Both the position numbers and the translations under genes were made by a program. Shown piece by piece: positions 1 through 64,000 of a stretch of DNA of 64,000 nt (positions within the stretch are counted from its first letter, which is position 1; the number at the start of each line of letters is the position of its first letter). Origin of the DNA: Burkholderiales bacterium (GTDB lineage Bacteria > Pseudomonadota > Gammaproteobacteria > Burkholderiales > Casimicrobiaceae); assembly GCA_025354165.1 (NCBI GenBank), contig JANXNI010000086.1:1-64000 (forward strand), read 5' to 3'. The notes beneath the pieces are model-generated. The model was given only the letters and a program-made list of their open reading frames with translations, searched no databases and was not told where the DNA came from.

Positions 1-14
1 AGCCGCTCCCACAG
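1..14. repeat. Right arm of a GTGGGAGCGG-family palindromic repeat, cut by the window edge
   Basis: The first bases, AGCCGCTCCCACAG, match the right arm of the repeat family seen complete at 758-838, 24388-24480, 26348-26439 and 51008-51075. The left arm would lie outside the window. A further CTCCCACAATCGCGG stretch at about 36-50 may be a second degenerate arm. Only an arm is visible, so the call rests on similarity to the other copies. Confidence 0.45.
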
Positions 15-56
15 GCGCTCGCCTCACGCGCGTCTCTCCCACAATCGCGGCGAGCG

Positions 57-743
57 TCAGCGATACCACTTTGCAAGCCTCGTCGGAGACACGCCGATCC
101 AGTAGGTAAATCGCAACCACCACATGAGCGCCATCGTGCGCCACACGCCGTGCTTTTGCCAACGACGCGCGGACGTCAAGACGCGCTCGCACAGACAGGC
201 GGGACGTGAAATTTTCTTGAGTGCTTTGCTCAGCGCGATGTCTTCCATCAGCGGCAAGTTTGGGAACGTGCCTATTGCATTGAACACCGAATTGCGCACA
301 AAAATGCATTGATCACCCGTGGCGATCCCACTGAGTCGTGAGCGCCAATTCATCATTGCGGCGATGACTTTGAACATGGGGTGCGCGACGCCATTGCCCG
401 CATCGAGCGCGACGTCGAATCGGCCCCACGCTTTTTGCTTGTCTTGCAGCGCCCTGTCGATCAGCAGATCAGCGTCCAGTGGCAAACGTGTGTCTGTGTG
501 TAGAAAAAGCAGCACATCTCCTGTCGCATGCTGCGCGCCGGCGTTTTGCTGTGTCGCGCGACCTCGCGCCGACGTGACGACATGATCGCAATGGGCTTTC
601 GCCAGCGAAAGAGTGTCATCGGTGCTGCCGCCATCAACCACGACAACTTCCGCGCCACGATCTCGCAGCGGCTGCAACGCAATCAAGGCAGATTCAATGT
701 TCGCCGCTTCGTTGAGAACGGGAATCACAATCGAGAGTTTCAC
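57..743 (-). CDS. TIGR04283-type family 2 glycosyltransferase (arsenosugar-locus type)
   Basis: This is a GT-A fold family 2 glycosyltransferase of 228 residues. The N-terminus SIVIPVLNEAANI is the nucleotide-binding start of the fold, DGGSTDDT (about 37-44) follows, and HTDTRLP (about 82-88) holds the DxD-like metal site. GDQCIFVR near 143-150 is typical of the TIGR04283 subgroup. That subgroup usually sits next to the radical SAM gene arsS, as it does here (arsS is 98 bp upstream on the same strand). Its proposed role is sugar transfer in making organoarsenicals, but the substrate has not been shown from sequence. A palindromic repeat separates the two genes, so co-transcription is likely but not proven. 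No membrane segment is obvious beyond a hydrophobic C-terminal patch. Confidence 0.85.
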   Translation of the reverse strand: MKLSIVIPVLNEAANIESALIALQPLRDRGAEVVVVDGGSTDDTLSLAKAHCDHVVTSARGRATQQNAGAQHATGDVLLFLHTDTRLPLDADLLIDRALQDKQKAWGRFDVALDAGNGVAHPMFKVIAAMMNWRSRLSGIATGDQCIFVRNSVFNAIGTFPNLPLMEDIALSKALKKISRPACLCERVLTSARRWQKHGVWRTMALMWWLRFTYWIGVSPTRLAKWYR

Positions 744-757
744 TGCGGCGATGTCGG

Positions 758-838
758 TTGTGGGAGCGGTTGTAACGCGATACGTTTATGAGTGCCCATT
801 ATGAATGGCCGACCATCGCGGTAAAACCGCTCCCACAA
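758..838. repeat. GTGGGAGCGG-family palindromic repeat (REPIN-like pair), intergenic
   Basis: Two inverted arms, TTGTGGGAGCGGTTGTAACG at the left and ATCGCGGTAAAACCGCTCCC followed by ACAA at the right, enclose about 37 bp. The element fills the gap between arsS and the glycosyltransferase gene. The ends are inverted repeats of the same family found at 24388, 26348 and 51008. It could fold into a hairpin in the transcript between the two genes. Confidence 0.75.
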
Positions 839-841
839 GTT

Positions 842-1861
842 CTAAGCCAGCGCACCACCGCACGAGCTGCCTTGTCCTGCGGTGCAGCCGTAGCAGTGAT
901 CGCGAATCACAATGGGGCCATCGTTCAGCGCTTCGGGCGGTGCGGCTAGCACGTCTTTCAGATGCGATTTTGCGCGGCCACCGCTCTTGGTGGGGAGCTC
1001 AAGCATCTGGTTGAAATCGCAGTCGTAAAGATAGCCTTGCCAGTCGATGCTGACCTGATCGCGACACATCACACCATCAAGATTTTCGTCACGATGCGCG
1101 GCCTTGAGCACGCCCATGTAAGTGTCGAACGTGCCCTTGGAAATCAGCGTCGAACCGAAGCGCTGAATCGGCATGTTGGCAATCGTGAACAGATGATTGA
1201 AGCGGATGCCGAAGTTCTCTCCGAGAATGCGCTTGTAGTCGGCCTGCAAGCCCGCCTGTCCCGGCGGTAGAACCGCGCCTTGCGGGTTGTAGACCAGATT
1301 CAATTCGCGCTCGCTGCCCTCATCGCCATAGCCAAGCGAATTGAGCAATTGCAGCGCACGAATGCTCTTGTCGAATACGCCGTCACCGCGCTGCTTGTCG
1401 ACGTTGTCGACGGAGTAGCAGGGTAGCGACGCGGTGATTGCGACGTCGTTGTCGGCAAGAAATTGCGCCAGCGTTTCTTGCCCCGGTTCAAACAGAATCG
1501 TCAGGTTGCAGCGATCAATGACTTTGACGCCGAGCGCACGCGCTTCGACAACGAGCGCACGGAAATATTGATTTAACTCGGGCGCGCCCCCCGTGAGATC
1601 GAGCGTTTTTGCGCCCGTGTGTTTGAGGTAATCGATCACCAGATCAACCGTGGTGGCATCCATCATCTCAGTGCGTTGCGGGCTGGCCGCAACGTGGCAA
1701 TGCACACAAGATTGATTGCACTTGTAGCCCAGGTTCACTTGCAAGGTGCTAACGCTGCGACGTCGCAATTTGGGGAACGTGGTGCGATGGGCGTCGAGCC
1801 GGGGGAGAACAGCGTGCATAAGAATCCAACAACTTGAAATACGTGCGTAAGCTTCAAGCAT
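842..1861 (-). CDS. arsS: Arsenosugar biosynthesis radical SAM protein ArsS
   Basis: This is a radical SAM enzyme that binds a [4Fe-4S] cluster through CNQSCVHC (Cys48, Cys52, Cys55: CxxxCxxC). The SAM-binding GGAPE-like stretch follows (LTGGAPELN). The C-terminus carries the cysteine-rich end CYGCTAGQGSSCGG, typical of ArsS and its DUF3641 domain, which suggests auxiliary iron-sulphur ligands. ArsS proteins transfer a 5'-deoxyadenosyl group to dimethylarsinous acid in arsenosugar synthesis. The methyltransferase ArsM that makes this substrate is not in the window. Length (339) fits the family. The start could instead be Met15 (base 1819), since family members usually begin about 10 to 15 residues later; neither start has a strong ribosome binding site. 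Confidence 0.88.
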   Translation of the reverse strand: MLEAYARISSCWILMHAVLPRLDAHRTTFPKLRRRSVSTLQVNLGYKCNQSCVHCHVAASPQRTEMMDATTVDLVIDYLKHTGAKTLDLTGGAPELNQYFRALVVEARALGVKVIDRCNLTILFEPGQETLAQFLADNDVAITASLPCYSVDNVDKQRGDGVFDKSIRALQLLNSLGYGDEGSERELNLVYNPQGAVLPPGQAGLQADYKRILGENFGIRFNHLFTIANMPIQRFGSTLISKGTFDTYMGVLKAAHRDENLDGVMCRDQVSIDWQGYLYDCDFNQMLELPTKSGGRAKSHLKDVLAAPPEALNDGPIVIRDHCYGCTAGQGSSCGGALA

Positions 1862-1925
1862 AGTCGTAGGAAGGCCTCGTTGCCTTACAAACTACGCGGC
1901 TCAGCCAGGCTGGCGCATCAAACCG

Positions 1926-2417
1926 CTAGTGGTGCGGCGACTTGCAGGGCCCGATGCGCGCGGCGGTCATGGTTTGTTTGACGACATTGACGCCGCCGAC
2001 CAGGGGTGAATATCGTGATTCCAGTGTCACCATGAAACGTGTGGCCTGAACGTGGCCGTTGGCGACGCCGGACAGTGTTTGCCCGGCGTCGCATGCGTAG
2101 GCGAAGGTCAACGCATCGCCTTGTCCGACGGGGCTTCCGAGCGCGGGCGGCGTGCGCACAAAGCTCCCGCTGGGGCAGCGCTCGGCGCTGCTGGCAAGCG
2201 TTTGCAATGCGAAGGCGCGCCCGCTGGCGAAGTCCTCCGCCGAGCGACATGCGGAAAAAACGATGGTCGGAAAGTTGACCCGCATGTCGGCAGGAATCAA
2301 TGTCTGGTCAGTAACAATGGTGTAGCGCCAAACACCTGGTGTTTGCGCGACGGCAGTTGTCGCTGCCGCTGCGCAAAGCACCAGCGCCAGAGCGCCCGCC
2401 AGCGACCGATCTAGCAT
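1926..2417 (-). CDS. Secreted DUF3617-like protein
   Basis: A 163-residue protein with a clear Sec signal peptide (LAGALALVLCAAAATTAVAQ, cleavage after AVA). It begins the mature part with TPGVWRYTI, the PGxW start seen in DUF3617 proteins, and carries several cysteines that could form periplasmic disulphides. Its start lies inside the end of the upstream DUF3617 gene (7-bp overlap), so the pair is very probably translated together and may have arisen by duplication. The function of DUF3617 is unknown. This copy is more divergent than its neighbour, so the family call is weaker. Confidence 0.7.
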   Translation of the reverse strand: MLDRSLAGALALVLCAAAATTAVAQTPGVWRYTIVTDQTLIPADMRVNFPTIVFSACRSAEDFASGRAFALQTLASSAERCPSGSFVRTPPALGSPVGQGDALTFAYACDAGQTLSGVANGHVQATRFMVTLESRYSPLVGGVNVVKQTMTAARIGPCKSPHH

Positions 2418-2848
2418 CCGCCGGTTCGCTTGGCGCTCATGCTCATATTCATCTTCCCGCCCATCGCCTTGGTGTTGCCGCCGGTCATGGTCATTTTGGA
2501 TTCGAACTGGGTGGACGACGCAGTCATGTCATAGGTCATGATCATCGGCTCCGGCATGTTTTTTCCCGTGCAGGTAGTGGTGAATTGATAACGATTACCG
2601 GTTTGCTTCAAATCAGAATATTTACAGTCCATGCCCGCGTCTTTTTGTGCGGCGATATTCCGGCCTTCATCAATATCCTTTTGCGTAACGCACTGATCAA
2701 AGCTCATTGGGATGCTGCCCATGCCAGGGATTTCAGTACGGGTGCTGTAGCTCCACTTGCCCGGGGTTGTGTCGAACTTGGGCATTTGCGCAGACACGGC
2801 ACTCACTATGCCGAACGAAGCAATCAAAAGAACGGTAATGCGTTTCAT
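2411..2848 (-). CDS. DUF3617 family periplasmic protein
   Basis: A 145-residue exported protein. The signal peptide is MKRITVLLIASFGIVSAVSA, and the mature protein opens with the family pattern TTPGKWSYSTRTEIPGMG and a cysteine in FDQCVTQKD. A second conserved cysteine occurs in DCKYSD and a third in TTTCTG. The C-terminus is rich in Met, Gly and Lys and ends in GGC. DUF3617 proteins are common in proteobacterial periplasms and have no known activity. This is the first gene of a two-gene unit with the overlapping downstream gene. The promoter must lie in the 350-bp upstream gap, which also holds a repeat. Confidence 0.85.
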   Translation of the reverse strand: MKRITVLLIASFGIVSAVSAQMPKFDTTPGKWSYSTRTEIPGMGSIPMSFDQCVTQKDIDEGRNIAAQKDAGMDCKYSDLKQTGNRYQFTTTCTGKNMPEPMIMTYDMTASSTQFESKMTMTGGNTKAMGGKMNMSMSAKRTGGC

Positions 2849-3070
2849 GGTTTCCTCAGAATGATCTCGCGGACATCGACGGTTTTCGCGCCCGAGCCCT
2901 GTAAAAGACGGCGCAGTTTAGCGTTTTGCGACATCATCAACGCTGCCGACGGCGGAACCGACGACACAGGGCAAGAGGATTTATATCTGTTCTCACTGTC
3001 CCGATCAGCGGTAGCGAAACTGCACTTTGTGCACTCGGTCGTGCAGGGATCTCAAGAGAATTGAGCACGT

Positions 3071-3188
3071 CAGCTTTTGCGTGTAACGGCTATTGCTAAT
3101 GGGATAGCGCAGATAAATGCATTAAGTCGACTTTCAGCCTTTTATGCGTCTGCCCCTTAAACATACGTGGTTGTAGCAAAAAGATGAT
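3071..3188. repeat. ERIC-like 118-bp palindromic repeat, copy 1
   Basis: This element fills part of the gap between apbE (stop at 3198) and the DUF3617 gene (start at 2848). It starts CAGCTTTTGCGTGTAACGGC, has the centre AAGTCGACTTT, and ends GCAAAAAGATGAT. It shares the layout arm, GTCGAC-like centre, inverted arm with copies at 19412, 21222, 31507, 39827 and 55285, all 117-119 bp. The right end lies about 10 bp from the apbE stop codon. The rest of the gap (2849-3070 and 3189-3197) holds no gene that I can see. Confidence 0.75.
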
Positions 3189-3197
3189 CGTTTGAGT

Positions 3198-4148
3198 CTA
3201 GCCTCCGTCTCGTCGGAGAACGTCGCCGTTTGCGTCCTGAAGCAGGTAGGCGACGGCTTCCGTTTCCAGAAAATCGGCTGCGTCTGCGCCTTTGAGCATG
3301 GCGATGGTCGACAGCGCACCGGCCAAAACGCACGTAGTTCCGACCACGCTAACGGATCGCCAATGGGACACTGGCCAGCCCGTTTTTGGATTCAGGATGT
3401 GGCAATAGCGTTTGCCGTCCACTTCGATAAATCGCTCATAGTCGCCACTGGTGGCGATGGCACCGTGAGTCAACGGCAAGCTTGCGAAGCAGCGATTGGG
3501 CTCGGTCGCCGGCGCGCGCGGATCGCGAATGCCGATTCGCCACGCGGCTCCCGCTAGCTGCGGACCGATGGCGCGGACGTCGCCGCCGAGGTTAATAAGG
3601 CCATGCTTGACGCCGCTGGTTTCCAGTAATGTGGCCCCACGATCCACCGCGTACTCTTTGCCAAAGCCACCGAAGTCCAGTTCCATACCGGGCAGTGTTA
3701 GCGCGATTTTGTTGCCATCCCAGGCGACGTGTTGCCAGCCGACTAACGGCAACAATGATTCGAGCGTATTTTGATTGGGCAGCCGCGCACTTTTGAAATC
3801 CCAGGCGCGTCGTAGCACCCCCGACGTGCAGTCAAACAAACCGTCGCTCATCGCGAACAAATTCGCCGCGAAATTCAGTAAATGTGCGGTCTCGTCATCC
3901 ACTTCAATGGCAGCACCCGTAGGCCCCGCCGCAGCGTTAATTTGCGACAACAGGCTGTCGCTCCGATAGCGGGAATACTTCGATTCAATGCGACACACTT
4001 CGGCGATTGCAGTATTCGCAAGGCGTTTGGCGTCCCTCTGAGAAATCCCCGCCAAGCGGATTTCGCACGGACTCGCCATCGCAGAAAACTCGAAAGCAAA
4101 GGCTTCGCTGTCAGCCAAGTGAATTGCCCCGCACGAAGTTAAAGGCAC
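3198..4148 (-). CDS. apbE: FAD:protein FMN transferase (ApbE family)
   Basis: ApbE moves FMN from FAD onto a Ser or Thr of a target protein, using Mg. The sequence has the family landmarks: an early FSAMASPCEIRL, SKYSRYRSDSLLSQIN, LDFGGFGKEYAVDRG (about 174-188), NLGGDVRAIG, and the C-terminal HILNPKTGWPV. Length, 316, is usual. It is the last gene of the tlpA-DUF4266-DUF3570-apbE operon, 9 bp after DUF3570, so DUF3570 is a candidate substrate. The start is odd. The first possible start is a GTG giving MPLTSCG, which looks like the tail of a lipoprotein signal peptide. The codons just upstream read in the same frame into the TAG stop of the DUF3570 gene, leaving no room for a full signal peptide. 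Confidence 0.9.
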   Translation of the reverse strand: MPLTSCGAIHLADSEAFAFEFSAMASPCEIRLAGISQRDAKRLANTAIAEVCRIESKYSRYRSDSLLSQINAAAGPTGAAIEVDDETAHLLNFAANLFAMSDGLFDCTSGVLRRAWDFKSARLPNQNTLESLLPLVGWQHVAWDGNKIALTLPGMELDFGGFGKEYAVDRGATLLETSGVKHGLINLGGDVRAIGPQLAGAAWRIGIRDPRAPATEPNRCFASLPLTHGAIATSGDYERFIEVDGKRYCHILNPKTGWPVSHWRSVSVVGTTCVLAGALSTIAMLKGADAADFLETEAVAYLLQDANGDVLRRDGG

Positions 4149-4157
4149 CGAAAGCAG

Positions 4158-5342
4158 CTAAAAGCGCCGACTAATTCCGATTTGCGCAAACTGGGCAGAG
4201 AAGACAGCCAGCCCTGGCGACCCGCCACCACCGAGCCGCCACGACGAGCGCTGTTGATAGAACTCGTACTTCAGATCCACGCTCCAGAGTTTGTCGATGC
4301 GCCACTCAAATTTGCTCCCGACCGTGACCGCACCGTACGACGACAGGCGCGCGTCAGCCGAGTAATATTTCGGCGGCGATTGCGAGTAGCCCGCCGGGTA
4401 CGGCTCACCGATTTCAGGGTCGTAAACCGGGTCGAAGTAGAACGAAGCCCGGCGCTGCGTGTAGTAGCGTGCTGTTGGCGTGATCACGAATCGCTCGCTC
4501 AGTGGCACCACCCATTCAACGGCTGCCGTGTGCGCCTGCACGCCAAAGTTGTCGTCGTAGAAACGATAACTGCTGCGCAATGTCGTGCTGTTGCCTTCAA
4601 AGAAATGGTTCCACCGGACGAGCGCAATGGTCTGGTTTTTGTTACGTGGACGCTGATCAACAAGTTTGTAGGGATCGTTGAAATAACCGCGCCCGCGAGC
4701 GTAGGTCAGATTCACTTGTGCGAGATCGTTTTTGCCCAGCACTTGAGTGACGCCAATCATGCCTTCGGTTACTTCTTTGTGTTCGTTGACCACCAGCTCG
4801 TTGACCGGATTAATTACGTCGCGCGACGTCGCTAGACCCGCCGCAAACGTCGTATTGTTGTCGGCGCTGGAAAACCGTGCATCAAGCGCGACCGCGTTTG
4901 ACCGATAGTCGTGCTCGTCAGAATAGGCGTAGCGCAGGCCCACCGCTGCCCGGTCAAAGTAGCGCGTGAGTTTGACGTCGGTTGCGGTGCGCCGATCTTC
5001 CATGTGCGACGCGCCCGAAATGCTCGTGTGCCAGCGTGGTGATGCGCCAGAAATATTGTCTTGAACGGCGGTGGCTTCCAATGACCACGCACCGGCAATC
5101 GGGAACACGAGATGTACGGAGGGGGCGATGACTTTGATGCGCTCTAGACCCGGTTGTGAATCCTTGTAGGCCTGAAGCTTGACCGTCACCACGCCTTCGT
5201 CAGGCGCATTTTCTGCGTGCGCATTTGTCGCGTGGGTAACCATCACGCCGGGAAGCGCGAGCGCTGCCAATGTAATCGCGCCGGGACGTTTTGCGCTGGA
5301 TGCCGGTTTAGTTACAACCACAACCACCGCCCCCCACACCAT
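4158..5342 (-). CDS. DUF3570 outer-membrane beta-barrel-like protein with an ApbE-type motif
   Basis: A DUF3570 protein, predicted from its alternating amphipathic strands and aromatic C-terminal residue (ends ISRRF) to be an outer-membrane barrel. The chosen start (ATG at 5342) overlaps the end of the DUF4266 gene; GTG codons just downstream are possible too, and the open frame continues upstream to 5411. A hydrophobic signal sequence (ITLAALALPGVMVTHATNAHA) precedes the mature part. About 95 residues in, DNISGAS (bases 5040-5060) fits the ApbE target motif Dxx(S/T)GA(S/T), and a second SGAS without the Asp follows at 5007-5018. Function is unknown. Operon neighbours TlpA, DUF4266 and ApbE point to an extracytoplasmic redox role, which is inference. 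Confidence 0.85.
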   Translation of the reverse strand: MVWGAVVVVVTKPASSAKRPGAITLAALALPGVMVTHATNAHAENAPDEGVVTVKLQAYKDSQPGLERIKVIAPSVHLVFPIAGAWSLEATAVQDNISGASPRWHTSISGASHMEDRRTATDVKLTRYFDRAAVGLRYAYSDEHDYRSNAVALDARFSSADNNTTFAAGLATSRDVINPVNELVVNEHKEVTEGMIGVTQVLGKNDLAQVNLTYARGRGYFNDPYKLVDQRPRNKNQTIALVRWNHFFEGNSTTLRSSYRFYDDNFGVQAHTAAVEWVVPLSERFVITPTARYYTQRRASFYFDPVYDPEIGEPYPAGYSQSPPKYYSADARLSSYGAVTVGSKFEWRIDKLWSVDLKYEFYQQRSSWRLGGGGSPGLAVFSAQFAQIGISRRF

Positions 5343-5541
5343 AGCCGCCCGATGCGCTTTCTTTGCTGAAATAAATGTGTTGAGTAAACGCCTGATCCAG
5401 CGGATCCGCATCCATCGTCATCTCTTTTCGTGCCAGATTTCCCTTTTCCCAGGCCTGCGGCGGTTGCATCGCGCACCCGCTGGCGAGGCACGCGAGAGCG
5501 GCGAGCAGTAACGTGCGGTTAAGGCGGCTTTTCATGATCAT
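5308..5541 (-). CDS. DUF4266 small lipoprotein
   Basis: A 77-residue lipoprotein. The signal peptide ends in the lipobox ASGC, so Cys23 should be acylated. The mature chain has the family's QPPQAWEKGNLARKEM segment, then TMDADPLDQAFTQHIYFSKE, and ends in a glycine-rich tail with two cysteines, GGGGCGCN. The CGC end could bind a metal or form a thiol pair for the neighbouring thioredoxin-like protein; this is inference. The gene starts 4 bp after the TlpA-like gene and its 3' end overlaps the DUF3570 start, so the genes are translationally linked. DUF4266 and DUF3570 commonly travel together. Function unknown. Confidence 0.88.
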   Translation of the reverse strand: MIMKSRLNRTLLLAALACLASGCAMQPPQAWEKGNLARKEMTMDADPLDQAFTQHIYFSKESASGGYGVGGGGCGCN

Positions 5542-5545
5542 TGTT

Positions 5546-6079
5546 CTACTGTTTCTTCATGTTGTCGAGCGCCGCAATGATGGCCGCTTCGATTGAATTT
5601 TTCTCGCTCTCGCGAAAGCCGGTGTGTGCGTAAACCACGCGCCCATTGCCGTCAATCAGATACGAACTCGGCATGCTTTTTACGGCAAATTGTTTGGGCG
5701 TTTCACCCGATGAGTCGAACGCCACCTGAAATTTTGCAGGCACCTGCGTCAAAAACTTTTCCGCGTCCGCCGCCTTTGCGTCGACATTGATGGCAAGCAC
5801 ATGTAAACCGCGATCAGCGTACTTCGCCTGCATCTCGTTCATCCACGGGAAAGATTGCTTGCACGGGACGCACCACGAGGCCCAAAAATCGACATAGACG
5901 AGTTTGCCCTTAAGGCTCGCGGAATCCAGCTTGCCGCCACTGCTGGTGAGCGAAAACGTGGGCGCTGTGTTGCCAACGTCCAACGCCTTCACCGGCGCAC
6001 TGGTAAGTGAAAGTATCGCCAGACTGGTGGACGCTACAAATGACAAGGCACGCGTTCGGTGGTTGATGAGATCAGTCAT
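5546..6079 (-). CDS. TlpA-like periplasmic thioredoxin-fold protein
   Basis: A thiol-disulphide oxidoreductase of the TlpA/ResA type, probably periplasmic. After a signal sequence (LSFVASTSLAILSLTSAPVKA) come the AhpC/TSA-like opening GNTAPTFSLTSSGGKL and the active site FWASWCVPCKQSFP, with the CxxC pair. The cis-proline loop is KSMPSSYLID. The start chosen is ATG at 6079 (MTDLINHRTRAL), with GGATATGAA upstream. The open frame extends to 6154, but the extra residues would put a hydrophilic stretch before the signal peptide. It is the first gene of the four-gene operon with DUF4266, DUF3570 and ApbE, and could reduce cysteines in those proteins or help deliver a cofactor. That role is inference. 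Confidence 0.88.
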   Translation of the reverse strand: MTDLINHRTRALSFVASTSLAILSLTSAPVKALDVGNTAPTFSLTSSGGKLDSASLKGKLVYVDFWASWCVPCKQSFPWMNEMQAKYADRGLHVLAINVDAKAADAEKFLTQVPAKFQVAFDSSGETPKQFAVKSMPSSYLIDGNGRVVYAHTGFRESEKNSIEAAIIAALDNMKKQ

Positions 6080-6273
6080 TTCATATCCAATTTTTGTGCC
6101 GTCTTGCATTGCTAGACTGGCCACGGCTGGGTAAGGCGGCTCAGGGAGGAGCACAAATTTACACCCTTATCCGGCAAACGTTCTAGCGTCTCCAATTGGT
6201 GACAGCAAAATGAGTTTCTGCACCAAAATATTGCCGTCAATGGGCTATAACGCACTGAGACATAGCAGTCAGG

Positions 6274-7260
6274 ATGCGCATCATGATTCAAATCGTTCCA
6301 GTCTTTCGAAAACTCGCAGGAACCTGCCTTGCGGTACTCGCCGTATCGGCTGCCGCGCAGGACTTTCCCAGTCGGGCGATCACGCTGATCGTGCCGTTCC
6401 CACCCGGCGGCGTTGCCGATAACGTCGCGCGACCCGTCGCGCAGGCGCTCGGTAAACAGCTTGGACAACCTGTCATCATCGAGAACAAGCAGGGCGCAGG
6501 CGGCGGCATTGGCATGGCACAGGTCGCGAAAGCGAAGCCTGACGGCTACACGCTCTTGCTAGCGTTGTCGTCTATCTCAATCATCCCGGAGGCTGACAAA
6601 GTGCTGGGCCGCGCGCCGCTTTTTGCCCTCGATCAGTTGACGCCGATTGCGCGCTTTACGGCGGATCCTGTCGTGCTGGCCGTGCGCTCTGATTCGCCGT
6701 GGAAGACATACGCCGAATTCATTGCTTACGCCAAAGCCAACCCGAAGAAAATTAACTACGGATCATCCGGTAATTACGGCACGATGCATGTCCCAATGGA
6801 GATGCTCGCTGCCGCCTTGGGCGCAAGCTTTACGCATGTCCCGTTCACGGGTGCAGCTCCCGCTGTCGTCGCGCTGCTGGGTGGATCGGTGGACGCGGTT
6901 GCTTCCGGGCCGTCAACGGTGGTGCAGCACGTGAAGACTGGCAAACTGCGGGTGCTCGCTAACTGGGGGCAGGAGCGGCATCCCGCGTTGCCTGATGTGC
7001 CAACGCTGCGGGAACTGGGCGTAAGTGTTGAATTTGCGCAGTGGGCAGGGTTGTTTGCACCGAGTGGCACGCCGGAACCCATCGTTAGTGCACTGCGTAA
7101 GGCATCGCGCGATATGCAGGATGACGCCGCCTTCAGGCAAACGTTCGTCTCATTGCAAACGCCGCTCGCGTATCTCGACGCTCCGGCGTTCCGCATGTAC
7201 TGGGATGTTGATGCGAAGAAGATGGCCGATGTGGTTCAGCGTATCGGCAAAGTAGAGTGA
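6274..7260 (+). CDS. Bug / TctC family periplasmic solute-binding protein
   Basis: A tripartite tricarboxylate transporter receptor of the Bug family, 328 residues. It has a signal peptide ending AVSAAAQ, then the family opening DFPSRAITLIVPFPPGG, the GQPVIIENKQGAGGGIG loop and the middle NYGSSGNYGTMHVPMEMLA segment. These bind carboxylates in the periplasm and deliver them to TctAB-type permeases, none of which is in the window. Betaproteobacteria carry many orphan Bug genes. The gene reads away from the tlpA operon, with about 190 bp between the two starts for divergent promoters. The ligand cannot be read from sequence. Confidence 0.9.
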   Translation: MRIMIQIVPVFRKLAGTCLAVLAVSAAAQDFPSRAITLIVPFPPGGVADNVARPVAQALGKQLGQPVIIENKQGAGGGIGMAQVAKAKPDGYTLLLALSSISIIPEADKVLGRAPLFALDQLTPIARFTADPVVLAVRSDSPWKTYAEFIAYAKANPKKINYGSSGNYGTMHVPMEMLAAALGASFTHVPFTGAAPAVVALLGGSVDAVASGPSTVVQHVKTGKLRVLANWGQERHPALPDVPTLRELGVSVEFAQWAGLFAPSGTPEPIVSALRKASRDMQDDAAFRQTFVSLQTPLAYLDAPAFRMYWDVDAKKMADVVQRIGKVE

Positions 7261-7314
7261 CGCACGCATAATGCTCAGCACGCCACCGCGGTTCGGACTT
7301 AACAGGAAATTGCA

Positions 7315-8139
7315 GTGAAATATTTGGTAACTATCCGCGCCCTCATGGCGATTGCTTCTGCAACTTTTTTAACAGCCTGTGTGAGCACTATGCCAGCAAA
7401 AATTCCGTCGCCCGCCCCTGATGTTGCCCGCACACTGGCACCCAACGGAACGCTGCGCGCTGCGATCAATTTCGGCAACCCGATTCTCGCCAACAAGGAC
7501 GTAAAAACGGGTGAGCCGTTTGGCGTGTCCATCGACATCGCGCGAGAACTTGGACGGCGTTTGAATGTGCCAGTTGAACTCGTACTGTTCAATTCAGCGG
7601 GCAAAGTGGTCGATGCGGTGAGCGCGGATGAAGTCTCGATTGCGTTCGTAGCCATTGACCCGGTACGTGCGACGACGACCGCTTACACCGCGCCGTACGT
7701 CATCATTGAAGGCGCATATCTTGTGCGCGATAACTCGCCGCTGCGCGAAAACGCCGAAGTTGACCGGGCAGGGACGCGCGTTGTGGTCGGCGGTGGCAGT
7801 GCGTATGACCTTTATCTCACGCGTGAAATCAAACATGCGACGCTGGTTCGCGCGCCCACGTCGCCGCTCGTGACGGACGAAATGCTGAAACAAAATCTTG
7901 AAGTGGCTGCGGGTGTTAAACAGCAGCTTCAAGCCGATGCGTTGCGCGTCGGTGGCGTGCGCTTGCTTCCAGGTCGCTTTATGGTGATCAATCAGGCGCT
8001 GGCAATGCCGGTGTCCCGCGCAGGCGCATCTGATTTTCTCAAGGCGTTTATCGAAGACTTAAAGGCATCTGGATTTGTCGAGAATGCGCTGGTGCGACAT
8101 GGCATCAAAGGGGCTTTGGTTGCGCCGTTGGCGCCGTAG
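7315..8139 (+). CDS. Family 3 solute-binding lipoprotein (amino-acid type)
   Basis: A periplasmic binding protein, type 2 fold, of the SBP_bac_3 group. The signal peptide ends in a lipobox LTAC (Cys22). The mature part reads LAPNGTLRAAINFGNPILA, then GEPFGVSIDIARELGRRL, the typical ligand-site pattern, and later IAFVAIDPVRATTTAYTAPY. Length 274 is normal. Its partner permease and ATPase are not next to it, so it may be an orphan receptor or work with a distant transporter. It lies between two Bug genes on the same strand, 54 bp after the first. Ligand unknown; the hydrophobic DP motif does not settle it. Confidence 0.85.
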   Translation: MKYLVTIRALMAIASATFLTACVSTMPAKIPSPAPDVARTLAPNGTLRAAINFGNPILANKDVKTGEPFGVSIDIARELGRRLNVPVELVLFNSAGKVVDAVSADEVSIAFVAIDPVRATTTAYTAPYVIIEGAYLVRDNSPLRENAEVDRAGTRVVVGGGSAYDLYLTREIKHATLVRAPTSPLVTDEMLKQNLEVAAGVKQQLQADALRVGGVRLLPGRFMVINQALAMPVSRAGASDFLKAFIEDLKASGFVENALVRHGIKGALVAPLAP

Positions 8140-8194
8140 CCAGTGCCTTGATACTCGATAGGTGTCACCAACAATAGTCATTCACGAGGGATTC

Positions 8195-9172
8195 ATGAAA
8201 CATTCACAAAAATTTGTCCGCATTGCAATCGCTATAAGCCTCGCGATATATGCAGGTATCGGCAGCGCACAGACCGTATACCCGACCAAACCTGTACGGA
8301 TCCTGGTCGGTGCCTCCGCAGGCGGCGGAACGGACATTGTCGCGCGCATGCTTGCAGAGAAATTTGGTCCAGTGTTCAAGGAGGCTTTCGTCGTCGAGAA
8401 TCGGCCTGGTGCGTCGAACACCATCGCCGCCGATATCGCCGCAAAAGCTACGCCCGACGGACATACGCTGCTGGTTGCGACCAATACCGGGCAGGCCATC
8501 GCGCCGCATCTCATCAAGCTCGGCTTCGATCCGATCAAGGATTTGACGCCCATCGCGCTCATCGTCACGGTGCCCAATGTGCTCGTGATCAACCAGCAGG
8601 TGGGCGCAAAAGACGCGAAAGATCTCGTGGCAATGATGAACGCGAAGCCGAACACGTTCACTTACGCATCCTCCGGCGTCGGCAGCACGCAGCATCTTGC
8701 GGGGGAGGGCTTCAAGCTCGCCACCGGTGTCACGATGACGCACGTGCCCTACAAGGGCAGCAGTCAGGCTCACCTCGATTTAATCGCTGGTAGCGTGCAA
8801 GTGATGTTCGATACCACTTCGTCTGCAATGGGACAGATCAAGGCCGGCAAACTTAAACCACTCGCCGTGACTTCGGCCAAGCGTTCCCCGGAATTGCCCG
8901 ATGTGCCGACGCTTGCGGAGGCGGGTATTCCGGGGTTCGAAATGACGACCTGGTACGGTCTTTATGTGACGACCGGAACACCGAAGGACGTGGTCGCGCG
9001 ACTGGTCGATGAAACCAACAAAATTCTGCGTTTACCCGACGTGCAAGCACGTTTGCGCGGCCTCGGTGGCGAGCCTGCGGGTATGACGGTTGAGCAATTC
9101 GCCATGCTGAACAAAGCGGAGTTCGACAGGTTTGGCAAACTCATCCGTGACGCCAACGTCAAGCTCGACTGA
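8195..9172 (+). CDS. Bug / TctC family periplasmic solute-binding protein
   Basis: A second Bug receptor, 325 residues from the chosen ATG at 8195, which has CGAGGG 4 bases upstream. The signal peptide runs to AGIGSAQ, followed by VYPTKPVRILVGASAGGGTD and the loop FVVENRPGASNTIAAD. Its stop codon shares a base with the ATG of the PdxA-like gene (TGATG), so the two are almost certainly translated together. That pairing suggests that it imports the substrate, or a precursor of the substrate, of the dehydrogenase. The transporter membrane subunits are not in the window. Confidence 0.9.
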   Translation: MKHSQKFVRIAIAISLAIYAGIGSAQTVYPTKPVRILVGASAGGGTDIVARMLAEKFGPVFKEAFVVENRPGASNTIAADIAAKATPDGHTLLVATNTGQAIAPHLIKLGFDPIKDLTPIALIVTVPNVLVINQQVGAKDAKDLVAMMNAKPNTFTYASSGVGSTQHLAGEGFKLATGVTMTHVPYKGSSQAHLDLIAGSVQVMFDTTSSAMGQIKAGKLKPLAVTSAKRSPELPDVPTLAEAGIPGFEMTTWYGLYVTTGTPKDVVARLVDETNKILRLPDVQARLRGLGGEPAGMTVEQFAMLNKAEFDRFGKLIRDANVKLD

Positions 9173-10188
9173 TGAAGCCTAACGTTGCCCTGGTGATTGG
9201 CGACCCGGCCGGTGTCGGCCCTGAATTGATCGCAAAGCTGCTCGCTGATGGCACTGCCGCGCAACAGGCGAATATTTTCGTGATCGGCAATCGCGCGTCT
9301 TTAGCAGAGGCAGAACAGGTGACCGGCATTGCGCTCAATCTCGCCACCGTGGAGCAAAGCGATATCGGTACTCGCAACTTCGATGCACCTGTGTTGCTGA
9401 CATGGCAAGGTATTGACACCCCCGGCTTTGCGAGGGGACGTGCCGAAGCCGCTAACGGCAAATTCATGATCGACATGTTGACGTTAGGCGCGCAGTTGAC
9501 ACATACCTGGAAAACCGATGCACTCTGTTTTGCACCACTCAACAAAGGCGCTTTGCGCGCTGGCGGCATGCAGCAGCAAGACGAGTTGCGCTGGTTTGAA
9601 GACCTGTTGGGTTGCCATACTTATACCGGGGAATTAAATGTGCTCGACACGCTGTGGACGTCCCGTGTGACCTCTCATGTCGCGCTGAAGGACGTGAGTG
9701 CGCTACTCACATCCGAGGGTGTAGCCGATGCGGCAAATCTCATCACGGAATCGTTGAAAGCTTCGGGCAAGGTCGCGCCACGGGTGGCTGTTTGCGGACT
9801 CAATCCGCACAACGGTGACAACGGTAACTATGGCACCGAAGAAGTCGACATCATTGCGCCCGGCGTCGCGCTGGCGCAGTCACGTGGCATCGCGGTAGAT
9901 GGACCTTTTCCGGCCGATACGATCTTCGTTCGCGCAAAAAATGGCCATTATGACGGCATCGTGACCATGTATCACGATCAGGGGCAGATCGCGATGAAAC
10001 TGATGGGTTTCGAACGGGGTGTCACGGTGCAGGGCGGTTTGCCGATCCCAGTCACCACGCCTGCACATGGCACCGCCTATGACATTGCGGGGCAGGGCGT
10101 CGCGAACGTTGGTGCGACCCAGAACGCGTTCAATCTGGCGTGCCGCATGGGCACGCATCGTACCGTGACAGCAAAATCTCACGCCTGA
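9172..10188 (+). CDS. PdxA-family dehydrogenase (4-hydroxythreonine-4-phosphate dehydrogenase like)
   Basis: A metal- and NAD-dependent oxidative decarboxylase of the PdxA family, 338 residues. It opens VALVIGDPAGVGPELIAKLL, has FAPLNKGALRAGG, CGLNPHNGDNGNYGTEE (metal-binding His) and the late HDQGQIAMKLMGFERGVTVQGGL region, with TPAHGTAYDIAGQG near the end. The family covers true PdxA (vitamin B6 synthesis), PdxA2 enzymes for 4-phospho-threonate or erythronate, and TphB-type aromatic cis-diol dehydrogenases. Tight coupling to a Bug receptor favours a catabolic role over B6 synthesis; this is inference. No sugar-acid kinase or ring dioxygenase lies nearby to identify the substrate. Confidence 0.85.
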   Translation: MKPNVALVIGDPAGVGPELIAKLLADGTAAQQANIFVIGNRASLAEAEQVTGIALNLATVEQSDIGTRNFDAPVLLTWQGIDTPGFARGRAEAANGKFMIDMLTLGAQLTHTWKTDALCFAPLNKGALRAGGMQQQDELRWFEDLLGCHTYTGELNVLDTLWTSRVTSHVALKDVSALLTSEGVADAANLITESLKASGKVAPRVAVCGLNPHNGDNGNYGTEEVDIIAPGVALAQSRGIAVDGPFPADTIFVRAKNGHYDGIVTMYHDQGQIAMKLMGFERGVTVQGGLPIPVTTPAHGTAYDIAGQGVANVGATQNAFNLACRMGTHRTVTAKSHA

Positions 10189-10364
10189 CGCGGATGGTGT
10201 CGACGGTTTCGGCTTGCTACACTGATTGAAGCGATAGGTGGTCGCTGTATCGGGAAAACCGGAAGTTACGAATATGCCTTTGCAGAATTACAGAAGTGTG
10301 AGCCGGAACGCCGCTTACAGTGGCATACGGTAGAAATCAGTATTGACCAGGGATCAGGTGCTTC

Positions 10365-12659
10365 ATGCCAATGACGCCAGCATCGAAGCGTGAGGTGAGC
10401 GTGAGCCGCGTCGTCTGGATGATGGCGGCCGTTTTTCTTGCGGCGATGTTGTCCCGCGTTCTCTCGCCCGGCCAATCGCTTTCGCTGGTGTGGGCACCGG
10501 CTGGGCTCATATTCGCGTTCGCGTGGAAGTACGGTCGCTGGACGTTAGTCCCGTGTTGCCTAGCGCTCGTTATTTGGGGCGCTATGGCGAATCCCGCAGT
10601 GCCGTGGATCGGTGCCGTCGCGGCATTCGCCGAGATTGCCTGTACGCTCTCTGCCGTCGCGATGTTTCGACTTTTGCTATCGCGGCGTACGGTCGCGCCA
10701 GATCAGGCGAGCACCTATGGTCTGCCCAACTTGTACTGGTTAACGCGCTTCTACGTCGCGACGCTCGCTGTCGGCGCAACGCTCGCCGCTTGTATCGGTG
10801 CGGCAGGATTTGTGATTGCGCGCCTGCATCCTGCTCTGAACGCGCTGGAAATCTGGGTCGCCTACTGGATCATTCAGTCGCTCGGGGTACTGTTGTTTGC
10901 ACCACTCACGCTCGCCTGGTTGGGGGCAGGCTTGCATGATGCAAATCCCGTCCCGTTTCCATCGCGTCCCGAACGAAGGGCAACGCGGGAGGGGGGTCTA
11001 GATTTTATTTCAGTTGGTTTGGTAATAACGCTAACGGCGATTGTTCTGGTCTTGCGCGCGACAGGACACGCCGAGTTCGTCGGCGCTACCCTGCTTGCCT
11101 ACATCCCCGCGACTGCGTTCTGCGCGATGCGACGCGACGCTTTGTCTACCTATGCCACGCTCACGCTATCAGGGCTCCTGCTCTGCACTGCGCTGTCGAT
11201 TGATTCAGGCGTGCTCGCATCCGATGAAACGCTGACTGCGACGGCCAGGGTGCCAGTCAGAGTTTTTGAAACGATTACGGTTGTTTTCGTGAGCACTTTG
11301 TTTGCGCAACTTTTGCAGGCCGTCTCGCGTGATCGTGCCGATGCCATGCAGCGATTGCGTGAGCAGTCGAGCCTCGATCTGGCCACGGGTCTTGCTAACG
11401 AGTTTGGCTTCGAGCAATGGATATACCGAAGTGACGCCTCACGGTCGTGGCTCGTGGTCGGCGTATCGATGCTGGTGCGTGGTCGTATTGGCGCGCTGGT
11501 TGGCCCACTGCAGCTGATGACCATGCGTCAGCTCATCGCAGATCGCATCCGCATGTTCGGTAGCGAACTGGTGGCTCGAGCTGATAACGGTCGCTATCTT
11601 CTGGTGTTTAAAGACGAACCCGCGTCCTTGCTTCAAATCGCGGCGTTGAGCCGCAGTTTCGAGTCGTTTAGTGTGCGTAACGCTGAGGGTCGCGAGGTCA
11701 TGCTGCCCGCGGCGACACAGATTTTGCGAGTGCCGCCAGGGCCGCGTCCCGGCACGGTATTGCTGCTGTCGACGCTTGCTTCATTGCAGCAGCAGGAGCA
11801 GTTTGCGATGATCGAGCCGATCGTGCATGAATTGACGCCCGAACTGCAATCAAACATTCAGGATATCGCACGCCGCAAGGATCAGATCCGGAGCTGGATC
11901 GCCGCCAATCAGATCGAGCTTTACGCGCAGTTGATTGAGGCGTCGCGCACGGAGGATCGATCAGCACAAATCGACATGGAAGTGTTGTGCCGATTGCGCG
12001 ACGACAAAGGCGCGCTATTGCCACCTGCAGAATTCTTCGATATTGCAAACCAGTCAGGCATGTCGGCGCAACTGGATCGGCAGATTATTACGGCCGTATT
12101 TGAATGGTTCAAGCGCTATCCCGATGCAATGGTGGCGACGAGAAAATGTGCAATTAATCTGGCGGCGGCCAGTTTGTCTGACCCGGGATTTTTGCCGTTT
12201 GTTCGTGCGGCGTTAACCGAGTATTCGTTACCGGCCGCGCGCTTCTGTTTCGAGATCACCGAGTCAAGCGCGATAGACGATGTTGAGCGATCACGCGAAA
12301 ACGTGCAGCATCTGCGTGCAGCGGGCTTTCGCGTCTCGCTGGATGACTTCGGCACCGGTTTCGCAACGTATAGCTACCTGAAGCGCTACGAGGTGGATGA
12401 AATCAAGATCGATGGCACCTTTGTCACTGCGCTCGGCAGCAACAGCATCGACACTGAAATCGTTGAATCCATAGTGCGCGTCGCGCGTCGCCTGAAGGTG
12501 ACGACCGTTGCCGAATTTGTCGCTACACCGGAACTAAGGGACCACGTCAAACGTCTAGGCGTTGACTATGTGCAAGGCTACGCGATTGGCATACCGCAAC
12601 CGATCGCCCAGATTTATGCAGTGCTGCGCGAAGCACAACAAAGGCAAACCAGCGCATGA
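10365..12659 (+). CDS. MASE1 - degenerate GGDEF - EAL protein (probable c-di-GMP phosphodiesterase)
   Basis: A 764-residue membrane signalling protein. Residues 1 to about 310 hold a MASE1-type sensor with about eight membrane segments (VWAPAGLIFAFAWKYGRW is typical). A GGDEF domain follows but its signature is lost (ARADNGRYLLVF where GGDEF should be), so no cyclase activity is expected. The C-terminal EAL domain keeps the metal and catalytic residues: MEVLCRLRD (the EAL Glu), NLAAASL, EITES, DDFGTGF, EIKIDG, VAEFV and QGYAIG. It should therefore hydrolyse c-di-GMP, perhaps controlled by the sensor and the dead GGDEF. Its stop overlaps the next small gene by 4 bp. Confidence 0.88.
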   Translation: MPMTPASKREVSVSRVVWMMAAVFLAAMLSRVLSPGQSLSLVWAPAGLIFAFAWKYGRWTLVPCCLALVIWGAMANPAVPWIGAVAAFAEIACTLSAVAMFRLLLSRRTVAPDQASTYGLPNLYWLTRFYVATLAVGATLAACIGAAGFVIARLHPALNALEIWVAYWIIQSLGVLLFAPLTLAWLGAGLHDANPVPFPSRPERRATREGGLDFISVGLVITLTAIVLVLRATGHAEFVGATLLAYIPATAFCAMRRDALSTYATLTLSGLLLCTALSIDSGVLASDETLTATARVPVRVFETITVVFVSTLFAQLLQAVSRDRADAMQRLREQSSLDLATGLANEFGFEQWIYRSDASRSWLVVGVSMLVRGRIGALVGPLQLMTMRQLIADRIRMFGSELVARADNGRYLLVFKDEPASLLQIAALSRSFESFSVRNAEGREVMLPAATQILRVPPGPRPGTVLLLSTLASLQQQEQFAMIEPIVHELTPELQSNIQDIARRKDQIRSWIAANQIELYAQLIEASRTEDRSAQIDMEVLCRLRDDKGALLPPAEFFDIANQSGMSAQLDRQIITAVFEWFKRYPDAMVATRKCAINLAAASLSDPGFLPFVRAALTEYSLPAARFCFEITESSAIDDVERSRENVQHLRAAGFRVSLDDFGTGFATYSYLKRYEVDEIKIDGTFVTALGSNSIDTEIVESIVRVARRLKVTTVAEFVATPELRDHVKRLGVDYVQGYAIGIPQPIAQIYAVLREAQQRQTSA

Positions 12660-12859
12660 ACTCAGCCACGCTACTCTGGGGACTATTGTTCAGCTCAATC
12701 GGGATGGGTTTCTTTATCTACGGCAAAAAGCAAACGCGCGCTGTGCCGCTCGTTTGCGGCATTGTGCTGATGGTGTATCCGTACTTCGTGCCGAGCACGA
12801 TCTGGCTGGTCGTGATTGGCGTGGTGCTCTGCGCCGTGCCATATTTTGTCAGGATCTGA
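12656..12859 (+). CDS. Small two-helix membrane protein
   Basis: A 67-residue hydrophobic protein with two or three membrane segments (LLWGLLFSSIGMGFFIY, VPLVCGIVLMVYPYFV, TIWLVVIGVVLCAVPYFV) and a basic loop GKKQTR. It starts inside the EAL gene's stop (ATGA overlap), so translation is coupled. I recognise it as a conserved hypothetical type in betaproteobacteria, without a known role. It might interact with the MASE1 membrane domain encoded just upstream, but the overlap alone does not prove this. Confidence 0.8.
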   Translation: MNSATLLWGLLFSSIGMGFFIYGKKQTRAVPLVCGIVLMVYPYFVPSTIWLVVIGVVLCAVPYFVRI

Positions 12860-12871
12860 GTCCGATAGCGT

Positions 12872-12945
12872 CGTAGGGTACGCAGCCTATTACCACCGAG
12901 CCTTTGGGACTGTGCGCTACGTGGGCACGGGTTGCCCGACCTAGG
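12872..12945. repeat. GTAGGGT-GGGCA family palindromic repeat, degenerate
   Basis: CGTAGGGTACGCAGCC at the left and GTGGGCACGGGTTGCCCGAC with CTAGG at the right form a loose inverted pair filling the gap between the converging small membrane gene and rlhA. It resembles the clearer copy at 52268-52339 and may help end transcription from both sides. The arms have diverged, so the call is moderate. Confidence 0.45.
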
Positions 12946-12947
12946 AG

Positions 12948-14933
12948 TTACGAAGCGAGCGCTTCCGATGGTCGCTTCGCATAAAACTTGACTGGCATCG
13001 CGCCAGAGACGGCGGGCAATAGCGACGGCGGCGGCGAACGTAATATGTTCGGACGCATCTTGCCCATGACGTGCATCTCGCATGGTTTGCAGTCAAATTT
13101 GAGCGTCAGACGGTCACTGCCGCTGACGAGCGTCATCGGTTCCGCACGCACCTGCCCTTGCACGCCTTGTACCCCTTTTGCCTGTTTCGGACAGAGATTG
13201 AATGACCAGCGCAGGCAATGTTTGGTAACCATGACGGGCACTTCACCAGCCTCGGTGTGCGCTTCGTAGGCGTCGGCGACGAGTTTGACGCCATGCTTCG
13301 CGTAGAAGTCGCGCGCTGCGACGTTGTAGACGTTGGCCAGGTAAGTTAACGACGTCTCGGGATATTGTGCGGGCGGAATGGTGGCATGGATGCGCGTCCA
13401 TTTGGGCAGGTGTGCTAGGCGATTTGTTTCGAGCTTCTCGACCGCCTCACGGCGCAATGCATTGATCGTGGAAGCAGGCACAAACCACGGTTGTGACCAT
13501 TCCACGGTAACTTCACATGCGGTAAAAATCGTGTTGCCGAGCTTGCACAGGTTTTCGCGAAGGCTGGTCTCGGCGCGCTCTGCGTTTTGTGCGGGCTCAC
13601 GAGCGTGATCAATCATTGCGCTGGCACTGACTCCGTTATTGTCCGCCAGCGTCAATGCGAACCCGGTTGCCGTTTCACTGAATCGAACGTCAATTGAAAT
13701 TCGGCGCTCGGAAGATTTTTTCGCTAGTGTCAATTCCCACGCGTGGTCGCGGTTGCGGCTGATGTGCGTGCCAACCGCCAAGCCTTGCAATTCCTGCATC
13801 GAGACATTCGGCGTGATCCGCCAAAGCTCACCGACTTTCTTGACGACGTTGGCCTGCGTGCCCTTAACTTCGCGTTTGTGCATCCACGTGAGCCCGTCGC
13901 AGTTGGCCATTGGCTCCGTTGCGTCAATCTCGAACCATTCTGTGGCGACGCGCATCACGACACCCAGTTGCAAACCCACATGCGCAGGTGCGTCGAAGGC
14001 ACCAATGTCCATCTTGCGGCCCGTCGCAAAGTAATCGGTATTGCTGCGATTGAATGTCTTGTCGGGATCGGGCGTGAAGCTGTAGCTACATTGGCCATGA
14101 GAAGCCGCTGCGAGGTCAGGCCGGGCATCCAATATGCCGTCAATCAGCGTGCGGTAGTGCGCGGTTACGTTTTTGACATAACCTAAGTCTTTGTAGCGAC
14201 CTTCAATCTTGAAGCTGCGAATTCCGGCGTCTATCAGCGCGGCCAGATTGTCACTCTGATTGTTGTCCTTCATCGATAACAAATGTTTATCAAACGCAAC
14301 GACGCGGCCCTGCGAATCCTCCAGCGTGTATGGCAATCGGCACTCTTGCGAGCAGGAGCCGCGATTGGCGCTGCGTCCGGTATGCGCCTCGGAGATATAG
14401 CAGTTGCCGGAAAACGCGACGCACAGCGCACCATGAACGAAATATTCGAGAGGCACGTCGGGGTTGACCACCGAGCGCATCTGAGCGATTTGTTGCAGCG
14501 TCAACTCGCGTGCGAGCACCAGTTGCGAGAAGCCCACTTCACCCAAAAACTTGGCTTTCTCAACGGTGCGAATATCGCACTGCGTAGACGCATGCAGCGC
14601 AATAGGTGGAATATCCAGTTCAAGAATACCCATGTCCTGCACGATCAGCGCGTCAACGCCAGCGTCGTATAACTCATGGATGTAGCGCCGTGCAGCCTCC
14701 AGTTCGTTGTCGTGCAGGATAGTGTTTACCGTGACAAAAATTCGCGCGCCGTAGCGATGCGCAAACGCGGTCAGCCCCGCAATGTCAGCCACTGTGTTGT
14801 CCGCCTTCGTACGCGCGCCGAACGCGGGGCCACCGATGTACACGGCGTCTGCACCGTGCAGCACGGCCTCGCGCCCGATTTCGGCATCGCGGGCGGGGGA
14901 CAAGAGTTCAAGGTGGTTGCGTGGCAGGGTCAT
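12948..14933 (-). CDS. rlhA: U32 family protein, probable 23S rRNA C2501 hydroxylase RlhA
   Basis: A 661-residue peptidase-U32-like protein. It opens with LELLSPARDAEIGREAVLHG and GADAVYIGGPAFGAR, and has the cysteine set of this group around CYISEAHTGRSANRGSCSQECR, with another Cys in CDIRT. Further pairs follow in the C-terminal half (CLRWSFNLCPKQ and KFDCKPCEMHVMG). Length and the opening match E. coli RlhA (YdcP, 653 aa), which makes 5-hydroxycytidine at position 2501 of 23S rRNA with help from iron and prephenate; shorter U32 paralogues (UbiU/UbiV, TrhP) differ. The iron-sulphur ligands are inferred from family knowledge. It is a single gene, not clearly part of an operon. Confidence 0.85.
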   Translation of the reverse strand: MTLPRNHLELLSPARDAEIGREAVLHGADAVYIGGPAFGARTKADNTVADIAGLTAFAHRYGARIFVTVNTILHDNELEAARRYIHELYDAGVDALIVQDMGILELDIPPIALHASTQCDIRTVEKAKFLGEVGFSQLVLARELTLQQIAQMRSVVNPDVPLEYFVHGALCVAFSGNCYISEAHTGRSANRGSCSQECRLPYTLEDSQGRVVAFDKHLLSMKDNNQSDNLAALIDAGIRSFKIEGRYKDLGYVKNVTAHYRTLIDGILDARPDLAAASHGQCSYSFTPDPDKTFNRSNTDYFATGRKMDIGAFDAPAHVGLQLGVVMRVATEWFEIDATEPMANCDGLTWMHKREVKGTQANVVKKVGELWRITPNVSMQELQGLAVGTHISRNRDHAWELTLAKKSSERRISIDVRFSETATGFALTLADNNGVSASAMIDHAREPAQNAERAETSLRENLCKLGNTIFTACEVTVEWSQPWFVPASTINALRREAVEKLETNRLAHLPKWTRIHATIPPAQYPETSLTYLANVYNVAARDFYAKHGVKLVADAYEAHTEAGEVPVMVTKHCLRWSFNLCPKQAKGVQGVQGQVRAEPMTLVSGSDRLTLKFDCKPCEMHVMGKMRPNILRSPPPSLLPAVSGAMPVKFYAKRPSEALAS

Positions 14934-14945
14934 GACAATACTTCT

Positions 14946-14983
14946 GGAGCTAACCCGCTATTTTCTCGCAGAACGGGGGCTCC
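14946..14983 (-). terminator. Possible hairpin after the BamE-like lipoprotein gene
   Basis: GGAGC (14946) pairs with GCTCC (14979) and an inner CCCG (14954) pairs with CGGG (14974), giving an interrupted hairpin just downstream of the lipoprotein gene that ends at 15010. There is no clear U run on the minus strand, so it may be a weak terminator or chance folding. Confidence 0.3.
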
Positions 14984-15009
14984 GCCAACCATTAGCCGCT
15001 CGTCCGCAC

Positions 15010-15504
15010 TTAGCAGGGGCGTCCAAAGCGGCGGCGGCCGCGTTCCTCTTCCTGCATGCCGGTACTGGTCACAACGGCCTTGTCGTTGTAGCCAACGTAG
15101 AAACACATGGGCGTAAGTATGTCGTCAAACCGGTAGACGTGCACCAGTTCGTCCTGCCGGAATGGATAGCGCAATGACCAGTACGACGGCCCCAGCAGCG
15201 CCTCGACCTCGGTCTGTGTCAGCCCATTCTGCACTTGCACGATGCGGCCAATCGTCAGCCCTTGAACGCGGCTGGTCAAACGTCCACTAGCATCAAAATC
15301 CAATAGCCACACCTGTCGGCCCATCGGTGCGGTGCTGTATGTCCAGCGCTCGCCGTTCGCCGTTTTTGCCTGAAGGGTAGGCGCGCCCCATGCGGTGCGA
15401 ACCTCGGCTTGGCTGGCGTTGGGGGCGAGCGTTGCAACACCGGCACACCCGGCCAATGCCGCTGCCAGACAAAGCATCGACGCGACTGAGCGAAACGCTT
15501 TCAT
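15010..15504 (-). CDS. Lipoprotein with SmpA/BamE-like repeats
   Basis: A 164-residue lipoprotein (lipobox LAGC, Cys20). The mature part has two similar halves: QAEVRTAWGAPTLQAKTANGERWTY and TQTEVEALLGPSYWSLRYPFRQDELVHVY. Both follow the pattern of an SmpA/OmlA (BamE-like) fold, a short helix, a Gly-Pro turn and strands. It is thus likely attached to an outer or inner membrane, with an unknown role. The C-terminus is basic and ends RRRFGRPC. It is divergent from the SRPBCC gene, with about 100 bp between starts. Confidence 0.75.
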   Translation of the reverse strand: MKAFRSVASMLCLAAALAGCAGVATLAPNASQAEVRTAWGAPTLQAKTANGERWTYSTAPMGRQVWLLDFDASGRLTSRVQGLTIGRIVQVQNGLTQTEVEALLGPSYWSLRYPFRQDELVHVYRFDDILTPMCFYVGYNDKAVVTSTGMQEEERGRRRFGRPC

Positions 15505-15603
15505 GATGCACCCTCCTTAAAACGTTTGGACTGGCAACATTTTGACTGGTTCCGCAGGCCTTTAAGCTACGCTTCCGCCCAAAGACTTTGAGACAAACTG
15601 ACA

Positions 15604-16191
15604 ATGAGAACCATGAAACGACTAACCGCTTTTCTCGCGTGCTGCCTGACCGCTGCTTTCGCGGCCTTCCCTACACTCGCGGCAGAGCGTGCCATCGACA
15701 AAGAAACCGTTGTCCCCGCGACGCTCGATGCGGCATGGGCGGCATGGACAACGCGCGAGGGAATTATCAGTTTTTTTGCACCTGATGCCGTGGTTGAGGC
15801 AAAGGTGGGTGGGCCGTTCCAGATTTACATCAACCCCGGTGCGCCGGTGGGGATGCGGGGTGCCGACGATATGCACTTTCTGGCAGTTCAGCCGAAAAAG
15901 ATGATTTCGTTTGACTGGAACGCGCCGCCCAGCCTGCCCGAAGCGCGTGCTCAGCGCACCTTGGTGATCGTGCGCTTCGTACCAGTTGACGACAAAAATA
16001 CGCGCGTCACACTGCATCAGACCGGTTGGGGGGATGGCGGTGAATGGGATAAGGCATACGACTACTTCGACAAAGCCTGGGGCAATGTATTGGGTAATCT
16101 GAAGAAGCGCTTTGAAACTGGCCCGATGGACTGGACTGACTGGCTCGCGCAGCTAAAGAAAATGAATGAAGCGGTACCAGTAAAGAAGTAG
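15604..16191 (+). CDS. Secreted SRPBCC / AHSA1-like protein
   Basis: A 195-residue protein with a signal peptide (LTAFLACCLTAAFAAFPTLAAE), then an SRPBCC (Bet v1-like) domain: KETVVPATLDAAWAAWTTREGIISFF, GGPFQIYINPGAP, ISFDWNAPPSLPEAR, VTLHQTGWGDGGEWDKAYDYF and a C-terminal amphipathic helix ending in KK. This fold holds hydrophobic ligands in a cavity. Most AHSA1 proteins are cytoplasmic, so an exported one is less common. The start could be the second Met (15613). Ligand and role unknown. Confidence 0.82.
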   Translation: MRTMKRLTAFLACCLTAAFAAFPTLAAERAIDKETVVPATLDAAWAAWTTREGIISFFAPDAVVEAKVGGPFQIYINPGAPVGMRGADDMHFLAVQPKKMISFDWNAPPSLPEARAQRTLVIVRFVPVDDKNTRVTLHQTGWGDGGEWDKAYDYFDKAWGNVLGNLKKRFETGPMDWTDWLAQLKKMNEAVPVKK

Positions 16192-16241
16192 CGGTGAGCG
16201 GTAGCTCTTGTTGGTTCGCGTTGCGTTGCGTGACGTGGATA

Positions 16242-17051
16242 TTACGCGGGCGCGCAAGCCGCAGCCACGCTACCCAGCACACCAAAGTCCATCAACAATG
16301 TATCGCCCTGCGTGATCGGAACCGGCACCACGCAGGTGCCCGTCGTCACGTACTCGCCCGCCTGCAATCCGGCGCCGAAAGTGCACAGCTCGTTGGCGAT
16401 CCAGGTCAGTGCGAGGCGCGGGTTGCCCAATACGTTGGCCCCGCTGCCCTTTGCGGCGAGTGTGCCGTTCTTGTACGCCCAAACTTCTTGCTGGGACAAA
16501 TCGATGCCGCGCCACGTGGCTGCCACCGCTGGCCCCACCACCCACAGCGCAGCGCAAGCCATGTCGGCAATCATTGACGGTGCGCCGACCTTGAGGAAAT
16601 CGCCGTAGCGGGTGTCCGGCACCTCAATGGCGAGATGTACTGTCCCGACCGCCGCCATGACCTCTTCGACGAAGTAAGCTGCGGTGGCAGCTCGCGGAGG
16701 CAACGATTGCGCCATACGAAAGACGATTTCCGGCTCGGCAACCATCAAAATGTTGTGGCTCAGGTTCATCGCATTGGCCGCTGCTGAGCTCTCCGCAAAC
16801 ACCGTGTTTGCCAGCAATCGCCCGGCCATCGGCCAGTCCACGTCGATGTGCTTTTGTCCGGCAACGCTGCTTGCTGCGATTTTCCAGCCAACGGTCGCCT
16901 GCCCTGAAAGTCGAGCGACCGCGGCCTGTATCGCGTAGCCATCAACACGATTCGCGGGTCGGCAATGCGCGGGCAGTGCCGCCATCTGTGTTCCCTGGCT
17001 CCAGTGAAGCCAGATCAATTGTGCAGCCTCGGCTATTGCGGATTCGTTCAT
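16242..17051 (-). CDS. 2-keto-4-pentenoate hydratase family protein
   Basis: A 269-residue member of the fumarylacetoacetate hydrolase superfamily, of the MhpD / 4-oxalocrotonate decarboxylase type. It has GWKIAASS, AEPEIVFRM (the two metal-binding Glu of the EPE pattern), HLAIEVPDTRY (third acidic ligand) and late strands up to GDTLLMDFGVLGSV. Such enzymes add water to, or decarboxylate, 2-hydroxy-dienoates from aromatic ring cleavage. No other ring-cleavage gene is adjacent, so the substrate is open. The start was set at ATG 17051, with AAGGAAG upstream; the frame runs open to 17288 but that stretch has no domain features. Confidence 0.85.
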   Translation of the reverse strand: MNESAIAEAAQLIWLHWSQGTQMAALPAHCRPANRVDGYAIQAAVARLSGQATVGWKIAASSVAGQKHIDVDWPMAGRLLANTVFAESSAAANAMNLSHNILMVAEPEIVFRMAQSLPPRAATAAYFVEEVMAAVGTVHLAIEVPDTRYGDFLKVGAPSMIADMACAALWVVGPAVAATWRGIDLSQQEVWAYKNGTLAAKGSGANVLGNPRLALTWIANELCTFGAGLQAGEYVTTGTCVVPVPITQGDTLLMDFGVLGSVAAACAPA

Positions 17052-17194
17052 GGGGGCTTCCTTGTGCGATAGTTCTAACGTGATGCTATCCGTGCCGGGG
17101 CGAACAAATCGAGACCGAGCATGCGCAACGCGTCTGGCGGTGGAGTAAAACCACTGACATCGCGGGGTCGACCACGGCCTCGAACAAGGAGGCC

Positions 17195-18022
17195 ATGATG
17201 CAGATGAATATTTCACTAACCATTCGAGCGGCCCTGCTGGTCGGCGTTTCGCTGCTGCTAGGCGCGTGCGCCACGGTACCCGCTCCAATGCAGGTTGCTA
17301 CTGGCCCCGAACAGACCAAGACCGTGCTGTGGGTCGGCAACAGCTTTTATTACTTCAATAACGGGATGCCCGGCCATGTCGGGCAACTGATTCGCGGCTC
17401 CACGATGCAGGACAAAACGGGCCACCGCAGCACGATGGCGACCATCGGGGGTTCCGGTATCAACTGGCATGACCTCGACGCGCATTTCAAACCGGGTGGC
17501 GTGGCCTCCTATTCATTTGATGACAACAACAATGTCATCTTCAACACTTTCGCCAAGCCGTTTGACGTGGTGCTGATCATGGACTGCAGCCAGTGCCCGA
17601 TCCATCCGCAATTGCGTTCGATCTTCTATGACTATGCCAAAAAGGACAGCGACATCGCCCGCAAGAATGGCGCGCGTCCGGCGTTCTTTATGTCGTGGGC
17701 GTATCAGGACAAACCGGAAATGACCGAGCAGTTGGCCGCCGAATACACCAACGCGGGGCGCGCCAATAATGCGCTCGTGGTTCCAGCGGGTCTCGCCTTT
17801 GCGCGCTCGGTGAAAGAGCGGCCCGACGTTAATCTCTACGTGGCCGACAAGCGTCATCCGACGCTCGCAGGCACTTACCTCGGTGCCTGCACGGTGCTGG
17901 CGTCGCTCTACGGCGTTAATCCCGAAGGCAACACCTACACGGCGGGGCTTGATCCGGCAGTCGCGAAGCATCTGCAAACCGTCGCCTGGCATACGGTGCA
18001 GAGCTACAACGCGAAAAAGTAA
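17195..18022 (+). CDS. SGNH-hydrolase-like lipoprotein
   Basis: A 275-residue lipoprotein (lipobox LGAC, Cys25). Near the N-terminus WVGNSFYYFNNGM resembles the first block of the SGNH fold, with Ser in GNS instead of GDS. Near the C-terminus DKRHPTLAGTYLGACT supplies the Asp-x-x-His pair of block V (D-K-R-H). The middle MDCSQCPIHP and MSWAYQDKPEM fit the remaining blocks loosely. It may be an esterase or acyl hydrolase in the envelope, but this is a fold-level call. It stands alone and converges on the desaturase gene 13 bp away. Confidence 0.7.
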   Translation: MMQMNISLTIRAALLVGVSLLLGACATVPAPMQVATGPEQTKTVLWVGNSFYYFNNGMPGHVGQLIRGSTMQDKTGHRSTMATIGGSGINWHDLDAHFKPGGVASYSFDDNNNVIFNTFAKPFDVVLIMDCSQCPIHPQLRSIFYDYAKKDSDIARKNGARPAFFMSWAYQDKPEMTEQLAAEYTNAGRANNALVVPAGLAFARSVKERPDVNLYVADKRHPTLAGTYLGACTVLASLYGVNPEGNTYTAGLDPAVAKHLQTVAWHTVQSYNAKK

Positions 18023-18035
18023 GCGTCAACAAGCG

Positions 18036-19139
18036 CTAAGCCGCCGCAACGCTCGTTGGCCGACCTTTGTAGTCCGTCCAGCACTGCGCGCTGAAGTCGT
18101 AGAGCTTGCATTTGCGCGCCGTTTCGAAGTACCAGCGCCATGAAAACTGCTGGATGATGATGCGGCCCGGCAGCATCTCTTCCAGCTTTTTTTGCGCAGC
18201 CTTGAGGCGATACAGCGGCACGCTCATGTCGACGTGATGGGCGGTGTGCTCCATGATGTGATGCAGCGCGGCGCCGATGCGCATCGGAAAGGTCAGATGC
18301 ACGGTCGTTGAGACAAACGGCTGCGCGTTGCTCCACGCGCGGCGCTCGGCGTGCCACGACACCGAGGTGTGTGTGTGATGCACGTACACCACGAAGCCGA
18401 TCAGTGCGCACCAGGACAAAAACGGCACCACGAAGCTCATGACCAGCAGTAGCACCGCAGACTGACCAGTGACGCTCGCGGCGTACCAGAGCGCGGCGAT
18501 CCACAGCGCGCCGTAGGCCGTGACCAGCAGATTGTCGAGCAGGAAAACCGCGCGACGCGTTGGCATGTTGCGCTTGTTCGGGAAAAACATCCGCCGCCAC
18601 CAGACTTCAAGCATGTAGTACAGCCCCGGAGCCCAGCCGCTGCGGTAGATGCGGTCAAGCAGGCGCTGGCTCGCGCTCAGTTTGCCGAACTCATCTTTGG
18701 TGAACGGTGCCCAGACGAAATCAAAGCCCTTGAGATTGGTATATCCGTGATGCACCACGTTATGCCCGACGTCCCACAGGCTGTACGGCGTCAGTGAACA
18801 CAGGAAGGCAATGCGCCCGAGCCACTTGTTGAGCGTGCGGTGCGGCGTCAGGCTCTGGTGGCAGGCATCGTGGCCGATGATGAAGGTGCGACCAATCATG
18901 AAACCGGCGGCGATTCCGCAGCCGAGCTTCGCCGCCCAATGTGCGAAGAACACAGTGCCGGCCAGCGCAGCCAACAGCAGCGCGTAATCGAAGATCAGCA
19001 GCAGGATTGGGTAAAACGTGACGCGCTGCGAAAGCGGAATCAGCCAGGAACGGATGACCTTGCGATGCGGCATTTGTGCGTCGAGCGCGATAGGCGTGGT
19101 GAGGTCGGGAGTGACGGGTAAAGGGATGGCTTCAGACAT
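18036..19139 (-). CDS. Fatty acid desaturase
   Basis: An integral membrane di-iron desaturase, 367 residues from ATG 19139 (MSEAIPLPVTPD). The three histidine boxes are present: HDACH, HNVVHH and the last box HHIMEHTAHH, plus the extra HHTHTS between. Four membrane segments flank them (ILLLIFDYALLLAALAG, LLVMSFVVPFLSWCALIGFVVYV). It should place a double bond in acyl chains of membrane lipids using oxygen and a reduced electron carrier. The open frame continues to 19304 but the extra residues are low-complexity and not family-like. No two-component regulator lies beside it. Confidence 0.9.
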   Translation of the reverse strand: MSEAIPLPVTPDLTTPIALDAQMPHRKVIRSWLIPLSQRVTFYPILLLIFDYALLLAALAGTVFFAHWAAKLGCGIAAGFMIGRTFIIGHDACHQSLTPHRTLNKWLGRIAFLCSLTPYSLWDVGHNVVHHGYTNLKGFDFVWAPFTKDEFGKLSASQRLLDRIYRSGWAPGLYYMLEVWWRRMFFPNKRNMPTRRAVFLLDNLLVTAYGALWIAALWYAASVTGQSAVLLLVMSFVVPFLSWCALIGFVVYVHHTHTSVSWHAERRAWSNAQPFVSTTVHLTFPMRIGAALHHIMEHTAHHVDMSVPLYRLKAAQKKLEEMLPGRIIIQQFSWRWYFETARKCKLYDFSAQCWTDYKGRPTSVAAA

Positions 19140-19411
19140 TGGCTTGGAGAGGGGGATTGGAGGCGGCGCGATTCGACCAAAGCGGCCACTGGCAAGAGAT
19201 CTCGTCTCGCACGGGAGCGGAGCGAGCAAACAACCCGCAGTCGACGCATCACAAGCGTAGTGACCTTGAAACAGAACAGGGCACATACTAGGCGGGGCAA
19301 TCACGCCGCGTATTGATGAGCGTCAACCGACGGTGAGCGCGTTGGGAGACGCGTGGTTGTAAGCGCAGAATTGGGGAGAGTGGCCGCAGTACGAGAAAGG
19401 TGAGGGTGCAA

Positions 19412-19530
19412 TCGGCTTTTTGCTGCAAGGCAAGTTTTATAGGTGCTAGAACGCGATTTGATCAATAGTCGACTTCTGACAAATACGGTGTCTAGGCCTT
19501 GGTGATTATGGGCTTTTAATAGAAAGCTGA
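19412..19530. repeat. ERIC-like 118-bp palindromic repeat, copy 2
   Basis: This lies in the 620-bp gap (19140-19761) between the desaturase start and the short ORF at 19762. It opens CGGCTTTTTGCTGCAAGGC, has the centre AGTCGACTT, and closes TAGAAAGCTGA. The inner blocks GTGCTAGAACGCGATTT and AAATACGGTGTCTAGGCC are inverted counterparts of each other. This copy is the only one not next to a stop codon. Apart from this element and the short repeat at 19557 I see no gene in the gap. Confidence 0.7.
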
Positions 19531-19556
19531 AAGTCAGGTGGCCCGCAGCGGATCAC

Positions 19557-19580
19557 GTGGCGGGCAGTGCCCATCCTGCG
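19557..19580. repeat. Single arm of the GTAGGGTGGGCA-family repeat
   Basis: GTGGCGGGCAGTGCCCATCC followed by TGCG is close to the reverse complement of the left arm at 52268-52293 (CGTAGGGTGGGCACTCAGTG onward). Only one arm is clear here, so it is probably a remnant. Confidence 0.45.
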
Positions 19581-19761
19581 ACTGATCGGGTAATTGCGCT
19601 CCTCCGCAGAAGAGGGCCTGCCGCGATCAAGTCGGCGTGTGCCTCAACCGCGCCTATCGCTGCGGCGTTGAAAAGAAAATCGTTCTTGTCCCTACGCTGT
19701 TTGCGTCGGAGCATGAGGGTGACCGCGCAATAACAATTATCCCAATCACCGAGAGGCCGTC

Positions 19762-19977
19762 ATGATTTCGCGAATCTACCCGAGCTTCCGGGTATCGCAC
19801 GTATTTGCGATACTGCTCTGGCGCGCAACCACGGTGCTAACGAGCGCCCCTGCTGAAGCACAAGTCCCTCACAAGCTCAACTATCAGGGCTACCTCAGCA
19901 GCCCGAGCGGTGTCGCTTTCGACGGTGCCAACATCTGGGTTGTAAACAACGGCAATGCCACGGTGACCAAGTTTTAG
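19762..19977 (+). pseudogene. Short exported ORF, probably a remnant fused from two modules
   Basis: A 71-codon ORF with a signal peptide (cleavage after APAEA). The next residues, VPHKLNYQGYLSSPSG, look like the start of secreted tail-fibre-like or collagen-like proteins (LNYQGxL). They run straight into GVAFDGANIWVVNNGNATVTKF, one blade of an NHL or YVTN-type beta-propeller, and then stop. Neither module is complete. I read it as what is left after an internal deletion, but a real small secreted protein cannot be excluded. A strong palindrome follows 14 bp after the stop codon. Confidence 0.5.
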
Positions 19978-19990
19978 CGCCGTAGTTCGG

Positions 19991-20083
19991 ACACCCGAAG
20001 GGGTTCCGGCACCCACACCGACGAAGTCATTTTGATCGCGTTGCTCCGCGATGGATGACGAGGTGGAACCCCTTCGGGTATCC
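19991..20083. repeat. Long inverted repeat between converging genes
   Basis: ACACCCGAAGGGGTTCCGGC (19991) pairs with GGTGGAACCCCTTCGGGTAT (20062), with about 48 bp between. It sits between the ORF remnant and ddl, which converge here, and could act as a terminator in both directions. The pairing is strong but the loop is long, so it may also be a REPIN-like pair. Confidence 0.6.
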
Positions 20084-20116
20084 ACCCTACTGCCTAAACC
20101 CAGCCAACGATTCCCC

Positions 20117-21139
20117 TTACCGCCGCTCTTGCGCCAGCTCTACCAAGCGCGAAACGAGATCGGCGTAATTCACACCCGCCGCGCGCCATAGCTCCGGGTA
20201 CATCGAGGTTTTGGTGAAGCCGGGCATGGTGTTGACTTCGTTCAAGAAGAGCTCACCGGTGCTGTCGATGTAGAAAAAATCGACGCGCGCGAGACCGGCG
20301 CAGTCGAGCGCCTTGAACGCTTCGACCGCCAGCGCCCGTGCTCGTGCCGCGATGGCGGGCGGCAGCAGCGCAGGGATGTGCATCTCGGCCTTGCCTGCGG
20401 TGTATTTCGTTTCGTAGTCGTAGAACTCGCTGTCGAACGTAAGCTCGCCGACGGGGCTGGCTTGCGGCGCGTCGTTGCCGAGGATGCCGACTTCGATTTC
20501 ACGGGGCTTTTCCGAAGTCGCGGCTTCGACGATCACGCGGCGGTCCAGCTCGAACGCCATGCGCAGCGCGACGCGCAACTCGTTCTCCGTTTTCGCTTTG
20601 GAGATGCCGACGCTGGAGCCGAGGTTCGCGGGTTTCACAAACACCGGAAAGCCGAGCGCACCGAGCCGTGCAATCGCGTCTTCCGGCGTGGCGTCGAATT
20701 CGGCGCGGGTCACCAGTTGATAACCTACCTGCGGTATGCCGTGTGAGGCGAGCACGGCTTTGGTCATCACTTTGTCCATGCACACCGCGCTGCCGAGCAC
20801 GCTGGAACCGACGCAGGGGATGCCCGCCAGTTTGAGCATGCCCTGAACGGTGCCGTCCTCGCCGTTGGGGCCGTGCAGGATGGGGAACACGACGTCGAAG
20901 CCTTCGGCAACCGCAGCCTGATGCAGCACCAGTTCGCCGCCCGAGGGCGCGCTGCCGCGCTCCAGCGCGCGCACGGAGTCCGGCGCGGGCAGCCAGCGGC
21001 CCTCGCGCGAAATCACTATGGAGGTGACGTCGAATTTGTCTTTCGGCAGCGCCTGCAACACGCTGCGAGCGCTGTTGATTGAGACTTCATGTTCGCCAGA
21101 TTGGCCACCGGCCAGAACGAGTACGCGGGTTTTTTTCAT
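20117..21139 (-). CDS. ddl: D-alanine--D-alanine ligase
   Basis: An ATP-grasp enzyme that joins two D-alanines for peptidoglycan precursors. It has [17 protein letters not shown] at the N-terminus, [32 protein letters not shown] (ATP-binding) and the metal and substrate end [23 protein letters not shown]. Length is 340 residues from ATG 21139; the open frame begins upstream at 21199 but lacks family residues there. In many betaproteobacteria one ddl lies within the mur-fts cluster (DdlB). This one stands alone, next to the amino-sugar recycling region, so it may be a second copy (DdlA-type), which cannot be settled from the window. Confidence 0.93.
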
Positions 21140-21221
21140 GGGCAAATTGTAGGTGGGCTGTGCGGCTGCGGCATGAGATTGGCAATGCCGATGCGGCATG
21201 CGTTGCGGAAATTGGAGTTAA

Positions 21222-21340
21222 TGGCTTTTCAGGTGAAACCGTTGTTTCTATTGGGCTAGACGCCGAAAAATCCACTTATCAACAAATTATGAAAATACGT
21301 CCTAGCCCTTGTATAGTCGTAATTTCAGCCAAAAGCTGAT
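21222..21340. repeat. ERIC-like 118-bp palindromic repeat, copy 3
   Basis: This occupies the gap between the periplasmic ClpP-fold gene (stop at 21356) and ddl (start at 21139). It opens TGGCTTTTCAGGTGAAACCG and closes ATTTCAGCCAAAAGCTGAT. The inner blocks TTGGGCTAGACGCCG and ACGTCCTAGCCCTTG are inverted counterparts. The centre, AATCCACTTATC, has drifted from GTCGAC. Confidence 0.75.
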
Positions 21341-21355
21341 GCGATTTTGCTCCGC

Positions 21356-22399
21356 CTATTTTGCGCCGTAAACGACACGATCATCGACCGCGTAGAGGCT
21401 GCATTTCGCTCCCGCCACGACGCTGGCAGCGCGCGTTTTGCAGCGCGACAGTGCTTCTTCAGGCGAGCGCGCATCGTTGGCGCTCCACGCCCAATGCTGG
21501 CCACTTGTCGACACGGCAAATGCCCGCGGCAGGGCGGCATTTTTGAATTGGTCAAACTCGCGTCTTGCCGCAGCGCTTCTTGTGGGTAGACGATCCGCTT
21601 GCGCGAGCGTCGCGTACGCCGTGGTTGGAAAACGTTGCTCACGAATTTTGTACGGGAGGCCCGACGCATCGGGGCTGGAGTAGAGCGCATTCGTGGTCAC
21701 GATGCCTTGCGTAAGCGCGTTCGTCGCGATCTTTTCGCATTGCTGCGGGCGCGCGGATTCCGTGCCCTGACAGAGCACTGTAGCCTGCGCGAATCGCGAT
21801 GTCACCAAGTCAGGGTAGAAGCGCACATCACCCGAGCGTCGCTCAATGTTGATCCAGCGTTGCATGAGCTTTGGGTCTACTTTGCCATCGGTGTATTTCG
21901 TCGTCCAGCCAGCCAGATCGTCTTTGTTCACGGCGGCAAGATTTAATTTTCCAAAATCGTAATGCCCGTGAAAACCAACATAAGTAAGGCTCGCAGGATA
22001 GTCGTCAGAAAACATGCGTACTTTACCGCCCAGAAAAAGGCGCGAGCACGACGACACGCAATAGCCCGACACTGCGGTCGTCACGCCCTTTTCGCGAAAC
22101 AGCTCGCCCAGGCGATAACCCGTCCAGCTATTGCCGCCCATTGAATTGCGCAGCACCACATGAGTGATGGATGGGTTCTTTTTGAACGCGTCTTTGATGC
22201 GATCCAGGTCCCGTGCGACGACCTCGCCGGACAACACCATCGCGTTCGATGCAACCTTCAAATCCATCGCACACGGGTTCATAGAAAATATCAGCAGAAC
22301 CGCGAAAATTGCGGGCTGAAAAAATGACAATTTGGCTACAAAAAATACCGGTCGAATCATTCTGTAGAGCGTAGCACCAACGCACACAAGGCGTGCCAT
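21356..22399 (-). CDS. Periplasmic ClpP/crotonase-fold protein (COG3904-like)
   Basis: A 347-residue exported protein. A hydrophobic N-terminal segment (FQPAIFAVLLIFSMNPCA) is followed by a ClpP-like core: ITHVVLRNSMGGNSWTGYRL, the oxyanion-type loop after the strand, then TTAVSGYCVSSCSRLFLGG, in which a Ser would be the nucleophile. COG3904 predicted periplasmic proteins share this layout. The C-terminal part has two cysteines (ALSRCKTRA and AGAKCSLYAVDDR). Protease activity is not shown. Start is uncertain: ATG 22399 has AGG 7 bases upstream, whereas ATG 22360 gives a more normal signal peptide. Confidence 0.7.
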   Translation of the reverse strand: MARLVCVGATLYRMIRPVFFVAKLSFFQPAIFAVLLIFSMNPCAMDLKVASNAMVLSGEVVARDLDRIKDAFKKNPSITHVVLRNSMGGNSWTGYRLGELFREKGVTTAVSGYCVSSCSRLFLGGKVRMFSDDYPASLTYVGFHGHYDFGKLNLAAVNKDDLAGWTTKYTDGKVDPKLMQRWINIERRSGDVRFYPDLVTSRFAQATVLCQGTESARPQQCEKIATNALTQGIVTTNALYSSPDASGLPYKIREQRFPTTAYATLAQADRLPTRSAAARREFDQFKNAALPRAFAVSTSGQHWAWSANDARSPEEALSRCKTRAASVVAGAKCSLYAVDDRVVYGAK

Positions 22400-22457
22400 G
22401 TCAGCCTGTTCCGAAACGCTCGCCGCGTCCTCGGGTTAACGATGATAAAAACAATTC

Positions 22458-23486
22458 ATGACAGCGCTTTCGAATATGTTGCTTGAGACGAAGGCCGCGC
22501 CAGCTGGGGTTGAGCGATTGTTCGCGCGGAGCGGTGACGTCATTGACGCGTTTGCACAAGTGCTGATTGATGCGAAGGTGCGCGCAGCGGTCACCGTGGC
22601 GCGCGGCAGCTCGGATCATGCGGCGAGCCATTTGAATTACCTGCTGATGTCGCGCATGGGGTTGCTGGTGACGTCGCTGCCGCCTTCGGTCATCACGCTG
22701 CATCATGCGCCGATCAACGTTGAGGGCCTCGCTGCGTTGAGCTTTTCGCAATCGGGTCAGAGCCCGGATTTAGTTCAAACAATGTCGGCTTTGGCGGCGC
22801 GTGGCGCGGTTACGGCTGCGTTCGTCAATGACACTTATTCGCCGCTCGCGAAGGCATCGCATCATGTGATCGATTTGCAAGCGGGCGCAGAGCAGAGCGT
22901 CGCCGCGACCAAAAGCTTTATCGCGCAGCTCGCGGCGGGGCTTCGTTTGTATGCTGCCTGGGCGAATGACGGTGACTTACGCGCGGCACTACCTTCGTTT
23001 CCGGAAACGCTTGCCGTTGCAGCGGAAGGCGACTGGTCGCCAGCCGTCGAAGCTTTGCGCGATGCCGATCGGCTGTTCGTCATCGGGCGTGGTGCGAGCC
23101 TCGCGATTGCTGCCGAGATGGCACTCAAGTTCAAGGAAGTGTGCGGCATTCAGGCCGAGGCTTTCTCGGCCGCCGAGGTTAAGCATGGCCCGATGGCGCT
23201 GATCGAAGCGGGTTATCCGGTGCTGGTGCTTGCGCCGCGCGGTCCTGGACAGGCGGAACTCGTTGCGCTGGCCGAGGATTTGCGCGGACGTGGCGCGCGT
23301 GTGCTGCTTGCCGCTGCATCGAGCCAATCGCGTGCTGAGCTTCCGGTCGTCAGCGCGACGCATGACGTGCTCGACACCGTGTCCATTGTGCAAAGTTTTT
23401 ATCCCATGGTTGAGTCCCTGGCGCGCGCACGCGGGCATGATCCTGATCGTCCACCGCATTTGAATAAAGTAACCAAAACAACATGA
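22458..23486 (+). CDS. SIS-domain glucosamine-6-phosphate deaminase like (NagB-II/AgaS type)
   Basis: A 342-residue protein with two SIS (sugar isomerase) domains, like the isomerase half of GlmS but without the glutamine amidotransferase domain. The first has VTVARGSSDHAASHLNYLL and SFSQSGQSPDLVQTM, and the second has FVIGRGASLAIAAEMALKFKE and AEAFSAAEVKHGPMALI, ending DPDRPPHLNKVTKT, the GlmS-like C-terminus. Such proteins deaminate glucosamine-6-phosphate to fructose-6-phosphate. It is the first gene of an operon with murQ (4-bp overlap), nagX, a hydrolase and a sugar kinase, which supports a role at the end of amino-sugar recycling. Confidence 0.85.
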   Translation: MTALSNMLLETKAAPAGVERLFARSGDVIDAFAQVLIDAKVRAAVTVARGSSDHAASHLNYLLMSRMGLLVTSLPPSVITLHHAPINVEGLAALSFSQSGQSPDLVQTMSALAARGAVTAAFVNDTYSPLAKASHHVIDLQAGAEQSVAATKSFIAQLAAGLRLYAAWANDGDLRAALPSFPETLAVAAEGDWSPAVEALRDADRLFVIGRGASLAIAAEMALKFKEVCGIQAEAFSAAEVKHGPMALIEAGYPVLVLAPRGPGQAELVALAEDLRGRGARVLLAAASSQSRAELPVVSATHDVLDTVSIVQSFYPMVESLARARGHDPDRPPHLNKVTKTT

Positions 23487-24376
23487 AAAGAAAGGTGCTC
23501 ACCACCGAGCGGCCAAGCCTTGAGCATGCTGACCTCGACACCTATTCCGTCGACGCGCTAGTCGCTGCATTGGTAGAAGATCAGGCACGCGCCGCGCAAG
23601 CAGTCGCGCGTGCGAGTGCTGATATTGCGCGCGCGGTTGAGGCCGCCGTACCGCGCATCAAGGCAGGCGGGCGCTTGATCTACATCGGGGCGGGCACATC
23701 AGGGCGACTGGGTTTGCTTGACAGTGTTGAACTGTATCCAACGTTTGCGTGGCCGTCTGAGCGCGCGTTGGCTCTGTTAGCGGGCGGGCCGGGCGCAATT
23801 TATCGCGCGGTCGAAGGTGCCGAAGACAACGATCCACAAGGCGCAGCAGATATTCTGAAATTGCTGCCGACGTCGAATGATGTGGTGATCGCGCTCGCCG
23901 CATCAGGCACGACGCCGTACGTCCTCGGAGCAATGCGAGCTGCTCGCGCGGCACACGCACTAACGATTGGCATGGCAAACAATACGGACTCGCTGGTTTG
24001 CGCGCAAGCAGAGATCGGCATCACGCTCGACACCGGTGCCGAGCTAGTTTCCGGCAGTACGCGCTTGAAGGCTGGCACAGCGCAAAAAATCGCGCTCAAC
24101 ACGCTGTCCACCGCGATCATGGTGCGCCTGCACAAGGTCTACGGCAATTTGATGGTGGATCTCGTGCCAACGAACGCGAAGCTACTGACGCGCGCGATTC
24201 GGCTGACGGCGCTCGCAACCGGCACGGACGAAGCAATCGCCGAGACCGCACTCAAATCCTGCCGCTTCCGCGTGAAGGTCGCGATTGTGATGATTCTGCG
24301 TGGCGTTGATGCGGATGCGGCGTTGCGTCGAATCAACGAAAGCGATGGCGATGTGCGTGCAGCCCTCAGGAATTAA
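23483..24376 (+). CDS. murQ: N-acetylmuramic acid 6-phosphate etherase
   Basis: MurQ splits the lactyl ether of MurNAc-6-phosphate to give GlcNAc-6-phosphate and D-lactate in cell-wall recycling. The SIS domain starts with RLIYIGAGTSGRLGLLDSVE and the acidic site VEGAEDNDPQGA follows. The middle has ALAASGTTPYVLGAM and the end LVPTNAKLLTRAIRL, all strongly conserved in the family. It overlaps the upstream deaminase by ATGA. Length (297) is normal. A phosphotransferase MurP or AnmK is not in the window, so the phosphorylated substrate may come from the BadF-type kinase at the end of the operon or from elsewhere. Confidence 0.95.
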   Translation: MKRKVLTTERPSLEHADLDTYSVDALVAALVEDQARAAQAVARASADIARAVEAAVPRIKAGGRLIYIGAGTSGRLGLLDSVELYPTFAWPSERALALLAGGPGAIYRAVEGAEDNDPQGAADILKLLPTSNDVVIALAASGTTPYVLGAMRAARAAHALTIGMANNTDSLVCAQAEIGITLDTGAELVSGSTRLKAGTAQKIALNTLSTAIMVRLHKVYGNLMVDLVPTNAKLLTRAIRLTALATGTDEAIAETALKSCRFRVKVAIVMILRGVDADAALRRINESDGDVRAALRN

Positions 24377-24387
24377 CGTGCGTCTCA

Positions 24388-24480
24388 TTGTGGGAGCGGC
24401 CCCTCAACTGCGCTCAGGAGAGCCTTTTGCCGCGAATGGTGGCGCTCGGAACCCATCGCGGCTAAAGCCGCTCTCGCAAA
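24388..24480. repeat. GTGGGAGCGG-family palindromic repeat, intergenic copy
   Basis: It starts TTGTGGGAGCGGC and ends CATCGCGGCTAAAGCCGCTC with TCGCAAA, with a middle that reads CAACTGCGCTCAGGAGAGCC. The middle also matches the copy inside the hydrolase gene at 26348-26439, so the whole unit of about 92 bp, not just the arms, is conserved. It lies inside the operon between murQ and nagX. Confidence 0.75.
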
Positions 24481-24534
24481 GTAGCAAAAAGTGTGTTGCG
24501 ATTCAGCAGCATTTCGCGTGGTGAAGGCAATCGC

Positions 24535-25695
24535 GTGACTACCGCTTCGATGCCTCAACGCCTGCTATCGCTCGACGTATTTCGTGGCTTCACGATTGCG
24601 GCGATGGTGCTGGTGAACAATCCCGGTGATTGGGCGCACATTTACGCGCCGCTGCGACACGCAGAGTGGAACGGCTGGACGTTTACGGACTGGATATTCC
24701 CGTTCTTCCTGTTCATCTGCGGCGTGTCGCTGACGTTCTCGAAGACGCGTGCGCTTGCTTCGGGCGTATCGAAGCGCAACGTGATGCTTCAGCTATGGCG
24801 GCGCGCAGCCATCATCATTTTGATTGGCCTCACGCTCAATTTCATACCGGCATTCACCTTCGAAACCCTGCGCTATCCCGGCGTGTTGCAGCGCATCGGT
24901 TTGTGCATCATCGTCGCCGCACCAATTGTGCTTTGGTGCGATTTACGGGGCCAGATCGCGTGGACTTTCGGGCTGATGGCGACCTATGCGGTGGTGATGT
25001 TGTTGCTGCCGATTTCGGATGTAAGTGGTGTCATCGCGGCGGGCGCATTGGAGCCCGGTAAAGACGTCGGCGCATTCATTGATCGCGCACTGTTGAATGG
25101 CCATTTGTGGGTGCAGTCGAAGACCTGGGACCCGGAGGGATTGTTCAGCACCTCGCCTGCCGTCGCCACTTTGTTGTTCGGTGTGTTTGCCGGACGCTGG
25201 CTGCAAAGCGCCTCTGCGCCCGCAACAAAGACCGCGTGGATGATGGTCGCCGGTTTGCTCGCGCTATGGATCGGCGTGATCCTTGATATCGCTCTCATGC
25301 CCATCAACAAATCACTGTGGACGCCGTCGTACACCGTGTTCATGACGGGTTGGGCGTTGCTGTCGCTGGCCGTCAGCTACTGGCTCATCGACGCGTGCGA
25401 TTCCGCGCGAGTACGCACGCTCGCTGCGCGGATCGCGCGACCGCTTGAGATGTACGGCGTTAACGCGTTGTTCATCTTCGCATTCTCCGGTTTAGTCGCG
25501 AAAATGCTGGGCTATTTCAAAGTGCAGTCTGACGCGGGCACGTTGATTTCGGTGAAAGCGTGGCTGTTTGCGCAGTTGAGCCAGCTTCCGCTGTCGCTGG
25601 TCAATGTGTCGTTGCTGTTTGCGGTGCTGTTCAATTTGTCGATGCTGGCGGTGGCGGCGTTCCTCTGGCGGCGCAAGATATTCATCAAGGTGTAG
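24535..25695 (+). CDS. nagX: NagX-like membrane acyltransferase (DUF5009 / HGSNAT type)
   Basis: An integral membrane protein of 386 residues with about ten segments. The N-terminal LLSLDVFRGFTIAAMVLVNN, then the DWAHIYAPLRHAEWNGWTFT stretch with the conserved His, and DWIFPFFLFICGVSL mark the heparan-alpha-glucosaminide N-acetyltransferase family (NagX, YeiB-like). These proteins are found with chitin and amino-sugar genes and may acetylate or transport amino sugars at the inner membrane. The start was set at GTG 24535, with GAAGG 7 bases upstream; ATG 24550 is possible. A repeat lies just upstream. Role is inferred from context. Confidence 0.82.
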   Translation: MTTASMPQRLLSLDVFRGFTIAAMVLVNNPGDWAHIYAPLRHAEWNGWTFTDWIFPFFLFICGVSLTFSKTRALASGVSKRNVMLQLWRRAAIIILIGLTLNFIPAFTFETLRYPGVLQRIGLCIIVAAPIVLWCDLRGQIAWTFGLMATYAVVMLLLPISDVSGVIAAGALEPGKDVGAFIDRALLNGHLWVQSKTWDPEGLFSTSPAVATLLFGVFAGRWLQSASAPATKTAWMMVAGLLALWIGVILDIALMPINKSLWTPSYTVFMTGWALLSLAVSYWLIDACDSARVRTLAARIARPLEMYGVNALFIFAFSGLVAKMLGYFKVQSDAGTLISVKAWLFAQLSQLPLSLVNVSLLFAVLFNLSMLAVAAFLWRRKIFIKV

Positions 25696-25697
25696 CG

Positions 25698-27140
25698 ATG
25701 AATCGGCGCTGTTGGTTATTCATGTTAGTCCTCGCGCTGACGTCATGCGCTTCGATGTCGCCGCTAGAAAAACCGAGCGGCAATCAAACTCCACCTGCGC
25801 CGCGCGAATTCCGCGCAATGTGGATTGCCACGGTCGCCAACATCGATTGGCCAAGTAAACGCGGGCTCAGTGCTGATCAACAGCGCACAGAAATGCGACA
25901 GATCGTTGCCGCCGCGCGACGACTCAAACTGAATGCACTGATACTGCAAGTGCGCCCGAGTGCCGATGCAATTTATCCGTCAAATCTTGAGCCGTGGACT
26001 GAATATTTGTCCGGCACGCAAGGCGTGGCGACGGCAGCGAATTACGATCCACTAGCCGAATGGATTCAACTCGCGCATAGCGAGGGTCTGGAGCTGCACG
26101 CATGGTTCAACCCGTACCGCACGCGTCACAACACTGCGACCTCCGCACCCGCCGCGAATCACGTCAGCAAATCATTGCCGCATGCGGTGAAGACCTACGG
26201 CAATATGCAATGGATGGATCCCGGTGAGCCCGATGCGGCGCGTCATACGCTCGCTGTGATTGCCGATGTCGTGCGTCGCTACGATATCGATGGCGTACAC
26301 ATTGATGATTATTTCTATCCGTATCCAATTCCCGCACCGCCAGGATCGGTTGTGGCCGCGGCCTCTCGACTGGGGTCAGGTGAGCCTTTAGCAGCGACGG
26401 GCGCACAACCAACCATCGCGGCTAAAGCCGCTCCCACAACGCAGCTTGCGCCGCCTACAGACGCGCGACCCGATCTCGATTTTCCCGATGAACCCTCGTG
26501 GCAACGCTACAAAGCGGGTGGTGGAAAGCTTGACCGCGCGGACTGGCGTCGCGACAACATCAATCAGCTCGTTAGAACGTTGTATCGCGAAGTGCACGCA
26601 GTGAAGCCCTGGGTCAAAGTCGGCATCAGCCCGTTCGGTTTGCCCAAGCCAGATCGTCGACCAGAAGGCATCACAGGCTTCAGTCAATACGACAAACTCT
26701 ACGCCGATGTTGAGCAATGGTTTGAACAGGGCTGGCTTGACTATCTCGCCCCGCAGCTTTACTGGCCGATTGCGCAGGAGGCGCAGGCGTTCCCGGTGCT
26801 GCTGCGCTATTGGACTTCGATCAACAAGCAATCGCGCCATCTCTGGCCGGGACTTTTCACGGGCCGAATAGATGAGACGGACAAGTCGTGGTTACCCGAT
26901 GAAATTGTTCGTCAAATCGCGCTTTTGCGCAGCCAAACAGGCGTGACAGGGCATATTCATTTCAGCGCATCAGCGATCGTGCAAAACCGGCGTGGAATTG
27001 CCGGTGCGTTAGCGGCGTCGGTGTATCTCAATGAAGCGCGTATCCCCGATACACCATGGCTTGCCTCACGTCCGCCGGTCTGCTTCGCGCCTGTTTCGGA
27101 GTGGGTGAAATCTCCCGCTAATCCTTCGTCAAGGCCATGA
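25698..27140 (+). CDS. Glycoside hydrolase-like lipoprotein (GHL10 / DUF187)
   Basis: A 480-residue lipoprotein (lipobox LTSC, Cys17), beginning 2 bp after nagX. The GHL10 family (YngK-like) has a TIM-barrel: FRAMWIATVANIDWPSKRG, LILQVRPSADAIYPS, LHAWFNPYR, and DGVHIDDYFYPYP with catalytic-type Asp residues, then KVGISPFG and LAPQLYWPI. It probably cuts a polysaccharide such as denuded peptidoglycan in the periplasm; the bond is not known. Residues about 217-247 (GSVVAAASRLGSGEPLAATG and on) interrupt the family's DYFYPYP-to-FPDEPSW loop and are encoded by a palindromic repeat. The frame stays open through it. Confidence 0.85.
   Translation: MNRRCWLFMLVLALTSCASMSPLEKPSGNQTPPAPREFRAMWIATVANIDWPSKRGLSADQQRTEMRQIVAAARRLKLNALILQVRPSADAIYPSNLEPWTEYLSGTQGVATAANYDPLAEWIQLAHSEGLELHAWFNPYRTRHNTATSAPAANHVSKSLPHAVKTYGNMQWMDPGEPDAARHTLAVIADVVRRYDIDGVHIDDYFYPYPIPAPPGSVVAAASRLGSGEPLAATGAQPTIAAKAAPTTQLAPPTDARPDLDFPDEPSWQRYKAGGGKLDRADWRRDNINQLVRTLYREVHAVKPWVKVGISPFGLPKPDRRPEGITGFSQYDKLYADVEQWFEQGWLDYLAPQLYWPIAQEAQAFPVLLRYWTSINKQSRHLWPGLFTGRIDETDKSWLPDEIVRQIALLRSQTGVTGHIHFSASAIVQNRRGIAGALAASVYLNEARIPDTPWLASRPPVCFAPVSEWVKSPANPSSRP
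26348..26439. repeat. GTGGGAGCGG-family repeat inserted in frame in a coding region
   Basis: The sequence starts GGTTGTGGCCGCGGCCTC, has GGGTCAGGTGAGCCTTTAGC in the middle, and ends CATCGCGGCTAAAGCCGCTC with CCACAA. It aligns along its length with the intergenic copy at 24388-24480. It encodes about 31 alanine- and glycine-rich residues inside the GHL10 gene without breaking the frame. Confidence 0.7.
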
Positions 27141-28069
27141 CACCAACATCCCCAAAACAATTCGCGCTCGGTATCGACGCAGGCGGCACGCAGACGCGTT
27201 GGGCACTGTTGTCACGCACTGGCGAGACGGTTGGTACGGGCTATGCAGCGGGCCTCAGTGGCATGCAGATGCATACCGACAGCGGTCGTTCGACGGTGCA
27301 AACAAGACTGGCAGAGATTGCCGGTGAACTGAATCCATTTTTAAGTGATGCAACGATCTGCGCAATCGTTGCTGGCGTAACAGGTGTCGGTGCTGGTAAC
27401 CCAGAACTTGCAGAAATGCTGAGCAGCAGATTCGGCGTTGCGCTGAATTGCGTCAGCGTTGTCAGCGACATCGAGATCGCCTATCACGCTGCGTTTGCTC
27501 CCGGCGAAGGCTATCTGGTCTATGCTGGAACCGGTTCAATTGCCGCATACATTGATACCGGGAACACACTGCATCGCGCGGGCGGTCGCGGCGTGCAACT
27601 CGACGATGCGGGCGGTGGCTACTGGATTGCGCGCGAGGCGCTACGTCGCATCTGGCGGCGAGAAGATGAGTCACCTGGTGCTTGGCACGATTCGCCACTC
27701 GCACGGCTATTGTTTGAAAAGGTCGGTGGTGAGTCTTCAGTGTACTCGTCGCGGTTCCTCATCGAGCGGGATCGAGGTGAGGTTGGATTGCTAGCGCGGC
27801 ATGTGGCGGCCAGCGCGGCTACTGATCCACTTGCGAGCGAGTTGTTGACGGAGGCTGGAATCGAGCTTGCCCGCCTTGCCAACGCGATGCAACGGAGATT
27901 CGGTCAACGAAAAATAGTGGTCGGAGGACGTGCAGCACAGCTACATCCGTCGATTGAGGCGGCGTTGCGCCACCACGTGACAATGCCCGCATCAATTGAG
28001 TTTCGCGAACTTTACTCGCACAGCGCCGCTGCGCGGCTTGCGTTGAATCGCATTACGCCGAAGACGTAG
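27137..28069 (+). CDS. BadF/BadG-type N-acetyl-sugar kinase
   Basis: An ASKHA-fold kinase of 310 residues. FALGIDAGGTQTRWALL is the phosphate 1 loop, LVYAGTGSIAAYID the phosphate 2 loop, GVQLDDAGGGYWIAREALRR a conserved family stretch, and KIVVGGRAAQLHPSIEAAL the adenosine loop. Eukaryotic-type N-acetylglucosamine kinase and bacterial MurK belong to this family and phosphorylate GlcNAc and/or MurNAc. It overlaps the hydrolase gene by 4 bp. In this operon it should feed sugars released by the hydrolase to MurQ and the SIS deaminase. Whether it takes GlcNAc, MurNAc or both is open. A terminator follows. Confidence 0.85.
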   Translation: MTPTSPKQFALGIDAGGTQTRWALLSRTGETVGTGYAAGLSGMQMHTDSGRSTVQTRLAEIAGELNPFLSDATICAIVAGVTGVGAGNPELAEMLSSRFGVALNCVSVVSDIEIAYHAAFAPGEGYLVYAGTGSIAAYIDTGNTLHRAGGRGVQLDDAGGGYWIAREALRRIWRREDESPGAWHDSPLARLLFEKVGGESSVYSSRFLIERDRGEVGLLARHVAASAATDPLASELLTEAGIELARLANAMQRRFGQRKIVVGGRAAQLHPSIEAALRHHVTMPASIEFRELYSHSAAARLALNRITPKT

Positions 28070-28105
28070 TTGAGGGTTCCTCGCTTGCCTCGGTGCTCTG
28101 AAAGA

Positions 28106-28131
28106 ATAGCGGCTCCTAACGGAGCCGCTAT
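28106..28131. terminator. Rho-independent-type hairpin between the kinase gene and acnB
   Basis: ATAGCGGCTCC, a TAAC loop, and GGAGCCGCTAT form a perfect 11-bp stem. It lies 36 bp past the kinase stop and 25 bp past the acnB stop on the other strand, where the two genes converge. The U run is poor on the plus strand and is TTCTTTC on the minus strand, so it may work better for acnB. Confidence 0.75.
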
Positions 28132-28156
28132 GTCATTAACGAAAGGTGCCGTAAAG

Positions 28157-30742
28157 CTAAGCCGCTACCGTGTCCGCACGCTCGACAAATTCTGGCATCT
28201 GGTCGAAGTTCATGTACTTGTAGATATTCGCGCCGTCTTTGTTGACAACGCCGATGTCAGCCAGATATTCGGCTTTGGTCGGGATGCGACCGAGCTTCGA
28301 GCAGATGGCGGCTAGCTCAGCGCTGCCCAAATATACATTCGAGTTTTTGCCGAGGCGATTCGGGAAGTTGCGGGTGCTGGTGGACATGACCGTTGCGCCT
28401 TCTTTCACCTGAGCCTGATTGCCCATGCATAGCGAGCAACCGGGCATTTCGAGACGTGCGCCAGCGGTGCCGAAAGTGCCATAGTGGCCTTCTTCCGACA
28501 GTTGATGCGCGTCCATTTTGGTCGGCGGTGCGATCCACAACTTGACCGGCAGATCGCGTTTTCCTTCGAGCAGTTTTGAGGCTGCGCGGAAGTGACCGAT
28601 GTTGGTCATGCAGCTGCCGATAAACACTTCTTCGATCTTCGCGCCAGCAACATCGGACAACGTTTTGGCGTCGTCTGGATCGTTCGGGCAGCAGACGATA
28701 GGTTCGGTGATTTCGGCGAGATCGATTTCGATAGTGGCTGCGTATTCCGCATCGGCATCGCCCCTGAGCAATTTCGGATCGGCGAGCCAGGCTTCCATCC
28801 CCTTAATGCGGCGGGCGATGGAGCGCGCGTCGGCGTAACCGTCGGCGATCATGGCTTTAAGCAATGTGATGTTCGAGTTTAAGTACTCGATGATCGGCGC
28901 TGGGTTGAGCGCGACGGTGCAGCCCGCAGCGGAACGTTCAGCCGATGCATCGGCGAGCTCGAAGGCTTGCTCGATTTTCAGATCAGGCAGACCTTCGATT
29001 TCGAGAATGCGCCCCGAGAAGATGTTGACTTTGCCCTGTTTTGCAGTCGTTAACAAGCCCGCTTTGATCGCGTAGAGCGGAATGGCATGGACGAGGTCAC
29101 GCAGCGTGACGCCGGGTTGCATGGTGCCTTTAAAGCGCACCAGCACGCTCTCTGGCATGTCGAGCGGCATGACGCCCGTTGCCGCCGCGAAGGCGACGAG
29201 GCCAGAGCCCGCCGGGAACGAGATGCCAATCGGGAAACGTGTGTGGCTGTCGCCGCCGGTGCCGACGGTATCCGGCAGCAGCATGCGGTTTAACCATGAG
29301 TGAATGATGCCGTCGCCGGGACGCAAGCTAATGCCGCCGCGTGTGGCCATGAAGTCTGGCAACTCGTGATGCATTTTCACATCCACTGGCTTTGGGTACG
29401 CGGCCGTATGGCAGAACGACTGCATGACAAGATCCGACGAGAAGCCAAGGCAAGCCAGGTCTTTCAACTCATCGCGTGTCATCGGGCCGGTGGTGTCTTG
29501 CGACCCAACGGAGGTCATCTTCGGTTCGCAATACGTACCCGGCCGAACGCCTTTGCCTTCGGGCAGGCCACAAGCTTTGCCGACCATTTTCTGCGCGAGC
29601 GTGAAGCCCTTGCCAGAGTCATTTGGCGCGACCGGCAGGCGGAAGAGGGCGGATGCTGGGAGGCCCAATGCCTCACGCGCCTTTGCGGTCAGGCCGCGGC
29701 CCACGATCAGTGGAATGCGACCACCTGCGCGCACTTCGTCAAACAGCACGTCCGATTTGATCTGAAATTCGGCGATGACTTGACCATCTTTCAACGCTTT
29801 TCCCGCATAGGGTAGCAGTTCAACGACGTCGCCCATGTTCATTTTCGACACGTCGAGCTCGATCGGCAGCGCGCCGGAGTCTTCCATCGTGTTGTAGAAA
29901 ATGGGCGCGATCGCGGTGCCGAGGCAGACGCCGCCGAAGCGCTTGTTTGGCACGAATGGAATGTCTTCGCCGGTGAACCACAGCACGCTGTTGGTTGCCG
30001 ATTTGCGCGATGAACCGGTGCCGACTACATCGCCGACGTAAGCCACCAGATTGCCTTTGGCGCGCAGATCGTTGATGAATTTGATGGGGCCACGCTTGCC
30101 GTCTTCCTCGGGCGTGATGCCATCGCGTTTGTTCTTGAGCATCGCGAGCGCATGCAGCGGGATGTCCGGGCGGCTCCATGCGTCCGGCGCGGGCGATAGG
30201 TCATCGGTGTTGGTTTCGCCCGTCACCTTGAACACGGAAATGGTGATCGAGTGCGGCACTTCCGGGCGGCTGGTGAACCACTCAGCGTCGGCCCAGCTTT
30301 GCATGACTGACTTGGCGTTAACGTTGCCTTTGTCCGCCTTGTCTTTGACGTCGTGAAACTGGTCGAACATCAGGAGCGTCTTTTTCAAACCGTCCGCTGC
30401 GATGACGCCGACGACTGCATCATCAAGCAATTCCACCATCGGCGAAATGTTGTAGCCACCGAGCATCGTGCCAAGCAATTCGGTTGCTTTTTCGCGTGAC
30501 AGCAGCGGTGTTTTTTCGGTGCCGTGTGCGACGGCCGCAAGATAGCTTGCCTTCACTTTGGCGGCGTTGTCCACGCCAGCAGGCACGCGGTGCGAGATCA
30601 TGTTCACAAGGAAATCACCTTCACCCGCCGGTGGATTTTTGATGAGTTCGATGACTTCCGCGACTTGCTTCGCGTTCAATGGCAGTGGCGGAATTCCGAG
30701 CGCGGCGCGTTCATTGATGTGTTGGCGATAGGCTTCTAGCAT
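28157..30742 (-). CDS. acnB: Aconitate hydratase B / 2-methylisocitrate dehydratase
   Basis: AcnB interconverts citrate and isocitrate through a [4Fe-4S] cluster and can also hydrate 2-methylaconitate. The N-terminal HEAT-like domain starts MLEAYRQHINERAALGIPPL; the swivel domain has VAYVGDVVGTGSSRKSATNS; cluster cysteines are in FIGSCMTNIGHF and PGCSLCMGNQAQ. Length 861 compares with 865 in E. coli. AGGAG lies 7 bases before the ATG. It sits 33 bp after vapC and may be read with vapBC, although a promoter of its own in that small gap cannot be excluded. It complements AcnD in the methylcitrate part of the cluster. Confidence 0.96.
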   Translation of the reverse strand: MLEAYRQHINERAALGIPPLPLNAKQVAEVIELIKNPPAGEGDFLVNMISHRVPAGVDNAAKVKASYLAAVAHGTEKTPLLSREKATELLGTMLGGYNISPMVELLDDAVVGVIAADGLKKTLLMFDQFHDVKDKADKGNVNAKSVMQSWADAEWFTSRPEVPHSITISVFKVTGETNTDDLSPAPDAWSRPDIPLHALAMLKNKRDGITPEEDGKRGPIKFINDLRAKGNLVAYVGDVVGTGSSRKSATNSVLWFTGEDIPFVPNKRFGGVCLGTAIAPIFYNTMEDSGALPIELDVSKMNMGDVVELLPYAGKALKDGQVIAEFQIKSDVLFDEVRAGGRIPLIVGRGLTAKAREALGLPASALFRLPVAPNDSGKGFTLAQKMVGKACGLPEGKGVRPGTYCEPKMTSVGSQDTTGPMTRDELKDLACLGFSSDLVMQSFCHTAAYPKPVDVKMHHELPDFMATRGGISLRPGDGIIHSWLNRMLLPDTVGTGGDSHTRFPIGISFPAGSGLVAFAAATGVMPLDMPESVLVRFKGTMQPGVTLRDLVHAIPLYAIKAGLLTTAKQGKVNIFSGRILEIEGLPDLKIEQAFELADASAERSAAGCTVALNPAPIIEYLNSNITLLKAMIADGYADARSIARRIKGMEAWLADPKLLRGDADAEYAATIEIDLAEITEPIVCCPNDPDDAKTLSDVAGAKIEEVFIGSCMTNIGHFRAASKLLEGKRDLPVKLWIAPPTKMDAHQLSEEGHYGTFGTAGARLEMPGCSLCMGNQAQVKEGATVMSTSTRNFPNRLGKNSNVYLGSAELAAICSKLGRIPTKAEYLADIGVVNKDGANIYKYMNFDQMPEFVERADTVAA

Positions 30743-30775
30743 GATGTGCTCCTGTACTAAATTGTAAAAATGAGG

Positions 30776-31180
30776 TCACTGTTCGCCGGGAACAATGACC
30801 TTGAGACCTTTGAAATAATCGCGTGCAAAATCACCATCGTGGGTGATGAGTCCTTCGCACTGAATGAGCGCATGCGCACCCACCAAAAAATCGGGCAGCA
30901 CGCGCGGGTATATGCCCTTCCTGTCACGGTAGCGCTTCTGCATTTCGCCCGCACGTGCGGCGGCAGATTGCTTGACGGGCAAGTATTGAATGCCCAGAGA
31001 TTCCAGCGTTCGCAGCACTTCGTCGGGTGATTGCAATGCGCTGCAAACCTCGGCCACCACGACGTCGCACATCGCTACCGGGCCCTTTTCGATGGCACCG
31101 CGCAGGGCAATCTCGGAAATGGCGGCGCGTTCTGAGCCGTTCAAAATATCGACCAATACAGATGAGTCAACAGCAATCAT
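30776..31180 (-). CDS. vapC: VapC-type PIN-domain toxin
   Basis: A 134-residue PIN-domain ribonuclease, normally a toxin that cuts tRNA or rRNA. The acidic metal site is built from Asp5 in MIAVDSSVLVDIL, Glu44 in VVAEVCSAL, Asp97 in LPDFLVGAHAL and Asp116 in ITHDGDFARDYF, all present, so it should be active unless held by its antitoxin. It starts 6 bp after the AbrB-type antitoxin gene. The target RNA cannot be told from sequence. The pair is lodged between prpF and acnB in the methylcitrate/aconitase cluster, an unusual spot for such a module. Confidence 0.92.
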   Translation of the reverse strand: MIAVDSSVLVDILNGSERAAISEIALRGAIEKGPVAMCDVVVAEVCSALQSPDEVLRTLESLGIQYLPVKQSAAARAGEMQKRYRDRKGIYPRVLPDFLVGAHALIQCEGLITHDGDFARDYFKGLKVIVPGEQ

Positions 31181-31186
31181 TGCGGG

Positions 31187-31429
31187 CTACGCCGGGTCGC
31201 CAGGTGCACGACCGCGAATGGCGCGCATCGCCTCATCGGTCGAGCTGAAGCCCGAGGCCAGTTTGAATTTGCCGCGAGCACGACTGATCGCGTCATCCAC
31301 TTTTTTTCGAACGACGAGCTTGCCGTCTTCAACCGTGAACGTCAGCAGCATGCCCGGCGTCATGCCGAGCTGGTCGCGAATGGCCTTCGGGATCACGACC
31401 TGACCGCGTTCTGCGAGTGTTGCTTCCAT
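31187..31429 (-). CDS. vapB: AbrB/MazE-fold antitoxin of the VapBC pair
   Basis: An 80-residue antitoxin. The N-terminal half is a SpoVT/AbrB swapped-hairpin DNA-binding domain: MEATLAERGQVVIPKAIRDQ, then LGMTPGMLLTFTVEDGKLVV. The C-terminal half (FKLASGFSSTDEAMRAIRGR) should wrap the toxin. The start chosen is ATG 31429, with GGGAG upstream; the open frame extends to 31549 through the promoter region but this would not be translated. Three direct repeats just upstream are candidate binding sites for autoregulation. Confidence 0.92.
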   Translation of the reverse strand: MEATLAERGQVVIPKAIRDQLGMTPGMLLTFTVEDGKLVVRKKVDDAISRARGKFKLASGFSSTDEAMRAIRGRAPGDPA

Positions 31430-31441
31430 CTGTACTCCCAA

Positions 31442-31492
31442 AGTATGAATCCGTGAGTATGAATTATAAAGTATGAATTCGACGTATCGCAA
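31442..31492 (-). promoter_or_regulatory. vapBC promoter with three iterated operator-like repeats
   Basis: On the minus strand a -35-like TTGCGA (31492-31487), an 18-bp spacer and a perfect -10 TATAAT (31468-31463) precede vapB. ATTCATACT occurs three times, at plus-strand 31442-31450, 31456-31464 and 31470-31478, each 14 bp apart, around and between the promoter elements. This is what an autoregulated antitoxin operator would look like. No binding was tested. Confidence 0.65.
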
Positions 31493-31506
31493 GCCACGAC
31501 GAGCAT

Positions 31507-31624
31507 TGGCTTTTCGCTGAATACACCACTGCTTGCGGGCTGAGATCAAAAATACGCATAAATCGACTAGTGGCCAAATATCGCCTGAGCCCTTAATCAG
31601 CCGTCATTTCAAGAAAAAGCTATT
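31507..31624. repeat. ERIC-like 118-bp palindromic repeat, copy 4
   Basis: This lies between prpF (stop at 31631) and the vapB promoter. It opens TTGGCTTTTCGCTGAATAC, has the centre AAATCGACTAG, and closes TTTCAAGAAAAAGCTATT. The inner blocks GCGGGCTGAGATC and TCGCCTGAGCCCTTA are inverted counterparts. The right end is 6 bp from the prpF stop codon. Confidence 0.75.
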
Positions 31625-31630
31625 AGCTCC

Positions 31631-32821
31631 TCAATCGGCCATCGGAACCCGTACAAATCCCTCCATTAACACCCGTGCGCTGCGGCTCATGATCGCTTTT
31701 CTCACTGTCCATTCGCCGTTTTCCTGAACCGCCTCAGCCCCTACACGAAGCGTGCCAGATGGATGTCCGAAACGCACCTCCTTGCGTTCGCCGCCGCCGG
31801 CAGCGGCGTTCACCAGCGTGCCGGGGACGCATGCAGCGACTGCGATCGCGACCGACGCCGTGCCCATCATCGCGTGGTGCAGCTTGCCCATCGATAGTGC
31901 GCGCACCAATAAATCGATGCCTTGCGCGGCGACGGTTTTGCCGCTCGACGCGACGTAATCTTCAGGCGGTGCCACGATAGCGACCTTCGGTGTGTGCTGC
32001 CGCGTTTTTGCTTCGTCGAGTGATTTGATGAGGCCCATGCGCATTGCGCCATGCGCGCGGATCGTCTCGAACATGGCGAGCGCTTTTGCGTCGCCGTTGA
32101 TGGCGCTCTGCAACTCGGTGCCGGTGTAGCCGACGTCGGCCGCATTGATGAAAACGGTGGGGATGCCCGCGTTGATCATCGTGGCTTTGAACCTGCCAAC
32201 GCCGGGGACTTCGAGCTCGTCAATGAGATTTCCGGTAGGGAACATTGCACCCCCTTCGCCATCCCCGTCATCCGCGCCCGGATCCATGAACTCGAGTTGC
32301 ACTTCGGCGGCGGGAAAGGTCACGCCGTCGAGTTCGAAATCACCGGTTTCCTGCACTTCGCCGTTGGTGATCGGGACGTGAGCAATGATGGTTTTGCTGA
32401 TGTTCGCTTGCCAGATGCGAACGGTAGCGAGGCCGTTGTTCGGAATGCGCGACGCGTCCACTAACCCACTTGAAATTGCTAACGGCCCAACCGCGGCGGA
32501 GAGATTGCCGCAGTTGCCGCTCCAGTCGACGAAAGGCTTGTCGATGGACACTTGACCGAACAGGTAATCGACGTCGTGATCTTTACGCTCGCTTTTTGCT
32601 AGGATCACCGTCTTGCTGGTGCTTGATGTTGCCGCTCCCATACCGTCGATCTGTTTTTCGTACGGATCGGGCGAGCCAATGACGCGCAGCAGCAGCGCGT
32701 CACGCGCTGTGCCCGGCTGTTGCGCGGCAAGCGGCAGGTCGGTGAGTTTGAAAAACACACCTTTGCTGGTGCCACCTCGCATGTAGGTAGCGGGGATTTT
32801 GGTTTGTGGAAGATGCGGCAT
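31631..32821 (-). CDS. prpF: 2-methylaconitate cis-trans isomerase PrpF
   Basis: PrpF converts 2-methyl-trans-aconitate, the product of AcnD, to the cis form, which is then hydrated to 2-methylisocitrate. It has the diaminopimelate-epimerase-like fold with IPATYMRGGTSKGVFFK at the N-terminus, DWSGNCGNLSAAVGPLA with the Cys107-region active site, and GHPSGTLRVGAEAV near the end. Length 396 is right for the family. AAGGA lies before the ATG. It is downstream of acnD and the 2H phosphoesterase in the same direction, so it belongs to the propionate operon. An ERIC-like repeat follows its stop. Confidence 0.95.
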   Translation of the reverse strand: MPHLPQTKIPATYMRGGTSKGVFFKLTDLPLAAQQPGTARDALLLRVIGSPDPYEKQIDGMGAATSSTSKTVILAKSERKDHDVDYLFGQVSIDKPFVDWSGNCGNLSAAVGPLAISSGLVDASRIPNNGLATVRIWQANISKTIIAHVPITNGEVQETGDFELDGVTFPAAEVQLEFMDPGADDGDGEGGAMFPTGNLIDELEVPGVGRFKATMINAGIPTVFINAADVGYTGTELQSAINGDAKALAMFETIRAHGAMRMGLIKSLDEAKTRQHTPKVAIVAPPEDYVASSGKTVAAQGIDLLVRALSMGKLHHAMMGTASVAIAVAACVPGTLVNAAAGGGERKEVRFGHPSGTLRVGAEAVQENGEWTVRKAIMSRSARVLMEGFVRVPMAD

Positions 32822-32851
32822 GTGGAGCGATCCTTACGTAATTCGGTGGCG

Positions 32852-33424
32852 TCAGAAGCCGAGCTCTAGTTGCGGATTGGGCGCTATCGGCCGCAACGCC
32901 CAGCGATCCAGCACTTTGTAGTGATAGGGATCACCACCTCCTTCGACAAGCAGGAGTTCCTCGATGTTCCATGCCACCGGGGAGATGACTCGTGGGGCGA
33001 ATGCGCTGGGCGCTCTGTAGCTGATGGTGATATGAGGCGTCTTTAGCGACTTGCTGCGAAACGGCTCATCAATCGCTGCGTTGATAGCGTTGAATAACTG
33101 CATAAACCCATTGGGCACGCCAAGCGGCTCCACGCGTCGATGATAGTTCCCGCGGTCGTCGTTCCGACCACTGACCAATCGACGGAGAATTATCGTGATG
33201 GCCGTAGCGACGATTCTCGATCCCGCTTCGCGAAGCATGCTGATGACCTCTGGACTGCTCGCGTACCTATAGCCCGATAATGTTTGATGCCAATTCCACG
33301 ATGGAAATAAATGCATCCCGAGCGCTTCATACTCGTCTTGGGGGATCGCTGCGACGAGCGCCGCGCGCACCGCTGGTGGCAGCATCGCAACGAATAGAAC
33401 GTAAGGCCCCTGCGCTTTGCGCAT
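32852..33424 (-). CDS. 2H phosphoesterase (LigT-like) within the propionate operon
   Basis: A 190-residue protein with the two His-x-Thr/Ser-type motifs of the 2H phosphoesterase superfamily: NWHQTLSGY (about 44-52) and PHITISYRAP (about 130-139). The spacing and the closing strand EELLLVEGGG fit LigT/ThpR, which open 2',3'-cyclic phosphates in RNA ends. It begins 1 bp after the acnD stop and ends 30 bp before prpF, so it is translated from the same transcript as methylcitrate-cycle genes. The metabolic reason is unknown. The substrate may be RNA or a cyclic nucleotide; that cannot be told. Confidence 0.78.
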   Translation of the reverse strand: MRKAQGPYVLFVAMLPPAVRAALVAAIPQDEYEALGMHLFPSWNWHQTLSGYRYASSPEVISMLREAGSRIVATAITIILRRLVSGRNDDRGNYHRRVEPLGVPNGFMQLFNAINAAIDEPFRSKSLKTPHITISYRAPSAFAPRVISPVAWNIEELLLVEGGGDPYHYKVLDRWALRPIAPNPQLELGF

Positions 33425-33425
33425 G

Positions 33426-36017
33426 TCATGCCACGCCCGCTAGGAAATCCTGTGCAAACCGCTGCAACACGCCGCCCGCCTCGTACACCGAAATCTCTTC
33501 GGCAGTGTCGAGTCGACACGTCATCGGCACTTCAACGCGTTCACCGTTCTTGCGATTCACGACGAGTGTCAACGTTGTGCGGGGCGTGCGCTCTCCGATC
33601 ACGTCGTAGGTTTCCGTTCCATCAAGCGCCAGCGTTTTACGATTCACGCCTGCCTTAAATTCCAGCGGCAGCACGCCCATGCCGACCAGGTTCGTGCGAT
33701 GAATTCGCTCGAAACCCTCGGCAACGATGACCTCAACACCAGCAAGCCGCACACCCTTCGCCGCCCAGTCGCGCGAGGAGCCTTGGCCGTAATCTGCTCC
33801 GGCAACAATGATCAAAGGTTGCTTGCGTTCCAGGTAGGTTTCAATCGCTTCCCACATGCGCGTAACTTTGCCCTCGGGCTCGATGCGGGCGAGTGAGCCA
33901 GGCTTAACGGAACCATCGGCGTTGCGAACCATTTCGTTCTTGAGCGTCGGATTGGCAAACGTTGCGCGCAGTGCGGTCAGATGATCACCGCGATGCGTGG
34001 CATACGAGTTGAAATCCTCTTCCGGCAAACCCATTTTGTGCAAGTATTCGCCCGCAGCGCTGTCCATCATAATCGCGTTTGACGGCGAGAGATGGTCGGT
34101 GGTGATGTTGTCACCGAGTACTGCGAGTGGCCGCAATCCGCGCATCGTGCGCTCACCGGCGAGGGCACCTTCCCAATACGGCGGACGACGAATGTAGGTG
34201 CTCTGGGCGCGCCAGTCGTAGAGCGGTTTCGCCTTCGGCCCCGTGTCCGCGACGACCGCAAACATCGGCTCATAGACTTTGCGAAATTGCGCGGGCTTCA
34301 CGCTGGCGGCAACGACCGCGTCGATCTCTTCATCGCTCGGCCAGATGTCTTTCAGCGTAATCGGCTTGCCGTTGACATCAACGCCAAGCGCGTCCTTTTC
34401 AATATCAAACCGAATCGTCCCAGCAATCGCGTACGCGACCACCAGCGGCGGCGACGCGAGGAATGCCTGCTTCGCGTACGGATGAATGCGGCCGTCAAAA
34501 TTTCGATTGCCCGAGAGCACGGCGGTGGCGTAGAGATCGCGATCAATCACTTCTTTTTGAATGACCGGATCGAGCGCACCGGACATGCCGTTGCAGGTCG
34601 TGCAAGCGAAGGCGACGATGCCAAATCCGAGCTGTTCAAGCTCGGTCAAAAGCCCGGCTTCGTTGAGGTATAGCTCCACCGTTTTAGAGCCCGGCGCGAG
34701 CGAGCTTTTTACCCACGGTTTGCGCGTGAGCCCGAGCCGATTTGCGTTCCTTGCGATGAGTCCTGCGGCGATCACGTTGCGCGGGTTGCTGGTGTTGGTG
34801 CAGCTCGTGATGGCAGCGATGATGACAGCGCCATCGGGCATTTTTCCAACCTCGTTTTCTACAACGCCGCTGATGCCTTTTGCTGCAAGCTCACTAGTCG
34901 AAACACGGGCATGCGGATTCGAAGGTCCCGCCATGTTGCGCACGACGGTCGATAGATCGAACGAGAGCACGCGTTCGTACTCGGCACTCGTCATCGCACC
35001 GGCCCACAGCCCGGCTTGCTTGGCGTAGGTTTCGACCAGCTTCACCTGAGCATCTTCGCGACCGGTGAGCTTCAGGTAGGTGATCGTCTGTTCGTCGATG
35101 TAGAACATCGCCGCCGTCGCACCATATTCAGGTGCCATGTTTGAAATAGTCGCGCGGTCACCCAGCGTGAGCGCAGAAGCGCCTGCGCCGTAAAACTCCA
35201 AATACGCGCCGACCACTTTTTGTTTGCGTAAAAATTCCGTGAGCGCGAGCACGACGTCGGTCGCCGTGATGCCCGGTTGTGGCTTGCCGGAAAGCGCTAC
35301 GCCCACAATGTCCGGCAACCGCATCCACGACGCGCGACCGAGCATGACGTTTTCTGCTTCGAGTCCACCCACGCCGATCGCGATCACGCCCAGCGCATCA
35401 ACATGCGGCGTGTGGCTATCGGTGCCCACGAGAGTGTCGGGGAACGCGATGCCATCGAGCGCATGAATCACCGGCGACATCCGTTCCAGATTGATCTGAT
35501 GCATGATGCCGTTGCCGGGTGGAATGACGTCCACATTTTTGAAGGCGCGCTTCGTCCAGTCGATGAAATGAAAACGATCTTCGTTACGACGATCTTCAAT
35601 CGCGCGGTTTTTCGCAAACGCATTCGGATCAAAGCCACCACATTCGACCGCGAGTGAGTGATCAACAATCAATTGCACTGGCACCACGGGATTGACTTTC
35701 GCCGGATCGCCGCCCTGATCGGCAATTGCATCGCGTAGACCCGCGAGATCGACCAGCGCAGTCTGCCCGAGAATGTCGTGACACACCACACGCGCGGGAA
35801 ACCACGGGAAATCAAGATCGCGTTTGCGCTCGATGAGTTGTTTCAGGTAGTCCGTGAGTTTCGCGGGCTCGGCCTTGCGCACGAGGTTTTCAGCATGCAC
35901 GCGTGCCGTGTACGACAGTTTGTCGTAGGCACCCGGTGAGATGGCGTCGACTGCGGCGCGGGCATCGAAGTAATCAAGCGTCGTACCCGGAAGTGTTTTG
36001 CGGTGAATGGTATTCAT
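33426..36017 (-). CDS. acnD: 2-methylisocitrate dehydratase, Fe-S dependent (AcnD)
   Basis: AcnD dehydrates 2-methylcitrate to 2-methyl-trans-aconitate in the methylcitrate cycle. It is an aconitase A-like protein with cluster cysteines in SCTNTSNPRN and CTTCNGMSGAL. The latter, in place of CIGNSGPL as in AcnA, and the long RNFDGRIHPYAKQAFLASPP stretch are AcnD hallmarks. The swivel domain has YGQGSSRDWAAKG. The start is ATG 36017 (MNTIHRKTLPG), giving 863 residues; the frame is open to 36092 without family residues. prpF directly downstream supports the AcnD call over AcnA. Confidence 0.94.
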   Translation of the reverse strand: MNTIHRKTLPGTTLDYFDARAAVDAISPGAYDKLSYTARVHAENLVRKAEPAKLTDYLKQLIERKRDLDFPWFPARVVCHDILGQTALVDLAGLRDAIADQGGDPAKVNPVVPVQLIVDHSLAVECGGFDPNAFAKNRAIEDRRNEDRFHFIDWTKRAFKNVDVIPPGNGIMHQINLERMSPVIHALDGIAFPDTLVGTDSHTPHVDALGVIAIGVGGLEAENVMLGRASWMRLPDIVGVALSGKPQPGITATDVVLALTEFLRKQKVVGAYLEFYGAGASALTLGDRATISNMAPEYGATAAMFYIDEQTITYLKLTGREDAQVKLVETYAKQAGLWAGAMTSAEYERVLSFDLSTVVRNMAGPSNPHARVSTSELAAKGISGVVENEVGKMPDGAVIIAAITSCTNTSNPRNVIAAGLIARNANRLGLTRKPWVKSSLAPGSKTVELYLNEAGLLTELEQLGFGIVAFACTTCNGMSGALDPVIQKEVIDRDLYATAVLSGNRNFDGRIHPYAKQAFLASPPLVVAYAIAGTIRFDIEKDALGVDVNGKPITLKDIWPSDEEIDAVVAASVKPAQFRKVYEPMFAVVADTGPKAKPLYDWRAQSTYIRRPPYWEGALAGERTMRGLRPLAVLGDNITTDHLSPSNAIMMDSAAGEYLHKMGLPEEDFNSYATHRGDHLTALRATFANPTLKNEMVRNADGSVKPGSLARIEPEGKVTRMWEAIETYLERKQPLIIVAGADYGQGSSRDWAAKGVRLAGVEVIVAEGFERIHRTNLVGMGVLPLEFKAGVNRKTLALDGTETYDVIGERTPRTTLTLVVNRKNGERVEVPMTCRLDTAEEISVYEAGGVLQRFAQDFLAGVA

Positions 36018-36192
36018 GACTTTATCGGAAGGTTGAGTGCCGATGAGGCGGCGCAGCGCTGACCCTGCAGGCGTAGGAAGCCGCCCCCGCAAGCGCGATC
36101 AGTCTGCGACGATGGGATTGTGACGGAAAAATTTGCGCCACAACGTGTGATAGAGCGGCGGGTTCGCGGCAGGTACGCCGCAGGCAGACGGG

Positions 36193-36726
36193 TTACTGCG
36201 ACATCAGGAAATCGATGCGCTTGGAAAATTCCAGGCGCGCTGGCTCGCCTTTGGATTTCAGCACCGCAGCCTCGACTTGATCGCGCAACGCCAGCAATTC
36301 CTTCGCGGACATCGCCCGCTCCACTTTCATTTGCAACATCATGCCGCGAAATCCCAATTCGCCGACGGTTCGCGCAAACTCGGGGTAGAGCAGACGTTGC
36401 AGTGCTGCTTCGTCGATCGTATGCGTAGCTTTCATTTCGACCACGTCGGCTTGAGGCACCAACAGGGGGCCGCTGGGGGCGGGGGGCGGAGGCGCAGCGG
36501 CTGCCTCTCCGCTGGAGATAACCTCGATCATCTCCAGTTCGATCAAGCGTTGAAAGCCGTCGCGCCCGGCGGGCAGGCGCGAGGCCATTTCGCTGTATTC
36601 TGCCGCTGTCTTGTCGCCGTAAATCATGAGCAATAGCGTGCGCAGGGCCGGGGACAAATCCTGGCTGCGCCCCGCTAATGCGGTGCGACCGAGGGCACTT
36701 TTGCTGACGCGATCTCCAGGTTGCAT
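36193..36726 (-). CDS. Unknown protein in the propionate operon
   Basis: A 177-residue soluble protein that I do not recognise by name. The N-terminal part, DLSPALRTLLLMIYGDKTAAE with RDGFQRLIELEMIEVI, has the pattern of a small winged-helix-like domain found at the start of several betaproteobacterial proteins. A proline-rich linker (AAAAPPPPAPSGP) follows, and then a mostly helical C-terminal part ending in EFSKRIDFLMSQ. It is placed between prpC and acnD in the same direction. No catalytic motif is visible. The 175-bp gap before acnD holds only a weak repeat-arm-like sequence around 36079-36094. Confidence 0.65.
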   Translation of the reverse strand: MQPGDRVSKSALGRTALAGRSQDLSPALRTLLLMIYGDKTAAEYSEMASRLPAGRDGFQRLIELEMIEVISSGEAAAAPPPPAPSGPLLVPQADVVEMKATHTIDEAALQRLLYPEFARTVGELGFRGMMLQMKVERAMSAKELLALRDQVEAAVLKSKGEPARLEFSKRIDFLMSQ

Positions 36727-36805
36727 GATATTTTTTTGAGTGGATCAGACTATTTTCAGAGTCTACGCCACTGTGCCGCAACACTGGAGCTTTCGCAATC
36801 ATCGA

Positions 36806-37966
36806 TTACCCGCGTTGTTGCAGCGGTACGAATGTTAAATCTTCAGGGCCGACGTAATTTGCGCTCGGTCGGATGATCTTGCCGTCGATGCGCTGCTCGA
36901 TCACGTGAGCGCTCCATCCGCTCGTGCGGGCGATCACGAAGAGTGGCGTAAACATTGCCGTTGGTACGCCCATCATGTGGTAACTCACCGCTGAGAACCA
37001 GTCCAGATTGGGAAACATTTTCTTGGCGTCCGCCATCACCGTTTCCAGCCGCTCGGCGATGTTGAACATCTTCATGTCGTTGGCATCTTTTGAGAGCGCG
37101 CGCGCGACTTCCTTGATGACCACATTGCGCGGATCGCTCACGGTGTACACCGGATGACCGAAACCGATGACCACTTCTTTCGCTTCGACGCGGCGACGAA
37201 TGTCGGCCTCGGCTTCGTCAGGACCGTCGTAGCGCTTCTGAATTTCAAACGCTACTTCATTGGCGCCGCCATGCTTGGGGCCGCGCAGAGCGCCGATGCC
37301 AGCGGTAATGGCGCTGAACATATCGCTGCCGGTGCCCGCCACTACACGTGCCGCAAAGGTCGACGCGTTGAACTCATGCTCCGCGTAAAGAATCAGCGAA
37401 ACATGCATCGCCTTGACCCATGATTCCGGCGGCTTTTTACCGTGCAATAAATGAAGGAAGTGACCGCCGATGGAGTCGTCATCGGTCTCGACATCAATGC
37501 GCTTGCCGTTGTGGCTGAAGTGATACCAGTACAGCATCATCGAGCCGAGCGACGCCATGAGCTTGTCGGCAATGTCTTTCGCGCCGGGATGATTGTGGTC
37601 GTCCTTCTCGGGTGTCACGCAGCCGAGCACTGAAACGGCCGTGCGCATTACGTCCATTGGGTGAGCGCTTGGTGGCAGTTGCTCCAGCGCGACTTTCACT
37701 GCTGCGGGCACACCGCGAAGCGCTTTCAGCTTGGTCTTGTAGCCCGCGAGTTCGGCGACCGTTGGCAGCTTGTCATGAACCAGCAGATAAGCAATTTCTT
37801 CGAACTCGCAGGTCGTAGCGACATCCAGAATGTCATAGCCACGGTAGTGCAAATCGTTACCCGTGCGGCCAACCGTACATAGGGCTGTATTGCCAGCGGT
37901 CGTGCCCGAAAGCGCGACTGATTTTTTAGGTTTGAAGGCTCCGGCGGGAGCGGTGGTTTCAGTCAT
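36806..37966 (-). CDS. prpC: 2-methylcitrate synthase
   Basis: PrpC joins propionyl-CoA and oxaloacetate to 2-methylcitrate. The N-terminal [19 protein letters not shown] and [13 protein letters not shown] are typical of PrpC and differ from the GltA at 46445. Active-site residues lie in [24 protein letters not shown] and the Asp region of [15 protein letters not shown]. Length 386 matches the family; GltA-type enzymes are about 430. It is part of the prpB-(lipoprotein)-prpC-(unknown)-acnD-2H-prpF run. Confidence 0.95.
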
Positions 37967-38009
37967 TTTGTCCTCTTGGAATGCGTTGCAACAGACACCG
38001 CTAGTTGAT

Positions 38010-38795
38010 TCATTTGCCGGTTATTGGGAGGGGATAGGCGCGTTCGACAATCATGCTTGAAACGCGATGAGCGAGCTCCTGCATCGCTTGATTTGGTTTG
38101 TCGCCGTGCGTTTTCAATTCAGTCACGTGTCCCGTAAATCGGTACGCAGCGTTCGACGGAATCGATTCCCCGATCTGAACAATGACTGATTTGGTATTTC
38201 GGTGAACGACTGAACCGCGATTGGTTTCGATGAGACTGCCATTCGGATATCGCACCAAAATTCGCCAACGGATATCGATTACTGGTGCCGCCTCGTTGTT
38301 CTGGTACGAAAAACCGACAACCAACGGGTAAAGTTCCAGCACTGCGTCCGAACCGTAGTCAGCATTGCCGAAGTCGTAGCCAGAGTTGTCGGCCATGCGC
38401 GGTGGTGGGGCGATGAAAGCCACGCGGGCACCACGGGACTTGAGCTCAGCTTCAATACTTTGATTTAACACCTGCTCAAAGCTTGAACCGCGGTTTGCTA
38501 ACGCGTCGCGAATCGCATCGCGATAGGGTTGCTCCGACTTGGCTCTAATGGCATCAGATGCCGCCAAACCTAGAATCCCAAAGGCGGCATAGCCGACTAA
38601 CACCCCCGCAGACTTCGCTGCCGATTCTCCGTCAATTCCAACATACGAATACTCGGGCAGTACGAGTCTGGTGACGGTAAAACTCTTAATCTTGGCCGCA
38701 GCCGCTGGATCAACGGGACCAGTAGTGCAACCGACAAGGGACAGGCCGCACAGAAATAAAATCAGCGACGTAAAGTAACGGCGAAATAGTGTCAT
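38010..38795 (-). CDS. Unknown lipoprotein between prpB and prpC
   Basis: A 261-residue lipoprotein (LSLVGC lipobox, Cys23) starting at ATG 38795 ([20 protein letters not shown]); the frame is open to 38945 but that part lacks a signal. After the lipid anchor come [14 protein letters not shown] and a hydrophobic stretch [20 protein letters not shown], which may insert in the membrane. The remainder, with [19 protein letters not shown] and [14 protein letters not shown], looks like an envelope lipoprotein of unknown fold. I cannot name it. It is in the propionate operon's direction but preceded by a REPIN-like repeat. Confidence 0.7.
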
Positions 38796-38847
38796 CGGAC
38801 AAGTTCCAGTTCGTTGATTGTCTGGAGCTGCATTTGAACAAGCAGCT

Positions 38848-38930
38848 CGTAGGGCGGAACGCAAGTTGGTTCCGCCGAACACCGTGGCAATAGAGGTGCG
38901 ATGGCGGAAACTCTCCGAGTTCCGCCGTAC
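38848..38930. repeat. GGCGGAAC palindrome pair (REPIN-like)
   Basis: Two hairpins, GGCGGAAC...GTTCCGCC (38853-38876) and GGCGGAA...TTCCGCC (38903-38926), lie in inverted order. The outer sequences CGTAGGGCGGAAC and GTTCCGCCGTACG are inverted copies with one mismatch. It lies in the 146-bp gap between prpB and the lipoprotein gene. Confidence 0.7.
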
Positions 38931-38941
38931 GGTTTGTGCGT

Positions 38942-39826
38942 TCATTTCTTCGCCGCAAACAAAACATCCAGCTTCGATTCAAACGCGTGATAGCCGATGC
39001 GGTCATAAAGCTCGTCGCGCGTCTGCATCGTATCGATAACGTTTTTCTGATGGCCGTCTTTGCGAATTGTTTGATAGACGTTTTCGGCCGCCTTGTTGGC
39101 GGCGCGGAAAGCGGAGAGCGGGTAGAGCACGATGCCGCAGCCCGCTGAGCGCAGTTCTTCAACCGTGAACAGCGGCGTCTGTCCGAATTCAGTGATGTTT
39201 GCCAACACGGGAACTTTGACCGCATCGACGAATTTGCGATAGGTCGGCAGGTCGTACGCGGCTTCGGCGAAGATGCCGTCGGCACCGGCTTCTACGCACT
39301 TGATGGCGCGCTCGATGGCGGCGTCCACGCCGTTAACCTGAATTGCATCGGTGCGGGCGATCAGGAAAAAATCCGGGTCGGTTTTGGCGTCGGCGGCGGC
39401 TTTGACGCGGTCGACCATTTCATCCGTGGTGACGATCTCTTTGCCGGGGCGATGGCCGCAGCGTTTCGCGCCGACCTGATCTTCGATGTGGCAGGCCGCT
39501 GCGCCGAATTTGATGAGCGATTTGACGGTGCGCGCGATGTTGAATGCGCTCGGGCCGAAGCCGGTGTCGATGTCGACCATGAGCGGCAGATCACAGACGT
39601 CGGTGATGCGGCGCACGTCGGTGAGCACATCGTCCAGATTGTTGATACCGAGATCCGGCAGACCTAGCGATCCCGCCGCGACGCCGCCGCCCGAGAGGTA
39701 AATCGCCTTGAACCCGGCGCGCCTGGCGAGCAGGGCGTGATGGGCGGTGGTGGCACCGATCACCTGAAGCGGGGATTCGGCTTTAAGAGCGGCGCGGAAC
39801 GCGGCACCGGCAGATTGGACGGACAT
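38942..39826 (-). CDS. prpB: Methylisocitrate lyase
   Basis: PrpB splits 2-methylisocitrate to pyruvate and succinate, the last step of the methylcitrate cycle. It is an isocitrate-lyase-like barrel with [19 protein letters not shown], the Mg site VDIDTGFG, and the active-site loop [14 protein letters not shown] with its Cys. Length 294 is standard. The ATG abuts an ERIC-like repeat that must make up most of its 5' untranslated region. mdh and tam lie upstream in the same direction; a promoter of its own in the repeat gap is possible. Confidence 0.96.
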
Positions 39827-39943
39827 CAGCTTTTCCTTAAATGCCCCATTGCAGTGGGGTTAAGCGCGGTATTTACCGCTTATCGACTTTGCAGGTTTTT
39901 CGTATCTAGCCCACGTTCAGCCGGGCTGATATGAAAAAGCTGT
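39827..39943. repeat. ERIC-like 118-bp palindromic repeat, copy 5
   Basis: It fills the gap between tam (stop at 39967) and prpB (start at 39826), beginning at the base after the start codon on the plus strand. It opens CAGCTTTTCCTTAAATGC and closes ATGAAAAAGCTG, with the centre TTATCGACTTT. Two smaller palindromes are inside it: CCCCATTGCAGTGGGG (39844) and GCGGTATTTACCGC (39866), either of which could bind a regulator of prpB. Confidence 0.7.
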
Positions 39944-39966
39944 TCTCGAGCCTTCCGCATGCTTTA

Positions 39967-40743
39967 CTATTTTTGGTGCACCGCCACGATGAACAAACGC
40001 GGGAAGGCGAGCAGCCGTTTGCCGTCGCTTCGCGCTGAATACGCCGCATCAATTCGACGCTCGTACTCAGCCAAATACGACGCACGTAAATCAGTCGGCA
40101 GTGGATCAACAAAAGGCCGCAAACCGGTTGCACTGACCCATTCGACAATCGCCGCAGCCGAATCCATCGGGTGCTGGTATGCCGTGCGCCAGACGTCGAG
40201 CTGCGCGGCATGCGGAGCGAGCAGGTCGTAGTACGCGTTCAGCGTCAAAAGTTTGGTGCGCACCGAAGCGGCTGGGCCGATGTGGTGCTCCCACGGCGGC
40301 TCGGACGCGACTTCGCGCATCAAGCGATGCGTCGATTCTTCGCGGTTGTCCGGCATCTGAATCGCGAGCACGCCACCGGGCGCGAGCATGGCGAGCAGTT
40401 TCGGCAATAACGTTTCGTGATCACCGACCCATTGCAGCGCGGCGTTGGCGTAGATCAAATCCGGAGCAACGTCGGGTTGCCACGCCCCGATGTCGCTCAG
40501 CTCGAAACGCGCTGCGGGTAAGCGCTTGCGTGCGCTGTCGAGCATCGATTGCGAATTATCGGTGCCGATGACTGTCGCTGAGGGAAAGCGTGCCACCAGC
40601 AACTCAGTCGAATTGCCGGGGCCACAGCCGAGGTCGTACGCGACACGCACGGAGCCGAGCGGAACCCGCGCCAGCAGCTCGCGGGCCGGGCGTGTGCGCT
40701 CGTCCTCGAAGCGGCTGTAGAGTGCGGGGTTCCAGTCAGACAT
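39967..40743 (-). CDS. tam: Trans-aconitate 2-methyltransferase
   Basis: Tam uses S-adenosylmethionine to methylate trans-aconitate, an inhibitor of aconitase, and thus removes it. The SAM-binding motif is VAYDLGCGPGNSTELL, followed by IGTDNSQSMLDSARKRL (acidic loop). DLIYANAALQWVGDHE and LAIQMPDNREESTH are typical of the Tam family. Length 258 fits. It begins 13 bp after mdh and should share its promoter. Placed beside three aconitase-type enzymes, it suits the pathway well. Confidence 0.9.
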   Translation of the reverse strand: MSDWNPALYSRFEDERTRPARELLARVPLGSVRVAYDLGCGPGNSTELLVARFPSATVIGTDNSQSMLDSARKRLPAARFELSDIGAWQPDVAPDLIYANAALQWVGDHETLLPKLLAMLAPGGVLAIQMPDNREESTHRLMREVASEPPWEHHIGPAASVRTKLLTLNAYYDLLAPHAAQLDVWRTAYQHPMDSAAAIVEWVSATGLRPFVDPLPTDLRASYLAEYERRIDAAYSARSDGKRLLAFPRLFIVAVHQK

Positions 40744-40756
40744 GTCTTAGCTACGC

Positions 40757-41737
40757 TTAAAGCAGGTGAGCGACGGCGGCTTGCTCGTCGGTTAGTTCTT
40801 TGAGCGTTTTGTCCATGCGGGCACGGCTGGCATCGTCGATTTCGATTCCGGTCACGCGCGTGTATTCGCCGTTGGCACAGGTGACGGCGACGCCGTACTG
40901 AATGCCTTCGGGAATGCCGTAACTACCGTCCGACGGAATGCCCATCGTGACCCATTCGCCATTGGTGCCGAGCGCCCAATCGCGCATGTGGTCAATTGCT
41001 GCGTTGGCTGCCGACGCGGCCGACGACAGGCCACGCGCTTCGATGATCGCCGCACCGCGTTTGCCGACGGTCGGGATGAACACGTCGTTGTTCCAGGCGT
41101 CATCGACTTTGCTCTTGAGCGCGACACCGTTGGCTGTGGCGAAGCGAATGTCCGGGTACATCGTGGGCGAATGGTTGCCCCACACTACCATTTTCTTGAT
41201 GTCGGCGACCGCAACGCCGGCCTTCGCCGCAAGTTGCGACAGCGCGCGGTTGTGATCCAGACGCAGCATCGACGTGAAGCTTTTCGCTGGCAGATCGGGC
41301 GCCGATTTTTGCGCAATGTAGGCGTTCGTATTGGCCGGATTGCCAACCACGAGCACCTTGACCGTGCGCTTGGCAACGGCGTTCAAAGCCTTGCCCTGCG
41401 CCGTGAAAATCGCGCCGTTCACTGCGAGCAGCTCCGCGCGCTCCATGCCGGGGCCACGCGGACGTGAGCCGACGAGCAGCGCGTAATCGACGTCCTTGAA
41501 TGCGGTCATCGGATCGCCGTGCGCTTCCATACCCACGAGCAGCGGGAACGCGCAATCGTCCAGTTCCATCATCACGCCCTTGAGCGCTTTTTGTGGGCCT
41601 TCGACGGGGACTTCAAGCAGTTGCAGGATGACGGGCTGATCTTTGCCGAGCATTTCGCCGGAGGCGATGCGGAACAGGAGGGCATAACCAATTTGGCCAG
41701 CGGCACCGGTGACGGCTACACGAACGGGGGCTTTCAT
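40757..41737 (-). CDS. mdh: Malate dehydrogenase
   Basis: An NAD-dependent malate dehydrogenase of the LDH-like type used by betaproteobacteria (326 residues). It opens [20 protein letters not shown] (Rossmann fold) and has the substrate arginines in [26 protein letters not shown], and the active-site region [15 protein letters not shown] with [13 protein letters not shown] (catalytic His). AAGGA lies 10 bases before ATG. The -35 and -10 elements at 41925-41920 and 41902-41897 form a good promoter, near a regulatory palindrome. Confidence 0.96.
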
Positions 41738-41896
41738 GTTCTTTTTTTCCTTATGGAGGATTGGAGGGCACTTAAAAATTACAACAAGAGACTACAAAAA
41801 CGACTCAACTCATAATTCTCGCGCAAACCACCCCGACACTTTGATTGTTCCCGGTTATACAAATGCTGCACTGCGATAAATTGCTAACCTGAATGA

Positions 41897-41955
41897 ATTA
41901 TTAACCAAGTTGACGCGAGCGTCAATAGGTCTTATGTCTTATATAAGACATAAGA
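41897..41955. promoter_or_regulatory. Divergent promoter with two palindromes between mdh and the GntR-sdh operon
   Basis: TTGACGCGAGCGTCAA (41910-41925) is a palindrome with a 2-bp centre whose halves give a -35 box (TTGACG) in each direction. The minus-strand one is 17 bp from AATAAT (41902-41897), a good promoter for mdh. The plus-strand one is 17 bp from TATGTC (41933-41938), a weaker -10 for the GntR gene. A perfect 26-bp palindrome, TCTTATGTCTTAT and its mirror ATAAGACATAAGA, spans 41930-41955, covering that -10. It is a likely operator for the GntR protein. Confidence 0.7.
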
Positions 41956-41997
41956 GAGCTCGTTGCGCGGATTGCCGTTTTGCGCAACAATTCGGGC

Positions 41998-42765
41998 ATG
42001 AGCGACGTGGCCTTAGCAACAGCAGTTTCTTTCCCGGTTCCGGAAACGCCGTCCTTTCAGCCTCTGTATCAACAGATCAAGGCGCTTTTGACGCAGCGTC
42101 TGGAATCCGGCGAATGGCGTCCCGGCGAGGCGATCCCGAGCGAGCAGGATCTGGCGGGCCAATTCGGCGTGAGTCAGGGTACGGTTAGGAAAGCTATCGA
42201 TGAGCTGGCGGGTGAGAACATCGTGGTTCGCCGCCAGGGCAAGGGTACGTTTGTTGCAACGCACACAGAGACGAAGAGTTCGAATTTTCGATTTTTGCGG
42301 ATGCGCCGTAACGACGGTCAATACGAATATCCCGCGAGCGAGCTTCTGGACGTCAAGCGCGGTCGCGTCAATGCCGACGTCGCACGCTCACTCGACATCA
42401 AGCCCGGCGACGCCATCCTGATCCTTCGTCGTTTGCTGCGCTATAGTGGCGAGCCCACCGTGCTCGACGAAATCACGTTGCCCGCCAATATGTTCAAGGG
42501 TTTGACCAAAGAGCGCTTCGACGCTCACGTGGGATCGATGTACGGTTTCTTTGAGACAGAATTCGGCGTGCGCATGTTGCGCGCCGAAGAGCAGGTGAAG
42601 GCGGTCACCGCAGACCCGATCACAGCCGAAGCCTTGCGCGTGGGCATGGGCTCGCCGCTGTTGTGCGTGGAGCGTATCGCCTACACCTACGGCGACAAGC
42701 CGGTTGAATTTCGACGAGGGCTGTGCACCACGCGCAGTCATCATTACGCAAACACATTAAGTTAA
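41998..42765 (+). CDS. GntR-family regulator (HutC/UTRA type), likely of TCA-cycle genes
   Basis: A 255-residue DNA-binding protein. The N-terminal winged helix runs LYQQIKALLTQRLESGEW to GKGTFVATHT and includes IPSEQDLAGQFGVSQGTVRK. The C-terminal half is a UTRA-type ligand domain (RLLRYSGEPTVLDEITLPAN, then LCVERIAYTYGDKPVEFRRG and HHYAN end). It lies 28 bp before sdhC, with no terminator, and a long palindrome precedes it, so it probably controls sdh and mdh and itself. Ligand unknown, possibly a TCA intermediate. The start was set at ATG 41998; a TTG at 41980 is less likely. Confidence 0.9.
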   Translation: MSDVALATAVSFPVPETPSFQPLYQQIKALLTQRLESGEWRPGEAIPSEQDLAGQFGVSQGTVRKAIDELAGENIVVRRQGKGTFVATHTETKSSNFRFLRMRRNDGQYEYPASELLDVKRGRVNADVARSLDIKPGDAILILRRLLRYSGEPTVLDEITLPANMFKGLTKERFDAHVGSMYGFFETEFGVRMLRAEEQVKAVTADPITAEALRVGMGSPLLCVERIAYTYGDKPVEFRRGLCTTRSHHYANTLS

Positions 42766-42793
42766 CTTTTCTCGTTTACGGAGTGCTCTCTCA

Positions 42794-43207
42794 ATGTCCG
42801 ACACGCCTCTAGCCAAGTCCCGCGCCCGACCGGTGTACCGAAACATTGGTTTCGGCGACTTGGCGCACTATCGTCTGCCGATCCCGGGCATCGCCTCCAT
42901 CGTGCATCGTGTGACTGGGATTGCGCTGTTTGTCTGTCTGCTGTTTTTGCTCGCGATGCTGCAAATGAGCCTTAAGTCGGAGGCGGGTTTCGAGGCATTT
43001 CGTACGGTGGTCTGGGCTAACCCGATCGCCAAAATCGTGCTGCTCGGACTTTTGTTTGCGCTGATTTTTCACCTCGTTGCCGGTATTCGGCACCTGATCC
43101 AGGACGCCACCGTCTGGCTTGATCTGGCGGCTGGTCGCAGAACTGCATTTGCCGTGTTCGGCATCAGTGTGGTGCTGACTGCGCTCGTCGCGTGGAGGCT
43201 GGTGTAA
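42794..43207 (+). CDS. sdhC: Succinate dehydrogenase cytochrome b556 subunit
   Basis: A 137-residue membrane anchor. It has RPVYRNIGFGDLAHYRLPIPG and the family stretch SIVHRVTGIALFV, with the heme-binding His in FHLVAGIRHLIQD. Three membrane helices are clear. GGAG lies 10 bases before the ATG. The 3' end overlaps sdhD by TAATG. It anchors the SdhAB catalytic pair and holds heme b and the quinone site with SdhD. Confidence 0.95.
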   Translation: MSDTPLAKSRARPVYRNIGFGDLAHYRLPIPGIASIVHRVTGIALFVCLLFLLAMLQMSLKSEAGFEAFRTVVWANPIAKIVLLGLLFALIFHLVAGIRHLIQDATVWLDLAAGRRTAFAVFGISVVLTALVAWRLV

Positions 43208-43542
43208 TGGCTGCCTCATCAAAATTCGTGTCTGAATGGTGGTTGCAGCGGATCAGCGCCGTGATCGTAGCGGCTTATGTCGCGCTCGTGCTCATCCTGC
43301 TCATGGTTTATGGCACGCCGAACGCGCTCCAGTGGCAGGGTTTGTTCGCCAATGTCGGGTTCAAACTGGCCACAATTCTCGCGATCATCGCAACGGCCTA
43401 TCACGGGCTCGTCGGCACGCTGCATGTGTGGCCCGACTACGTGAAAAACCGCGCCGTGCTTTCGGTGTTAAACGCGTACACCTGGGTCGCGGCAGTGGCG
43501 GTCGTGCTGTGGGCCGTCTACATCCTCTTTGGTTTGAAATAA
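43207..43542 (+). CDS. sdhD: Succinate dehydrogenase membrane anchor subunit
   Basis: A 111-residue membrane protein with three helices. WWLQRISAVIVAAYVALVL opens the first, the quinone/heme-side His is in AYHGLVGTLHVWPDYVKN, and VAAVAVVLWAVYILFGLK ends the last. The start ATG 43207 shares bases with the sdhC stop (TAATG). An upstream ATG at 43192 would add five residues inside sdhC and is less likely. Confidence 0.94.
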   Translation: MAASSKFVSEWWLQRISAVIVAAYVALVLILLMVYGTPNALQWQGLFANVGFKLATILAIIATAYHGLVGTLHVWPDYVKNRAVLSVLNAYTWVAAVAVVLWAVYILFGLK

Positions 43543-43555
43543 GGGCAACGATTTA

Positions 43556-45340
43556 ATGGCTCTCGCAGTACATAAATATGACGCAGTGGTGATCGGTGCC
43601 GGTGGTGCTGGCATGCGCTGTTCCCTGCAGTTGGCGCGCGCTGGTTTGCGCGTCGCGGTTCTGTCCAAAGTGTTCCCTACGCGGTCGCATACGGTTGCAG
43701 CGCAAGGGGGCATTGGTGCCTCACTCGGCAACATGGACGAGGACAACTGGCACTACCACTTCTACGACACGGTGAAGGGTTCCGACTGGCTCGGCGATCA
43801 GGACGCCATCGAGTTCATGTGCCGTGAAGCGCCCAAGGTTGTCTATGAGCTTGAGCACATGGGCATGCCGTTTGACCGTAATCCGGACGGTACGATTTAT
43901 CAGCGCCCGTTCGGCGGTCATAGCGCGAATTACGGTGAAAAGCCGGTACCACGTGCGTGTGCAGCGGCGGATCGCACGGGCCACGCGATGCTGCATACGC
44001 TCTACCAACAGAACGTAAAAAGCAACACGACGTTCTTCGTTGAATGGATGGCGCTGGACATCATTCGCGATGCCGAAGGCGACGTGGTTGGCGTCACCGC
44101 GCTTGAAATGGAAACCGGTGAGATGGCGATCTTCCACGCGAAATGCGTGTTGTTCGCCACCGGCGGCGCTGGGCGAATCTTCGCTGCGTCAACCAACGCC
44201 TTCATCAATACTGGCGACGGCTTGGGCATGGCTGCGCGCGCAGGCATTCCGCTCGAAGACATGGAGTTCTGGCAATTCCATCCGACGGGCGTGCACAACG
44301 CGGGCGTGCTCCTGACCGAAGGCTGCCGTGGCGAAGGCGCCATTCTGCGCAACAAAGATGGCGAGCGCTTCATGGAGCGCTACGCACCAAAGTTGAAGGA
44401 TCTCGCGCCGCGTGACTTTGTGTCTCGCTGCATGGATCAGGAAATCAAGGAAGGTCGCGGTTGTGGTCCGAATGGCGATTACATCGCGCTTGACCTGACG
44501 CATCTGGGTGCCGAAACGATCATGAAGCGTTTGCCTTCAGTTCACGAGATTGGCAAGAACTTCGCGAACGTTGATGTGATCAAAGAGCCGATCCCGGTGG
44601 TGCCGACGATTCACTATCAAATGGGCGGCATTCCGACGAGTATTCACGGTCAAGTGGTGGTGCCGAAGGGCGATAACCCGGCTTCCGTCATCAACGGCTT
44701 GTATGCGATTGGCGAATGCTCCTGCGTGTCTGTGCATGGTGCAAATCGCCTCGGTACGAACTCGCTGCTGGATCTTCTCGTGTTCGGTCGTGCGGCGGGG
44801 AACCACCTGATTGCGACGGCCCTTTCAAGCAAGGCGTTCAAGCCTTTGCCAGCCAACGCCGCGGACTACTCGCTGTCGCGCGTCGCGAAGCTCGACAGCT
44901 CAACTGGCGGCGAATATCCGCAGGATGTCGCGAACGATTTGCGCAAATCCATGCAATTGCACGCGGGCGTTTTCCGCACGCAAAAGACGATGGACGAAGG
45001 TGTGGTTCAAGTGCTCGCAATTGCTGAGCGCGCAGAAAATCTGTCGCTCAAAGACAAGTCCAAAGTGTTCAACACGGCGCGCATTGAAGCGCTCGAAGTT
45101 GCGAATCTCATGGAAGCCGCGAAAGCCACGATGGTCTCCGCAGCAGCGCGTCATGAAAGCCGCGGAGCACACACCGTCGACGACTACGGCGATACCGCCG
45201 AACATCCGCTGGGTCGCAACGACGATACATGGCTCAAGCACACGCTGTGGTTTAGCGAAGGCAATCGCCTCGCGTACAAACCCGTCAACATGAAACCGCT
45301 AACCGTGGACTCGATTCCACTCGCGAAGCGTACGTTCTAA
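43556..45340 (+). CDS. sdhA: Succinate dehydrogenase flavoprotein subunit
   Basis: The catalytic subunit that oxidises succinate to fumarate. FAD is bound covalently at the His in SHTVAAQGGIGASLGN; GAGGAGMRCSL is the dinucleotide fold. Substrate residues occur in FWQFHPTGVHNAG and the RDFVSRC region. The family also has the conserved HGANRLGTNSLLDLLVFGR. Length 594 is typical. It starts 13 bp after sdhD, in an operon with sdhCDB-sdhE. Confidence 0.97.
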   Translation: MALAVHKYDAVVIGAGGAGMRCSLQLARAGLRVAVLSKVFPTRSHTVAAQGGIGASLGNMDEDNWHYHFYDTVKGSDWLGDQDAIEFMCREAPKVVYELEHMGMPFDRNPDGTIYQRPFGGHSANYGEKPVPRACAAADRTGHAMLHTLYQQNVKSNTTFFVEWMALDIIRDAEGDVVGVTALEMETGEMAIFHAKCVLFATGGAGRIFAASTNAFINTGDGLGMAARAGIPLEDMEFWQFHPTGVHNAGVLLTEGCRGEGAILRNKDGERFMERYAPKLKDLAPRDFVSRCMDQEIKEGRGCGPNGDYIALDLTHLGAETIMKRLPSVHEIGKNFANVDVIKEPIPVVPTIHYQMGGIPTSIHGQVVVPKGDNPASVINGLYAIGECSCVSVHGANRLGTNSLLDLLVFGRAAGNHLIATALSSKAFKPLPANAADYSLSRVAKLDSSTGGEYPQDVANDLRKSMQLHAGVFRTQKTMDEGVVQVLAIAERAENLSLKDKSKVFNTARIEALEVANLMEAAKATMVSAAARHESRGAHTVDDYGDTAEHPLGRNDDTWLKHTLWFSEGNRLAYKPVNMKPLTVDSIPLAKRTF

Positions 45341-45358
45341 TTTTTTGGGCAAGTAATC

Positions 45359-46075
45359 ATGGCTGAAACCATCACCAAACGTACTTTCGAAATCTATCGC
45401 TACAACCCGGACGATGGCGCGAAGCCGACGATGAAAACCTACGAGGTAGAACTCGACGGCTCCGAGCGCATGTTGCTCGACGCGTTGATGAAACTCAAAA
45501 AGCAGGATGATTCCATCAGCTTCCGCCGCTCCTGCCGCGAAGGCGTGTGCGGGTCAGATGCGATGAACATCAACGGCAAAAACGGACTCGCGTGTTTAAC
45601 CAACATGCTCACACTGCCGCAAAAAATCACGCTGCGCCCGTTGCCCGGCTTGCCCGTGGTGCGCGACCTGATCGTGGACATGAGCCAGTTCTTCAAGCAG
45701 TACCACTCGATCAAACCCTACGTCGTTAACGAGACGGTCCCACCGGAAAAAGAGCGCCTACAAAGCCAAGAGGATCGTGATCAATTGAACGGTCTATACG
45801 AGTGCATTTTGTGCGCCTGCTGCTCGACAAGCTGCCCAAGCTTCTGGTGGAACCCCGACAAGTTTGTTGGCCCGGCCGGTCTGCTTGCGGCCTATCGCTT
45901 TGTGGCTGACAGCCGCGATCTGGACACTGAAAGCCGGCTCGACAATCTTGAAGATCCGTATCGGTTGTTCCGCTGCCACACCATCATGAACTGCGTGGAC
46001 GTCTGTCCGAAAGGCCTGAATCCGACACGGGCAATTGGCAAGCTCAAAGAATTGCTCGTCAAGCGCGCCGCCTGA
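45359..46075 (+). CDS. sdhB: Succinate dehydrogenase iron-sulphur subunit
   Basis: It carries the electrons from SdhA to quinone. The [2Fe-2S] cysteines are in SCREGVCGSDAMNINGKNG and its following LAC, the [4Fe-4S] set in CILCACCSTSCPSFW, and the [3Fe-4S] set in CHTIMNCVDVCPKGLNP. Length 238 is usual. It begins 18 bp after sdhA. The sdhE start follows 19 bp after the stop. Confidence 0.97.
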   Translation: MAETITKRTFEIYRYNPDDGAKPTMKTYEVELDGSERMLLDALMKLKKQDDSISFRRSCREGVCGSDAMNINGKNGLACLTNMLTLPQKITLRPLPGLPVVRDLIVDMSQFFKQYHSIKPYVVNETVPPEKERLQSQEDRDQLNGLYECILCACCSTSCPSFWWNPDKFVGPAGLLAAYRFVADSRDLDTESRLDNLEDPYRLFRCHTIMNCVDVCPKGLNPTRAIGKLKELLVKRAA

Positions 46076-46094
46076 GGTGTCGGCGCTTCACTCC

Positions 46095-46349
46095 ATGCTG
46101 ACCGATCTCGAAGTCTCCAAACTGCGTTGGCGTTGCCGCCGCGGCTTTCTGGAGAACGACCTGATTCTCACCCGACTCCTGGAGCGTCGCGGCGCGAACT
46201 TTTCCGAGGCCGAACATGTCCAGTTACTGTCCCTGATTGCGCTTGATGACAACGACTTGTGGGAAATTATTGCGGGGCGCACCGAAGTGTTCCCGGAAGG
46301 TGCCGCCGACATGGTGGCTACTTTGCGCGAAACGCGCGTCACCCATTGA
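46095..46349 (+). CDS. sdhE: FAD assembly factor SdhE
   Basis: An 84-residue protein that helps attach FAD to SdhA. The family signature RxRRGxxE-like is WRCRRGFLENDLILTRLL, and the rest is a five-helix bundle (AEHVQLLSLIALDDNDLWEII). An earlier in-frame GTG at 46077 would add six residues; neither start has a strong ribosome binding site. It is placed right after sdhB, as in most proteobacteria of this group. Confidence 0.92.
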   Translation: MLTDLEVSKLRWRCRRGFLENDLILTRLLERRGANFSEAEHVQLLSLIALDDNDLWEIIAGRTEVFPEGAADMVATLRETRVTH

Positions 46350-46444
46350 AATAGCTACTGAATGTTGAAACGATAAAAAAATAGTTCGCGACTTGAGACT
46401 GCCTTAAAAACTGAACCCTGATTGATTGAATCGGAGACCCCCAA

Positions 46445-47761
46445 ATGACCGCTTCCACTGCCTCCTCGACTGCAACACTCTCCTTCAGCGACGGCTCGCC
46501 GAGCGTTGAATTTCCTGTCCTCAAAGGAACCGTTGGCCCCGACGTTGTTGACATTAAAACGTTGTACGCCAAGACCGGAAAATTCACGTACGACCCCGGC
46601 TTCATGTCGACAGCGGCGTGTCGCTCGGCGATCACCTACATCGACGGTGACAAGGGCGAGCTGTTGTATCGTGGTTATCCGATTGAGCAGATCGCGACCA
46701 ATTGCGATTACCTGGAGACCTGTTACCTGTTGCTCAACGGAGAGCTGCCGAATACGGATCAAAAGACGGCGTTCGTCGACAACGTCACCCATCACACGAT
46801 GGTGCATGAACAAATGCAATTTTTCCTGCGTGGCTTCCGCCGCGATGCGCATCCGATGGCGATCATGACCGGTCTGGTCGGTGCGTTGTCCGCGTTCTAT
46901 CACGACACGCTGGACATTCACAATCCAGAGCATCGCCACATTGCAGCGATTCGCCTGATTGCAAAGATGCCAACGCTCGTCGCGATGACGCACAAGTATT
47001 CAGCGGGTCAGCCAATGATCTATCCGAAAAACGATTTGTCGTATTCCGCGAACTTCATGCGCATGATGTTTGCCACGCCGTGTGAAGAATACAAAGTCAA
47101 CGACGTTCTGGTTCGTGCGCTGGATCGCATTTTTATTCTGCACGCCGACCACGAGCAAAACGCATCGACTTCGACCGTTCGTTTGTGTGGCTCGTCCGGC
47201 ACCAATCCGTACGCGGCGATTGCGGCCGGTGTTGCCTGCCTGTGGGGCCCAGCGCACGGCGGTGCCAACGAAGCGGCGCTGTCAATGCTGCTTGATATTC
47301 AGAAGACCGGCGGTGTCGAAAAAATTGGCGAATTCATCACCGCCGTGAAAGACAAAAATTCACAGGTTCGCCTGATGGGCTTTGGCCATCGCGTTTACAA
47401 AAACTACGATCCTCGCGCCAAGCTGATGCGTGAGACCTGCTACGAGGTGCTGGGCGAACTTGGCCTGGAAAATGATCCGCTATTCAAACTGGCAATGGAG
47501 CTGGAGCGCATCGCGTTGTCCGATGACTATTTCGTGTCGCGCAAGCTCTACCCGAACGTCGACTTCTACTCCGGCATTGTGCAGCGAGCACTCGGCATCC
47601 CGACCGCACTGTTCACCGCGAACTTCGCATTGGCCCGTACCGTTGGCTGGATTGCGCAACTGAACGAAATGCTGGCCGACCCGGATCAAAAGATCGGTCG
47701 CCCGCGTCAGTTGTTCACCGGCGCAACGAGCCGCAACGTGCTGCCATTGAATCAGCGCTAA
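46445..47761 (+). CDS. gltA: Citrate synthase
   Basis: Type II citrate synthase of 438 residues. The conserved active-site residues are in [31 protein letters not shown] and [16 protein letters not shown]. Length, and the N-terminal extra domain with [16 protein letters not shown], separate it from PrpC at 36806. CGGAG lies 8 bases before ATG. It is in the same direction as sdhE, 95 bp away, and may have its own promoter there. The gene's product makes citrate from oxaloacetate for AcnB. Confidence 0.97.
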
Positions 47762-47768
47762 TCAGATT

Positions 47769-47790
47769 CCCTCTCCGTCACAGGAGAGGG
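47769..47790. repeat. CCCTCTCC hairpin between gltA and sucA
   Basis: CCCTCTCC, a GTCACA loop and GGAGAGGG form an 8-bp stem starting 7 bp past the gltA stop. It could slow transcription or protect the gltA mRNA end. It has no U run and may be one more small palindromic repeat. Confidence 0.55.
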
Positions 47791-47819
47791 GCAATACGTA
47801 ACCAAGGGAGCCCCACTCC

Positions 47820-50657
47820 ATGATGAACGAACTGCAACAAACCTCCGCGATTTTCGGCGGCAACATGCCCTACATTGAGGAGCAGTACGAGAACTATCTC
47901 GCCGACCCTGCCTCGGTTGATCAAAAGTGGCGCGACTATTTCGATGCCATGCGCGCGGGATCCAAAGACGTGGCGCATCAGCCCGTGATTGATGCATTCG
48001 CCAAGATGGCGAAATCGCGAAAAGCCGCGACTGCAAGCATCGACGTAACACTCATGGACAAGCAGCTGGGCGTGATGAAGTTAATTCACGCTTACCGTTT
48101 TGTTGGCGGACGCATCGCAGATATCGACCCTCTGAAACGGCAGGCAGTGCCGTTTATCAAGGAGCTTGATCACAAGCACTACGGACTTACCGACAGCGAT
48201 ATGGAGACTGAATTCTCCACGGGCATTTTCTCGGTGAATGGTCAGAGTCGCGCCAAGCTCCGCGACATCATGGCAACACTCAAAGAAACCTACTGTCGCA
48301 CCGTCGCCGTTGAGTACATGTACATGGCCAACGAAGATGAGCGTGAGTGGTTGCGCCAACGTATCGAATCGACACGCCTTCGCCCTTCGTACACTACCGA
48401 ACAGAAGCGGCACATCCTGGAACGACTGACGGCGGCCGAAGGGCTTGAGCGCTATTTACACACCAAATATATGGGGCAAAAGCGCTTCTCGGGCGAGGGC
48501 GGTGATACGGTGATTCCATTGCTGGATCACATGCTGCAAAAGGCGGGTGCGGCGGGTGTTCAGGAGACTGTGATCGCGATGGCACATCGTGGCCGTCTGG
48601 GCGTTTTAGTGAATACCTTCGGCAAGCTTCCAGCGGATTTGTTTGCCGAATTCGAAGGTAAATACGACACTACTTTGTCTGCCGGTGACGTGAAATATCA
48701 CAAGGGCTTTTCGAGCGATATCACTACACCCGGTGGCCCAATGCACATCACGTTGGCGTTCAATCCATCGCATCTGGAAATCGTCAACCCGGTTGTGGTT
48801 GGCTCCGTGCGCGCGCGTCAACACCGTCGCGGAGACACTACGGGTAAGCAGGTGCTCGGCATTCTGTTACACGGAGATGCAGCCGTTGCCGGTCAGGGTG
48901 TTGTGCAAGAGACGCTTGCGCTGTCGCAAACGCGGCATTACGGCACCGGTGGCACGATGCATATCGTGATCAACAATCAAATTGGATTCACAACAAGCGA
49001 TCCACGCGACGTTCGCTCGACGCTGTATTGCACCGACATCGCGAAGATGGCCGAAGTGCCCATCTTTCACGTCAATGCGGACGATCCCGAGGCTTGTCTG
49101 CTGGTTACCGAAATCGCGCTCGACTACCGCAACATTTTTCACAAAGACGTGTTCATCGATCTCGTCTGCTTCCGTCGTCTCGGTCACAACGAGCAGGACG
49201 AGCCGATGGTGACGCAGCCGTTGATGTATAAAAAAATTCACCAGCATCCCGGCACACGAAAGCTCTACGCTGACAAGCTCGAAGCCGAAGGTGTGATCAA
49301 GGCGGGCGAGGCCGACACGATGGTCACCGCATTCCGCGACGCGATGGACAAAGGAACGCATACCAACAAAACAATTCTTTCGAATTACGTCGCGCCTTTC
49401 CAGCAGGACTGGGCGAAGTTTGTTGGCCGCGCGTGGGTCGACGAAGCCGACACAACGGTGCCGCTGAAAACGATCAAGGAGTTGGCCAAAAAACTGACCA
49501 CGATGCCGGAGGGATTCGTCCTGCATTCGCGCGTCGAGAAAATGATCACTGATCGCAAGGCAATGGGCGACGGCAAGTTGCCGCTCGACTGGGGTATGGC
49601 TGAAAATCTGGCGTACGCAACACTGGTAAACGAAGGTGTCGGCATTCGTCTTTCGGGCGAAGATTCCGGGCGTGGCACGTTCTCGCATCGTCACGCCGTG
49701 TTCCACGATCAGAACCGCGAAAAGTGGGACAGCGGCAGCTACACGCCGCTACAGCACATCAAGGCGAAGCAGGGTGATTTTCAGGTTATCGATTCGATTT
49801 TGTCGGAAGAGGCGGTGCTCGGTTTTGAGTACGGTTATTCGACGTCAGAGCCGAACCAGCTCGTGATCTGGGAAGCGCAATTCGGTGACTTCACGAATGG
49901 TGCGCAGGTCGTGATTGATCAGTTCATCAGCTCGGGCGAAGTGAAGTGGGGCCGTGTGTGCGGGCTGACGCTTCTGCTCCCACATGGTTACGAAGGCCAA
50001 GGCCCGGAGCACTCCTCGGCGCGCCCTGAGCGCTTCCTGCAGCTCTGCGCCGAGCACAATATGCAGGTCGTTGTTCCGTCAACACCTGCACAGGTCTATC
50101 ACATGATTCGTCGTCAGATGGTGCGTGATTGGCGGAAACCCTTGATCGTCATGACGCCTAAGTCATTGCTGCGCCACAAAGAAGCCGTGAGTTCACTGCA
50201 AGAGCTGGCTGAGGGTACGTTTCAGACCGTGATTGGCGAGACCGACAAAATCGTCGCCAAGAACGTCAAGCGTGTGATCGCCTGTTCGGGCAAGGTCTAT
50301 TATGAATTGCTCGCACATCGTCGTGAACAGGACATCAAAGACGTTGCCATCATTCGCCTGGAGCAGCAGTACCCGTTCCCGCATGAAGACTTCAAAGCGC
50401 ACCTCAAAAAATTCCCGAACGCCCACGAAATTGTGTGGTGTCAGGAAGAGCCGCAAAATCAGGGGGCCTGGTATCGCCTGATGGCGTACTTCCGGGCCGA
50501 TGTAAAGCCAGAGCAAGTGTTGCTCTACGCGGGCCGTGCTGTCAGCGCGTCGCCTGCGGTCGGTTACCTGTCCAAGCACAATGCGCAGCAGAAGGAACTC
50601 GTCGAGAGTGCCTTCAGCTCGAAGTTGGGCACCGGACAGATGATGACGAATCTCTAA
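47820..50657 (+). CDS. sucA: 2-oxoglutarate dehydrogenase E1 component
   Basis: The thiamine-diphosphate subunit that decarboxylates 2-oxoglutarate, 945 residues. The N-terminus binds E2 (YIEEQYENYLADPASVDQ). The cofactor motif runs from GDAAVAGQGVVQETLAL to HIVINNQIGFTTSDP. HNEQDEPMVTQPLMYK and the late GYEGQGPEHSSARPERFLQL are also strongly conserved. AAGGGAG lies before the ATG. A repeat follows before sucB, but the genes still should be co-transcribed. Confidence 0.97.
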   Translation: MMNELQQTSAIFGGNMPYIEEQYENYLADPASVDQKWRDYFDAMRAGSKDVAHQPVIDAFAKMAKSRKAATASIDVTLMDKQLGVMKLIHAYRFVGGRIADIDPLKRQAVPFIKELDHKHYGLTDSDMETEFSTGIFSVNGQSRAKLRDIMATLKETYCRTVAVEYMYMANEDEREWLRQRIESTRLRPSYTTEQKRHILERLTAAEGLERYLHTKYMGQKRFSGEGGDTVIPLLDHMLQKAGAAGVQETVIAMAHRGRLGVLVNTFGKLPADLFAEFEGKYDTTLSAGDVKYHKGFSSDITTPGGPMHITLAFNPSHLEIVNPVVVGSVRARQHRRGDTTGKQVLGILLHGDAAVAGQGVVQETLALSQTRHYGTGGTMHIVINNQIGFTTSDPRDVRSTLYCTDIAKMAEVPIFHVNADDPEACLLVTEIALDYRNIFHKDVFIDLVCFRRLGHNEQDEPMVTQPLMYKKIHQHPGTRKLYADKLEAEGVIKAGEADTMVTAFRDAMDKGTHTNKTILSNYVAPFQQDWAKFVGRAWVDEADTTVPLKTIKELAKKLTTMPEGFVLHSRVEKMITDRKAMGDGKLPLDWGMAENLAYATLVNEGVGIRLSGEDSGRGTFSHRHAVFHDQNREKWDSGSYTPLQHIKAKQGDFQVIDSILSEEAVLGFEYGYSTSEPNQLVIWEAQFGDFTNGAQVVIDQFISSGEVKWGRVCGLTLLLPHGYEGQGPEHSSARPERFLQLCAEHNMQVVVPSTPAQVYHMIRRQMVRDWRKPLIVMTPKSLLRHKEAVSSLQELAEGTFQTVIGETDKIVAKNVKRVIACSGKVYYELLAHRREQDIKDVAIIRLEQQYPFPHEDFKAHLKKFPNAHEIVWCQEEPQNQGAWYRLMAYFRADVKPEQVLLYAGRAVSASPAVGYLSKHNAQQKELVESAFSSKLGTGQMMTNL

Positions 50658-50664
50658 AACCTTT

Positions 50665-50726
50665 AGTGAACAGTGAGCGGTGAGCAGTGACGAGTCACAG
50701 CGCATCGCTAACTGTTCACTGCTCAC
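50665..50726. repeat. Inverted repeat between sucA and sucB
   Basis: AGTGAACAGT (50665) and GTGAGCAGTGA (50680) are matched in inverted order by ACTGTTCACT (50711) and TCACTGCTCAC (50716). It is a compact palindrome in the 90-bp gap inside the operon, possibly an mRNA processing or attenuation site. Confidence 0.6.
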
Positions 50727-50747
50727 TTCTCACTATTTACACTGATT

Positions 50748-51986
50748 ATGTTGATCGAAATTACAGTCCCGCAACTCGCTGAAGGCACCCCCGAGGGCAC
50801 GCTAGCCGCATGGCACGCGAAAGTGGGCGACGCCGTTAAGCGCGACCAGAACCTGTGCGATATCGAGACCGATAAAGTGGTGCTCGAAACGCCTGCTCAA
50901 GGCGACGGCGTGCTCGTTGAAATAAAGGTGCAATCTGGCGCTACGGTGACGTCCGGTGTCGTGCTCGGCGTGATTGATACGGAGGCGAAAGCGGGCGCCG
51001 CGGCCCCGGTGGGAGCGGCGTTAGCCGCGAATACCTCAGCCCCTACAACTATCGCGCCTGAAGCCGCTCCCACAGCAGTAGCTGCACTTCCCGCCGCCCG
51101 GAAAATGATGGCGGATCAAGGTGTCGACGCTGCAACTGTCCAGGGCACCGGTCGCGGTGATCGCATCACCAAGGGCGACGTGATCGCTGCGGTCGAAGCA
51201 AAGGCCGCTCCCGCGCCCGTCGCGGCCCCTGTAGCTGCAAAGCCAGCACTGGTCTCCGCGCCACCGGTCAGCGTCCCGCTAGGCAATCGCCCGGAGCAAC
51301 GCGTCGCCATGTCGCGACTGCGCATGCGTGTCGCCGAACGCCTCGTGCAAAGCCAATCAACGGCTGCCATTCTGACCACGTTCAACGAGGTCAACATGAA
51401 GCCGATCATTGACCTGCGCACCACATACAAGGATAAATTCGAAAAAGTCCACGGCGTGAAGCTCGGCTTCATGAGCTTCTTCGTCAAAGCTGCCGTGCAT
51501 GCGCTCAAGATGTACCCGGTCGTCAACGCCTCGATTGACGGCACCGACATCGTATATCACGGCTACTACGACATCGGCATCGCCGTCGGGTCGCCACGTG
51601 GCCTCGTCGTGCCAATACTCCGCGACTGCGATCAGATGAGCATCGCAGATATCGAAAAGCAGATCGCGGATTACGGCAAACGCGCTGGTGAAGGCAAGCT
51701 TGGCATCGAAGAATTGACCGGCGGCACATTCACCATTTCCAATGGCGGAACGTTCGGTTCGATGCTTTCCACGCCGATCATCAATCCACCGCAAAGTGCG
51801 ATTCTTGGCGTGCACGCCACGAAAGATCGCGCTGTGGTCGAAGGCGGTCAGATCGTCATTCGTCCGATGAACTACTTAGCTATGAGCTATGACCATCGCA
51901 TCATCGACGGACGTGAAGCCGTCCTGGCGCTGGTTGCGATGAAAGAGGCGCTTGAGGATCCGGCTCGGTTGTTGCTGGATATCTAA
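50748..51986 (+). CDS. sucB: Dihydrolipoamide succinyltransferase (E2)
   Basis: The core of the 2-oxoglutarate dehydrogenase complex, 412 residues. The lipoyl domain has [18 protein letters not shown] with the lipoylated Lys. An alanine/proline-rich linker follows, then the E3-binding domain ([20 protein letters not shown] with [10 protein letters not shown]). A second Ala/Pro linker leads to the catalytic domain, with [14 protein letters not shown] holding the His-Asp pair. The linker residues about 87-109 are encoded by a palindromic repeat of the family also seen between genes. The stop overlaps the next small gene by TAATG. Confidence 0.96.
51008..51075. repeat. GTGGGAGCGG-family repeat inside the SucB linker coding region
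   Basis: The left arm GGTGGGAGCGGCGTTAGCCG with CGA and the right arm ATCGCGCCTGAAGCCGCTCC with CACAG flank about 20 bp. It encodes [20 protein letters not shown] and PTA, an Ala-rich stretch that fits an E2 linker. It is shorter than the 82-93 bp copies, so a piece of the middle may be lost. Confidence 0.65.
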
Positions 51987-52264
51987 TGTTCACCGATACG
52001 CCCACGTCCGTTCGCATGTGGCAGATATTGTTCGGGATCATTGCGATCACGAACGCGCCGGCGTTGTTCGACGGGACGAGTCCACCGCTACCCTCGTGGT
52101 TGGGTGTGATTGGGTTCGTAATGTTTTGCGTGTCCTATCAGTTTCGCCATCAGAGAATCTCCCTTGCTGAGGCTGGCACCAAGATGTCGACCGTCGAGCA
52201 GGTGACATTCGGGCTGGGAATCGCTGCGCTTTTGGCGCGGGTTGCGCTTCGCTTTAACGCGTAG
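51986..52264 (+). CDS. Small membrane protein coupled to sucB
   Basis: A 92-residue protein with two or three hydrophobic segments (MWQILFGIIAITNAPALF, LGVIGFVMFCVSYQF, VTFGLGIAALLARVAL). It starts with an ATG that shares the sucB stop (TAATG), so it is translated after sucB. I do not recognise it. A GTAGGGTGGGCA repeat separates it from lpd. Nothing in it suggests an enzyme. Confidence 0.65.
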   Translation: MFTDTPTSVRMWQILFGIIAITNAPALFDGTSPPLPSWLGVIGFVMFCVSYQFRHQRISLAEAGTKMSTVEQVTFGLGIAALLARVALRFNA

Positions 52265-52267
52265 CCG

Positions 52268-52339
52268 CGTAGGGTGGGCACTCAGTGCCCGCCATTTGGC
52301 TAATTTACGAACGCGTGGGCAGAGGCTGCCCACCCTACG
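52268..52339. repeat. GTAGGGTGGGCA-family palindromic repeat pair
   Basis: CGTAGGGTGGGCACTCAGTG with CCCGCC at the left and GCGTGGGCAGAGGCTGCCCA with CCCTACG at the right form an inverted pair in the gap before lpd. Each half is itself a small hairpin. Related sequences occur at 12872-12945 and 19557-19580. Confidence 0.7.
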
Positions 52340-52348
52340 AAAGCAGGT

Positions 52349-53782
52349 GTGAACGTGGATCAATTTGACGTAGTAGTGATTGGTGGCGGCCCTGGCGGCT
52401 ATGTGGCGGCGATTCGCGCTGCGCAGTTGGGCTTTAGAGTGGCCTGTATCGACGAATGGAAGAACGCCGCTGGCAAGCCTGCGCCGGGTGGCACTTGCAC
52501 CAACGTGGGTTGCATTCCGTCGAAGGCACTGCTGCAATCCTCCGAGCATTACGACCATGCGCTGCATCACTTTGCGGAGCACGGCATCACGGTGAAGGGC
52601 GCGTCGATGGACGTCGCCAAAATGCTCTCGCGCAAAGACACTGTTGTTAAGCAGAATAACGATGGCATCCTGTATCTGTTCAAGAAAAACAAAGTCACGT
52701 TTTTCCACGGACGCGGTGCGTTTGCTGGGGCGGCGAAAGACGGCGTTTATCAGATCGATGTGACAGGCTCATCGACGGCCTCAATCACCGCAAAAAGCGT
52801 AATCCTCGCAACAGGCTCCAACGCGCGCGCACTGCCAGGCGCGGCGTTTGACGAGCAGTTGATCCTGTCGAACGACGGCGCGTTGCGCATCGGCGATGTG
52901 CCGAAGAAACTAGGCGTGATCGGCGCGGGCGTGATCGGCCTTGAGATGGGCTCGGTCTGGCGTCGCCTTGGTGCGGACGTGACCGTGCTCGAAGGCCTAC
53001 CTGCGTTTCTCGGCGCGGTCGACGAGCAAGTCGCGAAAGAAGCGCTGAAACTGTTCACCAAACAGGGTTTGAAGATCAGCCTCGGCGTGAAAGTCGGCGC
53101 GATCAAAACGGGTAAGAACGATGTGACGGTCGAGTACACGACCGCCGACGGTAAAGCTGAAAAAGCCACATTTGATCGACTCATCGTCTCGATCGGACGT
53201 GTGCCAAACACAACTGGCCTCAACGCAGATGCCGCAGGCGTGAATCTCGATGATCGTGGTTTCATTACCGTTGATGGCGACTGCAAGACCAGCGCACCGA
53301 ACGTGTGGGCCGTCGGCGACGTGGTTCGCGGCCCGATGCTGGCTCACAAGGCCGAAGAAGAAGGCGTGGCGGTTGCCGAGCGCATCGCCGGGCAACATCC
53401 GCACATCGATTTCAATTGCATCCCGTGGGTGATTTATACCTCGCCAGAAATTGCCTGGGTCGGCCAGACTGAACAGCAATTGAAGGCAGCGGGCGTTGCT
53501 TACAAAGCGGGGAGCTTCCCGTTCATGGCGAATGGTCGTGCGCGTGCGCTGGGCAACACCGACGGCTTCGTGAAGATTCTTGCCGATGCCAAGACCGACA
53601 AAGTACTGGGCATGCATGCCATTGGCCCTGTCGTTTCTGAGCTGATCGCCGAAGGCGTGATGGCGATGGAATTCGGCGCGTCATCGGAAGACATTGCGCG
53701 AATTTGTCACGCGCATCCGACGTTGTCAGAAGCGACGAAAGAGGCGGCGCTTGCCGTGGACAAACGCACTCTAAACATGTAA
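52349..53782 (+). CDS. lpdA: Dihydrolipoamide dehydrogenase (E3)
   Basis: The FAD enzyme that reoxidises the lipoyl groups of Suc[20 protein letters not shown] binds [19 protein letters not shown] has the redox disulphide, [20 protein letters not shown] binds NAD, and [13 protein letters not shown] holds the catalytic His-Glu. Length 477 is normal. It starts with GTG at 52349, or a second GTG two codons on. It is the last gene of the TCA operon before the GIY-YIG element. Confidence 0.96.
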
Positions 53783-53788
53783 CAAGCT

Positions 53789-54135
53789 GTCATTCCCGCT
53801 AAGGCGGGAATCCAGACCGTGAACTGTGCCGTCTATTTACTCGCCAGCGAACGCAACGGTGCGCTTTATGTCGGCGTGACGTCAGATTTGGTGAAACGCA
53901 TCTACGAGCACAAACGCGATTTGGCAGATGGATTCACGAAAAAGTACGGCATAAAGATGCTGGTATGGTTTGAAATGACCAACGACATTTCTATTGCGAT
54001 AACCAGAGAAAAACAGATCAAGAAAGGGAATCGTCTTTGGAAACTGCGCCTTGTTGATCAAAGTAATCCGGAGTGGTGTGATCTGTATTTCGACATCGTG
54101 GGCTAAGTCTGGATTCCCGCCTTCGCGGGAACGAC
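53789..54135. mobile_element. Candidate mobile unit: GIY-YIG gene enclosed by 29-bp terminal inverted repeats
   Basis: The left end (53789-53817) opens GTCATTCCCGCTAAGGCGGG and ends CAGAC; the right end (54107-54135) is its inverted copy with 27 of 29 bases matching. Each end contains the core ATTCCC, eight bases and GGGAA(T/C), the form of the dRS3-type palindromes of Neisseria. The nuclease gene starts 1 bp after the left repeat and its stop abuts the right one. The whole unit is 347 bp, 6 bp after the lpd stop. I see no clear target duplication. Confidence 0.7.
53819..54106 (+). CDS. GIY-YIG family nuclease (COG2827 type)
   Basis: A 95-residue single-domain GIY-YIG nuclease. The two strands are AVYLLAS and ALYVGVT (GIY and YIG positions), followed by the Arg/His helix DLVKRIYEHKRD and the Glu at AITREKQIKKGNRLWK, with all expected active-site residues present. 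The start is GTG at 53819, directly after the repeat, whose GGGAA could serve as a ribosome binding site. It is intact and looks functional. It may act on DNA in repeat palindromes. Such stand-alone COG2827 genes have no assigned role. Confidence 0.9.
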   Translation: MNCAVYLLASERNGALYVGVTSDLVKRIYEHKRDLADGFTKKYGIKMLVWFEMTNDISIAITREKQIKKGNRLWKLRLVDQSNPEWCDLYFDIVG

Positions 54136-54160
54136 AAGAAATTTAGATTGCAGTAGTTTC

Positions 54161-55276
54161 ATGCTCCAAACCCTCGAAAAACTCACCGCCGAACGCGGCA
54201 TTACGCTTGACGAAGCGCAGCAGCGTGCGGCGGCTCGTTTGGCGCAGCTTAACGACGAGCTGACAGCATTCCGCAATAAGCGCGCGTCGCTGCTTGGGCG
54301 CGTATTTGCACGACCGGAAGTGCCGAAAGGTGTTTACCTTTACGGTGGCGTCGGGCGTGGCAAGAGTTTTTTGATGGATGCGTTTTATGGCGCATCGAAA
54401 ATTCGCCGAAAGACGCGCGTCCACTTCCACGCCTTCATGCGCAGCGTGCATGCGGATTTGCGCACGCTCAAGCATGAAGCCGACCCACTGGTTGCGGTCG
54501 CCGAGCATCTGGCCGAAAAATATCGGCTGATCTGTTTCGATGAGTTTCACGTGAGCGACATTGCCGACGCAATGATTCTCGGGCGATTGCTGTCGAACTG
54601 TTTTGATCTTGGCATCGTATTTGTGATGACCTCAAACTATGCGCCGGATCAGCTCTATCCCGAAGGCTTGCAGCGGCAAAATTTTGTGCCGACGATTGTG
54701 CTGATCAAGGACAGCATGGACGTGGTTCAGGTCGATAGCGGCGTAGATTATCGCCGACGCACGCTGGAGCAGGACAGCGTTTATCACGCGCCATTGACGC
54801 CCGAAACCGATGCCAAACTGGCTGCGACGTTCGCGCGGCTGGCCACGGGAAAAATATCCACCGACAAATCCATCACGCTGCTAGGCCGCGAAATTGCGCT
54901 GCGCAAGCGTGCCGATGGCGTGATCTGGTTTGATTTTGCTGCGCTCTGCGAAACACCGCGCTCGCAGAACGATTACCTCGAACTGGCCGAAGCGAATCAC
55001 ACGTTAATTCTGTCCAACGTGCCGGTGTTGGGCAGCAAAGACAGCAACGTGATTCGCCGATTTACGCTGCTCGTCGACGTACTCTACGACCACCGTGTGA
55101 AGCTGATCATGAGTGCCGCCGCGTCACTCACGGAAATTTCGAAGGTGGATGAAAGCGTGAAAGATAGCGACACGCGGCGCGTGCTCACCGAGTTCTCGCG
55201 CACCACATCCCGTCTTACCGAAATGCAGAGCGCTGAATACATGAGCGAAGCGCACTTGCCGTCGCTGATGCGCTGA
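54161..55276 (+). CDS. zapE: Cell division ATPase ZapE (AFG1 family)
   Basis: An AAA-type ATPase of 371 residues. Walker A is YGGVGRGKSFLMD, Walker B LICFDEFHVSDIADAM, and the sensor region is FVMTSNYAPDQLYPEGLQR. RFTLLVDVLYDHRVKLIMSA is typical of AFG1/ZapE. E. coli ZapE acts on the FtsZ ring under stress. It follows the nuclease element after 54 bp and has no clear operon partner. Length is normal. Confidence 0.95.
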   Translation: MLQTLEKLTAERGITLDEAQQRAAARLAQLNDELTAFRNKRASLLGRVFARPEVPKGVYLYGGVGRGKSFLMDAFYGASKIRRKTRVHFHAFMRSVHADLRTLKHEADPLVAVAEHLAEKYRLICFDEFHVSDIADAMILGRLLSNCFDLGIVFVMTSNYAPDQLYPEGLQRQNFVPTIVLIKDSMDVVQVDSGVDYRRRTLEQDSVYHAPLTPETDAKLAATFARLATGKISTDKSITLLGREIALRKRADGVIWFDFAALCETPRSQNDYLELAEANHTLILSNVPVLGSKDSNVIRRFTLLVDVLYDHRVKLIMSAAASLTEISKVDESVKDSDTRRVLTEFSRTTSRLTEMQSAEYMSEAHLPSLMR

Positions 55277-55284
55277 GGTTCGGA

Positions 55285-55402
55285 TCAGCTTTGCGCTGAA
55301 ACGGCGTTTACGCTAGGGTTGCGTCGATAAAACGTGGCTTATCGACTATCCGATATTTGAACGGAAAGCCCAAATGCAGCGGGGCTTCTGGCCAAAAGCT
55401 GA
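55285..55402. repeat. ERIC-like 118-bp palindromic repeat, copy 6
   Basis: This lies between zapE and the DUF2065 gene, which converge. It opens TCAGCTTTGCGCTGAAACGG, closes TGGCCAAAAGCTGA, and has two inner halves, GCGTCGATAAAACG and GCTTATCGACTATC. It starts 8 bp past zapE and ends 19 bp before the DUF2065 stop. Confidence 0.75.
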
Positions 55403-55421
55403 ACCGCCAAGTCCGCGATCC

Positions 55422-55613
55422 TTAACTCAATACTGCGACGGTAATCCAGTACGCAATCAGCCCGACGACGATGGAAAGCAGCCCGACCATGCGTAGCTGC
55501 CCGTCGTTGAACTGGGCAACCTTCATCATCGTTTCCCGCCAGACTTTCGGTGCGAGAAAGGGCAGCAAGCCTTCGATGACGAGCACCAGACAGAGCGCGG
55601 CGAAGATTTCCAA
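55422..55613 (-). CDS. DUF2065 small membrane protein (YjeT-like)
   Basis: A 63-residue protein with two membrane segments (EIFAALCLVLVIEGLLPFLAP and LRMVGLLSIVVGLIAYWITV). DUF2065 (YjeT) is regularly next to hflC, as here (33 bp downstream of it). Its role is not known. The typical next genes hisZ and purA are not present; the operon ends here. Confidence 0.9.
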   Translation of the reverse strand: MEIFAALCLVLVIEGLLPFLAPKVWRETMMKVAQFNDGQLRMVGLLSIVVGLIAYWITVAVLS

Positions 55614-55646
55614 TTCAGGATTTGCCGAGGGTCAACAAGTCGGGCA

Positions 55647-56519
55647 TCACTTGCCTTTGCCGCCGTTCTTCAAGAACTTGAAGAAATCTGCACTGGGGTC
55701 AAGCACCATGACATCAGACTTGCTCTTGAACGTCGCTTTGTACGCTTCCAGGCTGCGGTAGAACGAGTAGAACTCAGCGTTCTGACCGTACGCTGCGCTG
55801 TAAATCGCTGCTGCTTTTGCGTCGCCCGAACCCTGCATCTCCTGAGCTTTTTTGTACGCGTCGGCGAGGATGACCTGAGCCTGTTTGTCGGCATCGGCCT
55901 TGATTCGTTCGCCTTCGGCAGCACCCGTAGAGCGCAATTCAGCGGCCACGCGCTGGCGCTCGGAGCGCATACGATCAAATACGCGGGTGGAGACCGAGTC
56001 GTCAAAGTCAACCCGCTTCAGGCGAACGTCGATGATCGTCACGCCGATTTTCTTGGCGTCGACTTCGGCAGATTTACGCACTTCAGTCATGAATTTTTCA
56101 CGGTCACCGGAGATGACCTCCTGCAACGTGCGACGACCGAACTCTTCGCGCAACAATGAGGTCACAGTTTGCCCGATGCGCCGTTCGGCCTGCTTTTCGT
56201 CGCCACCGACGGCACGATAAAACTCGCGCGCGTCGGAGATTTGCCACTTCACGAACGAATCAACCTGAACCGGCTGATTACCGGCGGTGTTGAATCGCTC
56301 TGGCTCGGGGGTGTCCAGCGTGAGGATTTGCTTACTGTATTTGCTGACCGATTGAATAAACGGAATCTTGAAATGCAGACCCGGTTGATCCTTGATGGAC
56401 ACGACTTCGCCCAACTGGCGAACCATCGCGAATTCGCGCTCGTCGACGGAGAACAGGGTTTGCGAGAAAGCAAACAGCGCGACGAGAAAGGCGGTGAGGA
56501 CGGGAGCAATTTTGTTCAT
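55647..56519 (-). CDS. hflC: HflC, FtsH modulator
   Basis: An SPFH-domain membrane protein that with HflK forms a large cage around FtsH. The N-terminal helix is PVLTAFLVALFAFSQTLFSV, then VDEREFAMVRQLGEVV. The SPFH core has IDVRLKRVDFDDSVSTRVFD and the C-terminal coil ADAYKKAQEMQGSGDAKA. Length 290 is typical. It overlaps no gene but is only 17 bp after hflK. Confidence 0.95.
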   Translation of the reverse strand: MNKIAPVLTAFLVALFAFSQTLFSVDEREFAMVRQLGEVVSIKDQPGLHFKIPFIQSVSKYSKQILTLDTPEPERFNTAGNQPVQVDSFVKWQISDAREFYRAVGGDEKQAERRIGQTVTSLLREEFGRRTLQEVISGDREKFMTEVRKSAEVDAKKIGVTIIDVRLKRVDFDDSVSTRVFDRMRSERQRVAAELRSTGAAEGERIKADADKQAQVILADAYKKAQEMQGSGDAKAAAIYSAAYGQNAEFYSFYRSLEAYKATFKSKSDVMVLDPSADFFKFLKNGGKGK

Positions 56520-56536
56520 GTTTTTGTCAGCGCCTG

Positions 56537-57940
56537 CTATCTTGATTCGCGACCGCCGCGCGTGGTGTCGCGCGTGGAGTTTCGGTTGATCGGAGATTCG
56601 ACGGCGGCGGCCGGGTCAGGCAATGCAGGACGGGTCGCTTCGGGTAGCGCGGCAGGTGCTGCTGCGGCGGAACGCGTGCTGTCCATCAGTTTGTCGAGTG
56701 GCAGATACAGCAGGCTCTGCCCTGCCTTTTGATCGACCAGAATTTTGCTTGTGTTGCCGAGAACAGACTGCATCATGTCGATGTAGAGGCGTTCGCGTGT
56801 GACAGCGGGCGCCTTGTTGTACTCAGCAACGACCGATGTGAAGCGCGAGGCATCACCTTGTGCACGCGTCAGCACGCTTTGCTCGTAGCCAGACGCTTCT
56901 TCCAGCAACCGCGACGAACGTCCGCGCGCCTCAGGGATCACGCGGTTGGCGTAAGACTGGCCTTCGTTGACCTGACGGTCACGATCCTGTTGCGCTTTCA
57001 CGACGTCCTGAAACGCCTCGATGACGGCTTCCGGTGCCGCAACAGCCTGCAGGTTCAACTTGCTGATCGTGATGCCGGTGCCGTAGAGATCGAGCAGTTG
57101 CTGCATCATTTTTTGCGTCGCACCGGCGAACTCCTCGCGGCCCTGGTTGAGCAGGAAGTCCATCTTGCGCTTGCCAACGACTTCACGCATGGCAGTCTCG
57201 GCGGCCTGTACCACGGCTTGATCCGGATTGCGGTGATTGAACAGGAAGGCTCTGGCATCAGACAACGTGTATTGCACGGCGAACGCGATGTCGATGATGT
57301 TCAAGTCTTCCGTCAACATCTGCGCCTGTTTGGCGTCGCGATTTTTGCTGGTGCCTTTGAAGCCGATTTCGACCGAGCGCACCTGATTTAAATTGATGAT
57401 GGTGCGTGTTTCGACCGGCCAAGGGAAATGCCAGCGCGGGCCAGCCTCGGTGGTCTCCACGTACTTACCGAAACGCTGCACGATGCCGCGCTTGCCCTCG
57501 TCAACGATGTAGAAACCGGTTGCGAGCCACAGCAGCACGCCAATGATGGCCGCGATGATGAGGCCACCAGCGGCAAATTTTGGGCTAATGGAGGGAAAAG
57601 TCGGGCCACCGCCGCCGGATGAGCCAGCGGGGCGTTTGCCGCCTTTTTTGCCGCCGAAAAGCTCGCCAACGCGATCGTTGACCTTTTTCATGAGCTCGTC
57701 GAGGTCGGGCGGGCCACCGGAGCCACCGCTGCGCCCACCGTTATTACCCGAGGGCGGAGGTGGCGTTGGCGACGCGGGCGGAGGCGAAGCGGCTGGCTTG
57801 TCACCGTCACTCCCGCTGGTATCGGCACTTGGGCCTTTGCCAGAATCGCTACCGGGCTTGCGGCCCCATTGCGGATCGTTCAGCGAGAGCTTGATTTGGT
57901 CCCAGAGCGCAAAGAGGGAATTGCTGGATTGGGTTTTCAT
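56537..57940 (-). CDS. hflK: HflK, FtsH modulator
   Basis: SPFH partner of HflC, 467 residues. The N-terminal 110 residues are Gly/Pro-rich cytoplasmic linker (SPTPPPPSGNNGGRSGGSGG), then one membrane helix (GLIIAAIIGVLLWLATGFYIV) and VDEGKRGIVQRFGKYVETTE. The SPFH domain reads LKLNLQAVAAPEAVIEAFQD near its end. The C-terminus is Ala/Pro-rich. It is 14 bp after hflX, in the same operon. Confidence 0.95.
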   Translation of the reverse strand: MKTQSSNSLFALWDQIKLSLNDPQWGRKPGSDSGKGPSADTSGSDGDKPAASPPPASPTPPPPSGNNGGRSGGSGGPPDLDELMKKVNDRVGELFGGKKGGKRPAGSSGGGGPTFPSISPKFAAGGLIIAAIIGVLLWLATGFYIVDEGKRGIVQRFGKYVETTEAGPRWHFPWPVETRTIINLNQVRSVEIGFKGTSKNRDAKQAQMLTEDLNIIDIAFAVQYTLSDARAFLFNHRNPDQAVVQAAETAMREVVGKRKMDFLLNQGREEFAGATQKMMQQLLDLYGTGITISKLNLQAVAAPEAVIEAFQDVVKAQQDRDRQVNEGQSYANRVIPEARGRSSRLLEEASGYEQSVLTRAQGDASRFTSVVAEYNKAPAVTRERLYIDMMQSVLGNTSKILVDQKAGQSLLYLPLDKLMDSTRSAAAAPAALPEATRPALPDPAAAVESPINRNSTRDTTRGGRESR

Positions 57941-57954
57941 TCTTATGAAAGTAT

Positions 57955-59121
57955 TTATTGTGCCGCTGCGGCTTGATCTTGACTGGCCTCAAAGCCTGCC
58001 GTGTAATCGGTACTTTGGCGCGGAAAGCGCGCTTGCAAGACCGCGCGCAATTCAGGAATACCCGCACCGGTTTTCGACGAGACAAAAACGCGTCGCGCCT
58101 GCCCGATGTCATCGGTTTCAACGCGTCCGGCGTCGCTGCCCAGCCCAAGCAAGTCACATTTGTTGACGATGATGAGCTGCGGGATTTCGGCTGCTCCGAT
58201 TTCTTCAAGCACAAGATTCACGGCCTCGATTTGCTGGTCGCGCTGATCGCTCGCACCGTCGACGACATGCAGCAGCAGGTCGGCCTCGACGGCTTCAAGC
58301 AAGGTGGCTTTGAAAGCGTCAACTAGTTCATGCGGCAAATCGCGCACGAAGCCTACAGTGTCAGAAACGACCAGCGGCTGTGCGTCGGCGACGTAGAGTT
58401 TGCGAACGGTAGTGTCCAACGTGGCAAACAATTGATCAGCGGCGTAAGTCCCGGCGGCAGTCAAACGATTGAAGAGCGTGCTTTTACCGGCGTTGGTGTA
58501 GCCAACGATAGCAATCGAAATGGTGCGTGAGCGTTCACGACGGCGGCGCTGCGTCTGTCGCTGCTTATCGACCTTTTCGAGCCGCTCCTTGAGCGCGCGA
58601 ATCTTGAGTGTGATGAGGCTCTTGTCAATTTCGAGCTGCTTCTCACCGGGGCCACGCATGCCGATACCACCGCGCTGCCGCTCAAGATGCGACCAGCCGC
58701 GAACGAGCCGCGTGGACATGTGTTCGAGCTGCGCCAGCTCCACGGCCAGCTTGCCTTCAGCGCTGCGGGCGCGCATGGCAAAAATGTCGAGAATCAGCGA
58801 GCGCCGGTCGATGACGCGGCAGGACAGCGCTTTTTCGAGATTGCGCTCTTGAGCGCCGGACAGCGTGTGATTGAAGATGACGAGTTCGGCAGATTGCGCA
58901 GCGCAGGCGGCACCGATCTCCTCAACTTTGCCTTTTCCGGCGTAAAGCGCGGGATCGGGACGATCACGGCGTCCAGTGATGACATCTGCTGTATCTGCGC
59001 CCGCGCTTGACGCGAGGGATTTCAATTCTTCGATGTCATCGGTCATCGGTGCCTTGCCAAAGGCAAGTTGCACCAAAACTGCACGGTCATTTCCGGCGTG
59101 ACGATCAAACATCTCGGCCAA
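57955..59121 (-). CDS. hflX: HflX GTPase
   Basis: A ribosome-splitting GTPase, 388 residues. The N-terminal HflX domain has RDRPDPALYAGKGKVEEIG and LEHMSTRLVRGWSHLERQR followed by GGIGMRGPGEKQLEIDK. The G domain has [14 protein letters not shown] (G1), DTVGFVRDLPHELVDAFK (G3) and VNKCD (G4). Its gene lies 44 bp after hfq, as in many proteobacteria. Confidence 0.96.
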   Translation of the reverse strand: MAEMFDRHAGNDRAVLVQLAFGKAPMTDDIEELKSLASSAGADTADVITGRRDRPDPALYAGKGKVEEIGAACAAQSAELVIFNHTLSGAQERNLEKALSCRVIDRRSLILDIFAMRARSAEGKLAVELAQLEHMSTRLVRGWSHLERQRGGIGMRGPGEKQLEIDKSLITLKIRALKERLEKVDKQRQTQRRRRERSRTISIAIVGYTNAGKSTLFNRLTAAGTYAADQLFATLDTTVRKLYVADAQPLVVSDTVGFVRDLPHELVDAFKATLLEAVEADLLLHVVDGASDQRDQQIEAVNLVLEEIGAAEIPQLIIVNKCDLLGLGSDAGRVETDDIGQARRVFVSSKTGAGIPELRAVLQARFPRQSTDYTAGFEASQDQAAAAQ

Positions 59122-59165
59122 CCAAAATGAGGCTATCTACGCCAGAAAGACGCGCCCGCGTGACT

Positions 59166-59405
59166 TTACTCAGATGCTTCGTCTCCGTGCGGAATATTCA
59201 CTGCGCGCGCAGGAACGATCGTGGAAATGGCGTGTTTGTAGACCATCTGGGTGACGGTATTTTTGAGGAGGACGACGTACTGGTCGAAAGACTCAACCTG
59301 ACCCTGCAACTTGATGCCGTTGACAAGGTAGATGGAGACCTGAACGTGCTCTTTGCGCAGTGTGTTCAGGAACGGGTCTTGTAGGGATTGCCCTTTGTTG
59401 CTCAT
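59166..59405 (-). CDS. hfq: RNA chaperone Hfq
   Basis: A 79-residue Sm-like protein. [20 protein letters not shown] is Sm1 with the distal and proximal RNA-binding residues, and [20 protein letters not shown] is Sm2 with the YKHA end. It promotes pairing of small RNAs with mRNA. The short acidic C-terminus GDEASE matches betaproteobacterial Hfq rather than the long E. coli tail. Confidence 0.97.
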
Positions 59406-59523
59406 TTCTTATTCTCCGAAATTCTTGTTGGATGGTACTTCACAGCGACACTCGCCAACCGTGCCCACTCAGGGTTCAGATGGTGACGGAGACAGGAAGT
59501 TCAAGCCAACCGCGCCGAGACTG

Positions 59524-60948
59524 CTAGCGCTTGCGACGACCTGATTTGTCATCCTCCGCATACGGATTATGCCCCGTACGCAACTCAAGTCGTACCGGTG
59601 TGCCCTTGAGTTCGAAGTAATCCAGAAAAAAACGCTCCAGATAGCGCGTATACATGTCCGACAATTTGTTGAGCGAGGTGCCATGAATCACCACCACAGG
59701 CGGGTTGCTGCCGCCCTGATGGGCGTAGCGCAGCTTCGGGCGGATGGTGCCAGCGCGCGGTGGTTGCTGCTTCACCATTGCCTCTTGCAGGGCGCGCGTG
59801 AGCTTCGGGGTCGGTAGCTTTTTGAACGCGGCGGCATGGGCGCGATTGGCCGTGGCCATGATCTTGTCGAGGCCCTGTTTTGCGGTGGCGGACGTCGTCA
59901 CCGTCTCGGCGTAATCGACGAAATAAAGTTTGCGGGTGACGTCGTCATTGATGATTTTGCGCGCGTCTGAATCGGCGGCGTCCCATTTATTGATACAGAT
60001 CACGAGTGCGCGGCCTGCATCCTGAATGAACGATGCGAGTTGCACGTCATGATCGCTGATGCCCGCCGTCGCGTCGACCACAAAGATCACGACGTTGGCG
60101 TCTTCGATGGCTTGCAGCGTTTTGATGACCGAGAATTTCTCGATGGCTTCGGTCGTCTTGCCGCGCTTGCGAATCCCCGCGGTGTCGATCAGCGTGTAAT
60201 CGCGCTTTTTGTAGGTGAAATCGAGATAAATCGAGTCGCGCGTGGTGCCCGGCTGGTCGAACGCAATCACGCGCTCCTCGCCGAGGAGTGCATTCACCAG
60301 CGTGCTCTTGCCGACGTTAGGATGACCAACGACTGCGATTTTGGTGCGCGGTGGGGGTTCGGGCTGGAACTCGGGCTCCTCGCCTTCTTCCCCTTCCGCC
60401 AACGGCTTTGCGGGCTGCTTTTCAACCGCCACAACTTCCGGTTCAGGTGCTACCGGAGCTTGCTCCTCCAGCACCATCTCAATCAAAGCGCTAACGCGAT
60501 CACCTTGAGTCGCCGAAATCGCGTACGGATCGCCGATACCCAGCTCGTAGAACTCAGCGGTGACGCGTGCATCATTCATGCCTTCGGTCTTGTTGACCGC
60601 GAGGTAAATCGAGCGACCGCGTTTGCGCAACAAATCAGCGATACGCGCGTCCTGAGGTGTGACACCAGCACGACCGTCCACCAGAAAAATAACGACGTCA
60701 GCTTCGTCCAGCGCCTGCAACGTCTGCCGTGCCATTTCCTTGAGGATGCCTTCTTTCGCTACCGGCTCGAAACCGCCGGTATCGATGACCACAAATTTGC
60801 GGTCGCCCATGTGGCCCTGACCATACTGGCGGTCACGCGTGAGGCCGGGGAAGTCAGCGACCAGCGCATTGCGCGAACGCGTCAGCCGGTTAAAGAGCGT
60901 GCTCTTCCCGACATTGGGGCGTCCGACGAGGGCGATGGTGGGGAGCAT
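59524..60948 (-). CDS. der: Ribosome biogenesis GTPase Der
   Basis: Der (EngA) has two GTPase domains in tandem, here [20 protein letters not shown] and [20 protein letters not shown], with [23 protein letters not shown] and INKWDAA motifs. The C-terminal KH-like domain ends KKRKSGRR-like. A Glu/Pro-rich insert ([17 protein letters not shown]) lies between the two domains. It acts in 50S assembly and is normally essential. Confidence 0.96.
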
Positions 60949-61031
60949 TGTCTAGGGCCTGTCACTGTCGGAAATAGAGGGGCTGTTTTGCCGGGCGTCA
61001 GTGCTGAGGCCCGCGTGGGTCAGTCGCGCGA

Positions 61032-62195
61032 CTAGCGCGCAGCCACCGAGGCAAGCTGCCCGCTCTTGGTTTGAATCAATGCGCCATCGCCGCTGGCGAC
61101 CATGCCAACGCCGGAAGCGAATGCCTCGCCGAGACCACGCCCGGCGATCTTTCCCGTGGCGCGGTCAACGAGGTGAACCGTCCCTTCGGAATCCTGAACG
61201 GCGAGATTGTCACCGAGAAGCGCTGTCCCGGAGGCGCGCCGGCCGGCGAGCACATCCTGCTTCCACACGGTGCCGCCGGTGGTCTTGTCGAAAGCGTAAG
61301 CCACACCCTTCTCGTCGGTGATATAGACATATTTGTTGTCGAGCAGCGCGCCGGTCAGCGAGCTCGCGTCACGAGACCACAGCAGCGATCCGCGCACGAC
61401 GTCAAAGCAGGCAACACGGCCCTGAAACGCTGCGGCGCAGATGCGCTCGCTGTCAACCGCTGGCCGACCGACAACGTCGACCAGACGCTCAAGCTCAGAG
61501 GCACCCTTTGGTGCGGCAACCGTGGCCTCCCAGCCGATTGAGCCGTTGGCGGTGTCAATGGCCAGCAATTTGCCTTGTGCCGTGCCTACGAACACCGCGC
61601 CCCGCACCGTCACTGGAATGGCGCTGGAGCGAACTGTCAGCGCTGGCAATACGCGTTGAATCGTCCATTTGCGGACGCCGGTTTTTGGGTCGAGCGCAGC
61701 GATCGAGCCGTCGCCGCCCAGAACAACGACGGCAGCGTCTGATATCGCTGCCGGAGCGATTACTTCACTTGAGACTTTTGACGTCCAGAGCACGCCGCCC
61801 TTCAAATCGAGCGCGATCACTTCGGCTTTATTGGTGCCGACAACGATCATGTCAGCTGAGGCAGCAACGCCTCCGGAGACTTGGCCTTTACCTGCTGGAA
61901 TCTGAAAACGCCCAATCACCGCGCCAGATTTCTCATCTAAAACGACAAGGGCACCGCTAGGATGCGCGGCAAAAACTTTGCCGTTCGCTACTGCGGGGAT
62001 CAGGCTACTAGTTTGCTTGCCGCCGAGGGCGCTTTGCCACTGGGCCGAAACGCTGGCGCTACCGGTGATCGCAGGCAGTGGCAGGATTTTCTTGTCACTG
62101 CTGCTGAACCATGTGAACGAGCCGCATGCCGAGAGCGACAACGTCAGCGCAACGAAGCTGGCACGCTGTGCCCAAAGTTTTACTGTTGGCTTCAC
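61032..62195 (-). CDS. bamB: Outer membrane assembly lipoprotein BamB
   Basis: A lipoprotein (lipobox LSAC, Cys24) with a PQQ-like eight-bladed beta-propeller (FAAHPSGALVVLDEKSGAVI; LDLKGGVLWTSKVSSEVIAP; FVGTAQGKLLAIDTANGSIG). It supports BamA in placing beta-barrels in the outer membrane. Length 387 is normal. It overlaps the yfgM-like gene by 4 bp (ATGA) and is upstream of der in the usual order. Confidence 0.95.
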   Translation of the reverse strand: MKPTVKLWAQRASFVALTLSLSACGSFTWFSSSDKKILPLPAITGSASVSAQWQSALGGKQTSSLIPAVANGKVFAAHPSGALVVLDEKSGAVIGRFQIPAGKGQVSGGVAASADMIVVGTNKAEVIALDLKGGVLWTSKVSSEVIAPAAISDAAVVVLGGDGSIAALDPKTGVRKWTIQRVLPALTVRSSAIPVTVRGAVFVGTAQGKLLAIDTANGSIGWEATVAAPKGASELERLVDVVGRPAVDSERICAAAFQGRVACFDVVRGSLLWSRDASSLTGALLDNKYVYITDEKGVAYAFDKTTGGTVWKQDVLAGRRASGTALLGDNLAVQDSEGTVHLVDRATGKIAGRGLGEAFASGVGMVASGDGALIQTKSGQLASVAAR

Positions 62196-62842
62196 TTCGC
62201 TGCTCCCACTGCCGCAGATACTGCATCCAGTTTGAGCTGGGTGTACTGCTTTTGCGAGCCTTTGGAATCAAGCTTTGGCAGCGCTGCTTCGTACGCCGTT
62301 TTGGCGTCGGCTATCTTGCCCTGCAAGTTGTAGATATCACCCTTCATGTCGAGGAACAGGCCTGCGAACGCTTCGCTGTGCTTGCCGTCGAGCGCTGCGA
62401 GCGCAGCATCGTATTGCTTTTGATCGAGCAACACCGCGGCGAGGCGCAGCCGTGCGATGCCTTTGAGCTCGTCTTCCTTGCTGTTGGCGACGACCCATTC
62501 GAGTTGCGCTTTCGCGGTAGGCAAATCACCGGCGTCAAACGCGGATTTCGCTGCCAGCAACGCGCCGCGCGGCGCATAACCGGTGCCCGCAAATTTTTCG
62601 ATCAACTGGGCGCTGGCGTCTTTCACCTTGGCGGCCTCGTTTTTGGTCACCGCGTCGGAGAGCGCAAAATAAAGCGTGCTGGCCTCGTTTGCCTGCTTGC
62701 TGCTGTACCACTTCCAGCCCTGGTTTGCAGCGATGACGAGCGCCACGACGGTAATGGCACCGGTGACGTAGTTGCCGTAGCGTGACCACCACGCCTTCAG
62801 GTCGCCTAATTTTTCTTGTTCGTCGAGATCGTAAGCAGCCAT
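62192..62842 (-). CDS. yfgM: YfgM-like tetratricopeptide membrane protein
   Basis: A 216-residue inner-membrane protein with one helix (YVTGAITVVALVIAANQGW) after the N-terminal MAAYDLDEQEKLGDLKAWW; the C-terminal periplasmic part is a TPR-like array (ALLAAKSAFDAGDLPTAKAQ, IYNLQGKIADAKTAYEAAL). In E. coli YfgM binds SecYEG and periplasmic chaperones. The start was set at ATG 62842; the frame is open to 62920. It lies 37 bp after hisS and overlaps bamB. Confidence 0.92.
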   Translation of the reverse strand: MAAYDLDEQEKLGDLKAWWSRYGNYVTGAITVVALVIAANQGWKWYSSKQANEASTLYFALSDAVTKNEAAKVKDASAQLIEKFAGTGYAPRGALLAAKSAFDAGDLPTAKAQLEWVVANSKEDELKGIARLRLAAVLLDQKQYDAALAALDGKHSEAFAGLFLDMKGDIYNLQGKIADAKTAYEAALPKLDSKGSQKQYTQLKLDAVSAAVGAAK

Positions 62843-62879
62843 AGTGAAATTCTGAATTCTGGAATCGGGAATGAGACGG

Positions 62880-64000
62880 TTAGCCGCGCGGATCAGACGC
62901 GATACGTAGATGCGCCGCAACAGCCGAACTTGTAATTATCGCCTGTTCGCCCTGAATCGGCTTGCCATTGGCGTTGCGCAGCGGTTTTACGGCCACTGTG
63001 CCTGCGGCAACTTCGTTGTCGCCGATGATGAGCGCGTAGCGTGCGCCGCTGGCGTCGGCCTTTTTCATCTGGCTCTTGAAACTGCCGGATCCACCCAACC
63101 CCCCACCGTGCTGGGCGATAGCGAGACCGGCGTCGCGCAAGGATTCCGAGAGTTTGCCGGCAGCTTTTTGAGCGCCTTCGCCGGAGTGAACGATGTAGGC
63201 ATCGAGTCCGCTTGCCGTCAGATCATTGGGAAGCATCATGAGCACGCGCTCGATACCCATGCCGAAACCAATAGCGGGAGTTGGCTTGCCGCCAAGTTGC
63301 TCGAACAGCCCGTCGTAGCGACCGCCACCGCAGACGGTCAGCGGCGCGCCAAAGCGCTCGGTGACGAATTCAAACGCGGTACGGTTGTAATAGTCCATGC
63401 CGCGTACGATGCGTGAATTCACGACGAAGGGCACATTGGCGTCGCTAAGGAATTGTTGCAATCCGTCGAAGTGGGCTCGCGAATCGCCTTCGAGCGAATC
63501 GAGCAGATTCGGCGCGGTTCTGTTGACTTCGATGACGCTGGCGACCTTGCTGTCGAGCACGCGCATGGGGTTCGTGTGCAGGCGACGCTTCGCCTCGTCG
63601 TCTAGCGCTTCGAGGTTCGCCTCGTAGTGGGCGATCAGTTTGGTGCGATAGACGGCACGTTCATCAACGTTGCCGAGCGTGTTGATTTCCAGACGCACGT
63701 CCGGAATGCCCAGTTCGCGCCAGAGCCGTGCCGTCATGATCATGATTTCGGCGTCGACATCCGGTCCTTCGAATCCAAAACACTCAACGTCGAACTGACT
63801 GAACTGACGATAGCGGCCCTTCTGCGGGCGCTCGTGACGGAACATTTGACCCATCGAATAGACGCGAACCGGGCCGTTATAAACCAGATTTGACTCAATC
63901 GCAGCGCGCACCAGACCCGCCGTCAGCTCGGGGCGCAGGGTGAGCTTTTCGCCGTTGAGCTTGTCCTCGAAGGAATACATCTCCTTCTCGACGATGTCGG
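62880..64000 (-). CDS. hisS: Histidine--tRNA ligase, 5' end outside the window
   Basis: The C-terminal 373 or so residues of class II histidyl-tRNA synthetase. The window opens at DIVEKEMYSFEDKLNGEKLT, class II motif 1 follows in ADLRPELTAG-type context (LTLRPELTAG), motif 2 is VYSMGQMFRHERPQKGRYR, and GGGRYDGLFEQLGG with GFGMGIERVLMML is motif 3. The start codon lies beyond 64000. The order hisS-yfgM-bamB-der-hfq is conserved in this group. Confidence 0.96.
   Translation of the reverse strand, partial: DIVEKEMYSFEDKLNGEKLTLRPELTAGLVRAAIESNLVYNGPVRVYSMGQMFRHERPQKGRYRQFSQFDVECFGFEGPDVDAEIMIMTARLWRELGIPDVRLEINTLGNVDERAVYRTKLIAHYEANLEALDDEAKRRLHTNPMRVLDSKVASVIEVNRTAPNLLDSLEGDSRAHFDGLQQFLSDANVPFVVNSRIVRGMDYYNRTAFEFVTERFGAPLTVCGGGRYDGLFEQLGGKPTPAIGFGMGIERVLMMLPNDLTASGLDAYIVHSGEGAQKAAGKLSESLRDAGLAIAQHGGGLGGSGSFKSQMKKADASGARYALIIGDNEVAAGTVAVKPLRNANGKPIQGEQAIITSSAVAAHLRIASDPRG

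Follow-up and report, generated by a model that had tools for sequence, protein, structure and literature searches.

How can a putative flavin-loading enzyme of the sampled Pseudomonadota serve a partner whose acceptor motif is conserved, and yet have neither the residue regarded as catalytic nor an export signal? This anomaly is posed by four genes of the window (the whole 64-kb stretch of DNA that was analysed), where Pfam confirmed TlpA, DUF4266, DUF3570 and ApbE together on the minus strand, with the following features:

5546..6079, minus strand: TlpA/ResA-like thioredoxin with a WCVPC motif, ATG at 6079 (Pfam Redoxin 6.2e-23, AhpC-TSA 9.2e-20)
5308..5541, minus strand: DUF4266 small lipoprotein with the tail GGGGCGCN (PF14086 7e-23; lipobox LASGC by eye)
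4158..5327, minus strand: DUF3570, predicted outer-membrane barrel (PF12094 1e-60, 206.2 bits, gathering cut-off 25)
5040..5060, minus strand: flavinylation motif 1, DNISGAS (Ser57 in the model, codon 5040-5042, predicted to carry FMN)
5007..5018, minus strand: motif 2, SGAS (Ser68 in the model, codon 5007-5009, predicted as the second FMN-bearing Ser)
3198..4148, minus strand: ApbE of the DUF3570-linked clade (PF02424 9.6e-78, 261.8 bits, cut-off 25.6)
3642..3668, minus strand: GFGKEYAVD in ApbE, with Glu where aligned unlinked ApbEs show Gly (FmnB position 191)
within 3198..4148, minus strand: ApbE active-site signature KE...GGD...S...H...AGALST (residue alignment)

The tight packing described in the original prediction was confirmed, with gaps of 4 bp between TlpA and DUF4266 and 9 bp between DUF3570 and ApbE, and a single overlap of 20 nt between DUF4266 and DUF3570; the most likely start of DUF3570, a GTG at 5327, falls among the codons for the CGC tail of DUF4266. 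The order TlpA-DUF4266-DUF3570-ApbE recurred at 69 of the 80 loci of our genome scan, which comprised the best 80 of 309 relatives, none titled Chlorobium. DUF3570 was present in 29 of 398 genomes of the host's phylum, ruling out a protein peculiar to the source genome.

The core idea, flavinylation of DUF3570 within such a cluster, is already published. In the parts of Meheust et al. 2021 (PMC8238504) covered here, a cluster of DUF3570, DUF4266, thioredoxin and ApbE is described, with DsbD in some clusters and without it in 316, and the DUF3570 of Chlorobium (C. luteolum) is reported to be flavinylated at two [S/T]GA[S/T] motifs. The window has the same four components and two [S/T]GA[S/T] sites in its DUF3570, and its operon would represent the Pseudomonadota form of this published redox module. 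As judged from the sequences, this form is a known system in an apparently undescribed variant, with an ApbE of putative activity; the words 'barrel', 'porin' and 'catalytic' were absent from the main text of Meheust et al. 2021 (PMC8238504) in a word search, and the parts covered here contain no mention of the loss of the ApbE metal Asp or of a missing export signal. On balance, we consider it probable that the module as a whole combines a barrel with surface flavins, a cytosolic putative ApbE with a relocated metal ligand, and a thiol-to-flavin route.

The presence of DNISGAS in DUF3570, of a second SGAS 11 residues later and of the full motif in no other protein of the operon had all been predicted, and our analysis located both sites, the second without a leading Asp. 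DNISGAS was the sole D..[ST]GA[ST] among open frames of at least 100 codons in the window, and a motif search found [ST]GA[ST] absent from the TlpA, DUF4266 and ApbE of the operon. Shuffling the window DUF3570 20,000 times gave the full motif in 0.3% of cases; more telling, site 1 was kept at 80 of 80 and site 2 at 72 of 80 scan loci (best 80 of 309 relatives; the remaining eight read SSAS), and this conservation rules out a chance origin.

The ApbEs partnered with DUF3570 form a separate clade in the Pseudomonadota sampled (SH-aLRT 99; quick tree, 78 of 168 rows), and the motif tracks with this clade, a favourable outcome of the conservation test that the original prediction had called for. 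In the phylum sample, [ST]GA[ST] occurred at 21 of 22 DUF3570 loci with a clade ApbE versus 3 of 9 without (Fisher p 7e-4), a comparison in which the nine loci are one subfamily and so not independent, and whose count adds the window and L051 and leaves out L215, which has the motif and whose contig ends beside DUF3570. Two loci count against our best explanation: L204, where a clade ApbE is present and DUF3570 reads TGSS instead of TGA[ST], and L214, where the sole [ST]GA[ST] is without the leading Asp. Among 12 genomes whose DUF3570 operon is without ApbE, 11 carried a clade ApbE elsewhere; four genomes with a clade ApbE and no DUF3570 also count against the best explanation. L163 in genome G009, where no DUF3570 was found, is counted among these exceptions but stays in its group of 5 for the residue, signal-start and tree comparisons, and in the 140, 122 and 118 sequences counted below. 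The window ApbE was the only PF02424 match in the source genome (95%-complete), and another obvious ApbE target of FMN_bind type was ruled out there, with no FMN_bind match.

The window DUF3570 has the properties of the substrates of Meheust et al. 2021, being linked to ApbE and bearing [S/T]GA[S/T] motifs, and since its homologue is flavinylated at both motifs and these motifs are conserved, it is a well supported candidate ApbE substrate. The predicted flavinylation of DUF3570 is thereby supported; the view of the first motif alone as a full site is not, as the homologue uses both. The original prediction also overlooked that the partner ApbE is without the canonical metal Asp and without an export signal.

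The position of these flavins was considered from a predicted fold. The AlphaFold model of DUF3570 has 16 strands (pLDDT 90, pTM 0.86), and the top rows of its fold comparison with the PDB were outer-membrane barrels (Z 18-22); a search with the sequence matched no PDB chain at E up to 1. An even strand count and a C-terminal aromatic residue, as used to recognise barrels, were both found in the model, this residue, Phe350, being invariant in 32 of 32 aligned sequences, with some more distant relatives ending otherwise. The Ser of both SGAS sites lie in a single loop on the side opposite the termini. That side also has 20 of the 27 invariant residues and every longer loop; the terminus side has none of the invariant residues, and all seven of its turns are 3-5 residues long. 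Because the SGAS loop is on the termini-distal, invariant-rich side of the modelled barrel, its flavins would probably be exposed on the outside of the cell.

Alternatively, the flavin loop could lie inside the barrel lumen or face the periplasm, and the module would then be a periplasmic rather than a surface redox carrier. A periplasmic location is expected for the thiol partners, and loop residues 60-67 have a pLDDT below 50 that leaves the loop path uncertain, both consistent with this placement; the even number of strands, the placement of both termini where the seven short turns are, and the longer loops and invariant residues on the opposite side argue against it, and we see it as possible but not likely. 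In the surface arrangement that we prefer, the 16-strand barrel would bear covalent FMN on one or two Ser, both within one loop at the distal and probably extracellular mouth. Surface flavins on a barrel would, if true, provide a concrete site for the unexplained electron transfer of DUF3570 clusters.

The PF02424 profile and the fold (Z 21.6-23.7 against 19 solved ApbE entries listed) identify the window ApbE as a family member by homology. It shares its fold and the equivalents of Lys190, Ser257 and His273 (FmnB numbering) with canonical ApbE/Ftp/FmnB from V. cholerae, E. coli, T. pallidum and L. monocytogenes, but differs from them by Gly in place of Asp301, Glu in place of Gly191 and the lack of a signal peptide. 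The metal-Asp position is Gly in the window ApbE and likewise in every one of the 118 distinct complete sequences of the clade (from 122 distinct of 140, identical sequences collapsed), all of which have the signature K-E-D-S-H-G. Lys190, Ser257 and His273 are invariant in these 118 sequences, as is the Glu one residue past Lys190, at FmnB position 191, which occurred in 0 of 26 complete unlinked ApbEs. The Arg262 equivalent is also retained (by eye, from printed alignment blocks).

In FmnB, Asp301 binds both Mg ions, and replacement of metal ligands such as Asp301 by Ala greatly reduced or abolished activity (PMC8906456, in the part covered here); the change from Asp to Gly could therefore have produced an inactive enzyme. 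The clade ApbE would in that case be a scaffold, an FAD-binding regulator or an FMN carrier rather than a transferase, with DUF3570 flavinylated by another enzyme or never, and Gly in all 118 sequences at a position that contacts both metal ions would be consistent with such a role. We nevertheless consider this unlikely given the invariance of the Lys190, Glu191, Ser257 and His273 equivalents, the retention of Arg262, the acceptor motif at 80 of 80 scan loci (best 80 of 309) and the lack of a second PF02424 match that could take over in the source genome. We instead favor a dedicated ApbE that would transfer FMN from FAD onto DUF3570, with the Glu at FmnB position 191 probably standing in for the lost metal Asp 301. 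Either ApbE chemistry accepts another metal ligand and export tolerates chains that bear FMN, or these barrels are loaded another way. D283, the corresponding Asp of an E. coli Ftp variant, was out of contact with the metal when ADP was present (PMC4767422, in the part covered here), a detachment that weighs against equating loss of the Asp with inactivity.

A signal-like start was found in 2 of 129 clade ApbEs versus 19 of 28 other ApbEs (hydropathy only; the 129 keep identical sequences, and some genomes are represented in both locus sets, L034-L071 and L072-L151). Fewer than 12 codons are open upstream in 34 of the 129 frames; that of the window ApbE is closed 3 codons upstream of its GTG, and the signal peptide or lipobox of canonical ApbEs was not found in it by the hydropathy test. 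Because the window ApbE is without an export signal, the enzyme would most likely act in the cytosol on the unfolded barrel precursor, ahead of Sec export. In the part of Meheust et al. 2021 (PMC8238504) covered here, DUF3570 of co-expressing cells came mostly from the insoluble pellet and was flavinylated, and a cytosolic, unfolded barrel is therefore probably modifiable. As far as the sources cover them, the cytosolic ApbE of Klebsiella pneumoniae and the ApbE domains of L. pyrrhocoris and T. brucei are signal-less like the window ApbE, but their targets are intracellular fumarate reductases, whereas that expected here is an exported outer-membrane barrel. The cloning of C. luteolum ApbE was likened to a signal-peptide-truncated construct (PMC8238504, in the part covered here), implying a native signal peptide, and the ApbE of a Hymenobacter DUF3570 operon (Bacteroidota) retains the Asp and has a signal-like start; the ApbE proven in print may thus be of the ordinary type.

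Export of the clade ApbE without a recognisable signal, and action in the periplasm on the barrel or a periplasmic intermediate, would be consistent with the periplasmic work of canonical ApbEs, with an early study in which cytosolic ApbE did not rescue an apbE knockout (both from the part of a review covered here) and with the signal-like start of one Bacteroidota version, but appears improbable with hydrophobic starts so rare in the clade, so little open sequence upstream in 34 of its frames and the window frame closed just ahead of its GTG. Loading in the cytosol, if true, would make covalent flavin a cargo of Sec and BAM. We offer only tentatively, as less likely than not, the full sequence in which a cytosolic ApbE clade with a Glu191 ligand loads the barrel before export and so creates a surface flavin pair that a lipoprotein with a CGC tail connects to the thiols of the periplasm.

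That DUF4266 and TlpA would serve as thiol partners is a proposal based on gene association, here and in Meheust et al. 2021. The TlpA-like protein has a signal-peptide-like N-terminus (by eye) and ResA/TlpA/DsbE-type NCBIfam matches, all under their cut-offs; WCxPC is kept in most of its aligned relatives, with L052 and L054 as exceptions. The DUF4266 tail ends in GGCGCN at 80 of 80 scan loci (best 80 of 309 relatives). Among the further genes conserved at related loci, the main one is DsbD, located shortly after apbE: a DsbD-like gene was found at 60 of 80 scan loci, and at 50 of 80 it follows DUF3570 on the same strand by no more than 2.5 kb (best 80 of 309 relatives in both counts), so that the case for a thiol association is better than the window alone would suggest. 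The window locus has the DUF4266 and thioredoxin-like genes of the DsbD-type clusters; related loci have DsbD as well, like those of Meheust et al. 2021, but a DsbD-like frame was absent from the window, as from the 38 nearest-relative loci, and the window therefore corresponds to the reported DsbD-less form.

In the envelope, DsbD, the TlpA-like protein, the DUF4266 lipoprotein by its CGC tail, and the flavins would exchange electrons, with the flavins in turn giving them to, or receiving them from, a partner outside the cell, for example ferric iron. Such a system, if true, would be a cytochrome-free electron route from thiols to surface flavins. The source genome encodes one DsbD-like protein elsewhere, and its only DsbD_TM match is on another contig.

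The source genome of the window is a draft (4.7 Mb, 97 contigs, 95% complete), in which the DUF3570 operon has these features:

6079 to 3198, minus strand: four-gene run in the order TlpA/ResA-like thioredoxin, DUF4266, DUF3570, ApbE (Pfam)
5308-5327, minus strand: probable overlap of the DUF3570 start with the codons of the DUF4266 CGC tail

DUF3570 most likely starts at the GTG at 5327, within the CGC-tail codons; the last 40 bases of DUF4266 hold an in-frame GTG or ATG in 49 of the 80 loci of our genome scan (the best 80 of 309 relatives). Elsewhere in the window, a family-2 glycosyltransferase gene (57-743) adjoins a gene for a radical-SAM/DUF3641 protein (842-1861) on the minus strand (57-1861), and 1926-2848 holds a pair of neighbouring DUF3617-type genes, of which 1926-2417 scores under the Pfam cut-off.

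The original prediction was that DUF3570 is itself flavinylated by the operon ApbE at a DNISGAS motif (site 1, 5040-5060), with a second SGAS nearby (site 2). Both motifs are real, and site 1 is the sole full D..[ST]GA[ST] in window frames of at least 100 codons. DUF3570 flavinylation clusters are already in print in Meheust et al. (eLife 2021, PMC8238504), the one paper on DUF3570 or DUF4266 found in the open-licence library, and the prediction is therefore correct in outline but known. The pattern was matched by all 38 DUF3570 sequences from the window and 37 loci fetched around DUF4266 matches; across the scan, site 1 was conserved in 80/80 loci and site 2 in 72/80, the remaining eight reading SSAS.

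The motif was also expected to track with ApbE. DUF3570 was found in 29 of 398 genomes sampled from the phylum, and the 30 loci fetched from them comprise 20 with the DUF3570-type ApbE (Glu at 191 and Gly at 301 in FmnB numbering, hereafter KE/Gly-type), one at a contig edge (L215) and nine with no such ApbE. [ST]GA[ST] was present in 21 of 22 loci with this enzyme (the 20 plus the window and L051) versus 3 of 9 without it, an association whose p value (7e-4, n = 22 vs 9) overstates the evidence because all nine come from one subfamily, which has a neighbourhood of its own. When the 398 genomes were searched with a DNA pattern for the KEYA stretch, 18 matched; 15 of these belong to the 29 that have DUF3570, and the remaining three have the KE/Gly-type ApbE and no DUF3570. 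On a Hymenobacter volaticus plasmid (L230), the DUF3570 motif reads SSAS rather than SGAS and ApbE is split over two reading frames. At L050 and L051, the open frame of DUF3570 is over twice as long as usual (1002 and 912 residues) and adjoins the KE/Gly-type ApbE.

The subfamily represented by the nine loci retains TlpA and DUF4266, lacks the KE/Gly-type ApbE and has lost the flavin motif in six. An ordinary ApbE lies 6-18 kb from DUF3570 in six of the nine (L259-L264), and in one of these regions (L261:1005-15165) there is also a protein of about 900 residues that includes a hydrazine-synthase-alpha-like domain, together with one SH3/OMP-barrel and one laminin-G protein.

Alignment to solved ApbEs, onto which we assigned the FmnB numbers, revealed that the window ApbE retains the equivalents of Lys190, Ser257, Arg262 and His273, with Gly at the Asp301 position. 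In FmnB, according to PMC8906456, Asp301 coordinates both Mg ions and Ala substitution of the metal ligands greatly reduced or abolished activity (for an ApbE review, see PMC12052999). The residues K-E-D-S-H-G at 190, 191, 216, 257, 273 and 301 were found in 118/118 DUF3570-type ApbEs that were distinct and complete at the six positions (140 entries, 122 distinct). Among 26 complete ApbEs unlinked to DUF3570, position 191 was always Gly and position 301 was Asp (21), Glu (2), Gly (2) or Asn (1). A quick tree split 52 DUF3570-type rows from the 26 unlinked ones (SH-aLRT 99), covering 78 of 168 rows with the trait columns kept in the alignment. As modelled, the fold of the window ApbE is intact (pLDDT 77; Z 21.6-23.7 against the 19 ApbE entries listed), and we infer from the residue pattern that Glu191 would stand in for Asp301. 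No description of this swap was recognised in the open-licence library literature searched on ApbE metal ligands, on ApbEs that are cytosolic or have no signal, and on flavinylated barrels. Another ApbE type (L159 and L164, from G095 and G079) has Gly at the Asp301 position and an Asp four residues on (AGxLSD), suggesting that Asp301 may have been lost more than once.

A KE/Gly-type ApbE was encoded elsewhere in 11 of the 12 genomes whose DUF3570 locus is without apbE (G004, G006, G013, G017 and seven of G504-G511, six of these seven additionally holding Asp-type paralogues); none was found in the twelfth, G507, a contig-edge case. Exclusive pairing is contradicted by G009, G146, G206 and G260, all with a KE/Gly-type ApbE: DUF3570 was absent from these genomes at E up to 10, and profiles that we built found no convincing DUF3570 at their KE/Gly ApbE loci (L314, L311, L312 and L313, respectively). 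In such genomes the enzyme may have another partner. At L313, the frame after ApbE (1465-2949) is secreted in appearance and has a CxxCH motif.

The window ApbE frame is closed three codons upstream of its GTG start. By a hydropathy test, a signal-like stretch lies upstream in 2 of 129 DUF3570-type ApbEs versus 19 of 28 unlinked ones, and ahead of the domain 34 of the 129 are open for fewer than 12 codons. At a Hymenobacter locus (L231, with its DUF3570 annotated in two pieces), the ApbE of the DUF3570 operon combines a signal-like start with Asp at the 301 position, so that, judged by sequence, the Pseudomonadota enzyme is unlike at least one Bacteroidota form. We recognised no signal-less ApbE with an exported target in the open-licence library literature searched on cytosolic or signal-free ApbEs, flavinylated barrels and the metal ligands of ApbE.

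DUF3570 is predicted to have 16 strands (AlphaFold, 32 aligned sequences; pLDDT 90, pTM 0.86), and its top matches among solved structures were the BamA, PelB, BcsC and CymA barrels (Z 18-22). In the model, turns on the terminus side have 3-5 residues and loops on the opposite side 2 to 39. The predicted FMN serines, 57 and 68, stand at the two ends of the strand 3-4 loop, opposite both termini; residues 60-67 fall below pLDDT 50, so that the detailed path of this loop is modelled with low confidence. The distal loops and strand ends (161 positions) account for 20 of the 27 invariant residues and mid-strand positions for six; one is in a tail, and the 91 terminus-side positions have none. As is usual for outer-membrane proteins, the distal side would face outwards.

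A DsbD-like frame was found at 60 of the 80 scan loci. In 50 it shares the strand of DUF3570 and starts no more than 2.5 kb downstream of that gene; of the 53 loci with both DsbD and ApbE, 37 have it starting at most 300 bases from where ApbE ends. The copy at L092 is a full DsbD (NCBIfam 549.6 bits, cut-off 330), and its frame overlaps the end of apbE. The frame is absent from the window and from all 38 relatives' loci, and occurs at five of the 30 phylum-sample loci, three times downstream. Another contig of the source genome encodes its one DsbD-like protein, which combines DsbD_N, DsbD_TM and thioredoxin domains and scores under the NCBIfam DsbD cut-off.

In the best-supported model, the KE/Gly-type ApbE would load the precursor of the barrel with FMN, most likely before it leaves the cytosol, and the barrel would then reach the outer membrane with its flavins at the distal mouth. 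These could exchange electrons with the TlpA-like protein and the CGC-tailed DUF4266 lipoprotein, both of which would be fed by a DsbD-like protein. Flavinylated DUF3570 was recovered from the insoluble fraction, according to PMC8238504, which suggests that an unfolded barrel can serve as substrate. The same paper reports a VIT1 association, and on this basis our guess is that iron might be the outside electron partner. Upstream of the operon, a cluster of frames is conserved in 36 of 127 loci (e.g. L115:4044-6185); at L115, one of the frames there carries HYDIN/ASH-type Ig domains, together with a cytochrome-c match that is weak and under the cut-off.
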